Assembly (NCBI GenBank): GCA_021432635.1
Contig: MU270040.1
Location: forward strand, 70,323-134,322
Direction: 5' to 3'
Source of the DNA: Thozetella sp. PMI_491
Lineage: Eukaryota > Ascomycota > Sordariomycetes > Chaetosphaeriales > Chaetosphaeriaceae
DNA length: 64,000 nucleotides
Part shown: one piece after another, positions 1-64,000 of the stretch
Layout: each line of letters begins with the position of its first letter
How positions within the stretch are numbered: the stretch's first letter is position 1
Program-made: the position numbers and the translations under genes
Notes under the pieces: model-generated
What the model was told of the DNA's origin: nothing
Seen by the model: only the letters and a program-made list of their open reading frames with translations
Databases searched by the model: none

Positions 1-3000
1 CAGTCAGGTTCCTAAATATCCGAGAGAATTCACCTATCTACGTTGCCCCAGACTAGCCGTAATCGTCACAAGAGGTCAATGTACGCTATCCGTACATACA
101 AGCTAGAGAGTATGTACTACATACATACTGGCATGATAGAGAGTCAATGAGAAAAGGTAAATTCGGCTGATAAATAGCCCGAAATGGCTAGTGGCAGAGC
201 GAAGGTAGAGACGTACGTGGCAGATCAAATCAAGAAAGCAGGTGCGAAGTAGAAACCTGCATTTGAGGGTGAAGAACCCCCCCCCCCCCAACGGCACAAA
301 TCGACTCCGAAGGAGTTTAGAGGCGTGCGTGATTACTAACAACTGTTAATGTGGAGCTTAAGCGTCCGTCCCAGTTGTCAGTAGTGGTCTCGGCCACAAG
401 ACCGGACAACAGGGGCTCTGCTCCCCGGCGGCGGCGGCGGCGGAGACATTTCGGTCCATTCCTAGTCTACAATGTTCCCAGATACAAATATAGAGGGGAT
501 ATTGGGACTGGGGGGGTCTGTCAAGCGTACCCCGACTTGTGCGGCACTGCTCTCCTTCGTGTTTTCAACGGGCCTAAATTGCCGTAAAAGCGCGGCATGT
601 GGAGTCTAGACAAGTCGGAGGAAGGGAGAACCATGAAATTTCATTTTTCAGACACCTGAATGCTCGCAAGGGGCGATGTACCTATACTTGATGTGCAGTG
701 TAGTATAGGCAGATGCGTCCTAAAGAGGAAGGCATTGCGGTCCTATTTCCCCTCTGAGTTCCCCACGCCCGCCTTGGGCGGACTCTACTAGGGTTGTGGT
801 GCCTAGTCGGGCTACTGCCTAAGTCCGCACTGTATCCGTACTTGTAATGCTAATTCCGACACATAGCTCAGATGGTATAGTGTACAGTAGTTACCAGCGT
901 AATGGTATCAGTCGTGCTTCCTAAGGAAGAACAAGCCCCCGAGGGGAGCTACTTACAGGGTAGCAGAGGGTGGGGTCCTTAGAAGCCACCTTGTCGGCCG
1001 TGGCCACGAATCGCAACCCGGCCAGGCCGCGGGGTCGGCTGGGTTGCCGCGTAACGGTCTACGTCGTGACGTCGCTCGCCCGGGCTCCGCCAAGCACGGA
1101 GAGGTTTGAGAGCTCCGGTGAAAGGGTAGGACACGGCCCCTGCCTGCCGTGACAATGCCGAGCCTGCGCATGCGGGAGCAAGCCGTCGGCACGGACAGGC
1201 TAAAGCTTATACAGTCGCGGAGGGCCGCCATGGTGATTAGGTACTGAGTAAGCAGGCCAGCCGGATTTGGGAGTGAAGACGAAAGTAGGTATCGGGTAGG
1301 TCCATTCGACGGTACTGCGCCAAGAAATGGACCTCATGCCGGTAGCGGCTCGCGCAAATGTTGACATAGCATTCGGGGGTTTTCTATCCTAAATCCACGC
1401 TGCCAAGGTTTCTAGCTATGCCGGTAACCGGGTGGATGTCGGGAATAGTACACAATAGGCTTGGTCACTTTGTGAATAGGCAACTATGATAGAGGTGCAG
1501 ATGCAGAGGCCTCAATGGGAGCAGGAGAATGGATCGTTTAATTACCATAAACCGTATCTATTAGGGGCGCAAGTGCGAGGACGAGCTATACAGGAATAAG
1601 GTGAGCAAAAGTCTTGACCGAGTCTGGCGGTGCGATAACCAGCGGTGTGGTGGCTGGCTCGATCGATTGCGCCCACGACCTCATACGATTTCGTCCTTCT
1701 CCGCATCGCGACGACAGATGCTAACCGCGCGTCATACGCTACGAGGAGAATATAAACAAGGTTGGTAACATCCCGAGAGGCACGGAACTTGTGCTCTCCG
1801 CCACTGCCGAAAGGACTGAGATCATTTTCGCCAATGCCGTGGAGCGCGCGTATGTGTCCCGCCCGAGCGTCGACGACGACATGTCGGTGCCTGCCATGAA
1901 ACCTGCCGCAGTAGCAACTGCGGTCGTCATCACCGCACGATTGAGGAAAGTCGTCTTGGCAATAGTCGATTCTGGACAAGCTCTATGTCGTTTTGGGAGT
2001 TGCGGTGGTTTCAACAACTGCCAGATTCGCAGGTGTGGCGCGGGTGTTGACGTGTTGACCATCCTTAGCGGATACCTACTAGTTATGTTGTATTGAGGCA
2101 CGCCCAGGCTGCCAAAGCGAGCGCCAATAGTCAGGGAGCTTTGAATCCATCCCTACCCCTGCCTCTCCCTGTACTCCGTAGAGGGTGCTCCCTTGCGAGC
2201 TGCGAGCTGCAGCGCAAAGCACATTTCTGTACGTCGCGCGTCTTTGGGTAGGTGACGGGTGGGGTCTAGCGCCGCTGGAAAGGGGGGGGGAGGGGGGGGG
2301 GGACGCCTTGGCCCTGGCCCTGGTCGCTGGTTGGCTGCGCTTCCCTCATGTTCCCTCTCTTTGGTAGTGAAACGAAACACAACACAACCCGGCTGTGGCA
2401 AGCCGAGAAAAAGCTTCTGTGGTATTGCAGCTAGAGCTGCAGGGTCCTACACGATGGAGGGGCAGGAATAGCCCCCTTTCGCAACCCCCCCGGAACCCTG
2501 GTGATCGGGTACGGGTCCCGTGTGGCCGGATACCTGGGGAGCCTTTACAGCTCCGCGATGGGATGTTTATCCATGTCCCGGCTACCAAATGGTTTCAAAG
2601 TGAGGGTGATTGCAATACGAGGCGGCGGGCGAGGCTGTCTTGTGCCCGCTAGACCAGGTTCCGCATCGAGGAGGTGGGCCCCGGACCTAGCACCGGCGGC
2701 GCCGCGTCCCGGCAGCTTTATTTCGAGGCTGCTTGGCCGTTTTAGGCTCATAATGGCGGAGCCCGAGGTCGACTAGGCCATCCTGCACACGTGCCGGTTT
2801 TGCCCGGGGGAGGACCGCGGCCCACTCGGCTTTCCTACGAAAAGAGTAGACATGGGCGTAGGGTATGGGGGAAATTGGGGGATAGGGCAAGGTAGTAAGT
2901 GCTGTGTCATCCGTAGAGCGGTGGTTCAAGGATGAATCACTTTTACATACCTAGTCGGCACCGCCACGGTTCTGACCCACACGGTTGGTCGCCCCCAACT

Positions 3001-5638
3001 CTTCAGAGCAATAGCAAGCGAATCTTGCTAATTAACCCTGTTTAGGGGCCTGCTCGGGCCGCTGGGTCTTTCGGCCGCCCACGCAGGTGCAGGTGTGTGG
3101 TAGTAACATGGTGGACTCTACACATTTCGAATAGCCTGACAGGGAATAGTGGCGCTTCAAAGGCCCCCAATGCGGCTGCACTGCACCTATCGGCCTATCG
3201 AGATGATGCCATCGCTCCGCGTCCCCCATGGGGCCGCTGGCGCTTGATGCCCTCGACCTCCCGATAGCGCACGCGCTTTCCCCCAGCACCCGCGCGTGTG
3301 TGTGTGCTTGTGGCTTGACCACGAGAAGGGCGGAGAGATAGACAGCAACCGCCAATCGCCACTACGGCCGAGAAGGATCACCCCTACGGCCGAGAAGGAG
3401 TCCGGGGAGGAAGGTGGGTTTCCGCGCCGGTTGACTCACGACGCTTAGGCGACGGCTGGGCATTGACGGCCGGATACGGGTCTAGAGCACACCGCACCCG
3501 CAGCTCGGCGCCCTCGGTGTCTGCGGTATTTTCGGACCTCGACGAAATGTCAAGCCGGGGGTTCCAATTGCCGGAGTTCGACTAATAACTATGCTCCTCT
3601 GCGGCCAAGGGGGCACCTATGGCCCCTGCTTTGGCGTAGGTGGGTGCTGCGACCTGCTAGCCGAATCGGGCGATTTCTTGGCGACCCAGACGATCACATT
3701 GGTCGTAAATCCGTCCAATGTCTCAACCCATGCTGAGGGTGGATGCTGCCCTACTCTGTACATAAGAGCCTTATGGGAAGGGAGTGCGCTTAACACATTA
3801 TCATTCGTGGCTATCCGAGCCGTGTGCGGCGAGGTAGAGCCTGCAAGGCACATGCTATCCCCCAGCAAGCACCATCGCTGGTGTATTGCATGGCTTGGAG
3901 CCGTTGCCATTGCTCGGCGACCTTGCTAATGCTGGCTGGCCGGATCAAGGATTCCCAGCGCCTTGTCTGTGGAAATGCCACAAGCGATCCTTCCCATGGC
4001 GCTAGGGCCCGTAGGCGCATTCGCATTCACCTTTTGACCTTGGCAGCCCTGTGCAAAATGACACCTAGGCCGTCTTTTTTACCCTCTTTTGTCCTCTGTT
4101 TATTGATTCCTTCGGGTGTCTTGACTCGCACTCGCGTATTCCGCCGGGGGTGGGGAGGGGCGCAATCAGGAAGGAATCAAGCTCTCATACTCTCACACAA
4201 GGCACAGTACACCTGCTTAGGTTGCTTGTATACTTTTGCGCAAGCCACGTCATGCCGGGGAGCCTTTTTGTCGAATCAGAACCGTGGTTTTGTGCGCGCC
4301 GCAGCTTCCTTCCCGCCTCTCCGACCCGTCGGGTCGCTGGGTGCAGCTTGGAGCCGAGATACATGGCGCTGCCCACCGCCCGCCATCGCCCTTGTGCCAT
4401 GAGCCCGCGGGGCCCGCCGAGCAGCACGATCATGACACTGAGGGCGAGGGCCTGTAACTGTGATCGTTTAATCTGTCGCCTAGGACCCACCAAGCACTCA
4501 CTAAAGAGTATTGTGCGGAAACCTACTCCGTAAGACTACTGCTACGCTACTCGGACCGCGGGACTAGCACCGCGGAGCTAGAAGCACGGAACCAGCTAGA
4601 ACAGCGGGTGGACAGGCCTACCCCTGCCCCGCCTCTCTAAGCTTCTTCCCCCCCCCGGCGATGCTATTTTGCCCTTGTTCTGAAGCCTATTTGCCCTCCT
4701 ATAACTAGTCGACAGATAGGACATGGGGGGTGGGGCATTGCTACTGTACGTACGTACTGTACCTTGTGTCCCTACCCTGGCCCTGGGTTCTGCCACAACC
4801 CCGCGCATTGCCAAGGATCACAGAGCGCCAGCTGAACACGTACTCTCTAGCATAGCTTTTGGGCCCAGACGGCAGTCCACAAATAGCAACGAGGACATGA
4901 ACAAAACTTGGCCCATGCCCTCCCGGCGGTGTATTCGCCGTACGCCGCCGACTGAATCCACACCGCCGCTGGCAGCACCCGCTGCTGGCGGCACCCGCTG
5001 TGCAGCTTACCGCGCGGGATGCGCCTGGCCGCGGCCCTATGAACGGCCTACCTTGGGAACACCTGCGTCGGAGAGAACAAGAATCCGTCGATCTAGTCGC
5101 CCAGCTCGGAACAGCGCGGGGCCGCGAAAAATATCCCGGTGTCTCTACAAGCTGCTGTCTGGGTGTATGCACCTGCCGGCCAACCAACCCTGGGGGCGAT
5201 TTTGCGCCTGCAGGAGGGCGATCCCAATCCGGCTCATGCATCCTAGGCTGACGCCCGGTACTTCTGTTTAAGCCTGCAATCTGCCTTTTTCTTTTGATGC
5301 TGCTCAGCGCCTGGACAGCCCCCCTCCCGGTTTGATTTCAGCGGGTTTCGGGGAAATTAACATGGTGAGTTGTGGTGAGGGGGACGCAATCACGAGTAGG
5401 ATGCGATGGACCGGGCATGGCGCCGAAAACGGCGGGGAATGGATTGATTTATTCATAGATTCGTAAAACGTGTCTATAAGCTGAACTAGGGCTGGTATAA
5501 GGTTGCTGTTCATTAGTGTTGATACAGGGCATGCAGGAGGAGGGGGACATCGCCGGCCCCGACTCCCCCGTCGAGCATGGACAAGGAGGAAGCAGTGTCG
5601 CGCAGTGCGGGTATACTGAGACTGAAAACAGATATGCT
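1..5638. other. Gene-free tract at left edge
   Basis: I find no supportable gene here. Open frames (the longest about 190 codons at 3824-4402, +) have arginine-, cysteine- and proline-rich compositions with no domain, no splice structure and no conserved motif. Visible structure is limited to homopolymers (a C run near 280-290, G runs near 2281-2301), a GCG-rich triplet run near 425-442, and a 16-bp direct repeat at 3362-3377 and 3384-3399. The tract ends at the 3' end of the Myb gene on the minus strand. Confidence 0.5.
3362..3399. repeat. 16-bp direct repeat, two copies
   Basis: The 16-mer CTACGGCCGAGAAGGA occurs at 3362-3377 and again at 3384-3399, separated by 6 bp. No gene or mobile-element ends accompany it. 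Confidence 0.7.
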
Positions 5639-7298
5639 CTATGGGAAGGGTGGCTGGATCGCGATCTCATGCCCATCCTCTCCCTCCTCCGCCACCGCCG
5701 CCTGCGGTCTTTGCTGCGTGTCAGCTGAGGGCGTTCTGATGGCTCGGGAATAGGACCGCGATGGCACACGGAGATATACTCACATCGGGAGGGGGGTTGG
5801 AGTAGCCTTCGCCACCACCCACGCCCGGGTCACCATATTGGTCGTAAGAAAACTGCTCGCTCTCGCCCTCGTTTATGGCGTAGCCGTGGCTCGGCCAGGC
5901 CGTGTTGTCATTGTAGAAGCCTACCGGCGTGGTGGTGGCCGGGTAATAGCCGTAGCTCGAGGCCGAGGTGGTGGTCGGCACGGCGTCGGCGTCCTGGCCG
6001 TAGGCACGGAATTGGCCGTACGACTGGCTCGTCCTCGACGGCGACAGCGAGCTGGGACTGTGGTCGTAGGCAAAGCTGGAGCCATAACCTACATCCGAGG
6101 TCGGGATGTCTGAGTCGTAGGCGAAACTCGTATTGTCGCTGCCCACCGACGTGGGCGTCGTCACCGAAGCATTAGGGTAGACCTGGCCTTTGTCCGATTG
6201 TGACTCCAGTTGCGCCGCTATTGATGTGTATCTGTTCGCAATGGCATCCTACAGTTAGGCATCCATTCACTCTGACTCAGGCACGAGCTCCACCTCCCCA
6301 GTTGGGAAGAGCGGGGGGGGCTTGTAGGGACGGAAAGGTATAGGAAATAGGAAACCGCCTCGTGACTCACCTATTGCTAAGACTTAGAGGCGAACGGTTT
6401 TGAAAAAAATGCTTGGAGATGGACGCCCAGTTGCGCCCGTACGTCTCGACCGCCGACTTGAGTTGTTCGTCCTGGAGAGAATCGCGAGCGGTTAGCAACG
6501 AGACCCACATAAGGGGCTAGTCAACAATTCAAGCGCAAGGATTTTTTTTGGATCTTTTTTTTTGGGCAAAATGGAGCCAGCAAGTCCCTCGCTTGGTTGC
6601 ACTTACGTCGGCGGCGGTCCACTCTGCTGTCGAGAGCTCCGGGTTGAGGGCATTCTGCCACCTCTTTTGGCATTCTAGACGAGAAGAAGGTCAGCCTCAG
6701 TCCTGGCGTTGAGCTGGCCACCACGGGCCACGGGGGGGAACTGACGGTCCGGGCTCCGGGTCTGCACCATCTCGGCCACGGCGATCCACCTGCGTTTCGT
6801 TATTAGCAAATCTGCGTTACGGGGCAGCGGGGTCCGGCCCGTCTCATACCTGGTGCCGTGCTGCGCTACGGCCTGTCGGAGCCGTGCGTTCTCCTCTTCG
6901 TCCCAGGACCCCTTCCGCCACTGCTCGCTGATCTTGGTCCACCGCTTCCTGCAGTCCTTGTTGTTTCTTCCGGGCAGTCGCCTGGCCACCTCGACCCAGT
7001 TGACTGTGGTCTCTGGGCAAGAGGGTGTGCCCCATCAGCAATGCGACCTTCGGGGAGAGTCTGTTCAGGAGACAAGAGAGAGGGAACGAGAGAAAGAGAG
7101 AAAGAGAAATATAGAGAAAGAGAGATATAGAGAAAGAGAGAGATAGAGATAGAGAAAGAGGGGAGAGTGGGGGAGGAGAGGAAAGGAAGATGGAGTCGAA
7201 GGAGGTAGATGGATCGACCAAGGTCAAGTACCTTTCTCGAAACAGGCGACGAGCCTGCGCAGCTCGCGGTCCTCGCCCTCGGTCCACTTGTTGGGCAT
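5639..7298 (-). CDS. Three-repeat Myb DNA-binding protein
   Basis: Predicted nuclear DNA-binding protein of 321 aa. Seven exons fit in frame: 7232-7298, 6850-7012, 6746-6789, 6607-6674, 6371-6471, 5784-6231 and 5639-5713. Three tandem Myb/SANT repeats fill the N-terminal half: the first runs from MPNKWTEGED to CRKRW, the second contains GSWDEEENARLRQAV and CQKRWQNAL, the third contains EWTAADDEQLKSAV, NWASISKHFF and SNRYTSI. The regularly spaced tryptophans and the RxxxxCxxRW ends of helix 3 are clear. The C-terminal half is low complexity (Ser, Tyr, Gly, Thr, Asp), as in many activation regions. The last exon uses donor GTGAGT at 5778-5783 and branch GCTGAC before 5714, giving an acidic tail that ends at TAG; reading through instead gives a slightly different tail. 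Intron 1 carries a long purine tract. Similar in outline to fungal BAS1/Myb-like proteins; target genes cannot be inferred. Confidence 0.85.
7074..7196. repeat. GA-rich purine tract inside Myb intron 1
   Basis: On the plus strand this stretch is almost purely A and G, built from repeated AGAGA/GAAAG/ATAGA units (polypyrimidine on the coding strand). It lies entirely inside the roughly 220-bp first intron of the Myb gene, much longer than the other introns in the window. Confidence 0.8.
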
Positions 7299-7410
7299 GT
7301 TGGTGGATTTCTGCGACTTGTGTTGTACCGTCTCAGGGCGTGTAGAAGAAAGGAGATTCTCTGTCGCATGCGTGCGCTGCGTTCGTCCTCGGACGGTCAT
7401 GGTGGCGGTT

Positions 7411-7418
7411 TTTATATA
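7411..7418 (-). promoter_or_regulatory. Putative TATA box of the Myb gene
   Basis: TATATAAA on the minus strand, about 115 bp upstream of the Myb start codon at 7298. The position and match are reasonable for a fungal core promoter. Confidence 0.45.
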
Positions 7419-8160
7419 TCGAAGTCTTGGGCGAGAAGTTGCCTAGAGGTCTCGCAGCGGGGTGCGCTCTATATGTTCGGAATGGGTTTTTTTGGGGGCC
7501 GGGGGATAGGCAGCACCGCGCCCAGTCACAGGCAGCTTGGCTCACTTGACCCCAGATGCCACAGCCCGAACGGCGCAGGTTCTAGGCGTGGTGGCCCTAC
7601 TACGTAGGATATCCCAAGAACTGCAATGAGAAGGCAAGGGCAGGCAGGGGGGCCCCCGTGAGTACATGGCCCTGGGGGTCGTGTAACTTGCCTGCGCTAA
7701 AGGCCCCGATCCCACCTTGGACTTCTCCAAAGCGGCATGGTCGAACAGCGAAGGCCCCCACCCAGTCGCAGTCTATCAAGAGGGCGGCACCTTACCGAAG
7801 ATGCAGGCGGCCCGTGTCGGAGCATCGGTCAGGCGTTCTCACTTAAGCGTACCGATTGATGATTCGTCTCTCTCGAGTTAAGGCTTGACAGCGTTTGTGC
7901 CTGCACCCCTTGACGTCGCACAGACTGGACCCGGCCCTGTAGCCCGCCTGCCCCTGCCCGCCCATCCAATTGCCCGCGGATGGGCTGCGACTGGCCGTGC
8001 ATGCATGGAACTGGGGGGTGGGAGGCCTTGATGCAGTGGTCGCAACAGGCGCCCAACGTCAGCTACCTATGTAGCATGGAACTTGGGTCAGTGGGCAAAG
8101 TCGACGCAACAGCGAGGTACCCGAGCTGTGTGGCCTGCAGCGATGGTGTGTGTTCCCGCC

Positions 8161-8227
8161 TCTGGAGGGGGGAAGGGGGAAGGGGGAAGGGGGGGGGAGG
8201 AGGCAGGGTAGGCAGGGTAGGCAGGGA
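8161..8227. repeat. Purine run followed by AGGCAGGGT tandem units
   Basis: Repeated GGGGGAA units are followed by three near-identical AGGCAGGGTAGG-like units. This is simple-sequence DNA with no coding potential. Confidence 0.75.
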
Positions 8228-8671
8228 AAGGCCCTAACGTCAGTACGATTTACGAAGTGGTGCTGATAGAATGGGGGGTGGACACCTGGAGCCTAGCAGG
8301 GCCAATACACTCAAGGACAATGCAGCAGCAGCAGGTGGCTCGGGGGGGCCCACGCACAGACAAGCGCCGCGACGTCAGCGCCTACACCTCTGTAAAAACT
8401 GCCCCAGCCCTACAACGGCCGAGCAGCCGTTTCTCCTTCCGATCCTTTGGCCCTGGAACAACCCCCCCTTCCTCCCCCGCTCCTTTCTTTGCTCTACGGC
8501 GGGCAACTCATTCGATCGTTCGGCGACGGCCCGCCTGGGGGAGACGAGGGTACAGGAGCATCTTCTGCTACGCAAAAGCAAGCCAGCCCAGCGGAGCTAA
8601 CGTGATCCCCACCGCTTACCTAAGGTTACGATGGCTAACCCTAATGATATGCATCCATCGCGCCGGCCCTG

Positions 8672-8711
8672 CTGGCCCTGCTGGCCCTTTGGCCCTTTGG
8701 CCCTTTTGCCC
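8672..8711. repeat. Short tandem repeat GGCCCTGCT / GGCCCTTT
   Basis: Two copies of a CCCTGCTGG unit run directly into three copies of a CCCTTTGG unit, the last degenerate. A minisatellite-like array outside any gene. Confidence 0.7.
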
Positions 8712-9598
8712 TAATTCCCTCATGCGCTCGCCGCGCGGCTGTGATGCCAGAGGTGCGTGCCACAGGGGGACCCTCTTTGGGCTCCTCGGTTGGGGCGCGT
8801 AGGCGTGCCGCAGATACGGAGTGAGCACTGTAGCGAGAAGATCGAATCACGGGCAATCCGTCAAGAACGAGAGGTCCGAAAAGGACACAGGGCCCTGCGT
8901 CGCATTCATCGCATCCAGCTCCATTCATTGCTTTGCTTTGCCCACCTTTTCAGATCCCCCCCCCTCCTCCCCGCGACACGACGTGGGGATCCGCAACAGT
9001 ACCCCAAGCCAGAAAAACGGTTTCCACGAGAGCGCTGCGCCTCCCGGAGCACAAACATGCAGCCTCGGCCCAATTATAGAGCCGGTTGAACAGACCACCC
9101 CGGGGGGGCACGGCTACGGTCCAAGACCATTACTTTGCACTTTGTTGCAGCGAGAGGGATGCAGACATTCTACGAGGCAGAATCTCGTCCATTGTCCAGC
9201 TAGGGTTGGCCGCTAGGTGTCGTTAAGCGATGGGGCGAGCCAATGTCCGCGAGGCCCACGTGCGCCATCGGGGTTGCACATTCTGCCTGCGTGCAGTTGC
9301 ATTCGAGCTCTGGATGCAGAGACCGGCGTCTTGCAGGAGAGAGAACCGCACACCGGCCGGGCAGTCGACCTTCCCTCTGAAAGCGCTGAGCGCGTCATCC
9401 CTGTCGTCATGGCTTCATGTTAGGGCCCTTTGTGCTCTGCCTGCCTACCTTAGCTCTGCGGTTTCCCGGTATCCGGTCGAATCTGTCATAGGGACCCCCG
9501 TCCCTGTGGCTCTCTCCGTTTCCTTGGCCTTTTTTATTTATTTTTTATTTTATTTTTATTTATTCCGAGGCCATGTCCAAGTCGTTGGGTCTCGTCCG

Positions 9599-9647
9599 CC
9601 CCCAAGGGATAGCTAACTGGTGTCAGATGCTGGCTATCCCTTGGGGG
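9599..9647. repeat. Perfect 15-bp inverted repeat with 19-nt loop, followed by a T run
   Basis: CCCCCAAGGGATAGC at 9599-9613 is the exact reverse complement of 9633-9647, with a 19-nt spacer. On the plus strand the right arm is followed within three bases by a run of T. This could be a stable hairpin in a transcript, a pol III-like terminator context, or a chance palindrome. No flanking target-site duplication is evident. Confidence 0.75.
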
Positions 9648-9703
9648 ATTTTTTTTCCCGTTTCGAAACATTCAAACGAGGTAAAGGGAGGGGCGCTTCG
9701 GGA

Positions 9704-9705
<2 letters not shown>

Positions 9706-9735
<30 letters not shown>
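9706..9735. repeat. 30-nt G homopolymer
   Basis: Thirty consecutive G residues on the plus strand, preceded by a shorter G/A-rich run. It could form a G-quadruplex. Its exact length is a likely sequencing weak point. Confidence 0.85.
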
Positions 9736-9736
<1 letters not shown>

Positions 9737-12091
9737 GTGGCTGGCGAGGGGGGCGGCCAGTAGCCTGCCTTTCGTAGCCTAGGGAGTCAACAATACCCAC
9801 AGCTTTTTTCCCTGGCGCATATCATCACCACCCAGCCACCCTGCCAGCCAGCCAGCAAGAGTAGCACTATACACAGGCAATTCATCGCTACCTGCTTCCC
9901 TTTTTGGCGCCATCTCCACCGAGCGTGTCCTGGCGCACGCGCCGGCAGCTGTGAGCCTCGCGCGACACCGTTGCCAAGTTGGATTCCGTAATTTCCTGGT
10001 ATTTGTGCCGCCCGCCATCTACACGAAGTCTTGGCACTCCTCATGCGGCGGTGGTCGGCCAGGAGCAACAACGACGTGATGATTGAGGCTAGTCCGCAGC
10101 TAGTCCGCAGTGCTCCGCCCTGCACCGCCATCGTCTATGTGCCAATTGAAGTGGCCCACGGTGGCATGGCCCGTTCCCTATTCCCGGGACCCGACTGAGA
10201 GGAGTCGTGGCCGCGGGCTCCACCGTCTGTCTGCCAGTGACTCGCCCGCGCTCTCACCCTGGAACGAAGCCTGCGGACCTAGAGCTTAGGGCCATCTACC
10301 GCCGTCTGTTTCGTCTTGCCTCAGACAGGACGTCAGGGGACGAGTATGGAGAAAAGTGGAATCAAAGCAGGGGAATGCTCCATTGCTTCTAACCCACTCC
10401 CCATTTCCCCCCCGCTGATGCCAAGGGGCGGGCATGTTCCATTTGATAATAGCGTGTAGGGCTTGCCCTCGAGGGCAGATCGCATGGCTTCGCTATCAAA
10501 AGCATTCCTCCTCGGGCTGATCCCCGGCAACGCCTTGCTAAATGCCTGGATCCTGTCACCACGGTTCACCTACTGGATTCGGTGTCTGGGGCCTCCTGGC
10601 TCCCTCGTGGCAACGGCGTCTCGACATTGCAGGAGCCAAGAAGCGCGTGCGGGATATAACCTCAATGGGAAGTCGCATGATAGGACAGGTGATAGGCGGC
10701 GCCAGTTAGGCAGAGCGAGCCTATCTTGCCTAAACCTGTCCAGAGTCAACCTTGTTTTCCACGTTGTGTGGGGAGTTACGCCATACGGTAGCCAGGACAG
10801 GAAGTATTGGACACACCGGTCTCACAGCATCTGGCGCCGATCCAGTAGGTACCCGCCCCTGGGTGCTGCCTAGCCTTGCAGCCATTTTCAGCCCGCCCCT
10901 GGATGGCGAGGTGTATACTATGTAGTCATACGTAGGAGCTAAAGATGCAAGGTGTTGCGTGGTCCTGATGCACTTTATCGATTTGGTATGTTATATTGCT
11001 CGTTCGGGCGGCGCATGTGCTGGCGCTTGCTGCAGCAAATTCATCACCCGTGGCTGAGCAGAGCTGAACCGATCGGTTTGCTGGCCGCTGCAGATGGCAT
11101 CGAATTGGCAAGATAGCCTATTTGCAAGCGCTGCGAGGTCCAAAGCTGCCGCCGACGGGGGTCAGCATCAGATGGGGACGAGTCAGAGTCATCAATTCGT
11201 ATTCACAAATAGAAAGCCGTTGCAGCCCACCCGCAGACACGGGCTACTACTACCTAGGTATTGCCCAAAACAACCCCAAAACTCATCGTGAATCATAGCC
11301 AGCAACTAGCAGCCAATCGTTTTGGGGGAGTCATCGGGCTTTGTTTGGATTCCAGGACACGAACCCAAGGGTTGCCTGGGCAATCGGTTGGTACAGACGT
11401 CTCGCTCGGTTTCGTACTTTGCATACTACTAGGTTCGAGCTATACGTGACGACCTTCCGTCCCGCTTGGGACTTATGCTTGTGGCGGAGCCGTGATGGTA
11501 CCTGCAACTCCCTGTAGTATGTTGAAGCAAGCCTTCTCTGTCGGTTGTGCTTGCATGTTTGGGTAACAGAGCCCGTCGTCTTTGCATTGGGACCAGGCAG
11601 TGACAGCGTTCAGCCGCAGACCGCAGACGCTGCGAGCCGGCTCACAAGGAAGATGCATAGGAATGGTGTTCAGCTGTGTTATCGACCTACCATGACGACA
11701 CGCGTAGCTGCGATGCTAGGCATGACTCAGCTCCTTAGGCAATTAGTTATCGACTGCTATTCAACTAGGAGATCGTCGGGCCGTGCTTGCGGCCCCGACT
11801 CAACTTCTTCGTGAAAAGGGCCCGGCCGGGACGACACCCGAGGATGAGGTGAGGCGCGGTATCACAGGCAGGCACGTCTTTCTCAGCATCTTGAATCACA
11901 AGCGCTCACTTCAGCCACGATTGAGAGGGAATTCTGTCAGACGGATTGAAAACTCAAATCTCTTCGCCGAGGTCATGATTAAAATATAAACATAGCATAT
12001 CATATCATAAACAGGAAGCATGCAGTCGGCAGCAGCCGGCTGATTACTGTGCGCCAGCCTGGCGCACGTTCTCCGTGAGCATCATCGTGGC

Positions 12092-12950
12092 TTAGAGGAA
12101 TGCGGTAAGCAGAGCGGCGGCCGCGACAGCGACGACCGACAGCTTCAGGGTGGCGGCACCGGCAACCACCACGTGGGTGGGCTTGCCAGTCGCAGGGCTG
12201 GTGGTGGTGTTGCCGACCTTGGTCGGGATGGAGCCACCGGCCGAAGGGGTGTAGTGCGAGACAACCGGGGTGTAGCCAGAGGGAAGCATGGACGGGACGG
12301 AGGTGACCTGCTGCGTTGGGTAGACGCCAGCGCCACCGGTAGGGCAATCAGTGACAGTAACCGACTTGGTGCCCGCGCAGGCAGCAAGCTTAGCGACCAG
12401 GTCGGCAAAGGTGGTGGTGAAGTGGGCGATCTCGTCCTTGGAGGCGTCCGCGCTAGGGAACTTGCTGGCGACGTCGTTCATGAGCTCGACGACGTTGTCA
12501 CCTAGAGGTGAGAAGGTTAATCTCCAGCGTGCATTGATTCATGGCGGACAGCAAAGACTTACCAAGCTCTCCGACCTCCTCGTGGAAGACACCGCAGAGG
12601 TGCTCGGCCTCGAAGACAGCGACCTTGATGTTCAAGTCGGTGAGGACGGCATCGCCGGCCACGTTCATCGCGTCGGACAGGGGCTTGAAGTTCATAGCCT
12701 CCTCGAGCGAGACGTTGGTGGCGGCCTTGATGCCGACCACGGCGGTCTTGACGGTGTTGATCATGGTGGTGGTAGCGGCAAGCAGGTTGGCCGGGTCACC
12801 GCCGTTGAACTTGTTGATCTCGCCATCGTACGTCTTGAGTCCGTCCAGGACGGTGGAGACGGCGGCCGAGACCTGGGCGAGGTCACGGGGGCGGAACTGG
12901 CCAGCAGCAGCGCCAGCGGCGAGGAAGAGGATGGGAGTAGCGGCCTTCAT
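12092..12950 (-). CDS. HsbA-like cell-wall protein, likely GPI-anchored
   Basis: Predicted 265-aa secreted cell-surface protein. Two exons, 12563-12950 and 12092-12501, flank a 61-bp intron (donor GTAAGT, acceptor CTCTAG). A signal peptide (MKAATPILFLAAGAAAG) is followed by an Ala-, Val- and Asp-rich alpha-helical region resembling the hydrophobic surface-binding protein A / cell-wall galactomannoprotein (Mp1-like) family, with phrases such as VLDGLKTYDGEI. The C-terminal part is Thr/Ser/Pro-rich (O-glycosylation-like), and the last about 20 residues are hydrophobic after small residues (VVVAGAATLKLSV), as in GPI-anchor signals. In Aspergillus, HsbA adheres to hydrophobic surfaces and recruits enzymes; that role here is inferred. 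It is the nearest gene to the laccase, in the same orientation but 1.6 kb away. Confidence 0.8.
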
Positions 12951-14520
12951 GTTGATTACTAGTAAGAATTAAGATTCCGAAGAGTCGAAACAAGCTGTGG
13001 GCTTTGAAAAGAGTGTTATAAGTTGTGTTTGAGAACGAATGTCTGTGCTACAGATGAGCGCTGGTGGCTTTGGTGATGAAGGCAAAAGAGCGTGATACCG
13101 GTGGTGACTGTGTGAGGAGATCGACAAGAACTGGTGGGAGTCGAGTCGACTCCGATATATATACCGCCCATGCCGCGCCAACGAATCAGCCCCAAACCCC
13201 GGCGAGCCGGCAGCGAATCTCGCTAGCCGTGCGTCCGACTTCGAGGCGAGACCAGCGCCGTCTCCCTTGAGGTTGCCTAATTTTCCTGGAGACTCAGTCC
13301 AAGCGTTCCCAGACATCGACGCGCTCTTGGTGGCGTAGAGGCTCGAATCTCAACGAGGTCCGTGTGCGAGGGCCTGTTCGTCACTTAGCCCGTCCGCCAA
13401 GAAGAGACCGGCTGATGGTCGTGGGTGAGCAGGCTGAGACATGAGACGACTAGTCTCAGGCACAAATTAAGAAGTCTTCTTAGCGCAGCGACGATCGCTC
13501 TGGACTCAGCCGGAGAGCGAGCCGCTTAGTGGCCCGCGGCTGCGATCCCAATCCCCCCCTCCGCAAGTCGCCAGCGCTACCAGACAGGCCGGTAGTGTGA
13601 TTAATTCGACCCTGGTTTCCCACCGAGCTGGAGACGGCATGGAGTGGTGCGGCAAGGCACGTCCGTGAGCTAATAATTTAAACTAACGGGAGATCTCCGC
13701 TACGATCTCCTCCCCCCTCCCTTTCGGGTTTCCGCCCGAGCGCCACGCCCTTAATCCCATATTGCGAGGCTAATGCGGGACGCATGGTTGCCGACATGTG
13801 TCGTGTGCGCGCCGACCTCCGGTCAAAATGCAAGAACCTAGGATGATCGAGCCGCCAGGCAAGGCGAAGGGGTAGGGTGGAAGCCGAGCGCGACAGGCAG
13901 CTTCAGTCAAAGACTCAAAGTCAGGCGCACGCGCGCGCCGCGCCGAGGAATGGACGCATCGACTTCGAGGAATGGTTGCTTCTGGGGTCCCCAGATGCTA
14001 GGCCCAACGCCACTCGTTCTATTTTCCTCCTCCACCCCTGTTCCATTTCCCATCTGAGTGCCTCGTAGCCGTTGGAGTGATTCGCGTGGGAGGCGCTCCC
14101 CGTGTTACACGCCAAAAAAGCCCTCGCTGGAGCTCCCCCTTCGCCGGCGCGACCGCCGCACTGAACCTAAAATCTTTAGCCGCGGTGGACACTTTACCCC
14201 TTATATGAAAGACATTGGCCAAAACAAACGCCGCAAGGGCAGGTCGCTCGGCGTAAACACGGGCAGAGGAAGGGCGAGACGATGTGGAAACCAACGCTAA
14301 TGAAGACTGCCTAAATCGGCAGGAGAGTACCATTGATGCATCTATCCTCAGCGAGCGAAACGACAAACACCTTGTAACACCTTTCCCCCCTGAGACAATC
14401 AAACAACCATATGCTACCGCTAGCGCATGCCCAAAACCTCTTCCCTTCCCTTCCGCAAGTCACGAGCCACTTAGTCAGATCTAAAGAAAACCCATACTCA
14501 TATGCCGACCGCTTCTTTGT
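12951..14520. other. Intergenic: HsbA-like promoter and laccase 3' flank
   Basis: Contains the HsbA-like promoter (TATA near 13154-13163) and the downstream region of the laccase. Open frames such as 14019-14402 (-) have no recognisable features. Nothing else is supportable. Confidence 0.5.
13154..13163 (-). promoter_or_regulatory. Putative TATA box of the HsbA-like gene
   Basis: An alternating TATATATATC element on the minus strand, about 205 bp upstream of the HsbA-like start at 12950. It is the only good TATA match in that promoter. Confidence 0.4.
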
Positions 14521-16263
14521 TTACAGACCCGAGTCCTCCTGAGTGATCGAGGCCGAGTCGGCGTAGGTGCTCCAGGCGGAGCACGTGCTGCTGAGGCTGT
14601 CGTAGTCGATGAGGCTGGTGATTTCCGACTCACGCACAACCCACTGCATGGCGAAGCCCTCGCTGGTGTGCCAGCCGATGTGGCAGTGCATGAGCCAGGC
14701 GCCCGGGTTGTCGGTCTTGAAGGCGATGACGACGTAGCCCGAGGCCGGCAGCATGGCGGTGTCGCGGCGCGGCGGGTTGTCCAGGTTGAGCGTCACCGAG
14801 GAGCTGTAGGTGCCGGTGCCCTGGGCGAGCACGAAGAAGTCGAAGCCGTGGAGGTGGATGGGGTGGGGCACGGCCATAGTGGTCGTGATGGCGACGTACA
14901 CCCACTCGTCGGCGGTGTCGAGCTGGACGACGGCGTCCGAGGTCGTGTAGCTGGTGTTGCCCTCGTAGATCTGGTTCAGGGTCGGGTCGGCCCAGTCGAC
15001 CAGCATGGTGGTGCTGTTGAGGTACCACTTGAAGAGGTTGGCGCTGTTCTTGCCGACGGTGGCCGCCTCGGAGTCGTCCCAGCTAGCGGCATCGACCGTC
15101 TTGGAGAGGTAGGGCACTAGGCTGCTCACGTCCTCGTCGGTGCAGCTGTCGGTGTACGAGTAGGCAGAGGTGGAGGGGGTGCCGGGGGTAGAGCCGTAGT
15201 AGACAATGCCCTTGATGTTGTCGGTGCTGTCGTTGTCGGAGCAGGCGGCCTGGGGGATAGCGCGCATCCAGAAGTTGTCGGCGGTGCTGGCCTGGTCGGC
15301 AGTCACGATGATGTCGTAGCGCTGGCCCATGCCGATGGAGAGCACGGTGGTGTTGTAGGGGGTGATGGGGACGAGGTCAGTGGCGATGACCTGCATGGTG
15401 TGGTCGTCGATCATGAACTTCCAGTGGGTGTCGATGGCGGCGTTGACGAGGCGCATGCGGTACGAGGTGCCCGAGGTGAAGCTCACGTTGAAGCGGGTGC
15501 CGGTCTGCGTGCTGGAATCGTCGTCACCGTAGACGTTGGTGCCGTTGATCAGGCCGTTGTCGAGGGTCGGGGGGCCGCTCGACTCAGCCGAGAGGTAGAG
15601 CTCGTCGGCAGTCGAGTGGTCCCAGTCGTTGAGGAAGACGTGACCAAGGTCCTCGTCGTAGTTCGCGGTGGCAGGGCCGTTGATGAGGATACCGCCGAAC
15701 ACACCCTCCCACGCCTGGAGGCCAAAGTGCGAGTGGTACCAGGAGCTGCCGTACTGGGTGGCCTTCCAGGTGTAGGTGATGCTGTCGCCGATGGCGACGG
15801 GGCACTGGGTGATGCTGGGGACGCCATCGTTCTGGTTGGTGTAGTTCTGGCGGATTCCGTGGAAGTGGATGCTGGTACCGTTGTCCCAAGATGAAAGAGC
15901 GTTTGTAAGGTGGACAATGACTGTGTCACCCCAGTCGGCAATGATGGTGGGGCCGGGGATGCTGCCGTTGATGGCCTGGGCGACACGGGACACGCCGTCG
16001 GGCGCGACCGTGGCATCGGTCAACTCGAACCAGTACTCACGAGTGACCCCGGTGTCGGGGACCTCCTCGTAGTAGTCGGTCGAGATATCGTAGTCGCACC
16101 ACTGAGAGCGCGTCGAGGCCGTGTTGCCGGTGCAGGTGGCGCGCTCCTGGATGGTGCGCGAGCCCTTGAGGTCCTGCGGGAGCGCCAGAGCGCCCGCGAG
16201 GAGCGTCGAGGCGAGAGTGAGAGACAGAAGCATTGTCGAGCCGTTAAAGTTGGAAATGGGCAA
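14521..16263 (-). CDS. Secreted laccase (multicopper oxidase)
   Basis: Benzenediol:oxygen oxidoreductase (EC 1.10.3.2), predicted extracellular; oxidises phenols, lignin fragments or melanin precursors while reducing O2 to water. Single exon, 580 aa; a second Met at residue 11 starts a cleaner signal peptide (MLLSLTLASTLLAGALA) and may be the true start. All four copper motifs are present: HFHG (133-136), HSHF (177-180), HPIHLHGFDFF and HCHIGWH (526-532). Several N-x-S/T sequons are visible. The protein ends in DSGL, the C-terminal plug typical of ascomycete laccases, and SRTIQER near residue 41 suggests a propeptide. The residue at the type-1 axial position (ten after Cys527) is Phe537, where Melanocarpus-type enzymes have Leu. 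The gene is transcribed away from the secreted-protein gene at 17895, with 1.6 kb between them. Confidence 0.96.
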   Translation of the reverse strand: MPISNFNGSTMLLSLTLASTLLAGALALPQDLKGSRTIQERATCTGNTASTRSQWCDYDISTDYYEEVPDTGVTREYWFELTDATVAPDGVSRVAQAINGSIPGPTIIADWGDTVIVHLTNALSSWDNGTSIHFHGIRQNYTNQNDGVPSITQCPVAIGDSITYTWKATQYGSSWYHSHFGLQAWEGVFGGILINGPATANYDEDLGHVFLNDWDHSTADELYLSAESSGPPTLDNGLINGTNVYGDDDSSTQTGTRFNVSFTSGTSYRMRLVNAAIDTHWKFMIDDHTMQVIATDLVPITPYNTTVLSIGMGQRYDIIVTADQASTADNFWMRAIPQAACSDNDSTDNIKGIVYYGSTPGTPSTSAYSYTDSCTDEDVSSLVPYLSKTVDAASWDDSEAATVGKNSANLFKWYLNSTTMLVDWADPTLNQIYEGNTSYTTSDAVVQLDTADEWVYVAITTTMAVPHPIHLHGFDFFVLAQGTGTYSSSVTLNLDNPPRRDTAMLPASGYVVIAFKTDNPGAWLMHCHIGWHTSEGFAMQWVVRESEITSLIDYDSLSSTCSAWSTYADSASITQEDSGL

Positions 16264-17894
16264 AGTGGAACGAAGGACGAAAGAGGGAATGTAGCTAGGT
16301 AGCTAAAAGAGAGTGTGGGGTGGCTGCTCCAGGTACTGAGTGGCACGGCTGGAAAAAAGAAGCCTTTCGATGACCGGCGGCACCGCCGGTATATGTACTA
16401 TCAGGGAGGCCATGGCGAGAGAGTCGAGAATTAGAGAAGTTACAGTGTGGTGCGTGCTTGCGTCTCCATCCATGTGTCACGATAGCCCTGGTTGAGGGAC
16501 GTCGTCGTCTCCTGGGCTAAGCCGCGTTGCGGAGACGCCGAGCTTGCGAACTCTTTCGGCATGCCTGCATGCATGTGGTCGGGAGGTCACAGCCCACGGA
16601 CCCGGATCGAGAGAAGGACTATTGTTTCCATGGACTGGGGCCCGAAGGCCTTGCGTGCCCCCTAGGTGAGCCGGTCATGTCAGGACATGGCTCTCCTGAG
16701 TCTCGTCAGGTAACTATCGGAGGGGAGAACGGGGCTGAGAATAGAAGTGGGCTGGGTATGCATGTTTTCGTGGCCCTTGACAGCTATGTCCAAGGCCTAT
16801 GCTTCTCCTTCTTTGGATGGCCCAGGGATAGCGGCTCAATCTCCTATACGGGAAAGACTGAAAGCCCCTGATTGGAGACCAACTCCCGGTAGGTTCCCTC
16901 TACGCCCTCGTCCCACGCCGGGATGCGGTGGGCATATCCCGCCCAAGTGTTCCGTAAACCCTGTCGCCGCTTGGACGGCCAGAACAAATTGTGGGGTTTT
17001 CGTCCCTATCTGGGCGTCCGAAACATAGGGACGTTGCGTAACCCTCTACGTAGAGCTTACCCCACACGCCGTGATCCCTGCCAAATGTCATCCCATGGTA
17101 GCCCATAGCCCATATGCATGATTTCCGTGATGCTTGGCAGGTCTATTTTTGCCCAAAGGGGTATGTCGACAACGGGGATACCCGCGACAAAGCCACGACT
17201 CGTGGCATAGGCGCGACCCCCATGTTTGCCCGCAAGGGACCGGACTCGTTTCTCGATTCAGCGAACCAGAAGGCCTCCTTGGAACATCTAGGCGTTCTTC
17301 TGGGCCCGGGGTATGCCTCACGACGTAGACGCCGGCCAAAGGCCTCGATACCCCGGTCGGTTTAGCGCCGGCATGTCAAGACCAATAGAGCAATGCATGG
17401 CGATCAAGCTTTCCGGACGACAGAAAGGGGCTGCCCAGAGAGCCTCCGCCCAACTGCCGGGACTACGTTGCAACGGTTTCTTCCACCGTTGTCGAGACCA
17501 ACCCCGGTCGCTGGCCGGAGTATGCCACCATGTGGACTTTGCTTCAGCCACCGTGGAACTCGTCATGGCCCACCACAACCCGGAGAGGGGAAGGGGAGCA
17601 ATCGGTGAGGCATAGCGAAGCAAGCGGTCTTGCTCATCAATCACTCCTGGATAGTCGCGACTCATCGCGCCCCTATTTCGGCGGGTCATCCACCCTCCTT
17701 TTCTATCATATATGGCATTGATGTCCCGCTTTCCTCGAGCTTGCCCTTCGCTCCTCCACGCCAGCTAAGACTTAGCCGACTGTCGCTTACCACAGAGTTC
17801 ACTCGTTCTTTCCCATCGCCACCAACCTCCTGTTAGGCATACCACTCGTTCATTCATCCCTGTCATTCACTTCCCTCCAAACCTCTTAGTCAAG
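16264..17894. other. Divergent intergenic region between laccase and a secreted protein
   Basis: Holds both promoters: the laccase side near 16264-16500 and the plus-strand side with a TATATGG-like element near 17706-17715. Open frames in between (for example 17313-17615) are overlapping on several frames and have no domain. No repeat or RNA gene is visible. Confidence 0.5.
16390..16396 (-). promoter_or_regulatory. Weak TATA-like element upstream of laccase
   Basis: ACATATA on the minus strand, about 130 bp upstream of the laccase ATG at 16263, just after a GCCGGCGGTGCCGCCGG-like GC palindrome. Weak match; placement is the main support. Confidence 0.3.
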
Positions 17895-18583
17895 ATGCGT
17901 TTCACCCAGTTCATCCTCCCTGTGGCCCTCTCGGCCTCCACCGCCTTCTCGGCCAAGATCAAGGCCAGGGATACCACCGACTTCAAGCTCTACGCCTACG
18001 GCGAGGGCATCGGTGGACTCCCCGTTTTCTACCTCCAGGGTAAGCACCCTGGCCATCGGCAAGATGTAAAAGAAATCAAAGGCTAACCTAGATCGACCGA
18101 AACAGGCGCTGCCTACATCGGAGACGTCAACAACCTGACCAGCGACATCTCTGGTGAAGCCGTTCAGGTCACGTGTAAGTACTAATCTTTCATTCCAAGT
18201 CCGTCCCATCCCCGCTTCGTTGGCTAACCGCATATGATTAAGTCACCGACAACGACGGTGTCTGGACCATCAGCCCTGACAACAGCAGCGCGCCTTTCTC
18301 CAACGAGACTTTCTACGTTCCGGGCCCCTCCTCCGGTGGTGGCCCGGGTGGGTTCCTGAACGGCACCGCCCCTCCTGACAACAGCACCTTCACCAGCTCC
18401 GGTTGGTCTTTCTACGGCTCCATTGCCATCCTGGAGCTGTCCGATGGCAGCTGGGCCACCAACTTCTACGCCGGTACCAGCGACTACGAGAACGTCTACA
18501 CCCTGGAGTGGAACGTCACCGCCAGCACTAGTGACATTCCCGTCACGGTGAAGACCACCGCGCCGTCGAACCCCTCCAAATAA
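17895..18583 (+). CDS. Small secreted protein of unknown function
   Basis: Predicted 184-aa secreted protein. Three exons: 17895-18039, 18106-18174 and 18243-18583, with consensus GTAAGC/GTAAGT donors. The signal peptide MRFTQFILPVALSASTAFSA is followed by KIKARDTTDFKLYAYGEG, a short pro-like segment with a basic pair and then a glycine-rich stretch. The mature part is rich in Asn, Ser, Gly and aromatic residues, with several N-x-S/T sequons, and ends KTTAPSNPSK. There are no cysteines in the mature part and no transmembrane segment. It looks like a beta-rich extracellular protein that recurs in ascomycete secretomes, but I cannot name a family or an activity. The O-methyltransferase gene lies 230 bp downstream and converges on it. 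Confidence 0.85.
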
Positions 18584-18813
18584 GGCGGCGGCGAAATGAC
18601 GTGCGTAATTGGGTAGACAAGAGAGCTAGCATATGGATACGGAGTACCGAGGTTGGGAACTGGTGTCATGGGTTTAGAGGGGGGAAGTGGGAGCAGTGCA
18701 TTTTACGCCACGTGCCCTCGCCCGAATTTTTGATTTACACGCATCTGCGAGTGGATAGCTACCAAGTCTCTGTGGGGTAGATAGATACTCGAAGCCTGGG
18801 GGTAGGGACTCGT

Positions 18814-19657
18814 TCAGTTCTTAGGCAAATAGATGCATAGCTCCAATCCTCCTTTGAACGGCAGTGTCGATGCAATGAAAGGGCTGTCGAGCCCGCGTAT
18901 GTACCCGAGGAATTCGGCGTATCCCTTGGCCGCAGCCGCAGTGTTGTCGGCGATCACCACCGCTCCTGGGCGCAATTTCGGCAGAACGAGCTGCAGGGCG
19001 GGCAACGCCATTGGGGTCCAGACTAAGAGATGGCGATCGTCAGTACACTACGGCTACTAGCGCGTGCATGGGTCTATATGGGTATACGTGGGTCTGGGGG
19101 CGGGAAGGCGTACTGTCTAGAAGGACAAAGTCGATTTCGGATGTATCGTCCAAGTTCTTCAAAGTCTCGCGCAGGTCGCCCTCGCGAAGCTCGATTACAT
19201 CGGCTACGGCTTCCCCACACTCGGCCCAGTGGCTCTTGGCCTGCTGCGCCTTCTTTTCCTCGTGCTCAGTGCCGATGACGCGGCCATTCCCACCACTCTT
19301 GTTGGCGTTGGCAAGAACAGCGAGAGCGAGATAGATGGTGCTAACGCCGTACGAAGTTCCCACCTCGACCGCGGTCCTAGCGTTGATGGCGCGGCAGATC
19401 TGATAGATCAGGTGGCATTTGTCCTCTTCGAGGGCGATGAACTTGTCTGCCATGACCTGATCGAAGGTCTGGCCGGGGAAGTCGGCCGGCCCCTTGCCCT
19501 CGAGAGCCTTCTCCTGATCGAGTGACGCGGCGTGAAGACGTGAGAGGAGGGCAGAGATGTGGGCCGGGACATCCTGGAGAGGCTTCGGAGGAAGCTTGGT
19601 TTCTTCCGTTGCATCGGGCGCGGTAAAGACCGCCGGTAGAGGGCTCGGCGTCGACAT
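18814..19657 (-). CDS. SAM-dependent O-methyltransferase (family 3, catechol-OMT-like)
   Basis: Predicted cytosolic S-adenosylmethionine-dependent methyltransferase of 250 aa. Two exons, 19114-19657 and 18814-19022, join phase-1 across a 91-bp intron to give LLDIWTPMALPALQLVLPKL. Motif I is AVEVGTSYGVSTIYLAL; an acidic residue follows in VIGTEHEEKK; REGDLRETL and DFVLLD match the later SAM and metal-binding motifs, and VVIADN is the post-II strand. These are hallmarks of the PF01596-type O-methyltransferases acting on catechols, flavonoids or small phenolics. I start at ATG 19657 (MSTPSPLP) rather than the in-frame ATG at 19699 because the extra 14 residues are unlike the family. The substrate is unknown and no biosynthetic partner lies beside it. 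A second family-3 O-methyltransferase sits at 34365-35036. Confidence 0.88.
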
Positions 19658-21876
19658 ATCGGTCTCAATGAATTTTGTACCTGGACAGAAACTCCTCAAC
19701 TGACAGTTGCTGTTCGATGTCTGTAGGGCAGAAATTCCGTATCAGACCTGAATACTCGGATTATTTGTACACAGTCACTTTGAGCGTTGTGAGTCACCGA
19801 CCTCGGCTTCCAATATCGGAAGCCGACCTCGACGGCGCGGAGTTTGACCATGTGGATACGACGGCATGCCTTCTGCCAGGTGCCAGGCGGACTTCGACGG
19901 AGACCAACCTCACTGAGCGAGCGTTTCTACACATGACTACTTTGGGGCGCCAGCTGAAGCCAGCTTGCATCCAATTCAACGTCTGGCCGGCAGAGATGTG
20001 TACGCGGGTGGACGTTGACCCGTACTACCTATGGCCATCCAGATACAACGGGCTAATGCGAGTTAACCGAACGGGCGCTAACGAAGGGCGTAATACTGCA
20101 GCAGACGTGCTTGGATTTGGACTAATAGTAAGTCGGTTGAAGCTTGGCTCCTTAGCTAAGAGCGGAGCACTCAAGTAAAGAGATGGTAATAGTTTGCAAC
20201 ACAGGATACCGCGGTGGAAAGGAACCAGCCATTTGTGACTCGCCCCCCAAGCCATGGTACTCTCTTGCTTGCGTGCTGCATCTTCCTCGGTATGGGGCCG
20301 GGTTACTAGAATGCAGGGCAATTGCTGTAGACTCTGTCTAAGCTTCGAACTCGCATAACTAACTAGGTACATACTTGCGCGGCATCGCGACCGAGCCCAG
20401 CGTATCCACCCTTTGTCCCTTTTCGTAGCTCTTTCAATGCACCGACAACAAGCCAATACATACATCCGAAGCTGGCCAGCATCAACCCGGTATGCCCCTG
20501 TAGCACCGCAGCGGAGCCAAACCTTTGATGTGTAAATTAAATTTGTGGGGGCACAGTGGCGCCGCCCCGCGCGGCCACCGCCAGATACAAAATCCAGAGA
20601 ACTTTGTTAAACCCCTGGGTTGGGCGAGTCATAGGCAGCGGAGAGGTACTGGGCCACCTCCTTATTGATATTCATGACTCGATTTGAGATTTCCGGATTC
20701 GGATCGGTGGAAATACAGCTCTCGGGCTTGTCGCATGTTCATACTGGCCCCCTGCGCGGCGGCCTCGATCGACCGCGTTTCTCCTGAGGTCGCATAAAGG
20801 CTTCCCTATTCGAAACTTGGCAGGCCTCTCCTTAGCTATGACGCGGTGGACCGAGGCGCAGGCCGAAGGGCGACCGGGGCCGGAGAGCGGGGTTGCATTG
20901 GCTCCAGCTACCGATCGGGTACGCCGTCCGTTGATAGCGCGGAGAGGGCCCGTCTACGGCTACGGGATTTTTGGCGAGCACAGGCCTCGCTGGGAGCAAA
21001 AAGGACGAAGGCCGGTGGGTGTGGGTGTGGTGGTTGCGTGGCAGCTGATGCGGTCAGATTTGATGTCAAAATCAAGATCGCGATTGAGAACGAGCACTGC
21101 GCCTAAGAGGTCGGGCCGTAGCGTTCATGGATGCCCTCTGAGCGCCGGGCAAATTAGTGCAAAGTACCGCCATCTCTTATTCTTGGTCTCGTATACTCTT
21201 GTAGATCCATTCTACGATGAAATCTGGAAGTAGGCGATAAACTCAGAATTAAATTCGAGCATGGCATTTCATGGGAAGGGCGAGCAGTCATTGTGGGTAC
21301 ATAGTACTGGAGAGGAGGATAGTCAAGGGATCCCTCCTCAGAGAGATCGCCTCGAGGGTTGTCCTAAAAATAGATTTTAAACGGTACAATTCTGTACGCT
21401 ATGGCAAATTGCGATTGGATTCTCGACCAGATCTCTTGAATCAGGATTCCTCGTACTGTGAACTAGTATGTTGAGATTTTGCGCCGGTAGGCTTGGTGCA
21501 GAAGCAATTGCAATCCCCACGCTCCAAGGGACTGCATATAGCAAGAAATGGGATCGAGAGGGTGAAATATTGCAGTGAAACGCTAGTTCTCGCTAGTTTT
21601 GGTGGTTCTAGAGAATGCAGTCGAGAGACGCTATACTATTGATTCTCCCACTCTTAGAGAGAGCACATCCCATTTTCAAGTTTACATGTAGACATGCATA
21701 TATCTTCAAGTTGAAGCTGAGTTTCATTCAGTGGTTGGTATCTCGGTCCCTATCCTACAAACCTCATATCGTGCCTACGATCTTATAGAATCCCGTCTAA
21801 TTGCCAGTTTTCCCAGATGCAAAGTCTAGCCGCGCGAGCAACGCAGAGAAGAAAAAAAAAAATAAGCCGCCATGCT
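19658..21876. other. Intergenic tract with a coding-like remnant
   Basis: Apart from the promoter of the O-methyltransferase, I see no complete gene. A short stretch on the minus strand (20607-20733) reads like the end of a protein but has no upstream exon. From about 21240 to 21860 the sequence is noticeably more AT-rich than its surroundings. A poly-A run at about 21851-21861 lies just beyond the flavohemoprotein stop. Confidence 0.45.
20607..20733 (-). pseudogene. Possible coding relic (C-terminal protein end)
   Basis: On the minus strand this reads as an open frame of about 40 codons, beginning near CDKPESC, running through NRVMNINKEVAQYLSAAY and ending at TAA (20607-20609). The composition is protein-like, unlike the Arg/Pro-rich open frames around it. 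An in-frame TGA lies just upstream and no splice acceptor in the right phase is visible, so it is either a decayed gene end or chance. Confidence 0.25.
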
Positions 21877-23148
21877 CTAGTTATCGCCCAAGTTTCCGGT
21901 AGCGAAAAGCTCCATGTGGATTCTCTCCTCGTCCACGCCCCGCGCCGTCAACGCTTTCCTCACGTCGATCATGAACGACTCGGGACCGCAGACGAAGTAC
22001 TCGGCCGCCTTGACGTCGAGGGACAGGTCCTTCTCGCCGTCCAGCTTTTCAAAGTCCATCCGCGTCTCGCCGTGCTCGTAGTCCACGCCGGCCTTGTCCT
22101 GCGGGCTGAGCGTCTTGAGGAAAACGTGTGCCGAGACATGGTCGTTCGCCGTGGTGATCCTCCGAACCTCGTCGCCGAACGGCTGCGACGTGCTCGAGTG
22201 CGAGGCGTGGATCCACGTCACCGGCCTGCGAACCGGAGCGGTCTTGTCCTCGGGGGCTAGGCTGCCCAGGATGGACATCAGCGGCGTGGCGCCGACGCCG
22301 GCCGAGATGAGCACGGCTGGAACGCCCTCCTTGCTCACGTCCTTGGGGTCGACGAAGAACTCGCCCTGAGGATGTGAGATCTCGACCTCATCGCCTTCCT
22401 TGTACTGGTCGTGCAGCATGTTGGAGATGACGCCAGGGAGGTTGTCGGCGTCGGCCGCAGGCTCCTTCTTGACGCTGATGCGGTAGTAGTCGCCCTCGGC
22501 CCGAGGGGCCTGGCTCAGGCTGTACTGGCGGCTCTGGAGGTGGCCGTAGCCGGGGACGAAGACCTGGAGGCTGATATACTGGCCGGGCAGGAAGCCGGGC
22601 AGCTTAGCGGCATCGCTGGGGGCGAGGTAGAAGCTGGTGATGCTGTCGCTCTCGGCGACCTTGCGGAGGATGCGGAACTTGCGCCAGCCGACCCAGTTCT
22701 CGGCGGCGTTGGCCTTGTACATGGTGGCCTCGAGGCCGATGAACACGCCGGCTAGCACGGCGTAGGCCGTGGTCCAGGCGTCGACGATGGCCGGAGTAGC
22801 CGCATCGCCAAGCACCTGGCCGATGGCGGCCATCAGGTACCGGCCGACGATGTCGTACTGGGCCGGGGTGATGCCGAGCGAGACGTGCTTGTGGGCGATG
22901 CGATCGACGGCAGCGGCCAGTTTGGGCAGGTCGTCGATGTAGGTGGCGTAAGCGAGCACGGCGCCGGCGAGGGCGCGAGGCTGGCGGCCCGTGACGTGGC
23001 TAGTCCGGTTGAAGATGTCGCGGAGCTCGGGGTTCTCGCCAATCATGTTGTCATAGAAGATCTGGGTGATGGTGGTGCCATGCTCCTTGAGGACAGGCGC
23101 CGTCGCCTTGACGATGGCGATTTGCTCTGGAGTCAGCTGCGCAGCCAT
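21877..23148 (-). CDS. Flavohemoprotein, nitric oxide dioxygenase
   Basis: Converts nitric oxide to nitrate with O2 and NAD(P)H (EC 1.14.12.17), protecting against nitrosative stress; cytosolic, as there is no signal or targeting peptide. Single exon, 423 aa, close to the usual 400-420. Residues 1-145 form the globin domain: Tyr32 and Gln56 on the distal side and His88 (KHVSLGI) as proximal heme ligand match the bacterial Hmp pattern with a three-residue offset. The ferredoxin-reductase half follows, with FAD-binding QSRQYSLS, the NAD(P)-binding GVGATPLMSIL and the C-terminal YFVCGPESFM and MELFATG elements. No truncation or missing residue is seen. It stands alone, with long intergenic stretches on both sides. 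Confidence 0.97.
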   Translation of the reverse strand: MAAQLTPEQIAIVKATAPVLKEHGTTITQIFYDNMIGENPELRDIFNRTSHVTGRQPRALAGAVLAYATYIDDLPKLAAAVDRIAHKHVSLGITPAQYDIVGRYLMAAIGQVLGDAATPAIVDAWTTAYAVLAGVFIGLEATMYKANAAENWVGWRKFRILRKVAESDSITSFYLAPSDAAKLPGFLPGQYISLQVFVPGYGHLQSRQYSLSQAPRAEGDYYRISVKKEPAADADNLPGVISNMLHDQYKEGDEVEISHPQGEFFVDPKDVSKEGVPAVLISAGVGATPLMSILGSLAPEDKTAPVRRPVTWIHASHSSTSQPFGDEVRRITTANDHVSAHVFLKTLSPQDKAGVDYEHGETRMDFEKLDGEKDLSLDVKAAEYFVCGPESFMIDVRKALTARGVDEERIHMELFATGNLGDN

Positions 23149-26100
23149 GGTTGCCGAAGCTGTCGGATATAGAAAGGTTGGAGGGTAGGTCGGCCCGGGA
23201 GTTTTGCTTTTGTGATGTGCGATGACTGAGGCCCAAGGTTGTGTGGGTCAGTCTCTAACTAATCGTAGGGTTCGTTATAGTGCGCAGTAGTGTGTTGATC
23301 GTGATGCCAATGATACGAGCTCTCCTCGTTCTCCGAATCGAGGCACCGCGTCATGGTATTTATCTTCGGGTTAGAGGCCATGGTGGAAGCCGTCCGGGGA
23401 GCTCCTTCATTCTGTTTGTCATGATCATGCCGATGTTGCATGGTTGCGGCAGACGTGTTTCTCCCGCGACAGTGCCGTCAATTATGGGGAGTAGAAGCAT
23501 CTCCGGGGAGCCGGTGCAAGTCTACGGCCCCATTCGGTAGTCGCTAGCGATCGTCGGCACCAATCGGCTTCTTCGGAAAGCCAGTCCATCTGCCCCAGAC
23601 GGGCGCACTCTGCCTAGCGATCCAATCGAGCTCGATTTCGCGCTCGCGGCGTCTCGATGGATTTAAGGGACATCTTGTTCGTCTGCACCAGGCACACTCT
23701 GCACTTTTTGTTCGTCGCGATGCATGGCTTCCACCACGCAAGCAGGTACATTTGGCGACTTCACCTTTCGCCGGCCCAGAGACTTCATGCTACAGTCGAT
23801 TTTGGCCTGAAGAGGCCGAAACCCGCCGGGCTCCACTCGGTCCCTACCAAAAATCTGCCGCCCGCCGGGAGCTGTTGCGTAACTACTACCGAAGTGGTGC
23901 CACTGTAAGCGGCTACATTGCATCTCCGCGGCGTGAATTCCCGGTGGGTTCAGAGTGCTTCCAAATTGACCTCTCCCACCCGCTGCTTTGGTCAGCAGCC
24001 CAGGCCCCTCGGACGAGCGCTGGCCTCACCAAAATGATAGATTGACTCATGGCCCGAGAAAATGGGCCCAGCAACACATCCTCATGCTCCCGGAGTTTTA
24101 CGCGCCTTGCATCGCGCCCCAGCTGAGGCTCCAGATGCTCCGCACTCACACCTCCAATGCAAGGTCTCCGCGGAAATCTGCTGTCGCACACACACATGGT
24201 TATATACGCGGACCGGGTAGATCCTCGCTAGAGAAGTTTGCGGGACGGACCCTCGCATTCCGCTTTGGGAGATGCAGCACAGCGCTCTCTCTGCTACCTT
24301 GCTACGTAATAAACCCCAGTCGGGCCGCTCGAGTTTGGCCTGCTACGCCATATAGGCTTTGTTTACATCGTGACTCGTTAGCGGTGAAGGAGCGAACTAG
24401 CCGAGCCCAGACGCCTTCGCCTTGCTAGTGTGTCGCAGCCAACGGCCACCGCTACGAGACCGGGCATTGAGTAATTTCCAACCACATTAAGTTATTTCTT
24501 CATTTTGCTCACCGCCGTCCTAGAATACCCCTTGGCAGACCCACCCCCTCTTCTCGAGAGGAAAGCTCCCGGGCCACCGCCAGAATCGGCGTCACACCAT
24601 CCAGGCATGACATACAGAGCAAGCCACGCCAAGGTAAGCCAAGCACCACATATTGAGGCGATCTCAGAAGCCAACTCCTTTAGTCATACATCCGTAGTGT
24701 TACGAACTTCCGCTAGCTACTATGGCAACACCCCAAGATTTGTTTACTTGAGTTCATGTGTGGCCAGAGACACCGAGTCTTCCAAAATCATCTCGATTTG
24801 TCGCAATGGTCGTTCTCACCAAAGAGGAGTGTTAAGGCCACGTGCATGTTAGATTCAAGGTCACATCTCCTCTTGCCTCTCATCCCGCCTTTGCATGCAA
24901 GACTCAGCTCCTCTTGGTGTTGCTGCTGATGGAATACATGCCCGCTACGACATGATGAAATTCGTTCAGGCTGTAATACAGCTCCTATTCTCAGTATGAG
25001 GGATGCTCTGCACAAGAATCAACGATTTGAGCTGACCGAAGCGTTGAGATGTCCCTGCAGCCTGTCACGAGGATCGTGACGCAGTGGTCCTGTTTCTCAA
25101 CGGCATAGTCGCCGCCATCGAATAGAATGACGACCTCTACGTAACTGAGAGTGGAGCGTGCGTTTAGAGGTTAATTAGGTTAACTACATGTCTCACAAAG
25201 GAACGCGTCCTCGATCAGGCGTGCTGAGACCCTGCCGTGCCGGAATTGCTGGGGTGCGGGGGCGGGGGCGGGAGATGACTAGCGCTTGCTCCCGCCACTG
25301 TGGAGGGATCAGCACTAAGAACCGCCTACTCGGGACCGGTTTGAGGGCGGCGGGCACTATGGAGTAGATAAATCTAGATTGGGGGTTCTAGGGACTTGAA
25401 CGGCTTCGTCGACAGATCCTCGGGGTGCTGCACCATGTCCACGCGCCTGGGTCTATATATGGCTCTGGCCCCGCAATGCAACCCGGTCACATCTCAACTC
25501 AACAGAAGGCTGGCCTGGTACGAATAGGAAGGGCCAGCCGATGTGGTGTGGTTGTGCCGGGCACTCGGGCGCTCGCATATCCCCGACCTAATTGGTCTAT
25601 TCCTCGATACGAATGGGAAAGGCATTCGGATGACAGCCGCCTGCCGAGCCATGGCTGCATTCCCAGGGATTTCACCTCTTTTTGTATGCAGTGCATCCCA
25701 TCCTTCGCCGACCTAGCGCCCTCGGTGAGCAGCGTCTTTTCCTGTTGAGACCTCGGGCGGCACATGGGGGTCCGGCGGGGGTTGTGCGGTGGCTTTCCCG
25801 GTTCTGCAGCTTCACCCCTCACCTGATTTAAGCCTCAGATGGTGGTTCGATGATGGGCTCTCACCGACTCTTCAATCCGGCCAAGGGCTTGCATCTGCGT
25901 CGCAGTGTCTTGCCATACGGTTGCAGACGCGCCCAATCGGTGCGCGAGTCGCCCGGCATCGCCAAGGTGTCGTGCGCCTCATTAGGCACGTTCCGAGGGC
26001 CCAGCGTGGGACTCGTGCTTCCACCCCGGCAGCGCCCGCGGCCTCTACCCACCCCAGAGCGAGCTAAGTGGTGAGCCAAGTCACAGCGAAGAGGGGGTCG

Positions 26101-26578
26101 AAGAGACCCTGGGCAGCGGTGGTAAGCTATAGCCATTGCCCAATGGGAAGCGCCCCCCACGCGCATCAGCAGCTGCAGCTTGGACTGTATCGTGACGAGG
26201 GGGCTTAGGGGACCACGAGCCCCTGCAACGGACCTATGAGCTGAGGGCCCAGCTTGCTTGTGGTATGCTTCGAGCAACGCCGCCCCGGGGTCACACGATA
26301 AAATCCTATGCTCGTCCGCTGCCCAGCTAGCTGCCTGTTGTGCACGCTGCTCGACCTGTCATTTTTCTGTCATACACGTCACCACTGCTGCTTGCTCCTG
26401 GGCGTCGTGCGCCACTCCAGCCCTATAAAAGCAGCAACCGCAGCTTCCTGCCTCCAGCTTCCTCGCGCCGCCCAAGCACTGTCAGGTGTAGGCAAGACTG
26501 CATCCGACGTAGAAACGCATTCACAGCCAGAATTAAATACCATATTCGGAACTGGTTCACCCCCCCCACGACGACAAG
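23149..26578. other. Long intergenic tract between flavohemoprotein and trehalose phosphorylase
   Basis: Contains the flavohemoprotein promoter at the left and the trehalose phosphorylase promoter at the right (TATAAAA at 26424-26430). In between, open frames are short and overlap on many frames. One minus-strand stretch (about 25000-25170) has protein-like composition without a start codon or splice partner. No RNA gene or mobile element is visible. Confidence 0.45.
26424..26430 (+). promoter_or_regulatory. TATA box of the trehalose phosphorylase gene
   Basis: TATAAAA, 149 bp upstream of the ATG at 26579. A strong canonical match at a normal fungal distance. Confidence 0.6.
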
Positions 26579-29300
26579 ATGCCGGCCGAGCCAATGCGCA
26601 AGTTCTCGACGGGCACTTCCGTTCACCGGAAGCGGCAGATGAGCACTTTGGCCGAGAAGGAGGGACATTTCGGGCCCGCTCTGACGGTATGCAGCGTCTC
26701 GCACGCTCCAGTGGCTGACAACTGCTAATTCCCCTGCGCTCTGTAGACGCTCTACCTGGGCATCTCAGCCGTTTTCTCGGACGACCACACGGCCGTGGTC
26801 GCGCTCGCTGTACATGACACCATTTATCTCACCGACTTCTCAGTCAAGCACATTGGCCTTGACGATGCTTTGAGGCTGGGGGAGGACCTGATCGCTGACT
26901 ACATCATCTCGGAAGTCGAGAAATATGAGCATGAGAACTTTGCCAAGGTACGGGTTCCTTGGCGATCGTGCGGCCAGACGCTTACCTAGCTCTGGCCCTT
27001 CGCGAGAATTTCCCACTAAGAGCCCTCCCAGTTCATCGGGGCCGGCTTACCGACCACCCTAAAATACATGAGCCCGACTCTTTGCTCTCGCCTCTGGCTG
27101 GAGCTGGATATCGTACCCATCGTCATGCGGCCGGACGACGAGCACAAAGAAAGGACTTTCTGGGACGTCAAGCGCGTCGACGAGCAGGCAGACTCAATGG
27201 CACGGAAGTGCCTCATGTAAGTGGCTGCTGGGACCGAGCAAAAACGGCCTATGGAAACCAACTTTGCGAATAGGAACTTTGGCCCGTCTCTTGTGCCGCT
27301 ACTCCAAGTCGCTTTCCGAGGCGTGGTACAGACCGATGCCGCCTTCCGCGCCCAGCTTACTACAGTGCAGAACCACAAGGACACGTGCGCCAACCCGACC
27401 TGGGCCACCATGTTTAAATATGCAAAGCAGCTTCGCCAGGAAAAGGTGAAGATCGCCTTCTGTAAGTGTTCTACATGGGCCGCCCCCACAAGCCGGCATC
27501 ACAGAGCGCGCGCAGGCTAACCTAGGGCACCAAAGTCAGCTCGACTCCGCAAGGAGGTGGTGTCGCCCTCATGCGACATGCTCTCGTTCGGTTTGCCCGG
27601 CTCATGGGTGTCGACCTGACGTGGTATGGTGAGTATCCATTGACCTCTTCCCTACCTGACTCTCGACATGGTCCGTATTGACATGCCCCCAGTCCCGAAG
27701 CCGCGGCCCGGCGTCTTCCGTATCACCAAGAACATCCACAATATTCTCCAGGGCGTGAGCCATCCGGACCAGCGGATCTCTGCAGAGGAGAAGCAATCCA
27801 TCATCGACTGGATCACCGAGAACGCGAACCGATACTGGCTTTCCGAGGGCGGCCCGTTGCGTCCGGCCTCGGAAGGCGGCGCTGATGTTGTCATTGTATG
27901 CACACCTTCCCAATTCTCCATGCCCAATTCGACTGTTATGCCTCGCTATCTCGGCTAACAATGTCGGTAGATCGACGATCCCCAGATGCCTGGCTTGATC
28001 CCCCTGATCAAGAAGATCACGCCAGACCGCCCGGTGCTGTACCGCTCCCATATCCAGATTCGCAGCGATCTTGTACGTATCTCGAGACCCCGGCTGAAGG
28101 CTTACACGGTAGCAAGCTAACCAGACCCTTGACAGGTTGCCAAAGCCGGTTCGCCTCAGGCCGATATCTGGGACTTCCTGTGGAGCAACATCCAAGGCTG
28201 CGACATGTTCATCAGCCATCCGATTCCAATCTTTGTCCCTCATAATGTGCCGCGCGAGAAGGTGGTCTACTTCCCGGCCACAACGGACTGGCTTGATGGC
28301 CTCAACAAGCCCCTAAACAGGTGGGATACCGGCTATTACGGCCATATCTATAACGTCACCTGCCATTCCCAGCGCCAGTAAGTTCCCAAATCCGAGCTTT
28401 TCCCTCCTCATTGACAATGAGAGCAAGGGCTGATCATAGAACCCAAACAATAGGACAGAACTTGCCTGGCCTGCACGAAAGTATATCACCCAGGTTGCCC
28501 GGTTCGACCCGTCTAAGGGCATCCCGACAGTCATCGACTCATATGCCGAGTTCCGGCGCCAGTGCCAGAAGGCCAACATCACTGATGTCCCGCAGTTGTT
28601 GGTGTGCGGAAACGGGTCTGTCGACGATCCCGATGCTAGCTTGATCTACGACCAGACCATGAGCCAGCTCGAGACCTACTATCCAGATCTCATTAAAGAC
28701 ATCAGCGTGATGCGGCTAGACCCCAACGACCAGCTCCTCAACGTGCTCATCGCGAACGCGCACGTAGTGCTCCAGCTGTCCACTCGCGAGGGCTTCGAGG
28801 TCAAGGTCTCGGAGGCGCTACACGCGGGCCGGCCCGTCATCGTCAGTAACGTGGGCGGCATTCCCCTCCAGGTCAAAGACAAAGTTAACGGCTTCCTGGT
28901 GACGCCTGGCGACTACAAGGCTGTGGCCGGCCACCTGCTGGAACTCTTCACCGACGACAAGCTGCACGAGAAGATGAGCTATGCCGCCCGCACCGGCGTG
29001 TCGGACGAGGTGGGCACCGTGGGCAATGCTCTCGGCTGGTTCTACCTCGCGGCGAAGTGGGCTGAGGTCGGCGTCGAGAAGCACGGGAAGGGCGGCTTGA
29101 AGGGCAATGAGCAGTGGGTCAACGACATGGCGCGCGAGGAAGCCGGCTATCCCTACAGCGAAGGCGAGAACCGTCTTCCCCGGCACTTTACCCAGAAGAA
29201 GCAGGAGGTCACGAAAGAGTTGCCAGTCAGAGATGGGCCTGCGGAAGAGGCAAAGGAAGAAGCAAAGGAAGAGGCAAAGGAAGAGGTAACGGAAGCATAG
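26579..29300 (+). CDS. ccg-9: Retaining trehalose phosphorylase / trehalose synthase (CCG-9 type, GT4)
   Basis: GT-B glycosyltransferase that reversibly forms trehalose from glucose 1-phosphate and glucose (EC 2.4.1.231 type); the Neurospora homologue is the clock-controlled gene ccg-9. Nine exons join in frame to 722 aa: 26579-26686, 26747-26947, 27032-27216, 27274-27461, 27536-27628, 27693-27895, 27971-28072, 28136-28377 and 28454-29300. Hallmarks include QGGGVALMRHALVRFARLMG (conserved glycine-rich N-domain turn), the segment VLYRSHIQIRSDL, then KYITQVARFDPSKGIPTVI, LLVCGNGSVDDPD, and the donor-site EGFEVKVSEALHAGRPVIVS. The tail ends with repeated EEAK units, probably disordered. The start (MPAEPMRKFSTG) is the first ATG after the TATA box. 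Cytosolic; links carbon reserve, stress tolerance and conidiation. The symbol rests on family resemblance. Confidence 0.93.
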
Positions 29301-29753
29301 GAGTCAGTTTACAAGCACGGATCGGGAATGGGTTTCACGGAATTTGTACGGAGACAAGGAAAAGCCCCCCTTTTTATTTATAGCGCCAACTGATCGTAGT
29401 TCGCGTATGTGCTACGGAGTGTGGACAAAACCCTGTGTAGGGGCTTCAGGACTATCTCTAACCAAGAAGGAAAACGCCTGCCCGTTTAGGCATCGCTGCC
29501 GAGGGCCCAATGTAGCTCGTGCCTGTTTGGTGCGACCTAAGTAAAAAAACCCCGACTAACGTCGTCCCAGTCGTGTCTGATTCGATCTTCATGCGCAAGA
29601 CTGGCGAGGGGTCACTCGCTGACGAGGAATCACCTCCCACATTGGTGCAGCTGTGGCAAAGGCGCATGACAAGCTTGGCTAAAACAAGGCAGCGGCCTTC
29701 ACCTCCAACCTCGCAAAGATGGATTTTCTCCCTGCCAAAGAAGAACAGACAAC
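29301..29753. other. Short intergenic region with an upstream mini-ORF
   Basis: Separates the trehalose phosphorylase stop from the next plus-strand gene. A 12-codon open frame (ATG at 29719, TGA at 29755-29757) precedes and overlaps the next start codon. No other structure is seen. Confidence 0.5.
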
Positions 29754-29757
29754 ATGA
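29719..29757 (+). promoter_or_regulatory. Candidate uORF overlapping the next start codon
   Basis: ATG at 29719-29721 opens a 12-codon frame (MDFLPAKEEQTT) whose stop TGA overlaps the main ATG at 29754 as ATGA. If the mRNA leader includes it, it would damp or couple translation of the downstream secreted protein. Transcript start is unknown, so function is inference. Confidence 0.4.
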
Positions 29758-31409
29758 GAAAACCGTTGCTGCGGCTTTGCACGCTGTGCACGCTAAGCGC
29801 ACTTCCGTTGGCCTTATCGCAAGGCCCGGGGCTAGCCAACCTGTCCAGCGCCTCGGGGCTGTTCAACGCCGTTCATTCGGCCATGCGGCAATGGGGCTCT
29901 TCGATGCACCACAATGGCATGTCGTTCTTCCCCGTGACGATTCCCGCTGGGGAGATTTTGTATCATGGCTCGGAATGGTCGGATCGCCGCCCGGAGACAT
30001 TCGAGTGGTTGGCGTTCGAGATCGAGCACGCCCTCCCTTTCGCTCAGTCGCTAGAGCCGGGCATGCATCAACTCGCAGCCAGCCGTCGGGGGCTCGGCTC
30101 GCTTCATGGGTCTATCTTAAACCTGCAGCATTTGAATCACTACGGGCATGACAGATCTGATGAGCCATCGTCGCAATATCCTCTCGGAGACGCAGACAAG
30201 ACAGGCAACAGGGTCTTGCAGCTCCAACAGGGGGACCCGAAACCGTACATGCGAGGATACTTCCAGACATACCGGGCCGCGCGCGATCTCAACCTCGTGC
30301 TGATCGACGGCATGCCGGCAGCCAAATCTCCGATAGGGACCCTCGACAGCACCGACTACATACTCCTCGACTGGGACCACAAGACCGCTCCACCTGACCG
30401 CCGGGGGCTTGCAATGAAGGAGTATCAGCGAGCCTACGAGCTCTGTAGACTAGCGAGTGACTGGGGCATCGATGGATGGATCCGCATGGAGACTGGGTTT
30501 GAGATCATTTATTGCGACTTCAGCGAGCAGGGCGGCCTCGATCTTGTCAGCTCCCTTGGCACCTCATTCACCAACGAGACCGGGCCGGTGGGTAATCAGC
30601 TGACGTGGGTAGAGCGAGCGTGGGCGATGGAGTTTGAGTGGATCAGGGCGGGTGCGCAGAGGTACCGTGGTCTGCAGGCCGGCCGGGCAGAGATCGACTT
30701 CAGCGGCATGGTCTCGTCCTTTGCGTATCCCATGAACCTCACGAACCCGAATGTCGCGAGGCAAGACCTGCCTAGGGTGCTCAGCTCCACACCCGCAGAT
30801 AGGCGGGCTATCCGGGAACGGGTCGCACAGGTGATGACGGCAAGGAAGGGACAAGCATCCAAGACGGTCCGATGGCGGGCCATCGTGGACAGCATCGTCA
30901 CGCGCTATTCGGACCGGATTCGGGCCCTCGCGCACGGAGAGCTCTCTGTAGTGGAGCTGAGGACCAGCTTGGTCACACTACTTGAGATGTTCAAGAGCTA
31001 CCCCCAGGACAGCAACCGACGAGTTACGCAGCTTGGAGAGGCCGTCGTCCGCTGTCGGGATCACTACCTTCATCCCGCACTCGCACGCAAAGCGGAATGG
31101 ACCGCCGAAGACACAGCCATCTTCAAAGCAGTCGAGGCTGTGTCTCATGCCATCTGCGACACTCTCTTCCAAATAGGAGATGTTCTCGAGTTCTCAGAAC
31201 CGGAAAGCCTCGAGAAAGCGGCCGTCGAGGCTAGGCAGCTTGCTGGCACGCTCATGGAAGAGCTGCGGTGGACAACATGGAAGGAGTGCGGCGCTTGCGC
31301 GGACCCTAATGCCGTGTGCTACATACCAATGTTTCCCAGCGGTACAGAGGACGACTACTGGTCGCCTAGCTGCAAGACTGACCCTGGACGGAATTGGGGA
31401 TATTGGTAG
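29754..31409 (+). CDS. Large secreted protein of unknown function
   Basis: Predicted 551-aa secreted protein, single exon. The signal peptide is MRKPLLRLCTLCTLSALPLALS, followed by a region containing HHNGMSFFPVTIPAG, ILYHGSEW, FEWLAFEIEHALPFAQS and later GWIRMETGFEIIYCDF. These phrases recur in a family of uncharacterised ascomycete secreted proteins that I recognise but cannot assign an activity. The middle third is mainly alpha-helical and Arg-rich (around SSTPADRRAIRERV). The end is Cys- and Trp-containing (WKECGACADPNAVC, then DPGRNWGYW), suggesting disulfides. There is no membrane segment after the signal and no GPI-like tail. The start is the ATG preceding the signal peptide. It converges on the Mn-SOD gene 308 bp downstream and follows trehalose phosphorylase in tandem; neither suggests a role. 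Confidence 0.88.
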   Translation: MRKPLLRLCTLCTLSALPLALSQGPGLANLSSASGLFNAVHSAMRQWGSSMHHNGMSFFPVTIPAGEILYHGSEWSDRRPETFEWLAFEIEHALPFAQSLEPGMHQLAASRRGLGSLHGSILNLQHLNHYGHDRSDEPSSQYPLGDADKTGNRVLQLQQGDPKPYMRGYFQTYRAARDLNLVLIDGMPAAKSPIGTLDSTDYILLDWDHKTAPPDRRGLAMKEYQRAYELCRLASDWGIDGWIRMETGFEIIYCDFSEQGGLDLVSSLGTSFTNETGPVGNQLTWVERAWAMEFEWIRAGAQRYRGLQAGRAEIDFSGMVSSFAYPMNLTNPNVARQDLPRVLSSTPADRRAIRERVAQVMTARKGQASKTVRWRAIVDSIVTRYSDRIRALAHGELSVVELRTSLVTLLEMFKSYPQDSNRRVTQLGEAVVRCRDHYLHPALARKAEWTAEDTAIFKAVEAVSHAICDTLFQIGDVLEFSEPESLEKAAVEARQLAGTLMEELRWTTWKECGACADPNAVCYIPMFPSGTEDDYWSPSCKTDPGRNWGYW

Positions 31410-31717
31410 TTCTCGTTGGAAGGAGTTAGGCTATATGGCTCCTATTATCTGTATGTTACCAGTGCGCAGGAGATACCAATAGAGCGTATGCATCTGGTTT
31501 GGGTCACATCTCTCTTCTGCGCCGACAGCCCCGAGATGTTCAAGAGTACTGGCCGAGGCGAGAGCACGGATACGTGGTTTGTCAACAAGGGCGTAGTTTC
31601 GACCGTGGTCTCGATCCGCCGGCTCCCATTGGGTACCTGGCGAACTACAAGTCTATCTACACGGATATTCCAACCGCGCATCCATCTCTACTCTTACCAC
31701 GCACATTGTACAGATGC
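31410..31717. other. Convergent 3' intergenic region
   Basis: 308 bp between the ends of the secreted-protein gene and Mn-SOD. It must hold both 3' UTRs. No obvious structured terminator or other gene is present. Confidence 0.5.
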
Positions 31718-32615
31718 CTAAGCCTTCTCGAATCGGGCGGCGACGGTCTTCCAGTTGACAACATTCCAGATGGCATCGAAGTACTCAGCCTTGCGATTCT
31801 GGTACTGCAGGTAGTAGGCGTGCTCCCAGGCATCGATGCCGAGCAGGGGGATCAGCGAACCGGTCACTGGGTCCTGGTTGGCGCGGGTGACGAGGCCGAG
31901 AGTGCCGCTGGCCTTATCCTTCACCAGCCACGCCCAGCCGCTGCCCTGGATGCCGGCCAGCGCCGTGTTGGTCTGCTTGCGGAAGCCGTCGAACGAGCCG
32001 AAGTCCGATTCGATGGCTTTCTGTGAGCAGTAGAGCCGCGGTTAGCACGCTGCACAGGTCTGCAGGGACCGGTGAGACCGTCTCCATCCACGTACCTTCA
32101 GAGCACCATCGGGCTCACCACCGCCCTCGCGGCTGGCGGGGGCCAGGTTCTCCCAGAACAAGGAGTGGTTCAGGTGGCCACCACCGTGGAAGTTGAGGAG
32201 CGGAGCGACCGAGGCCGCCTTGGTGAAGTCGCCCTTGCTCTCGGCCTCGGCGATGCTGTCGAGGGCGCCGTTGAGACCATTGACGTAGGTCTGGTGGTGC
32301 TTGCTGTGATGTAGCTCCATGATCTCGGCAGAGATGTAGGGCTCGAGCGCGCCGTAGTCATCTACCCGAGGGAATAGCTGGTCAGCAGAAGGCCTCCACA
32401 TAACCCTTCCGTGCCACTGAGCTATCCATAGCAGGGACCAGCTCCAGGAGAACAGCCATTGTAATCATCGGGGTATAATGCATACAGGTAAGGTCGGGCA
32501 GCGTCGCCTTGCCGCGGACAAAGGTGGTGCTGGCTAGGGCGGCGGCAGGCCGGGCGGCGCCAGCTCGGAGAGCTCCCCGAAGGGCGGGAACGGTGCGAAG
32601 CAGGGTCGACGACAT
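31718..32615 (-). CDS. sod-2: Mitochondrial manganese superoxide dismutase
   Basis: Dismutates superoxide to O2 and H2O2 in the mitochondrial matrix (EC 1.15.1.1). Three exons, 32486-32615, 32096-32361 and 31718-32020, give 232 aa. Residues 1 to about 37 are Arg/Ala/Ser-rich with no acids ([19 protein letters not shown]), a matrix targeting peptide. The mature start reads [19 protein letters not shown], made by joining exons 1 and 2 in phase 1. Metal ligands are visible as the His in [13 protein letters not shown], the His after LFWENL-preceding [12 protein letters not shown], and the Asp and His of [24 protein letters not shown] with a Gly-rich loop fits the Mn enzyme. Exon 3 starts after CACAG at 32021. 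The promoter is shared head-to-head with Psf3. Confidence 0.96.
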
Positions 32616-33123
32616 GGTGGACGGGTGTCTATAATTGGTTAGAATCAGAGCGATTGAGAATCAATTGAGATCGCGAGGATTCCCGCGAGCCTCAATTGAA
32701 GAATGCGGAAGATGGAGGGCAGAAATACCTGCGTTGCTCGGTGTTATCGGTTTGCAATGATGTCGAAATTCCTCGGATTCCGCAGGGCAAAGAGGAGCTT
32801 CGGCAGCTAGCATCAGAGTGCGTCATGGAACCGCGGGCGGAGTGCCATTGGTGCTTTGTCAGCCCTTCAAGCATTTTTGGCCGGAGGTACTACCTCGGAC
32901 GGCGAGCAAGGAGCGATGGACCCACACTTGCTTGTATCAAGGCTGAGGTAAGTGCTTTCCCCCGTGCCCCGCCATTCGCGTTGTCTCGGCCGGAGCGCGT
33001 CCGGCGAGTCTGAATCCACACAACCCGAAGTTTGGCTACATCGTAGTGCGCGCAAACTACAGCAGGAGGGAGCCGGACACGCATCGACGCCTGGTTTCGA
33101 TGGGCTGATGCAGTGCCCTCAAA
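32616..33123. promoter_or_regulatory. Bidirectional promoter region of Mn-SOD and Psf3
   Basis: 508 bp separate the divergent start codons of Mn-SOD (32615, -) and Psf3 (33124, +). No canonical TATA box is evident on either side, which suits housekeeping promoters. I cannot assign specific factor sites. Confidence 0.5.
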
Positions 33124-33827
33124 ATGTCTTACTATGACATTGATGCCATCTTGACAGATGCAGAGGTGAGCCAGTTTGTCTGCCGTCGCGAGCCCCGCCA
33201 AAAACACCCCGCGACCGTCCACGACCTTTCCGACTTGCGGCGACTTTGAGCTAACGCTTGCTTCCCTAGAAAGTCCCCTGCACGTTCGAGATCGAAGTCC
33301 CCGAACTCGGCTACCTCGACAACAATCCGACCCATGCGCTCAAGGCCGGCACCCAGCTAGCGCTGCCCCTCTGGCTCTCGGAGATGCTGGCCATCGCCAA
33401 CACGGCGGGCGCCGGTGAAGAAGCCAAGTCCTTCGTGACGCTAAGCCTACCCAACGCGATTTCCAACGATGTGATCCAGGCGCTCAAGGCCGACCCCCGC
33501 GCCGTGCCGCTGCGAGACCAGAGCGCGCACTTCTACAGCCTCGGCACCCACATGCTCGACCTATTCGAGGAGAAGGAGCTCGCGACCGTGCTGCGCAAGA
33601 CGTACGTCACCAGGGCGGCCGACGTTGCCCTCCATGCCCGTAAAGTCGGTGGCACCGCTGGCGGCAGCAAAGGAGGCAAGTCGGGCCAGGAGGGGAGCAA
33701 CCTCGGCATCGGCGGTGGAGGGGAGGAGTTTCTGCGCGGGCTGGACGAGTGGGAGAGGAAACTCTTCAGAAAGGCACATGACGGCACGAAGGCCGGGAAG
33801 GACTGGATGGAAACGGTCAAGAGGTGA
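33124..33827 (+). CDS. psf3: GINS complex subunit Psf3
   Basis: Subunit of the GINS tetramer (Sld5-Psf1-Psf2-Psf3) that joins Cdc45 and Mcm2-7 in the replicative helicase; nuclear. Two exons, 33124-33165 and 33270-33827, give 199 aa. The N-terminus MSYYDIDAILTDAEKVPCTFEI matches the Psf3 opening (a short Tyr/Asp-rich start with an intron after the DAE-like position), followed by GYLDNN, LALPLWLSEMLA and the helix-rich core FVTLSLPNAISNDVIQALKADP. A Gly/Ser-rich insertion (GGTAGGSKGGKSG...) precedes the C-terminal FLRGLDEWERKLFRKAH helix; this loop is longer than I expect for yeast Psf3 and is likely disordered. Head-to-head with Mn-SOD; converges on the O-methyltransferase at 34365. Confidence 0.93.
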
Positions 33828-34364
33828 CAAAGAGTATATGTAAACAAATAAAAATTCAGTTGAAAAATCGGCAGACCATGAACCGCGCTCTGTAAATAGT
33901 CTTGATAGGAGCACGGCGTCGGGGCACGGTTGGGCATAGACGATAAGCCTAATAACGACAAGAGTAATGTCACGAACGAAACTCTTCCCCATATACTTCT
34001 GGAAACGACGCTTGATAAGGCGTGAAATGGATCCTAGTGACATGGAAGGGCTTGATTATGCTTAACGGAGGGTAGGAGGGAGACAACAGGTAAGAGATGA
34101 TGGCAAGGCTCAAGGGGTAATGTGGACGTCCTCGGAACCCTCATAATCGAGACGCAGTGGAAGCTAGGCAGGTTAAATACATGGGTTCGTACGGTTTCCC
34201 GTACATCCGCCAACTGCACCCACGCTTCTTATCATGACAAAGCTAGCCCAAAAGTTGACCATTATCACTCGTAACAGTTACCCGGCCACAAGCCGTAAAC
34301 TTTGACAATGCGGTAAATCCGGAGCTATGGCCCTACGTATTCAATATTATCTTCGTTGCTAGGT
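33828..34364. other. Convergent intergenic region
   Basis: 537 bp between the ends of Psf3 and the second O-methyltransferase. AT content rises just after the Psf3 stop (AAACAAATAAAAATTC near 33842), probably a 3'-end region. No gene is seen. Confidence 0.5.
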
Positions 34365-35036
34365 TCAGTTGCCCTTTACAATAGCAAACACATAACCATC
34401 GAATATCTCCTGCACCACGTTCTTGTGCGAGGACAAGGTCGGCACCAGCGTTGCCGTCACCCTCTCGTCTTTGCCAACCTTGCTCACGAGGTCGTCTGTG
34501 TACTCGGCCTGCTCGCTCTCGATCAGCTCGCGCACGACATTGTCCACGATGATGGCCCCCTTCGGCCGCGTCAACTTGACGGCCCAGTCGAAGTACTCCC
34601 ACTGCTCGCCCCAGTCGGCGTCGATGAAGACCATGTCAAACGTTTTGCCCTCCTCAGCTAGCTTCGGCAGCACATCCAGCGCGGCGCCGAGAATGACGTC
34701 CACGTCAAGGCCGGCCGCATTTTCAAGCGCGACATCCCGGTGCTTCGGGTTGATCTCGATGCTGGTGACCTTTGCGCCGGCCCTGGCGAACCAGATCGAC
34801 GAGTAACCCCCCAGGGTGCCGATCTCAAGGACCGACTTGGCACCGATGAGCTGGGCTTGGATAAGCAGCTGCTGGCCCGTCAGCGCAGAGACGCTGATGG
34901 GAGGCAGTCCTTTCGCCTTCGAGTTAGAGATGGCCTGCTCGAGTTTGGGGTCTGGAGCAACAAGGCTGGATGCCCCATGGGTTTCGATCTTCTTGACTAG
35001 TTTGAGAAGGTCGTCGAGAGAGTTGTAATACGCCAT
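34365..35036 (-). CDS. SAM-dependent O-methyltransferase (family 3, CCoAOMT-like)
   Basis: Predicted cytosolic small-molecule O-methyltransferase, 223 aa, single exon, full length for the caffeoyl-CoA/catechol-OMT-like family. Motif I is SVLEIGTLGGYSSIWFA, the SAM-ribose acid is in KVTSIEINPKH, and the metal/SAM site is DMVFIDADWGEQWEYFDWAV with GAIIVDNVV after it; the conserved Asp-Asn pair for the divalent metal is present. The N-terminus includes the family phrase GLPPISVSALTGQQL. It is a closer match to bacterial and fungal CCoAOMT-like enzymes than the paralogue at 18814, and sequence differences between the two suggest separate substrates. A TATAAAG element lies 110 bp upstream. No neighbouring biosynthetic gene identifies a substrate. 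Confidence 0.92.
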   Translation of the reverse strand: MAYYNSLDDLLKLVKKIETHGASSLVAPDPKLEQAISNSKAKGLPPISVSALTGQQLLIQAQLIGAKSVLEIGTLGGYSSIWFARAGAKVTSIEINPKHRDVALENAAGLDVDVILGAALDVLPKLAEEGKTFDMVFIDADWGEQWEYFDWAVKLTRPKGAIIVDNVVRELIESEQAEYTDDLVSKVGKDERVTATLVPTLSSHKNVVQEIFDGYVFAIVKGN

Positions 35037-35896
35037 GGTGAGAGACAGTATGCGCAGTTCAAATTGAGAGCAGGCAATACGACAAAATTCAAAGTTGCCG
35101 CTCCAAGTGTGCTCGTCCGCTTCTCTGCAGCAGCTCTTCTACCCTCTTTATACCTGTATAACTCAACTCATTCTGCCCACTCTTTCTGCTCATTTTGTAG
35201 ATGCTAGCCTCGTAATTCCGAATGCGCAAAAGTGCCCCCGAAGAGCACGCCGCTTGATAATTGGGCAGCAGCAAGATAGACGATAAGGAAGAGTCGGATG
35301 TCCGAGGCCGCAAATCGAAACTCGCGGCCGCTTAGGTGCGGCGAAGTCCCGGGCCTCACAGCTAAGGCTTTAGCATAGAGTTGGTCTTAGGCATACGTCA
35401 GCCGCCTCACCTCTGCATGCCCGTTGCAGAAGGACAAGCTGGACTGGACCAATGGCTACTAGGGGATGCGCAGCCTACTTGTGCACTAGCGGACCAACGC
35501 TGAAGTCTAGGTCTCGCATGTAACCCAGACGCGTCTTCAGCAATCAACAAGCGCGCGGCGAGCACGCAATTAGTATCATTTAGGCTAGCGCGCGCCGCCA
35601 TGTTCTCTACTTTTCGGACTGCGCAGTGCTGAATGCCAATCGCCTAGGAACTATGACTCCTTGCCGAGCGACCACCATTTTCTTGCACTCAGCAGTCAAG
35701 AGGCTTAATAATTCGAACTCTGGGGAAACCGCAGTTGACGCTCCATCGTCCTCACAAGCTACAGATGAGTTAAACATGGATCACCGGTGCGATCCCGCGA
35801 ACATCACCAGCCACCAGCCCCACGAAATACATAGCCTGCGTAAATCTACATCACTCATGCATCTGGTGATACGGGAATGGTTTATGGTCATTATGA
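35037..35896. other. Intergenic region
   Basis: Holds the promoter of the O-methyltransferase and, at the right, the 3' flank of the GH28-like gene. No further gene, repeat or RNA is visible. Confidence 0.5.
35146..35152 (-). promoter_or_regulatory. TATA box of the second O-methyltransferase
   Basis: TATAAAG on the minus strand, 110 bp upstream of the start codon at 35036. Good match and spacing. Confidence 0.5.
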
Positions 35897-37405
35897 CTAC
35901 GATGAAAACGTGAAGTTATTGACGTGCGCGCCGATGAACATGGGGATAGTGTCCCCAGTCAGATACCACGTCGGCTTCTTCATGCCGTCCCAGATGTGCG
36001 CCCCGTTAATGGTGAGGTTCTGGAAGTCGACAAACTCGACCCGGCGGTCGTCGGAGTAGCCGTTGACGACAGGCATGTTCGCGCGCGTCCCCTGGTACGA
36101 CAGGTTCCGCACCGTGACATTTCGGATCGCCCGCCCCGGCGCCGCATTGTACGACGGGTTGTAGTTGACGCGGAAGTTGAAGAGCATGCCGTCGCGGAAG
36201 TCCTCGACGCGCACGCCGTCCACCAGCACGTTCTGGATCGTGTTCTCGTCGCCGGCCGAGATGGCCACGCACCCCTGGTACCCGACCTGTGGTTCCCGGT
36301 GGTCCAGCACGTCGATGTTGGCGATCATCACCCCGTCCATGGTCTCCGGGCTGTCGGCGTTCCCGTGCGTGCCGATGTTGATCGGGTGCGCGACGTCTGC
36401 CCACAGGGACGAGTCGCGGATGGTGATGTTGCCCGAGTCGCCGTAGTAGTTCCAGCGGTGCTGGTACAGCGCGATGCAGTCATCCGAGTTCCGCATAAAG
36501 ACGCGCTCCACGAGCACGTCCTTGCTGCAGAAGAAGTCGATGCCGTCGCCGTACGTGGTGGCGCTGATGGAGCGGAAGTTGCGCACCGTGACCCCCTGCA
36601 CTTGGCCGGCCATGATCGAGTAGTATCCCGGGTTGAGCACCACGATGCCGTCGATGAGGACGTTGTGTGACGACTCGATTAGGAACGCCGAAAGCGTGTT
36701 CGACGTCTTGTAGACGAGCCCCCGGCCCCGGACGCTGACATCGCTGACGTTCTGGATGTTAATAGCGCCATTGACTACCGCTCCCTGGGCGAAGTAGACC
36801 GTCTGTCCGGACGTCACGTTGACGGTACCTTTTCCTCCGTTTAGCGCGTGGTATCCTGGCGCGAAGTAGACGATGCTCGAGTCATTGGCGGCCTGCTCCG
36901 CCGTGATGGGATCATCCTCGATCCGGTTGAGGAATAGATGCAGGACGTTGAAGATGTCGCCGTTGACTTGGATGACTAAGTTCCGAGGCTCCGAGAGGGT
37001 CAGGTTGATGACACCCCCCTGGACAGCGGGCTGGATCCCATACGACAGTGGCCGCACCTCAACCTTGTCGAGGCTTGGGAAGGCCGCCGCGTTCGGCTGG
37101 ATGCTGACATCGATAGCGCCGTCGAAGTCAAAGTAGGCCATCGACGAGCTGTGCGTGATCGCGCTCCCCGAAGTTGCGTTGATCTCCCGGAGATTGTGCT
37201 GGTACAGAGGGACAGGGCGCCACCCGCTGCAGGTTGAGTTGTGTTTCCGCACGGCGACGGTGAAGGCGGTGGACGTAGCCACCTGCGAAGGGATGGCGTA
37301 GATCTGGATAGTCTGAGAGCCGTTCGTGGCGGCGCTTGCTCGCTCGGCCACGATGCCGACAAGTAGGACCGCCGCAAGGCGCAGGGCAGCGGGAAGAGAC
37401 AGCAT
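35897..37405 (-). CDS. Secreted right-handed beta-helix glycoside hydrolase, GH28-like
   Basis: Predicted extracellular polysaccharide hydrolase, 502 aa, single exon. The signal peptide is MLSLPAALRLAAVLLVGIVAERASA. Residues from about 30 to 170 form a beta-rich domain (PLYQHNLREINATSG, YFDFDGAIDVSI), followed by a parallel beta-helix with repeated short strands (VYFAPGYHALNGG, TVYFAQGAVVNGAI, VSVRGRGLV, NVLIDGIVVLN). Catalytic-type motifs are TYGDGIDFF, NSDDCIALY and NIGTHG, corresponding to the NTD/DD/GHG motifs of GH28 polygalacturonases, with GTHG in place of GHG. This layout resembles GH28/GH49-related enzymes (exo-acting pectinases, dextranase-like); the exact substrate is uncertain. 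The frame continues upstream to 37840 without the character of a protein, so I start at the signal-peptide ATG, which sits 143 bp from a TATTTAAA box. Confidence 0.85.
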   Translation of the reverse strand: MLSLPAALRLAAVLLVGIVAERASAATNGSQTIQIYAIPSQVATSTAFTVAVRKHNSTCSGWRPVPLYQHNLREINATSGSAITHSSSMAYFDFDGAIDVSIQPNAAAFPSLDKVEVRPLSYGIQPAVQGGVINLTLSEPRNLVIQVNGDIFNVLHLFLNRIEDDPITAEQAANDSSIVYFAPGYHALNGGKGTVNVTSGQTVYFAQGAVVNGAINIQNVSDVSVRGRGLVYKTSNTLSAFLIESSHNVLIDGIVVLNPGYYSIMAGQVQGVTVRNFRSISATTYGDGIDFFCSKDVLVERVFMRNSDDCIALYQHRWNYYGDSGNITIRDSSLWADVAHPINIGTHGNADSPETMDGVMIANIDVLDHREPQVGYQGCVAISAGDENTIQNVLVDGVRVEDFRDGMLFNFRVNYNPSYNAAPGRAIRNVTVRNLSYQGTRANMPVVNGYSDDRRVEFVDFQNLTINGAHIWDGMKKPTWYLTGDTIPMFIGAHVNNFTFSS

Positions 37406-38116
37406 TGTCGCCGTGGTGCCGTAGCTACAGGTGCGTGGGCTGGATTCACACTGGCAGCAGCCGTCTCCTCGCGGGCGCGTTTCCGGATCGAGCACAGCAG
37501 GGTGCGCCGCGGGTGACGATCGGCATGACGTCGCGCGCGGAGGGAGGTTTAAATATGCACCGTACCCTGTCCATCTCTTCTCCACGGTCGCGTAGTTTGA
37601 GTACTTCGAGCAGGGCTCATAAAGTCGTGCTCGGCCTCGGCCGGGCGGCATGTCAAAGTTGCGGAGGAAAGGCGGGTGCCACGCTACCCCGTGGGGACGA
37701 TGTAACCCGCGAGGTGGCGACGATGGCCTAGTTGGTGAGGCCGGGGTAACTCGCGGAGACACCCGGCCGCAGGCCCAGGCCTCCGAGACATGCCCCGCGG
37801 GTCCGAGTGCTGAGACTTGGCCTATTCTGTCGGCTAGCAATGCTGTCTAGACCGGACTCGGTATGTAAAATCCATGGTTATTTAAGATTTTTTAAGAACT
37901 CCAATACAAACTGGGACCCTGTGCCTGCTCGTCCTCGGGACGAGTTAGTGGGTCTTACACGCGGGGGTGAGCGGCCCGAGAGGAGCAAAAGGAATATTCA
38001 TGTGGGTATCATTACTTTACAAGAGTACATAGTCATTAGGTATAGGTCACGGGTCCCCGAGCCACACGGCCCATGCGGCCGCCGCCCGTCGCCGTTTACA
38101 CCGCTGCGCGATGATT
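37406..38116. other. Intergenic region
   Basis: Contains the GH28-like promoter and the 3' flank of the DUF3405 gene. A long minus-strand frame crosses part of it but its translation has no recognisable features. Confidence 0.5.
37548..37555 (-). promoter_or_regulatory. TATA-like box of the GH28-like gene
   Basis: TATTTAAA on the minus strand, 143 bp upstream of the chosen start at 37405. Supports choosing that ATG over the longer open frame. Confidence 0.5.
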
Positions 38117-40037
38117 TCAGTGCTTCACCGGATGGAGGAGCATATTAGGCGCATATACTGCGCCATCCTTCTTGGTCAAGATCCACGGGAACTCCTCGTC
38201 GTCGGGAGTCTCGTTCCCCATCCATGCGTTCACAACCTTCCTCGGCCAGCTGCTCTCCCACCAGAACGACAGACCGTCTCCTCCGGGGTGCGTTGCATCC
38301 TGAGGACCGATTCCGCGCGTGCTGTTCGCCGGGCCGCCCTTCCACCATCCCTTTCGGGTCTCCTCGTCGTTCTCTAGCCTCCAGAATAGAGGCTGGGGCG
38401 GATAGCTGATCTTCAGTCCGTTCCACAGGGCGAAGCTGACGGGGGTCGCCTCGCTCGGGACACGTAGGCCCTTGACGAGCTGCGACTCGTGGATCGCCAG
38501 CAGGAGCGATCTGCTCGTGCGCATGATGGCGGGCGGGCAGAAGAAGCGCGGGGTTCCGGTGTTGTCCCCGAAGCCATAGATCCAGTCTTTGAAGACCCAG
38601 TGGTGCGCGTTTGTGGCGTTCGAGCAGAAGCTGGTGACGATCACGGCCGCCTCTTCCCCGACACCCCACGAGAAGTTGTCGTCGAGCGGATCCCGGGTCG
38701 GCGGAACCGGGCCGATCGGCTTAACCTCTGGAATGCGCAGCGGACCCCACACGTACGAGCCGCCGACGGCGGCCACGTTGACGGCCTCTTGCAAGGACTT
38801 GTAGCTGCCGATTTCGTCTTGCATCTGTTGGAAAGTGCTGCGCTCAAGCATCTGCTTGCGTGGCTCGCGGCGGGCGAAGTTGGCGAGTGTGTCCAGGTAC
38901 AAACCGGCATCGCCGGTGAAGCGCATGTCCAGCTCGAGTTGCCAGAAATGGTCGAACTCGGGGTAGTACAGCGCGAAGAGCTGCATGGGCTGATATACCT
39001 GCCACATGGTTCTATTCTCGCGTTAGCCCCTCTGCACCCACCGGTGAGGATTCGCGGATTCTCTAGCACCCACCTGTATTCCTCAACCTTGGGGTACCAC
39101 GACTTGACTAGGTTCTCGTCCCAGAGCACCGTAATGGAGCGCAACTCGGGCGGGACACCCGCGTCAACGAGGGCCTTCTGGTACGCCTCATCCGAGTCGA
39201 AAATCTTGCGCTCCAGGTCCTTGATGTCGACCAGCAGGATTACCTTGTACTCGGCGCCGGTCCTCAATCCCGTCTCGACGATCAAAGATCGCAGGTAATA
39301 CATATCCTCCGGCTTGTACTGGTATCCACTGTAGGCGCGCACCACGATGGCCGTTCGCCTCGTCGAGTTAAATTCATTCCAGCGCTGGACCGGGCGGATG
39401 GCGGTGCGGTTCCGGTAGTTCATGCGGTTTACGCTGGCGAGCTGGTCAGCCTCCGCCGCGGATGGGTGGAAGCGATGTGCGTTCCGGTTGAAGCATCTGT
39501 TCTGCAGCTCGTCCCAATTGACGGCGTCCCAGTTGACCTTCGACCTCTTCGATCCGGCGCTGTCTTCGTTGTATCCGTACGGCGCATACCGGTCCTCAAA
39601 CGTCATCCACGTCTTGTCGAGCTGCACATCCTCGTATGAGCCGACAAACGGGCGAGGGTAGGCTGTAGAATCCCCCAAAGTCAGTCATTGGCCTCGGTCG
39701 GGGCTTCGGCCAGTAGGTGGGGTGTGGGGCACTCACCGTGGTTCAGGGAGACTGTGCCCAGGTCGTCGTCCGGACTGCTTGACAGGAGCTTATTGCGAGG
39801 GCCGAAACACGGCACGCGCTCGGCCAGTGGGGGGAGCACCTCGACGCCCGCCATGCGCTCGGGCCCGAAATCGAAAAACTGGAGCGGTGCAGGCCATTCG
39901 TACGACGGCGTCGACGAGAAGGTCGCAAGGCAGACGAGAAACAGGGCGAACGAGGCCAGAAGGAGGCATCGGTTGCTGAGGAGCCGTCGCAGCCGGGGGC
40001 GAACTCGCGCCCGCCGGTTCTTGCCGTCGAGGAACAT
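38117..40037 (-). CDS. DUF3405 family type II membrane protein
   Basis: Predicted 594-aa single-pass membrane protein, likely in the Golgi or ER. Three exons, 39737-40037, 39074-39662 and 38117-39011, join in phases 1 and 2. A basic N-terminus (MFLDGKNRRARVRPRLRRLL) precedes one hydrophobic segment (CLLLASFALFLVCLATF), giving a short cytosolic tail and a large lumenal domain. The lumenal part contains AIVVRAYSGYQYKPEDMYYLRSLI, YKVILLVDIKD, FDHFWQLELDMRFTGDAGLYLD and DEEFPWILTKKDGAVYAPNM. This order matches fungal DUF3405 proteins. The LELDMR segment in a strand-loop context resembles the DxD-type metal site of GT-A glycosyltransferases, so a glycosyltransferase role is possible but unproven. 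It is transcribed in the same direction as the GH28-like gene, 711 bp away. Confidence 0.88.
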
Positions 40038-41819
40038 TTTTTTATTATCTGGAAAGGTGGGTCACTCGAATATGATCGCACCTCAGAGGGCCGCGCACCC
40101 TGTTGCGGCGGGTTATTGCATCAAGGCGAAGTTGGCGATGTGTCGTTGCAGGCTGGCAGATTGATGGCGACCGAGTCCGGAGAGTCTGGAGGTGCATAGT
40201 TGAAAAGGATTTTGGGTCCAGAAGGGGAGGGGACCCGACTGTCGTAAGCTGCTGTGGTAGTAGTCTGCGAGAGGAAAGGGGAGGTGGGGGGAAAGAGGAG
40301 GCGAGCGGCTAAGCTCTGGGCTTAGTTTTCAGGGGGGGTATTGGAAGGCTCGATTGTACAGAGCCTAGCTTAGTGCACTCCGTATGGAGTACGTTATCAT
40401 ACAATAGGTGCCAAAGGAGGAGGGGCCAGTGGGCAGGGGAGGCAGGCAACAGGGAAGGTAAAGAAATTTGGCTACCCTTTACCCTTGGGCCTTAGCGCAC
40501 CAGCCTCCTTATCTGTCTGGGGATTGATCCGCCCGCTTTCTACATTCGGCTAGTTATCTCGGTTGCACAATGATTGCATAGGTGGTGAAAGGGGGGGAAA
40601 GGGGAAGGGGGCATAGGCGGGAATTGGTCCCGACGGCTTTTCCATCTCTCCTACCTAAAAAAAAAAAACAGGGGACCACGGTTCGCAGCACAGCGCTCTC
40701 GCTGAATGCGCCGCTTTTCGCCTACCGGGTCGCATGAGGCCGAGACATTGGGATTCCAGCAATGACTTTTACCGGGCTCCGGATTTATCAGGCTGGTTTG
40801 CTTTCCCGTCTTGGATGACACGAAACCCCTCCGGAATGATTCGCAGTGGAGGAACAATGCCTCATATTCGTCGCTGTCTATCTTTGTATCCGACGTCTAA
40901 AAGGAAACCTGAGTAAGCCTGCTCGATGGAGCCCACGGCTCTCTTGGCCGTGGTGAAAGGCGAGTTAGCGAGTAAAAATGCTTGGGGGCCGGTGGGGCCA
41001 ACCAAAAGTTCGGTCGACCTGCATCCAAACTCGAGATGATTGCATGACTTGCGCTGGGAAGGTGGGACGCGCCCGTCCAATTAGGCCTGGGGCGAGAGTC
41101 GACCATCGCGATGGATCTTGCCATGTACAACGACACCCAAAGCGGCGATGCTTCTAGGGTTGTATGCCTCCCAATGATGACTGCTGCGTCCGGCTTACAT
41201 TTGTCGTTTTCTTGCGCTTTTCTTTCTTTCTCATCATTCCGATTCATCCTCCATATTTCCTGAGGCAACCCTGCGTCATGAGGAAGCGCGGCGAGAACGG
41301 GGTTTGGGCTGAGCCGCATGCCCCCTTCTCCAACGCAAGCTCGTTCGCCGAGCTTAATCCCAAACCTGGATACTGCGGCCCAGACCCTGGTGCATCAATC
41401 AAACGCGTTCCCCATCTCCTCACTGGTCTGGTACAGAGGAGTACTAGGATTTATTATTACCCGCCTCGCTCAGCCCCCGCTTCTGTGAAGTCTAATGATA
41501 CATATCCGTAGCTTGATAGCATTTGCATGCGGGAGTGCCCGTGCTCCCCCCGCCTGTTCGAGACTTTTTCGAGAGATGCATGTCTGGCAACATCCGGCTG
41601 CCATCCCCACCGCGTTTGCGCCTGGGGCCGCCCGCAGGCCCGTCAGACTATCCTGCTGGGCGCTGACGATCTCGGGTGGAACGGTTTCTGGAAATGGGCG
41701 ATCCCCTTCTTGATGTGCGCCTTTTACGAAGAAGTCCTTAGCGCACCGGTGATCCCCGCTCATCGCGTGGCGATCGCCTCATAGTAAAACGTTTAGTTGC
41801 ATATTCTCGCTGGCCTACG
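40038..41819. other. Intergenic tract
   Basis: Holds the promoter of the DUF3405 gene, a short A run (40658-40669), G-rich patches near 40270-40295 and 40590-40612, and the 3' side of the aquaporin gene. Open frames are unsupported. Confidence 0.5.
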
Positions 41820-42754
41820 TCACTTGCGATCCCACCTGGTTGGTCGCTCTGCATCAGCGAAACCGCCAAGGGTTTTCGCAAGGAGGTAGTAACCTGCTGC
41901 AATGATTGCGCCGAGGCCCGGCCCGAGCCAGTAGATCCAATGATAGGTCGGAAACGTGAGTCCGGCCACCGCACAGCCGAAGCTGCGCGCCGGATTGGCA
42001 GAACCGCCGGTGAATCCAGTCCCTGCAGCAGGAAAAACAAGAGTCAGCAGAGTGTTTCGCGGTGGACAATCGCCTATACAGGGCGGCGGGCCACTCACCG
42101 GCAAGCATCACGGCGAAAAGCGCCAGTCCGGCCCCGACGGGCACGATGATGACGCTGGTGTCCCTGGACGTCTTCTCCGAGGCTAGGGTCAGGATGACGA
42201 GCACGAGCTGGAGCGTGAAGAAGGTCTCCATGAAGAAACCCTGGACGGTCGTGGCCCCCGTGCCGAGGACCGAGTTGGCCTGGGTGATACGGCCGGGGAA
42301 GATGACCGAGACGAGAAGACCCGCTCCGACGCTGCCCAGGAGCTGTGCGGGAATCATGATGGCTCCCCGGATCCAGCCGCAGTTCCCCACGATGCACATA
42401 GCGAGCGTGACCTAGCCATCCTCGATGAGCCACCAGGACACGGTGTGGGGGTTGTGGGGGACATACTGCTGGGTTTAGGTGCCCGCCGCTGATGCGGAAC
42501 ATGGCCCATACGTTCACGAGAAGGGAGAAGCTGTAGGCCAGGGAGATGAAGAGCACCGTCTCACTGCTCTTACTCCCGCCAGGGGCGTTGATGACGGCTT
42601 GGTTCGCCCCGACGAGGTTCCCCGAGTACGAGAAGAAGAGAAACAGCAGGGTCCCCACGAACTCGCCCGATGCGGCGACGATATGGCCCCGGGCGGTGGA
42701 CATCCTCCGCACTGGCTGCGGGTCCGGGTCCAGACCCTTTATATCGGTGGCCAT
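41820..42754 (-). CDS. Aquaporin / MIP family channel
   Basis: Predicted six-span membrane channel for water or small solutes, 267 aa. Three exons: 42467-42754, 42099-42411 and 41820-42022. The first NPA box falls exactly at the exon 1/2 junction: exon 1 ends GGHLNPA (donor GTATGT) and exon 2 begins [10 protein letters not shown]. The second box is [11 protein letters not shown] at the start of exon 3. Hydrophobic spans are visible at [80 protein letters not shown] and [18 protein letters not shown]. The short loops and ANPARSFG favour a water-selective aquaporin over an aquaglyceroporin, which usually has an extended loop E (inference). I start at MATDIKG; an in-frame ATG at 42853 would add 33 unlikely residues. 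Confidence 0.93.
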
Positions 42755-44347
42755 GGATGTGAGTTCTGTCAGGTCGGTACTGGCCCGCGCAGGCTGGCTT
42801 GGAAGCTCCCAATAGAAACGAAAGAATGGTATCGAGTCTCTCCACTCTACCATCCTCGCAGGATGCTTGCGTGTGTGGATATTAGCATTGCTGTCATAAG
42901 ATGTGTTCGTGAGGGATGCGGCCCGTCCTGGGGTTCATGCTCAACTTAAGAACGCCCATGACTCGCCCGACCCGTTCCCTCGGTGAGTTTGCCACGACGG
43001 TGAACCCCAGACACCCCAGGGCCATTACCCGGGTTTGGATCGTGGATGCGAGAACTGGTTGTTTCTGGTTCGAAGCACTACCAGGAGGCTATGCTCCGTT
43101 AACAGCATCCGTTGACCAGTGTCGCAGCTCTGCGTTTTGTGATTGGCCTCGGAAACCGGTGAACGGTGGATACCGGCAAAAGTTAAACTCAGTTCGTGGG
43201 CAGTCTCGATCTCCTAGGGGATGCGCCGCCATCGTGAGAGCTAAAGTTAGGTGGTGAAACCTGTGGGCCGGTGTCATGGGAGGTGAGCGAACCGTTTCAT
43301 CGCCTTCGTCCCAACTCGATGCTTTGCCCGGAGAATTTTGCAGCACGAGATGCCATGTCCGTGCAGCCGCCATGCCAGGCGTGCCAGTCGATCTCGGCCG
43401 CTGGTCCCAAGAGCCGCCGCGTGTCCGTGGGTGCCCGGTGTTAATGCATCACATATAGCCCCGAGTCGTGCACAGGTTAATGCGTCATTGACCGTCCCGG
43501 CGCCTTCATCCCCAAGTTTCGGACATGGCGCCAGTGAGGTTGGGCAGGGGTGCCCGGACATCAGATGGATCCCATTTGCATCGCGTGGCGGTGGCTAGAC
43601 AGTCGTCCTGCCCATCTTCCGTCCTTCGGAGGAGCGATCGCCGGGCAATGGGTGCGCTAGCCATACGATGATGTGCTCGACGAAGCAATGAGACCAACGT
43701 GCTACGTGCTTCTCCCCAGGACATGATTCAGCGAGTCAGCTAATGATCGACGGTCTATGAATTTGTGTTGTGCGCTCGAGCTAGCTATTCAAAAGCAGGT
43801 CCCGAGGCTGAGTGCTACCCTGAGGTCGTTAGCTGGGAGGGAGGCCTGCGGCGCCTCCGGAGGCAAAGATTGTACCTCTTTGAGCAGAAACCATCGGGAG
43901 GCTGGGTTTCAATGCCTCTGCTTCCAATGACCTTCGGCGAGCTGGTTTATCGTGAGCGCGGCCGTTCGCTCGAGAACCCTATCTGGGCCGCGAATGCTTA
44001 CCTGGGTTCCCCGAACTACCGTCGGAACGCCTCAGCTCGAGCTCGGCGGCGCACACTTTCCACAACGGACAGCTAAGTTGCATGGCCCTCCCCCATCTCA
44101 TTGGTCCCCATTATCACGCCGCAGCTATCCCACTGCACCTCTCTCCCCTGTCGTTGGTCCAAATGTAGTATATAGCAGGTGCCGGCTACGATAGCTTGGC
44201 TATGTGCATGGTCTTCGGGATCCCAATTGCTATTGCTAAGCATGAGTTGAAAAATCGGCACGAGCCGCAGTTACGTGCGCTATACGGTGCCTTTCTAGTA
44301 CTATCGAAGGGAACTTGTCAGGAGCCATTCCCTCATGCCATTGCATT
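42755..44347. other. Intergenic tract
   Basis: Contains the aquaporin promoter and the 3' flank of the acetyltransferase gene. Open frames at 43765-44076 (+) and elsewhere have no recognisable domain or splice partner. Confidence 0.45.
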
Positions 44348-45107
44348 CTACCTCGGCCGGCGCACCATGTACCTTTCGAGCTCCTTCTTCCCGGCCCACG
44401 TCTGCGCAAAGTCCTCGTTCCCTTTGATGTCCAGCTTCTTCTCGAGATCGGTAATCTCCTTCGCCCAGTACCCATTGTCGAGCGGGAACGTGCCCAGATC
44501 CTCGAAACCCAGTTTGGCATAGAGCCCATAGGCCTCGGCGGACGCCACGATGAAGGAGGGGATTCCCTCCGCGTCGCTCTTCGCCACCACGCTACTGAGG
44601 AGCTTCTTCCCGATCCCCTTCCGTTGCTGGTCGGGGTGGACCATGAGATGCTTGATGTCTAGAAGCGGCATTGGTATTTCAAGTTACATAGGGGATGCAG
44701 GAAAGGGGGAGCTCACAGTAGTGACGCTGTTCCTTAGACGCGCCAAGGTAGACGGCATCCATTTCGTCATCTCGCTCGTCGAACCGATCCTTCAGCTCCT
44801 TCAAGTGCTCTTTCGGTGTGAACAAAGCGGCCAAGCCACTCGTGGACGGCTTGTCCTTGATGTCCGGGTCCTCCACGTGGTAGCGCACGAATCCCACCAC
44901 CTCCCCCGAGGACGAGTCCACGGCGACTACGAAGTTCTGGCTGGGGTTGTTCATGGCCAGCACCGTGGCCTTTGGCATGCTCTCCCGCGGGGAGAGGACA
45001 TAAAATGCGGCATAAAAATCGTTCCAGGCGTCGAGTGCCTTGATGTGCACATCGGCGATTGCCGCGGCGTCGTCAAGTGTCGCTGGCCGAATCTGTATCG
45101 CCTCCAT
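44348..45107 (-). CDS. GNAT family N-acetyltransferase
   Basis: Predicted acetyl-CoA-dependent N-acyltransferase of 233 aa; substrate unknown. Two exons, 44717-45107 and 44348-44658, join in phase 1 to read KEQRHYYIKHLMVHPDQQRKGIGKKLL. The N-terminus IQIRPATLDDAAAIADVHIKAL is the usual beta1-alpha1 start of GNAT folds; VVAVDSSSGEVVGFVRYHV gives beta2-beta4; motif A with the pyrophosphate loop is VHPDQQRKGIGKKLL (Q/RxxGxG/A pattern); then SFIVASAEAYGLYAKLGFEDLGTF is motif B with the conserved Tyr. A charged insert (SGLAALFTPKEHLKELKDRFDERDDEM) sits between beta4-like strands, common in fungal members. Cytosolic; no signal sequence. There is a plain 57-bp intron with GTGAGC donor. No neighbour suggests a target. 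Confidence 0.92.
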
Positions 45108-47734
45108 GTCGATTTAATATCACACACACGTTTGGGATCTGCTCACTGGTTCTCGTCGCGGAGTGAATTCAAGAGTACAAGAGGCAGGGCAGGATGTCGG
45201 GTCCTTATCCAACCCCCCGCTACGTGGCAGGATGAAACGAAAATAAGGTAACTAACTAAGTTAAGGGACCTTTTTCCTATTTCTGATAGCGGCCATGACT
45301 AAGCTCCGGCGTAAGACGACCTATATGGAGATATGCTAATGACTCATAAGCTGGGAGAGCTTGTATCGGGCATGTGTAGGAATTAGTTGAGTTTGCCCAG
45401 AATTTTTGTTAGTTGTGAGAATCAATCGTCTGTGATTTGGGGAAGTAGAAACACTGAGACAATTGTGGTCGCACCCTGCGCTGTGGGGCTTGTGGCGTCC
45501 ACGTCGGCCGCTGAAGCTCAGCGTTCCCCCTGGCCAAAATCAGTAAGCGGGTTCTTTAGTCACCATTATTGTCTATAGGTGCCGACCCGTTGCCATTAGG
45601 GACGCCGCCGGAAGCTGTTCGGAGAAACTGGGTCAAGATTCAAAGATATGGTAGACTAGATAGCAGTGCCCAATCATTTAAGCCACATACGGTACAGCCC
45701 ACACCTTGCATGCTCTGTAGCTTAGCACGAGATAGATCGGCGAGATCTGAGGGCCTGAAAGCCAGCAAACATCTGGTGGCCCTTTTTGGCTCGTTAGTAG
45801 CCCCTTGAACTCACTCGTTGCTGGCCCTGCAAGCTCTCTGTACTTGGACTAATTGCCTTTCCTACAGACGAGAATAGTAATATGAAGAAGTGGCCTTTTG
45901 ATTCCCACACTAACAAACAGATCAATTTTTATATGTAATGATAAGACATAAGCCCGGCGCGCCACAGCTCCTCAGCTCAACTTTCCTGGCTTCAGTTCCA
46001 GACCTCTGGTTCCCTTCACCTAGCAACCCTAGCCGCTTACACGGGATGCGCTACCCTCGTTCCCGTCGGTCTGGATCCATTGAGACCGTGCTGGGTTGGC
46101 TTGGAAGATATACCTTGTGACCGTCCCACACGGCACACCCTGGCACAGATGCCCGCCCAGGTACCTTGACAGAGACACCCCGGGGTATGTAGGGCGCTCC
46201 CGTCAGTCCAGATGCTGCAAGTCCCTGTTGAAGATGGCGACATACATACAGATGCTGAGAGCCCCGTGACTCTCCCCGCATGTCCTAGCATGGCTGGCTC
46301 GTTTGGATCTCCTAGGGCATGCAAAGTGTTGTTGCTAAGGATGTCAAGCGCGCCGCTACAGAAAGACGCGTTCGCAGCGTGTCATTGCTGGTGCCGACGC
46401 CATCGGGATCGCCTGGACATGGTTACCTGCCCGCTCCAACCTTCTCCTGGAGCAATCTAGCCGTCAAGAATGCATAATGATGTGAGGCTAAGTCAGCATT
46501 GGCGTTAGCCACAGTGCAGACGAAAGCAGGACTGATTCGGCCAGCTACTCTGAGTATGGCAGACAGTTGTACGTCGCCATACGACGATCGGTTCTTCCCT
46601 AATGTTAGGCAATTCAGAATGGAACTGTTCTTTGAAAGGTTGCGACGGATATAATCCCGGCAATTGGCGCCACTGCCTAGCCCCCACGGATGGGTAGACG
46701 TCTTGGTGTTACAGGCCGGCGCAACTCGGCCAATCGACAGTTCGGGGGCCTCCCGCCACCCGCTGCCCAGACAATGCTCTAGGCCTGCTAGCTACGAAGT
46801 AGATAGTAGGCGCCCCACGAGGTCGTTCTGTCGATATGCGCGTTGCTGCCCGGGCATCCTTGCGGAGCAGGCTCTCCCCCAGCTTGAGAGGTTCTATCTG
46901 AGCATCTATATCCACTTTGACTCCGCCAGATCCAGTTCCATTCGCCTCCGACTCAATCCATGAAAACTGGCCCCAGACTCCCTCTATGGAGTGCAAAAGG
47001 GGGCGAAGATAAGAGCTTGTACTCATTCGCGTTCAAGAACTGGTAATACACGCGTTGAGGGGGAGAAAGCGGTTGCAAATGAAAGGTACTGCCCTTTTTT
47101 GTCTTTCCTTTTGGAGAGCATAGCAGAAGACCACGACGCCCTGGCGGCATACCAGGCACACCGACCGTTGGAGTTATCCTTCAGCCAGGGGCGGTGCCTT
47201 AGTGGAGGCGCCCGCGTATTGATGCCGTCGGAAGTGGCTCCATATCTCCGTTCCCCAGGTTGTTATCGGATTGCGGGTTGATTCCCGAACTAGCTCGCTA
47301 GCCCACCCCACACCTAGTTTGCATCTTATCACAGGGGAACTTACATACCGCAGCCGCGTAGCCAGTACCGAGAGGCTGGTTAGGGGTCTGCGTGCTTGGA
47401 TCTTGTTTTGAGATGGAGGAGCTGCGTAGAGGGGGTCACATTGGGACGCCCATCGAGTGCTTGCCATCGGAACTGAGCCCCTCCCCATTTTCGGAGTCAT
47501 AATGATAAACCGCCGCGGTTCCCCTCCGTCGCCACTCGCGCCTTATCAGATATCGGTTTACTGCAAAACATCCCGGACCCCTAGAGCACTTATATGACCT
47601 GAAGTGTATAGGAGCAGGCCTCAGTTGTCATTCTATTTAATCAACTTTGGCGCCCTCCTCCTTGCCTGCTTGCTACCCCTGCAGAGACCCGTATCTTCTC
47701 GTGACGCGCATAGGAACCGCACCACCGCGACACG
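45108..47734. other. Long intergenic tract
   Basis: Holds the acetyltransferase promoter and, near the right end, the NCS1 permease promoter with a TATATGA-like element about 145 bp upstream of its start. I find no gene in between; open frames are short and overlap on many frames. Confidence 0.45.
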
Positions 47735-49624
47735 ATGGGCCGCATCACGGAAGCACTCAAGCCGTTTGAGGTCAAGCACAAGCAGGCCCAGTACGCTGCC
47801 CAGGGTACTACTGGATGGGCGAACCGAGATATTTATCCCGTCATCCCGGAGCATTGGACCTATTCATCATGGGCGTACTTCGTCTACTGGGCAACGGCAG
47901 GTATCTGCATTAGCTCGTATACACTGGGCAGCAGCATGATCGGGATTGGCCTCACAGCTGGCCAGGCTGTTGGCGGCGTTCTCCTTGCGACAGGCCTGAG
48001 CTCTCTCCTTAGTTACTTCACCGGCGCGATGGGCCGGATTCATCGCGTTGGATTCTTCATGAACTGTCGCACAACCTTCGGCCTGTGGGGGTACGTGCCG
48101 TCTTCTCCCTCATTCAACGGGTTGTCGGTTTGACTGCTAACCAACACAATCTATACAGAGCTAACTTCATGATCGTGCTCAACGTCTTCGGAAGTATCAT
48201 CTACTTCGGTGTCCAATCATATTACGGCGGGCAGGCGGTGGTCGTCATTTTGAACTCGATCTTCCCGTCCTTCCTGAATCTCCCTAATACGCTTCCTGAG
48301 AGGTGTGTGCCAAGCTTGTCTCCTGCTCATCCTTCCGATGTCTTAGTTTCGCATCATCCGACTATTTTGGACCGGGACGCTGACACAGTGAACTAGTGCT
48401 TTCATCACAACACAGGCCCTCATTGGATTCCTTCTGTACTTCGTCTTCTACGTGCCGTGCATCTTCATTCCCGCCTGGCAGATCCACAAATGGCTATACC
48501 CCAACTTTGTCGTCACTTGCGCCGCCTTCGCTGGCATTCTCGGGGTATGTTGTGTTGCCCACTGCAGCTTGCGAGAGGGAAGACTCAGGGCATTCAATCT
48601 CATGCTGACTTTGCCTTTCCAGTACTTCATTCATGCCAATGGCGGCGCTGGCTCGCTGCTCAGCACGCTGAGCTCGGCTGTCGAGATCACCGAGACCGAC
48701 AGGGCCTTTGCGATGCTGTCCAGCATCAGCTCTATCGGAGGTGCATACACTGGTGGCACGGTCCGTGTCTCTGACTGGACTCGCTTTGCCAAGACCCGCC
48801 GAGCTCCGATTGTTCCCATCATCATCGCGATGCCCCTTACCGTCACCCTGGGTGCCCTGGTTGGCGTTCTTGTCACCTCTTCTGCTTACGACATTTACGG
48901 CGAGGTGCTCTGGAACCCGCTCATCCTACTGCAGCACCTGCAGGCCGTGTCGTACACGCCCGCCTGCCGCGCTGGAACCTTCTTTGCGGGCTGTGGTCTC
49001 CTTTCCAGCCAGATCTTCGAGAACATTACGCAGAACGGATTCACCAACGGCATGGACATCGCCGGCCTGATGCCGCGTTACTTCGACATGCGCCGTGGCC
49101 TGATGCTGATCTGCGTCTTGGGCATCCTCATCCAGCCCTGGCGCATGCTGACCCAGGCTGTCACCTTCCTGACGGTCCTGTCTGCCTTCGGCGTCTTCTG
49201 GGCCCCGATGACTGGCATCATGATCGCGGATTTCTGGATCATCCGCAAGCGGAAGCTGATCATGGCCGATCTCTACAAGGAGGGTGGGATCTACTGGTAC
49301 TCGCATGGCTGGAACTGGAGGGCGTTTGCTGCTTTCTTTATCGCCATTGCGCCGTCGATGCCGGGTCTCGTCGCCACTGTGGGCGGGTACACTCTCTCCA
49401 ACGGATGGTTCCGTATCTACTACCTCGCATATTTCGTGGGGATGGCGATTGGCTTTGTTCTGTACCTGATCATCTGCCACTTCTTCCCTCCAGAGGGCCT
49501 CGGTATCCAGGAGGATCTTGACGCCGGTGATGTCATTGAGGGAGAGCAAGGAATGCAGGAGACCTCTGGCGGCGAGGAGGGTAAGGGGGCATGGGTGTCT
49601 GATACCTCCGTGCCTGCGGTTTAA
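47735..49624 (+). CDS. NCS1-family nucleobase/allantoin-type permease
   Basis: Predicted plasma-membrane cation symporter of the NCS1 (Fur/Fcy) family, 549 aa, about 12 spans. Four exons: 47735-48090, 48159-48302, 48397-48544 and 48623-49624. The N-terminal signature WANRDIYPVIPEHWTYSSWAYFVYW, then GICISSYTLGSSMI, is typical of Fur-type uracil/allantoin/purine carriers. GANFMIVLNVFGSIIYFGVQSYYGGQ holds the conserved TM3 substrate-site residues, and GGAYTGGTVRVSDWTRFAK in the middle matches the conserved TM6-8 region. The acidic C-tail (EEDLDAGDVIEGEQGM) could carry ubiquitination and endocytosis signals, as in other Fur transporters. The exact substrate cannot be read. The gene converges on the AA9 gene, with only 143 bp between the stop codons. 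Confidence 0.93.
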
Positions 49625-49767
49625 GGCTAACACCGCAACACTTGCTATGGTTTGGTAGATACCGGTACTATAGTCGTGATCTCCCGAGGGATCATTCGAA
49701 AAATTGAATACAGTGATCGCACTTTGCAGTACCACATTCCCGCCACTATATTCATACATAAAGTTGC

Positions 49768-50803
49768 TCAGTTACCAAGCGGAAGAGGGCAGCTGAAAAT
49801 ATTCGGCCCTGGGATCGAATAGTTGCCAGCTACCGTTGGGGGCTGTTAGCGGGGAGGACAGGACGAAGGGGCAGCTTGAAGACTACTCACGCTTCCAAAC
49901 GTCAAAAAGTATGCCCGGGTCATCAGCCCGATATGCGCCTGGAAAGCTAACTAACTTCGTCGGTAGCACGTTGCCAGGGCCAGACACGTTAAGCTGATGG
50001 CACGATGGATAGAGTTCAGCGCCACCAAGCGTCTGGGCAGTATGAAGAGAGATAATCTCGTGGCGAACCAAATAGTACCCAGGCTGCAGACACGAGGGAA
50101 TTGTGTAGTTCACGCCGGTGCTTAGATCGTGCATGAGAGGAGTCTGTTTTCATCAGTAAGTCTGGCAAGGATTGAAAGTTCAGACAGTCCAGATCTCGTA
50201 CCGTTGCCCATTTGTCATTTGGATAGACTTGATCAGTCGAATGGCGGCCATCTTGCTGTATCTTGAAAAACACTGGTCTGAAATATAGGGTAAGCGACTC
50301 TTCCTTCAGTCCGAATGCGCGCGGAGCACTAACTGGGTCCCAGGTAGCCAATCCTGGCAGCCCGTATCAGGGCACCTCGCCATATAGGTGAGCACAGGCC
50401 CCATGTGTGTGACTTGCCAGAGCGTCCACTTCAGATTAACGGTAGACCCAGCTGCGGCTGGAGCATGAAGGGGTGCCGGTTGAGATCCATTAACACCCTT
50501 GGCGCTGATTCCTCCGCACTGGAGATCGATCGATGTAATATTCTGGACGGGGCCATTGGAGGTGATTTTACGGGAGATGCGCAAGGGGGCCTCAGCCCCT
50601 AGGGGTGGATCTTGGTATGGTTGATAGAACTAGCGGGGTTGGGCAGTGAGTAAAGAGCGACCAGGTAAATAGAGGAGGCTTGCGAGCATGATGAATAGGA
50701 ACGCACTGACTTGGTAAAACTGGCCGTTGATAGTCGCGTTGTCTACATAGCCATGCGAAACAACGGTAGTAACGGCAGACAGCAGAACCAGGAGCCACTT
50801 CAT
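49768..50803 (-). CDS. AA9 lytic polysaccharide monooxygenase
   Basis: Copper-dependent secreted enzyme that oxidatively cleaves cellulose or related glucans. Five exons, 50711-50803, 50334-50629, 50202-50277, 49891-50143 and 49768-49829, give 259 aa. Signal peptide MKWLLVLLSAVTTVVS is followed directly by His17 (HGYV), the mature N-terminal copper-brace residue. Other hallmarks are NGQFYQFYQPYQDP, RISRKI, the second copper His in QVTHMGPVLTYMARCPD, PVFFKIQQDG, YYLVRHEIISLH with GAELYPSCHQLNV, and the axial Tyr in NYSIPGPNIF. There is no cellulose-binding module. The last intron needs acceptor CGGTAG at 49830-49831; using the nearer CAG at 49843 breaks the IPGP frame. Converges on the NCS1 gene. 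Activity would be paired with a reductant source such as cellobiose dehydrogenase, not in this window. Confidence 0.93.
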
Positions 50804-52062
50804 GGCTGCTTAGAAACTCTTTAGAGCTGAGTTGACAGTTAAGATGTTGGGACTTAATTGCCCTTGCTCTACTCTTGTTCGTGAGATCTAGCAACCCTAA
50901 GTAGGCGAATCCTAAACAGCCTGAAAGGCGAGCAGGAACGCTCCAACTGACAGTTACGGACCGTTGTGCCGGGCAGTATATTAGTCGGTATCCGCTGTGT
51001 AAGAGGTAGAAAAGGAGGAGGGCGCTAGGCGATGTAGATCACTGTGCTATGTAGCATTGCTGTGACCCTGGCACGCGGCTCTCCGCGTTGTCAACATAGA
51101 CCTTCCGTTTCAATCCCGGCTTTAGGAGTTCTCACCCATATTAACCGCTGGTAAGCTCGCAAATGAAACTGTATCCCCAGCGGATCTGGTTAACATAGTG
51201 CAACAAGCCTTGGGTGACAACTGAAACGTGGCATCGAAAACAAAGCTGAGGTGCCTTAGACGTCATTCATTCTCTGGCAAATATTTTCTCCTGCAAACAA
51301 TTACGAATCTTTTATAGCATCCTAATCAATTACTACACGAGACTAAACTCTGTGGATATTTATTCGTAATTTCTGCAACCTAGACTCCTAGTGTATTGGT
51401 GGACCGTTACACGACCATTAACAGGAGCATGATCGACACGTTCGTTTACGAAACTGCTGAGTCTGACTTGGTCCTCTGAATCAAGGGTGCTGCCGCCAAG
51501 TCAGTTTGGTCACGAAGCCACAACCCTAACCCTAGACACAATGCAGTCCCACATTTAGCCCCCAGGGGGCTGTCGACACGTACCTACCTACCTACGTTGG
51601 TGACATTTAACAAAGATTTGTCTAAATCCTAAGCAGCATTTTGCTTGGTGTATTCTGTTGTGGGAGCCGTAGGGACGGGAAAATATTGGACCGAGAAGTC
51701 GCACACATGTCGCGGGATGGCGGCTACCGGGAGCATAGGCTTATGCGCGACACGAACTGCCCCAGAGGGGAATGTGAGGTCATCTTGTCTGCGCGCTGGG
51801 AATAGCTTCATGATGGTAAAAGGTACAAGGGGCCGATATTTTACCCAAACGGCTGCGGCCGAGGAGACCGGTGCGGGGTAAATTACCACAAGTTACGCAT
51901 CATGTGCAGGCGCGACTGGGCGATTTGGCTGGCAGGAAGCCTGCGCACGGACCATATTTGTCAAATTCTGCCCGCCACATCATTTCAGCAACCTCACGTT
52001 TTCGTAACTTCCCCCCCTGCCTCCCGCCCAACGCCAACGCTCTGGGCTGCGCACCATCATCC
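50804..52062. other. Intergenic tract with telomere-like motif
   Basis: Contains the AA9 promoter and the region before the zinc-finger gene. From 51300 to 51420 the sequence is AT-rich. AACCCTAACCCTAG lies at 51522-51535, two telomere-type units. CCTA tandem units occur at about 51584-51594. No gene is seen. Confidence 0.5.
51522..51535. repeat. Two telomere-type CCCTAA units
   Basis: AACCCTAACCCTAG, i.e. two TTAGGG-complement units inside the chromosome. This may be a promoter telobox for the downstream zinc-finger gene or chance; too short for a telomere relic. Confidence 0.5.
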
Positions 52063-53608
52063 ATGAACGTTCCCCAGCCCAGCGCACACCCGTCTGTAAC
52101 GCCAAACAGCATCTCTGAACTGCCGTCTGGAATAGGACCCGTGCGGCCGAAGCACAAGATGGGTCGTAAGTACGACCACAACATCCGGCGCCACTTTGTC
52201 GACGTCGACAAGGGCGATGCCGTGTACAACCGCGCCCGCTGCAACTACTGCCTCAAGGACATCGCCGCCACTGCCTCGACGCTGCAGCGTCATCTAAATT
52301 CCTGTCGTCCCTACAAGGAGAGCGCTGGATCTGTAAGTTGCCTCGTGTTGATGCCGTCCATCTTGAGGCGATGGTGAGAGCAATGCTGATGTCCCATGCT
52401 CCAGGTGTCTCAAGTTCAGCCCAGCCCTGTCGCTGCGCCCAGTATGGCACTGGATTTCCCCTCAAACCACGTGTTTGATGGTATTGACACCCCTCTTAGT
52501 TGCTACCCATCCACAGGAGCGTGCTGGCCCCACGCCACAGAGTAAGCCCACCATCCCTTGAAGGTCACCTATTGGGCCGGGCTAACCGCAAGTCCGCGGC
52601 AGAACGGCGACCGACTGCTGGTGAGTCGTTGACGTTGATGAGCATCTGTGCTCGCTTCGGCTGACCTCTTGTAGCTAGGAAGAGTGGTGGCCCGATTCGG
52701 ACACCTGTGACCCCCGGTGGCCCTGTCCGCAAGGCTGTATGTCTCCCCTTTGGACGGCCCGAGCGAGCACGGTGCTAACACGAGATAGTGCAACCTTTGC
52801 AACGCCGATCACCTTGCCGAGGACTGCTGGTTCCGAGCAAGTGACAATGTTTGTCTTCGTGCTGTGTTCTCTCTTGTACTCTTGGCTAACTCGTGCTAGA
52901 ACGACGGTGTATGCACCAAATCTAGACCCACTGATCCCCCGGTATCCACCTCACTAACCTGATACTTCCGACGTAGACAACATGCGAGTATGGCTCAACA
53001 AAGGTATGTCTTCTCTCCATCCGATAATTTTGAAGTTAATTGACCAAATCTGTAGTACTACGAAAACGAGGAGAACGTATGAGCGACCCATCCCCGGGCG
53101 GGCGATCCACTCATCCATCCTCCCTCAGCCATCGTCCGCCGTTAATGTCAGCGCTAATATTGGTTCCATTCTAGTATTGGCTCAAGCAGCATGCCCGCCT
53201 GCAGATCGAAGCCGGCGTAAGTTTCCACCCAGCTAGATCTACATCCGCATGCTAATCTGGAATAGAATGCCTTGGAGCGCGCTATCGTGAGTTGTTTCAC
53301 TTTCTAGCACTTGTTTTGTCAACCGACTGACAGCTTCTTCCCACCACAAGGCCGCGCGCAAGAAAGCTAGCGTAAGGACAATGAGCCCTTCCTCCTACTG
53401 CCACTGGAGCTGACAAGCGATCTAGACTGGCGATGCGGATCTCCAGCGTCGCATGAATGACGGGAGGGTATGTCCCTGCTGAGCTGTCCCGACAGTGACT
53501 TTCGCTTACCCAAACTAGGATCAAGTCAACCAGGCGGTGTCCTTCGGATGGAACAACCAGGACTATCCGCTCCCGGCCCCGATGCCCAATATGGGTGATC
53601 AAGCGTAG
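52063..53608 (+). CDS. BED/C2H2-like zinc finger and zinc-knuckle protein, about 14 exons
   Basis: Predicted nuclear nucleic-acid-binding protein of about 257 aa. Fourteen exons read in one frame: 52063-52332, 52405-52470, 52517-52541, 52603-52620, 52675-52736, 52789-52848, 52900-52908, 52977-53003, 53056-53076, 53175-53216, 53266-53286, 53351-53371, 53426-53467 and 53519-53608. Exon 1 encodes HNIRRHF, then CNYCLKDI...TLQRHLNSC, a C-x2-C...H-x4-C BED-like finger. Exon 6 encodes CNLCNADHLAEDC, a C-x2-C-x3-H-x4-C zinc knuckle. Later exons give a charged helical stretch (YYENEEN, YWLKQHARLQIEAG, NALERAI, AARKKAS) that fits a coiled coil. Exons 2, 3 and 7 borders are uncertain (exon 7 would be a 9-nt microexon; the exon 2 donor GTGTTT is weak). 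The rest use good consensus sites. Start at the first ATG before a Pro/Ser-rich leader. Confidence 0.7.
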
Positions 53609-54442
53609 GAGGCTTGACCGACAACCCACGAGTGGACACGTGGGCTCCAAGGCGGGGCGGTCCGCCTGAACCCCGCGGGCCAAGCAAAATAAGAACACAG
53701 TCGTGTCGGCGGCCGGACTTATTGGTTCTAAATTGCGACCGGAAGTGGAAGTAGCTTGTGAAGAGAGCTATCGGCGGATTTGCGTGGAGTTGATGCCCGC
53801 TCGTATGCGAGCGCGAGACTGTTGCCATTCTCCGAAGGACCGTTCTCACGAGGTTCAGGCCAAGGAGAGCAGTCAGTGTGTACCTTTTTGACATTTTTCC
53901 TTTACCGCAGGTCTTTGAAGTCGGTATGACTTCACTTCCGAGATTGCTGCAGGCTGGGAGGGAGTGTTGGGGAGTTTAGGGAATTGTAATCAGCACCAGC
54001 TACGACCCGAGGGACAGAAAAGCTTGCCGGCTAGGGAGCTTCACTTCGCGCCTGTTGTTTTTGCTTTCTACCTTCATTAGGTACTTCATGAGCGGGAAGA
54101 AACGACATATATCACATTTTCACATATCTGAGCTGCTGCTCCAAAAAGCGCTCAAGACGCCCTGTGTGGGCTCCCTTGATGAGGGCGGGTGAATTGTAGC
54201 TGGTCAAATTTTGAATCGGTAATGGCGCTTGAATATCGAGTACAAGTACCCTGTGACATAAGCGGCTGAGCTCTTAGCCTCGTCGTTCGCCAACAAGGCA
54301 CTCAGCCGGGCGAAACCCTCGGTCGCGCAACGCCAGAAGATAAGACGGGCAGACTTTCAGCCTGAGCCACAAAACCAAGCAACACCGTCGCATAGCTGCA
54401 ACTTGCAAAGGAGGCCGATATGAGAACCCAAGATTGACTGCG
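53609..54442. other. Intergenic region
   Basis: Holds the 3' flank of the zinc-finger gene and the promoter of the cytochrome P450. No strong TATA, repeat or extra gene is visible. Confidence 0.5.
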
Positions 54443-56185
54443 ATGAGGACCATCAGCTACGCATCATTAGTGGCATCAGTGGTGGTCGTCTACGTTGTGT
54501 ATCTAGCCACCGTCGCTCTGCATCGGCTTCTATTTCACCCGTTGGCCAAGTTTCCTGGACCCAGGCTCGCCGCCGTCACGAGGCTTTACGAAGCGTATTA
54601 CGATCTCGCCTTGGGCGGTAGGTACACGCACAAGATCGCTGAGCTCCATGAGCAATATGGTTCGTCCTCATGATTGTTCTCCCCGCTACGGGTGGAATAA
54701 TCCTCCCGCTTGGGTTAGATGCATAGCTTACTAGTGTTAGGACCCATCATCCGCATTAGTCCTTATGAGCTGCACATACATGATTCCCACTATTATGACA
54801 AGTTTTACCGGGACGATTCGCGTAGCAATAAGTATGCATGGACCTATGATGCCGTCGGAGCCAAGGATGTAGCCATCTCCACAGCCGATCACGAGGCACA
54901 CAGAAGACGGCGAGCTCCATTCACTCCTTTCTTCTCGAAGCCAGCAGTGAGTTCGCGCGTCGACTTTATCCAGGCCACTGTGGACAAATTGGGTGAACGT
55001 ATCGATGGATTTGTCGATTCTGAGGAGGTGCTCAACCTCGGCGCAGCGTATAGCGCCTTGACGAGCGACATCGCCACTGAATTTACGCTAGGTGAGAGCA
55101 ACCATAACCTCGACCAGGACAATTTCAACGAGGATATGGCCGTTATCCTACAGAGCATGGGGACCATTTGGCGCTGGACAAAGCATTTTTGGTTTGTTGG
55201 GCCGCTCGTGAGAGGCATGCCCATGGGCGTGGCCGAGAAGATCGTGGATTCGAAGATGCGGGCATTCCTCTCCTATCTCATGGTAAGTATCGCGTTAACG
55301 CACTGGCAGGAATCGACGGAGCTGATATGGTAATAGGTACTCACTTCTCAGGTCTGCGACCTGATGACAGCGCATGTCTCAGGCCAACGTTTCGTCAGCG
55401 CCCGCCCCAACCTAGTTGATGTGATTCTGTCGTCAAAGCATCTCTTGGACAGCGAGAAGAGCGTCCGGCGCGTTGCCGACGAGATAAGTGCTGTGACTTC
55501 AGCCGGATTCGAGACCACAGCTTTGGCCTTGCGCATGACCTCCTACCACCTATACACCCACCCGTCCGTGCTCGCCCGCCTCCGGGCAGAGCTGAGACAG
55601 CTCACGAACACGCTTCCGCCGGGCGAGAGGCCGACATGGACGCAGCTAAGTCAGCTGCCGTATCTGACAGCCGTGATCATGGAGGGCCTCCGGCTTAGCA
55701 CGGGGCTGGTCACCCGGATGGCGCGTGTGTCCCGCGACGAGATCCGGTATGGCGCATGGAAGATCCCCGCGGGCACGCCAGTCGGCATGACCACCATCCT
55801 CATGCACTATGACGAGAGTATCTTCCACGACGCCAAGAAGTTCGATCCCCAGCGCTTCGTCGACCAAGAGGAGCGTTGGAAGCTGGAGAAGTATTTCGCC
55901 CCCTTTTCTCGTGGCTCACGCATGTGCTTAGGAATGCAGTAAGTGCTCCCCAGGCAGAGTCCTAGGGGGAGTGTTTTCATGATCGTGCTGACTGAGTCGT
56001 TTACCCGTAGTCTTGCGTGGGCCGAGCTGTACCTGACTCTTGCCATGGTTGTGTCGCGATTCGACTTTGAGTTCGTGGATACCGGACCCGAAGATGTGGA
56101 GTTTCATACAGATCAGTTCGTCTTCGGACCGAAGGGCACGAACGGCATCAAGGCGATTGCGAAGCAATGGGAATGGGCTAGCTAA
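54443..56185 (+). CDS. Cytochrome P450 monooxygenase
   Basis: Heme-thiolate monooxygenase, ER-anchored, 506 aa; substrate unknown. Four exons, 54443-54659, 54741-55282, 55352-55938 and 56011-56185, join in phases 1, 0 and 2. An N-terminal hydrophobic anchor ([19 protein letters not shown]) is followed by the proline-rich hinge [26 protein letters not shown], the I-helix [13 protein letters not shown] (AGxxTT type), the ExxR motif EGLRLS, and heme-binding [11 protein letters not shown], whose Cys ligands the heme, are all intact. The last two heme-region residues are split by intron 3 (CA/T gives His after Met). The overall phrasing resembles fungal secondary-metabolism P450s of the trichodiene-oxygenase/benzoate-like type (inference). 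A broken transcription-factor remnant lies 0.5 kb downstream, but no backbone synthase is present, so a cluster is not supported. Confidence 0.93.
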
Positions 56186-56678
56186 GAGTCAAGATATGAG
56201 CGTCAGTGGTCTTAGGGGCGGAGGTTAGAGTTCTTCACCTGGAGCGTATAGTACAAACAAATGATAGTCTAATTCATGTTCTACAGGACTCATACACGTA
56301 CTACTGCCACTTCTTGTACGAGTATCGTTCGTCCGGGGCCGGAAGTAGTCATGTCCTACTCCTTTGTCTCTTTTGTAAGGTGCCCGGCCGCTTGATCAGC
56401 CGCAATCTGAACCTCCCATATCTTCATAACCTTTGTGATGGTAGGTCAAGATTTCACGCGGTTAATCTAGGCGGTATAATGCACGCTTTTATCCAACTCA
56501 GCTGCTTCGAGCTCCGCAGCGATCATAGGTAATATAGCGATCCAGTTCAAAAATATGAGCCCAGGCAGGACGGAGCTCCATCATCAGCCGCGACCTCGCG
56601 GTCTAGGCATCCCAACAGAGGACAGCGTGTACAGGCGCCACCAACTCCGGCCCGCAGAGATTCACCCGGTATCTTGCC
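56186..56678. other. Intergenic region after P450
   Basis: AT-richer than the coding flanks, holding the P450 3' end. A short plus-strand frame from 56555 does not show a zinc cluster or splice into the downstream remnant convincingly. Confidence 0.45.
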
Positions 56679-57840
56679 TTGCCATGCTGCGCGATTCCGT
56701 TTGCTAACTTCTTCACGTCGTCTACTACAGTCACTTTTACCGAGAACTTCGAGAATTCATTACAAAATCTACTACCGACACTGAGCGATGGACGCCACCA
56801 CTATTATACGGATGGCATGGAAGCGACGGATTGGACAGATAGGACCCAGCACATACAACCTGACGCTCCCTTTATTCCATTAGAGGATCTGGATGTTATA
56901 TCTCCTTCGTTAAGCTCCCAGACATTCAGCCGAACTGACGGCGTCGGTGGAGACATGCTCAGCCCAGAAGGACGGATCGCAAACTCGGGGCCCAACAACG
57001 CCAACAGTGCGGTTTACATGGACCCCGCTCTGTCTGATCGCATAACTTCCTTGGCCGTCTCGGGAACTAACCAAGAAGAGGAACTTTGTGGACACCAGGC
57101 CAACGGGCAGTGGCTTCAAAAGCTTGTCGAGATCAATGTCCAACTGTTCAACCACGCGAGCCTGGGCATAAATGGAAGTTCGACTCAGACCACGAGCAAC
57201 CTGACTAGCTATACCATCACCAGAGACGACGCCTCTGCATCTTCGGCTCCGCAAGAATCTGTCAGTAATAACGGCTTTGATAAGATGATTATGCTATCCT
57301 TGCACTTTATCCAGGCACTCCGTAACCTTCACGGCATCAGCGGCCACAACCTATCGATAAAACACACCATTCCGCCACTACCAAATCTCGACCCGGGCTC
57401 CACGCTAATCATATATTCATGCTACATTCGCGTGTTCGAACCTTTTACGAACAAGCTAGTCGCCCTTCAGGAGTCCTTCAACGCTGTCACGACTACTTCT
57501 GGTACGTGGGGTGGCAGCAGTTCCAATTCGACTGCACTTCGGGCATCTCTACAATAAACCTCCCCACTTTGATCACCCACTCCTGCAAGCTGGAAGAATA
57601 CTCAGTCCTTCACTTTCGCCTGACGCTAAAGTTTCTAGAGGAGATTCTGGATGTTATGAATACACTCTTGGCACCAATCATAATGGTAGCAAGCGTCGGG
57701 CAGCGGCAGGAGGAAGTACACATTACGCCGTGGAGTGTGCAGAACCTAACCCCCGACGTGTCATAGCAGGCGTTACGCACACGGGTGGAAAAGATATACT
57801 AGATGATCAAGGACATGAGGCAGGAGTTAAAAGCTAAATG
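56679..57840 (+). pseudogene. Remnant of a Zn2Cys6-type transcription factor
   Basis: A 292-codon frame (56679-57557) resembles the C-terminal regulatory half of fungal Zn2Cys6 regulators: an acidic/Ser/Thr-rich segment (DAPFIPLEDLDVISPS), then LVEINVQLFNHASLG, MIMLSLHFIQALRNLHG and PGSTLIIYSCYIRVFEPF. Just past that motif the expected continuation is in another frame: VGWQQFQFDCTSGIS and LEEILDVMNTLLAP lie in the +1-shifted frame ending at 57766. No splice pair of reasonable size bridges the two, so a frameshift near 57490-57510 is the simplest reading. No CxxCxxxxxKxxC zinc cluster is found upstream. The gene therefore lacks its DNA-binding domain and is probably dead. A sequencing error or an unrecognised 5' exon are alternatives. 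Confidence 0.5.
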
Positions 57841-58124
57841 ACATACTATCATATAAGCAATCTTAGAATAGAACTCCTCAAGGAAAGGGAAGGAATAATA
57901 ACACAGATTGAAAGGAAATGATTTAGGAAATAAAAGAATACTATATCATACTGCTTCTCATTATTTGTCCTTGGGTTGCTATTTTGCTGTTATCCGTGAA
58001 AACTCTCAGCTACCGGACAAGAAGGCACAACATGCGTTAAAAAAGCCTGGTACTCTCACGTTCAACCCTGTCAGGTATTCCATCCAGATAATCGCTTTTG
58101 ATACCAATATAACCTTCCCATTCA
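57841..58124. other. AT-rich spacer
   Basis: AT-rich sequence between the transcription-factor remnant and the membrane-protein gene. No coding features; a 75-codon open frame at 57908 has no motif. Confidence 0.4.
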
Positions 58125-58664
58125 TTAAACACTGAGCATGTTGTTCCCGTTGGGGTCCCTCCAAGTGCGATCGTACTTTCCGCCCGGGTACGCTGGAGGG
58201 GGCTTCTCTGGGAAGTTGCTATTCGCGGCGGCATTCTCAGCGTCGAAATTGTAAGCGTTGTGGACGCCATGCATGTTGCCAGCAACGGCAGGGGTATTGG
58301 CACCGTTGCCCCAATACCTCCTGTTATCCCAGTGCTGTCCCCCACCCCAGTGCTGCCTATTGAATCCATGAATCTCCTGTTCTTGCCATGGTTCTGGTGT
58401 AGGTTCGGTGGCCGACTGGCTGCTCGGGGCTGCCTTCCTTCGACGGCGACAGCAAAGGAAGGCGTAGATAGCAATGATAACAAGAAACAGGAAGCCAATG
58501 ATGATACCCGCAATAGGGGCTTCCATGTGGTCTCCGTCGTCCCTGGCCAGGGAATACCGCCAGCTGGAATACACAATGATGGCCGCGATAGCCGTAATGA
58601 ATATCACGAATCCATAATTCTTGCCCCTGGCAGTTCGAAAGCCGGGTGCAAAGCCAGCATTCAT
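58125..58664 (-). CDS. Small two-span membrane protein with a PPxY-like tail
   Basis: Predicted integral membrane protein of 179 aa, single coding exon. Two hydrophobic segments, NYGFVIFITAIAAIIVYSSW (about 16-35) and IAGIIIGFLFLVIIAIYAFL (about 51-70), are followed by CCRRRRK and a polar Gln/Trp/Asn/Gly-rich tail containing HWGGGQHWDNRRYWG and ending EKPPPAYPGGKYDR...NNMLSV. The PPAY sequence fits a PPxY motif bound by Rsp5-type ubiquitin ligases, and the plan (membrane span, basic stop-transfer, PY-bearing tail) recalls RCR (Congo red resistance) proteins, though those have one span. Family assignment is tentative. Upstream, ATG 58811 followed by a GTAGTC donor and a CTAATATTCAAG acceptor could form a 5' UTR intron; the frame used here starts at 58664. 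Confidence 0.65.
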   Translation of the reverse strand: MNAGFAPGFRTARGKNYGFVIFITAIAAIIVYSSWRYSLARDDGDHMEAPIAGIIIGFLFLVIIAIYAFLCCRRRRKAAPSSQSATEPTPEPWQEQEIHGFNRQHWGGGQHWDNRRYWGNGANTPAVAGNMHGVHNAYNFDAENAAANSNFPEKPPPAYPGGKYDRTWRDPNGNNMLSV

Positions 58665-61074
58665 TTCGGAGGTCGCAAAATATTGGAATCAGGATGCCAC
58701 GGGGGCCGGCTTGAATATTAGCAGAGTTAAATTCTCCAGGGGCGAATGTGAGGCAATTAAGAGATTGAAAGTGTGTAGATATGGAAGATGGACTACCTTA
58801 GATGCGGCCATTTCCTCATAGCTTACGTATGTCATGTAACCATTGGATGCTGCTTAATGAGCCACGGTCATGAGCGAGGATAGTGGATCGACGAGTGGGC
58901 AGCTCTTCGATTGGGCGTGGCGCCACAATGCCGTCATTGAGATCGCGGGCCGTACGCTGAGTCGCTCAAACCTTGTTCGACCAACATGAATATAATAGCG
59001 CGCAGCTCAATGGCGAGTAGCGCCACTGCCATTCTTTGTACGGTTCTTTGGTCGACACCCCTTTTTTACTCTAAGGATATACGTACTCCATGATCGGCAG
59101 GTCGCCCGCCCAATTGTGCCTTTCATTGTGGGACTATGCTAACTAGTCGATATAGAAAATAGAATACATCCCGCGTTGGTTTGTTAGTGTGGGAATTGAA
59201 AGGCAACTGTCTTCACATTGATATTCTCGCCCACAAGAGAATCTAGAAACGGAGGCTTGCGGGGCCAGCAACAAGCTAAAATGGCCAAAGAACCTACAGG
59301 GCTGTTTACTAGCTTTCGGCCAGCTTCTATGTAATACCATACGAGGGGTTAGATTTTATGGTGTATTTAAGAAAAACACCTGATCCTGGCTACGCTCGGT
59401 TTGGTCTAGGTAGCATCCAAGTCCGCAGTGGCCCGGCTGGCTGATGATAGCCCTGAGAAGTTACCATGAGATATATCGCAGGCGAAAAGGGCATCCTGAC
59501 TTCTATCTGAGGTTTTTTTATATTCAATTGTCGCGGCTGGAGGACCAGAGAAGCTTGCACTAGGTGATAAATCTACCCAGTTCTCTAGCACCTACAAAGC
59601 ATGCAATATATCGGTGGTATGATCCACTGGCCGCTCTCACAAGCAATCATTGGCATGGAGAGAACTCGAGCTTCAGTGCATCTAACCTTATGGCAGTATG
59701 TTCGCATTAGTTACCTATTAAGGACTGGGCTTCCCCGCATCCGCGACTGCGTTGAATTTGAGCTTGCAACACACCGTTCAAACGACCTAGCTGATTCCCA
59801 GCGACCCAGGAAGCACGGATACCACATGCGGGACTTTCTAAATAGCCTGAAGTTCTCCAGGATGTTCGGTGATGTACATGACCCACCGAGTGAGCAAGGA
59901 TGATTTGGAGAAGGCCCACCGTCATCGTGGGTGGGATGACAACCTGCTCCCCGCAACGTTGAATTGCCAAGTCCTCGCGATGCAACAATTCCTTGATACC
60001 GAACAGCCGGGGATGAGGCAGATTCCAATGCCAAGATATGTTATTCTTCATGAAAAAAGCCTATAGACCGAGGAGGCCAAGCTTTTGTTTCAACCCCTCT
60101 GCTCGATTATCCGTTGAAACTCGACCTCTCGAGACTTGCCTTGGGGTACTCGAAGATACTATTTATGGTCACGATGCGGGTCGATGTATCTCGTTTAAAA
60201 TGAGCAAAGAGTACGACCTACTCTCAGGTACTCAGTTTCTCCAATTTCTGCGGGTGTCCATCAGACCGGAGACCTTCTCCAAACTTTCATTTATCCCTAA
60301 CCTGGCTTATGTTGTACGATATAGACACTGCTCCCAAGGAGCTGGATGGCACTTCTAGCGCCTCATCATACAACCTGGTAATCGTTTAGTTTCTTCAATG
60401 ACTGCTGTGTTACTGAAGACGTGCTCAATTATGCCCAGTTACATCATATCATAGTTGAGGCTGCAATGCAGGGTGTATTCTCACGCGGCCTTTACCATAC
60501 TCGGAGGGAACTTGATAGCCCATCCCGGATGCTTATTGCGCCAAGGCACTGTCTATCTACGCCCTTAATAGCTTCACCTCGCTTGCTATCACGACGTGAC
60601 CACCGTCTGCCACATGCGAGGATGTGTTGCGCGGCTCGGTTGCGCTTCCGCATCTCAGTGGCGGTGACGATGAGAGATATGGGGTTATCTTGTCGCTATA
60701 CCATAGGTAGGCCCGTTAAACCGTTTCCCACCCGCTATCCTTGGCTGTGGTTCGTTTTACCCGTCGGGAGAATTCACGCGCTCCGGGGGGCCAATATAGT
60801 AGTAGTTCGGCTCATATGCTCCGACCCCGCAAAACCCGGCACATGGCCGCGGCTTAACAGTCGATACTATATTGCCCCGGAACGTCAACCGCTTTCTATT
60901 CTCTCCGTCGTAGAATACCCCAACAGCTCCAAATTGGTTCGGGTACCTCCGAATTAACCTCAAACTTCACACTGATAAGTTATCAGCGATAACTATAAGA
61001 GCTATGGCGTTCCTAGAGTCTCTGAGACCCAGAGCCTCAAGCCACCAAAAGCTGAATTCCTGCTAGCCACCAAT
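58665..61074. other. Long AT-richer intergenic tract
   Basis: Contains the promoter of the membrane-protein gene and that of the GH11 xylanase (a TATAAGAG element near 60994-61001, about 75 bp before the ATG). Open frames at 59601-59903 and 60421-60957 have no recognisable features. The tract is AT-richer than the gene-dense centre of the window. Confidence 0.45.
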
Positions 61075-61948
61075 ATGGTCGTTCTATCTGCTCTCATCGC
61101 GGTCCTGATCGCAGGTGCTGGCGTTTCCGCCGCTCCGCAGCCTCACGGGCCTGCCAACCAGCTTCCACAGCTCGGAGACCTCATCCATCGTAGCCCTACT
61201 CCGACCGAGATGGCCGCCTCTGTTCCCACAGGTACCGGCACCGACAATGGCTTCTTCTACTCCTTTTGGTACGATGGTCAGGGGCAGGTTACCTACAACA
61301 ATGGGCCTGGCGGTAGCTATGACCTGAAGTGGACCAACGTGGGCAACGTCGTCGCTGGCAAAGGCTGGAACCCCGGTGGCCCCAAGACCGTCGTCTACAA
61401 CGGCACCTGGAACAATGGCGCTGTCAACAGTTACCTTTCTCTCTATGGATGGACAAGGTCGCCATTGGTAGAATACTATATCGGTTCGTATTTCATAATC
61501 ATAACTACCCCCTTCCGGCTCCATGGTTTAAACCCGGGTGGGCAGTCACAACCTAGCGGCACCTGAATTATGCTCTTCAAGCACGTATCAACCCGATCAA
61601 AGTGATTGCTAACTATATGTGCGCGTAGTTGAGTCGTACGGCTCATACAACCCGTCCTCGGGCGCTAGCAAGAAGGGCACGATAACAGTGGATGGTGCTT
61701 CCTATGACATCTACCAGACGCGACGCACCAACCAGCCGTCGATTGATGGCACTGCAAGTTTCGACCAGTACTGGTCCGTACGCCAGAACAAGCGTGTCGG
61801 AGGTACTGTCACTGTTGGTGCTCACTTCGATGCTTGGGGTAAGGCTGGCATGAATATGAACGGAAAGCATAACTATATGATCATGGCCACGGAGGGCTAC
61901 CACAGCAGCGGGAGCGCTTCGATTACTATTGGGGAGAAGACATCTTGA
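61075..61948 (+). CDS. GH11 endo-1,4-beta-xylanase
   Basis: Secreted xylanase (EC 3.2.1.8), 242 aa. Two exons, 61075-61483 and 61629-61948, meet at the standard GH11 site between PLVEYYI and VESYG (phase 1). A signal peptide ([21 protein letters not shown]) and a short propeptide precede the jelly-roll core, which starts near [16 protein letters not shown]. The nucleophile is Glu133 (PLVEYY) and the acid/base Glu225 ([10 protein letters not shown]). The residue preceding the acid/base region and the [12 protein letters not shown] strand are typical. The finger ([28 protein letters not shown]) and thumb-type [21 protein letters not shown] segments are intact. No carbohydrate-binding module. 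The 145-bp intron is longer than most in the window. Divides its right flank with a minus-strand secreted-protein gene, whose stop is 34 bp away. Confidence 0.96.
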
Positions 61949-61981
61949 GAAGAAATTGTCTGCGGCATGGGCCGCCACCTA

Positions 61982-62656
61982 CTATGTAGATAGATGATCG
62001 GAATCTAGTTCAACCTCACCGCCGGGCATGTCGGGGGGGATCATAACCGGCAGCTTGCCCTCGTCCATTCTCTTCCCTGCCCCTTCTCCCACATCCCAGA
62101 TGTCCGTCTCGTTAACGCGTAGGTCATAATTCCAGTCCTTAGATAGAATAGGAACATTGTCGCACATTCTTGATGTACTCCAGCCGTAGTACCCGGGCCT
62201 ACCTTCCGAGCCCACCCAGACGTCAAAGCCGACGGTCTTCTCCCAATCCTTAATGAAGAGATATCCCGTCTTGGAGCCGCCGGTCGCCTTCTGCAGATGG
62301 TACCAGAGTAGTTGAAACTCCCGTAGAGCGCAATTATTGTAGGAGGTGTACTCGCAGACGTAGGCGACGGCCCGTTCGTTGACCACGCACCGGATCTGGT
62401 TTTGGAACCGGTTATCTCTCTCATGGCAAGCGTTTCTCGCTAGGCATACCATAGCCCTGTACAGGTCTTGGTCGTCCACGTTGTGGAAAGTGGGAACATT
62501 TAGGGTCATTGGCAGTTCCGCCGGTGCGCGTATATCCAGGCTTTGAGAATGCGTTTCATTACCCAAGATCGTGCTGAGATTGAGGCCCTGCTCGGCAAGA
62601 GGACTTGCTAGGCCTGCAGCCAAGAGGAATGAAATCCCAAAGACGTGGCGTAGCAT
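61982..62656 (-). CDS. Secreted protein with six cysteines, unknown function
   Basis: Predicted 224-aa secreted protein, single exon. The signal peptide MLRHVFGISFLLAAGLASPLA starts at the ATG at 62656; the frame is open further upstream (62761), but those residues are less signal-like. A propeptide-like stretch (QSLDIRAPAEL) follows, then a region with six cysteines: MVCLARNACHERDNRF, IRCVVNERAVAYVCEY, YNNCALREFQLLWYHLQ and RMCDNVPIL. The pattern suggests three disulfides. The middle is rich in Trp, Tyr and Asp (KDWEKTVGFDVWVGSEGRPGYYGW), the end is acidic. I do not recognise the family. It could be an effector-like or host-interaction protein; evidence is only its size, secretion and cysteines. 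It lies between the GH11 gene (34 bp between stops, convergent) and the repeat-peptide precursor (same strand, 668 bp). Confidence 0.75.
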   Translation of the reverse strand: MLRHVFGISFLLAAGLASPLAEQGLNLSTILGNETHSQSLDIRAPAELPMTLNVPTFHNVDDQDLYRAMVCLARNACHERDNRFQNQIRCVVNERAVAYVCEYTSYNNCALREFQLLWYHLQKATGGSKTGYLFIKDWEKTVGFDVWVGSEGRPGYYGWSTSRMCDNVPILSKDWNYDLRVNETDIWDVGEGAGKRMDEGKLPVMIPPDMPGGEVELDSDHLST

Positions 62657-63324
62657 TCTGGAGATGGTTTGGTTTGTATAAACAAACCGTCGGTTCTCTA
62701 GATAGGGGTTGGAGGACAGCGTTACAGGAAGATGGTAACAAAAAACTGTAGGTAACTTCAAGTCCGATGTCGTTTATAGTTTCCTTTATACTCGCCCTCT
62801 GGGTGCTAATCTGAGATAGCTCTCTACTGTCGAACCATATGAGCTTCAAGTGGGGTGTGTTCCATAGAGCCCAAATGACCAGCGAAGCTCCCCAACCATG
62901 GGTCATGGGAAAGCATCGCGAAGACAGGGTTTGGGGCATCCAAGTGCCACAATTCACTTTCCAAACGAACTGGGAATGTTTTCATCATATATGCATCAAT
63001 TCAACTGCCATCCTAATTTGCTATAAAAAATGAGCAGCAGTATTCAATTGTGCGAGGGCGATAGGTATCTTCACCCGCAGTATCCGCAGATGAGCGGCAC
63101 TGCGATCGGAGATGACCTCAATCTAGCTACTTGGACTTGGACGGTTCTAGAATGGCTTTGGCCGCTGAACCCTAGCTTCTTCCGTGGGTCCGACTTTAAC
63201 TTAAAGTGTATTTACTAGGGCAATGCATTATTCCTGGCATAGCGCCATACCAAGGCCCACCACAACTGCTTAAGTCGCGGCCTAGATGGCGCGACCTCGC
63301 AGTTCTCTACTCTTCAATAGATAT
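62657..63324. other. Intergenic region before the repeat precursor
   Basis: The 5' flank of the six-cysteine secreted gene and the 3' flank of the repeat precursor. A 62-codon plus-strand frame (63030-63218) has no recognisable feature. No repeat units extend into this region. Confidence 0.45.
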
Positions 63325-63660
63325 CTATAGAATCGCGTAGGCTGTGTCGGCCTTGCACAGAGGCCCCTGGCAGGGTTCTGGGGTGCGCTCCTTAAGAATT
63401 GCGTAAGCTGTGTCGGCCTTGCACAGAACACCTTGGCATGGCGCTGGCTCAGGGGTACGGTCCTTGAGGATAGCGTAGGCCGTGTCGGCCTTGCAAAGGG
63501 AGCCCTGGCATGGCTCTGGTTCCGGAGCACGCTCTTTTAGAATAGCGTAGGCAGTATCAGCCTTGCACAGAGAACCCTGGCAGGGCTCTGGGGTGCGCTC
63601 CTTGAGAATGGCGTAAGCCGTGTCGGCCTTGCAAAGGGATCCTTGGCAAGGCTCAGGGTT
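63325..63660 (-). repeat. Five 57-72-bp tandem coding repeats
   Basis: Tandem units of 66, 66, 72, 72 and 57 bp on the minus strand; the unit length changes by exactly 6 bp (one X-Pro dipeptide) in units 3 and 4. Units differ mainly at third codon positions in the AYAIL/ADTA block, so they are not a very recent amplification. Confidence 0.9.
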
Positions 63661-63756
63661 GCGCTCCTCAAGATTGGCGGGCGCGGCACCGGAAATAACA
63701 GGAGCGGCGACGGCGCCGAGCGCGAGGACGCTCGCGATGGCAAGAGAGAAACGCAT
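63325..63756 (-). CDS. Secreted precursor with five tandem peptide repeats
   Basis: Predicted 143-aa secreted precursor with an uninterrupted coding exon. A signal peptide (MRFSLAIASVLALGAVAA) and short leader end at LEER (residues 29-32). Five tandem units follow at 33-54, 55-76, 77-100, 101-124 and 125-143. Each has the core CQGSLCKADTAYAIL (unit 4: CQGVLCK; unit 5: CQGPLCK), preceded by X-Pro dipeptides and followed by KER or KDR; the last unit ends at the stop with no linker. This is the layout of precursors cut after basic residues to free several copies of a peptide, as in alpha-factor-type pheromones and Kex2-processed fungal RiPPs. The linker is not the classic KR. The paired Cys could form a disulfide ring. 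The core differs from alpha-pheromone (W-C...C-W) and ustiloxin-type cores I know. A 5' UTR intron (63766-63819) and TATA box support real expression. Confidence 0.85.
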   Translation of the reverse strand: MRFSLAIASVLALGAVAAPVISGAAPANLEERNPEPCQGSLCKADTAYAILKERTPEPCQGSLCKADTAYAILKERAPEPEPCQGSLCKADTAYAILKDRTPEPAPCQGVLCKADTAYAILKERTPEPCQGPLCKADTAYAIL

Positions 63757-63765
63757 ATCTGGGCA

Positions 63766-63819
63766 CTAGGCTCGATTAGCGCGCGTGCTGAAGCTACTGC
63801 AGAGGGCTGCTTCACTTAC
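63766..63819 (-). other. Likely 5' UTR intron of the repeat precursor
   Basis: On the minus strand, GTAAGTGAAG starts at 63819 and a GCTAATC branch with CCTAG acceptor ends at 63766, ten bases upstream of the ATG. Length 54 bp, typical of this genome. Confidence 0.6.
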
Positions 63820-63898
63820 CAAGAGCGGTTGAGTGTATTCTGTGAGGAGAGTAGTCACTGTATCGACAGCCAAGAGCCAGGGGATGAGCCAAGCGCCC

Positions 63899-63905
63899 CT
63901 TTATA
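63899..63905 (-). promoter_or_regulatory. TATA box of the repeat precursor
   Basis: TATAAAG on the minus strand, about 143 bp upstream of the start at 63756 and upstream of the proposed 5' UTR intron. A good match. Confidence 0.55.
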
Positions 63906-64000
63906 CTACGCGTCCTTCACAGACGATATACTCAGAATGGGAGCCCGCGATGGCTTTCAGTTGATAACACGGGCCACTGTACAAGTCGACTGCCGCGGGT

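Follow-up and report, generated by a model that had tools for sequence, protein, structure and literature searches.

The minus-strand open reading frame at 63325-63756 of the window, a 64,000-nucleotide stretch (C26:70323-134322) of the Thozetella sp. PMI_491 genome, very likely encodes a secreted multi-copy precursor that is cut into peptides. The more specific assignment, namely the precursor of a secreted RiPP of the UstYa type made by the route proposed below, is considered probable. This assignment is favoured because a divergently transcribed UstYa gene lies next to the precursor, because each repeat unit contains Y-A-I and because repeat-peptide ORFs are found at 9 of 18 other UstYa loci of the genome. 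The genome comprises 72.3 Mb in 157 contigs. The reading frame runs uninterrupted from ATG to stop, and its features are the following:

63325..63756 (-): precursor ORF, 143 aa, taken from the ORF list and backed by the relative P0001 and by third-position variation
63703..63756 (-): putative signal peptide MRFSLAIASVLALGAVAA, aa 1-18, assigned by eye; MRFSLA and VLALGA are common to P0001
63661..63702 (-): short pro-segment, aa 19-32, ending in L-E-E-R; P0001 has G-L-H-E-R in the same place
63604..63648 (-): core 1, CQGSLCKADTAYAIL, aa 37-51, after NP-EP
63538..63582 (-): core 2, CQGSLCKADTAYAIL, aa 59-73, after LKER and TP-EP
63466..63510 (-): core 3, CQGSLCKADTAYAIL, aa 83-97, after LKER and AP-EP-EP
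63394..63438 (-): core 4, CQGVLCKADTAYAIL, aa 107-121, after LKDR and TP-EP-AP
63328..63372 (-): core 5, CQGPLCKADTAYAIL, aa 129-143, after LKER and TP-EP, ending at the stop codon
63757..64000 (.): the part within the window of the 1,297-bp intergenic stretch between precursor and UstYa gene

The N-terminus is hydrophobic and signal-like on inspection by eye. It is followed by five near-identical 15-residue cores with the consensus C-Q-G-[SVP]-L-C-K-A-D-T-A-Y-A-I-L, which start at aa 37, 59, 83, 107 and 129. The original prediction of five copies of Cys-x4-Cys plus KADTAYAIL is borne out by the ORF list, the repeat scan and Tandem Repeats Finder, which independently located the array at 63329-63673 with a period of 66 and 5.0 copies. 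Its description of a leader with an Arg-containing end, of KER/KDR spacers and of a last copy closing exactly at the stop also holds, the five boundaries being LEER, LKER, LKER, LKDR and LKER and the stop codon directly following core 5. Three features of the array had gone unremarked: the Y-A-I motif, the x-Pro dipeptides that fill each stretch from Arg to Cys, and a Leu at every P4 position. When the 45-nt units of the five cores are compared, differences appear in 13 columns, of which 11 fall on the third position of a codon (binomial p 2e-4), and first- or second-position changes are confined to codon 4. That nearly all variation among the copies is third-position indicates that the peptide is under selection or constraint. 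A repeat scan with filters over 93.7 kb (the window, L007, L008 and L038) revealed no second repeat ORF. Elsewhere in the window, an imperfect simple repeat of the AGAAAGAG type is present at 7075-7160.

Compared with about 5.8 billion proteins, a set with uncertain coverage of fungi, the precursor had a single match at E <= 0.001, the 86-aa protein P0001 (E 4e-12), and an alignment of the two sequences used as query again found only P0001 at E <= 1. Both leaders share MRFSLA, then VLALGA, APVI and a closing ER. P0001 holds two units, CNTVACRADTAYAIF and CNSIKCAADSAYAIF. Across all seven units (five in the precursor and two in P0001), both Cys, A-D-[TS]-A-Y-A-I and the final [LF] are conserved, while the residues between the two Cys and the residue after the second Cys vary. 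Tyr-x-Ile appears as YAIL in 5/5 precursor units and as YAIF in 2/2 units of P0001, with Y-A-I present in 7/7. No relative of the precursor was found on the viral and prokaryotic contigs searched, and no solved structure matched it at E <= 1. A degenerate DNA search for AD[TS]AYAI with up to two mismatches gave five exact matches, all within the precursor gene, and totals close to the control (132/134 versus 126/122). A von Willebrand type C domain was proposed by Pfam at E 0.067, under the cut-off, and was rejected as a coincidence of Cys spacing. In the literature text searched, the strings CQGSLCKADTAYAIL, KADTAYAI and QIRGQSCW are absent, and the searched text of PMC7099791 and PMC12048977 contains no core of this type. 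A core combining a conserved Cys pair with Tyr-x-Ile was likewise not met in the passages of running text consulted.

None of the dibasic pairs KR, RR, KK or RK occurs in the 143 aa, and all five boundaries have the form L-x-(E/D)-R. At every boundary of the precursor and of P0001, P1 is Arg and P4 is aliphatic (Leu, or Val in one case); the P0001 sites are LHER and VETR, and KR is additionally found after its first core. As described in the available text of PMC8528282, LxxR represents an expanded Kex2 motif with a preference for Leu or aliphatic residues at P4, where Glu is accepted at P2 although Lys is preferred there. The remark in the original prediction that KER/KDR stands where KR is expected was therefore correct in that KR is missing, but KER and KDR are still plausible Kex2 sites by way of LxxR. 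Judged from the sequence, cleavage at these LxxR sites is plausible. The Kex2-type P-domain gave one match.

Each of the five spacers between Arg and Cys consists purely of x-Pro pairs, as listed above, and the accessible portion of PMC6339444 treats repeated XA or XP dipeptides as the Ste13 motif. The Ste13-type x-Pro register of all five spacers was retained in 0 of 200,000 residue shuffles. In P0001, copy 1 has no spacer, HER leading directly to Cys, and the one non-empty spacer, in front of copy 2, is likewise built purely of x-Pro pairs, six in number. Because the x-Pro pairs run up to Cys and HER abuts Cys in copy 1 of P0001, Cys is the predicted N-terminus in 7/7 units.

The lack of any dibasic site in 143 aa, together with the reported preference of Kex2 for Lys over Glu at P2 (PMC8528282, available text), would also fit a repetitive secreted or wall protein that stays uncut and in which LxER is part of the repeat unit instead of a cleavage site. 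This explanation is improbable, since the spacers vary only by x-Pro pairs while the core length is constant, since two further arrays of this genome have LxER-type strings in place of KR at repeat boundaries, and since KR follows the first core of P0001.

The original prediction had proposed looking beyond position 64000 for DUF3328 genes, and this check was positive. An intact UstYa (DUF3328) gene lies just outside the window at C26:135376-136429 (+), corresponding to would-be window positions 65054-66107. The gene model has four exons and encodes 283 aa free of stops, which include a hydrophobic segment and the motifs HELHC...HSRHCIDYLR, and its largest exon matches PF11807 with E 2e-37. 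The two genes are divergently transcribed, with 1,297 bp between the precursor ATG and the UstYa ATG. The best species-named relative of this UstYa is from Nemania serpens (Xylariales; 58% identity), and searches with UstYa found no solved structure at E <= 1 and no relative on viral contigs. Together with the pheromone type on C21, the Nemania relative suggests a sordariomycete affinity, perhaps with the Xylariales. The pairing of precursor and UstYa is known from one genome; P0001 lies on a contig of 4,111 bases, and 0 of the 9 UstYa relatives found came from a contig of this length. Directly after UstYa follows a gene for a CmcJ/NvfI-family oxidoreductase at C26:136883-137847 (+), with 301 aa in the model, whose first part matches NF041278 (E 1e-46). 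NF041278 is represented by 25 rows in the genome, and only the two on C26 are less than 50 kb from UstYa, among the UstYa matches listed.

A different explanation is a linear, disulfide-bonded secreted signal that is processed by Kex2 and Ste13 in the manner of alpha-pheromone and left unmodified, the UstYa gene being an incidental neighbour. The Ste13-type dipeptides and the Cys pair do resemble the alpha-pheromone architecture as depicted in the available part of PMC6339444, and YAI is conserved no better than both Cys and ADTA/ADSA. Moreover, UstYa matches are numerous (at least 149 in the genome, counted exon by exon, with 150 of 203 candidates scored), so that chance neighbours occur. However, with at least 149 matches the chance of a listed UstYa match within 1.8 kb of a random point is about 1% or less, and the UstYa gene here is divergent and at 1.3 kb. 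The invariance of Y-A-I in all seven units and the presence of repeat-peptide ORFs at 9 of the 18 further UstYa loci also speak against it. The unmodified linear signal is consequently held to be an unlikely, though not negligible, alternative to the UstYa-linked RiPP.

The other UstYa loci were sampled at 18 places (L020-L037), mostly those with the strongest matches. The nine that bear repeat-peptide ORFs (L020, L021, L022, L025, L026, L030, L031, L034 and L037) hold 10 arrays, two of them on C84; on visual inspection, this count leaves out out-of-phase frames of the arrays as well as an ORF of Cys-rich octapeptides in L006. Their units differ widely, as exemplified by QLYRDNGGGYSALVPGDVE and AGIDYIKEG, and some of the 10 arrays have a signal-like start by eye. 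Eight of the 10 rely mainly on KR or KK. In the C18 array (L022:6638-6826 +) both boundaries read KLKGR and none between the repeats is dibasic, and the C63 array (L026:3066-3548 -) has VKPR or VKAR at four of five boundaries. On C84, the first array begins with the site GIEER and has VEKR in later copies, and the second contains AIKER once and AIKR in the other copies. The C2 and C28 arrays start with AVQAR and SLGPR, respectively. Altogether, an aliphatic-x-x-R string marks a repeat boundary in 6 of the 10 other arrays, which supports the view that LxxR sites are cut; such strings also occur off-boundary, for example in the first C84 array, in C28 and in the pheromone ORF on C21.

Clusters for ustiloxin and phomopsin contain a tyrosinase and an S41-family peptidase. 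With every candidate scored (84 of 84 and 11 of 11, respectively), the genome has 80 matches to tyrosinase (PF00264) and seven to S41 peptidase (PF03572), none of them on C26. Further out, beyond the oxidoreductase gene, a beta-lactamase-type hydrolase, a DUF3237 protein and an amino-acid permease are encoded, while the neighbours on the window side include a GH11 xylanase and a P450. The Pfam scans covered both strands of L006, the minus strand of L007, the plus strand of the window at 54000-63901 and two minus-strand ORFs of the window. Three additional reading frames were observed. L006:5506-7833 (+) encodes a large protein split over two open stretches, which looks membrane-bound by eye and has no Pfam match. 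L006:8029-8640 (-) is a Cys-rich 204-aa frame with C-terminal octapeptides (CCFSDNEA, CCWSDHAA) and no Pfam match on the scanned strand. The ORF at 61982-62761 (-) of the window contains several Cys and, at an internal Met, a segment resembling a signal peptide; it has no Pfam or NCBIfam match.

The idea that the precursor at 63325-63756 is a diverged alpha sexual pheromone of this fungus is largely refuted by a gene on another contig. C21:364918-365463 (-) (L019) encodes an alpha-pheromone-type precursor with a signal-like start, four copies of WCQIRGQSCW and KR sites, and a STE2 receptor gene is present on C37. The copies in the C21 precursor are set apart by long irregular spacers. What the precursor studied here shares with such a pheromone is architecture (signal-like start, repeats, two Cys per unit and x-Pro dipeptides), whereas its core has no Trp and is C-x4-C rather than C-x6-C, in agreement with the original prediction that the Trp-flanked alpha-pheromone core is lacking. 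The pheromone reading is accordingly very improbable. Of the roles that had been suggested for a released peptide (signal, pheromone-like factor or RiPP), the UstYa-type RiPP gains from the neighbouring UstYa gene, while the pheromone role loses to the C21 gene and the receptor on C37. The statement that the core shows no known RiPP feature needs correcting on one point: Y-A-I corresponds to the Tyr-x-Ile of ustiloxin-type cores as described in the available text of PMC7329392.

For the UstYa-type RiPP, the following route is proposed. The precursor would enter the endoplasmic reticulum, and at each of the five boundaries a Kex2-type protease would cut after the Arg of L-x-(E/D)-R. The x-Pro pairs would then be stripped by a Ste13-type dipeptidyl peptidase that halts at Cys, yielding five Cys-initiated 15-mers of the form C-x4-C-K-A-D-T-A-Y-A-I-L, four of which would carry a C-terminal Lys-Glu/Asp unless trimmed. 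The neighbouring UstYa may oxidise the Tyr and would most likely link this residue with the Ile at the second position after it, the kind of bond known from ustiloxin and phomopsin; the presence of such a Tyr-Ile crosslink in the product is considered not quite an even call. The two Cys of each 15-mer may form a disulfide, and the CmcJ/NvfI-family enzyme may oxidise the peptide further. The calculated [M+H]+ of CQGSLCKADTAYAIL is 1556.745 for the linear form, 1554.729 after a single loss of 2 H and 1552.713 with both disulfide and crosslink; for YAIL by itself the values are 479.286 and 477.271. The released peptide may act as a toxin, a signal or a developmental factor, the last as PMC7329392 reports for Neurospora POI2. 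Conservation of the Cys pair and of ADTA would mean either that the product is longer or that this part serves recognition and is trimmed off afterwards. Since the dipeptide register ends at Cys, the longer, Cys-initiated product is favoured. That all of these features come together in an unrecognised subclass of LxxR-only fungal RiPP precursors, whose product would be a Cys-initiated bicyclic peptide with an N-terminal Cys1-Cys6 disulfide loop, a C-terminal Tyr-Ile cyclophane made by UstYa and alteration by a CmcJ/NvfI-type oxidase, is a more speculative proposal and has only a modest chance of being right.

Among the closest known systems are the dikaritins ustiloxin and phomopsin. According to the available text of PMC7329392, a bond linking the Tyr and the Ile of a YxIx core cyclises both, and that of PMC9233826 describes cyclisation from the N-terminal Tyr to an internal Ile. 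Like these, the studied system has a signal-like start, a multi-copy precursor and a nearby UstYa gene, and its Tyr-x-Ile stands at the C-terminal end of the precursor unit, right before the presumed cut. It differs in the absence of dibasic sites, in the conserved Cys pair and ADTA ahead of the Tyr and in the presence of a CmcJ/NvfI-family gene at the locus: the ustiloxin and phomopsin cores start with Tyr, whereas conservation here extends to ADTA and both Cys. The number of UstYa genes also differs, with one match near the precursor compared with two in the ustiloxin and five in the phomopsin cluster, according to the accessible text of PMC7329392. The asperipin-2a cluster has a single UstYa gene in the same source and is similar in this respect, but its product carries two linkages from two Tyr (PMC9233826, available text), whereas the studied unit has one Tyr, in Y-A-I. 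Ustiloxin-like clusters occur in some Hypoxylaceae, and the extent to which RiPP clusters cover the actual diversity is described as not estimable in the available part of PMC8403587.

Compared with a Sordariomycete-type alpha-pheromone precursor, the repeats with two Cys and the dipeptidyl-peptidase signature are alike, while the WC...CW core and KR are missing. With K2PP effectors the precursor shares a non-dibasic LxxR site of the Kex2 type; as presented in the available text of PMC8528282, that site removes one N-terminal pro-domain, whereas the studied precursor would be cut at every repeat. The KEPs are similar in their secretion-type start, more than three tandem repeats and regularly placed Arg sites. 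In the available texts of the two surveys (Umemura 2020; Le Marquer 2019), KEPs require dibasic sites, either KR, KK, RK or RR separating three or more repeats (PMC7329392) or KR, RR and KK (PMC6339444). With no dibasic pair, the precursor falls outside both of these published definitions, though the biology of the class fits. The same texts indicate that dibasic sites underlie the detection of UstYa-linked fungal precursors, and PMC7329392 reports DUF3328 genes near 22% of 7,878 KEPs. Because a dibasic-free precursor lies beside UstYa, and because the C18 array is wholly and the C63 array at four of five boundaries non-dibasic, such counts may miss clusters of this kind, suggesting a possible blind spot of dibasic-only mining for UstYa-linked peptides, here in a system whose core joins a conserved Cys pair with the Tyr-x-Ile of the dikaritins.
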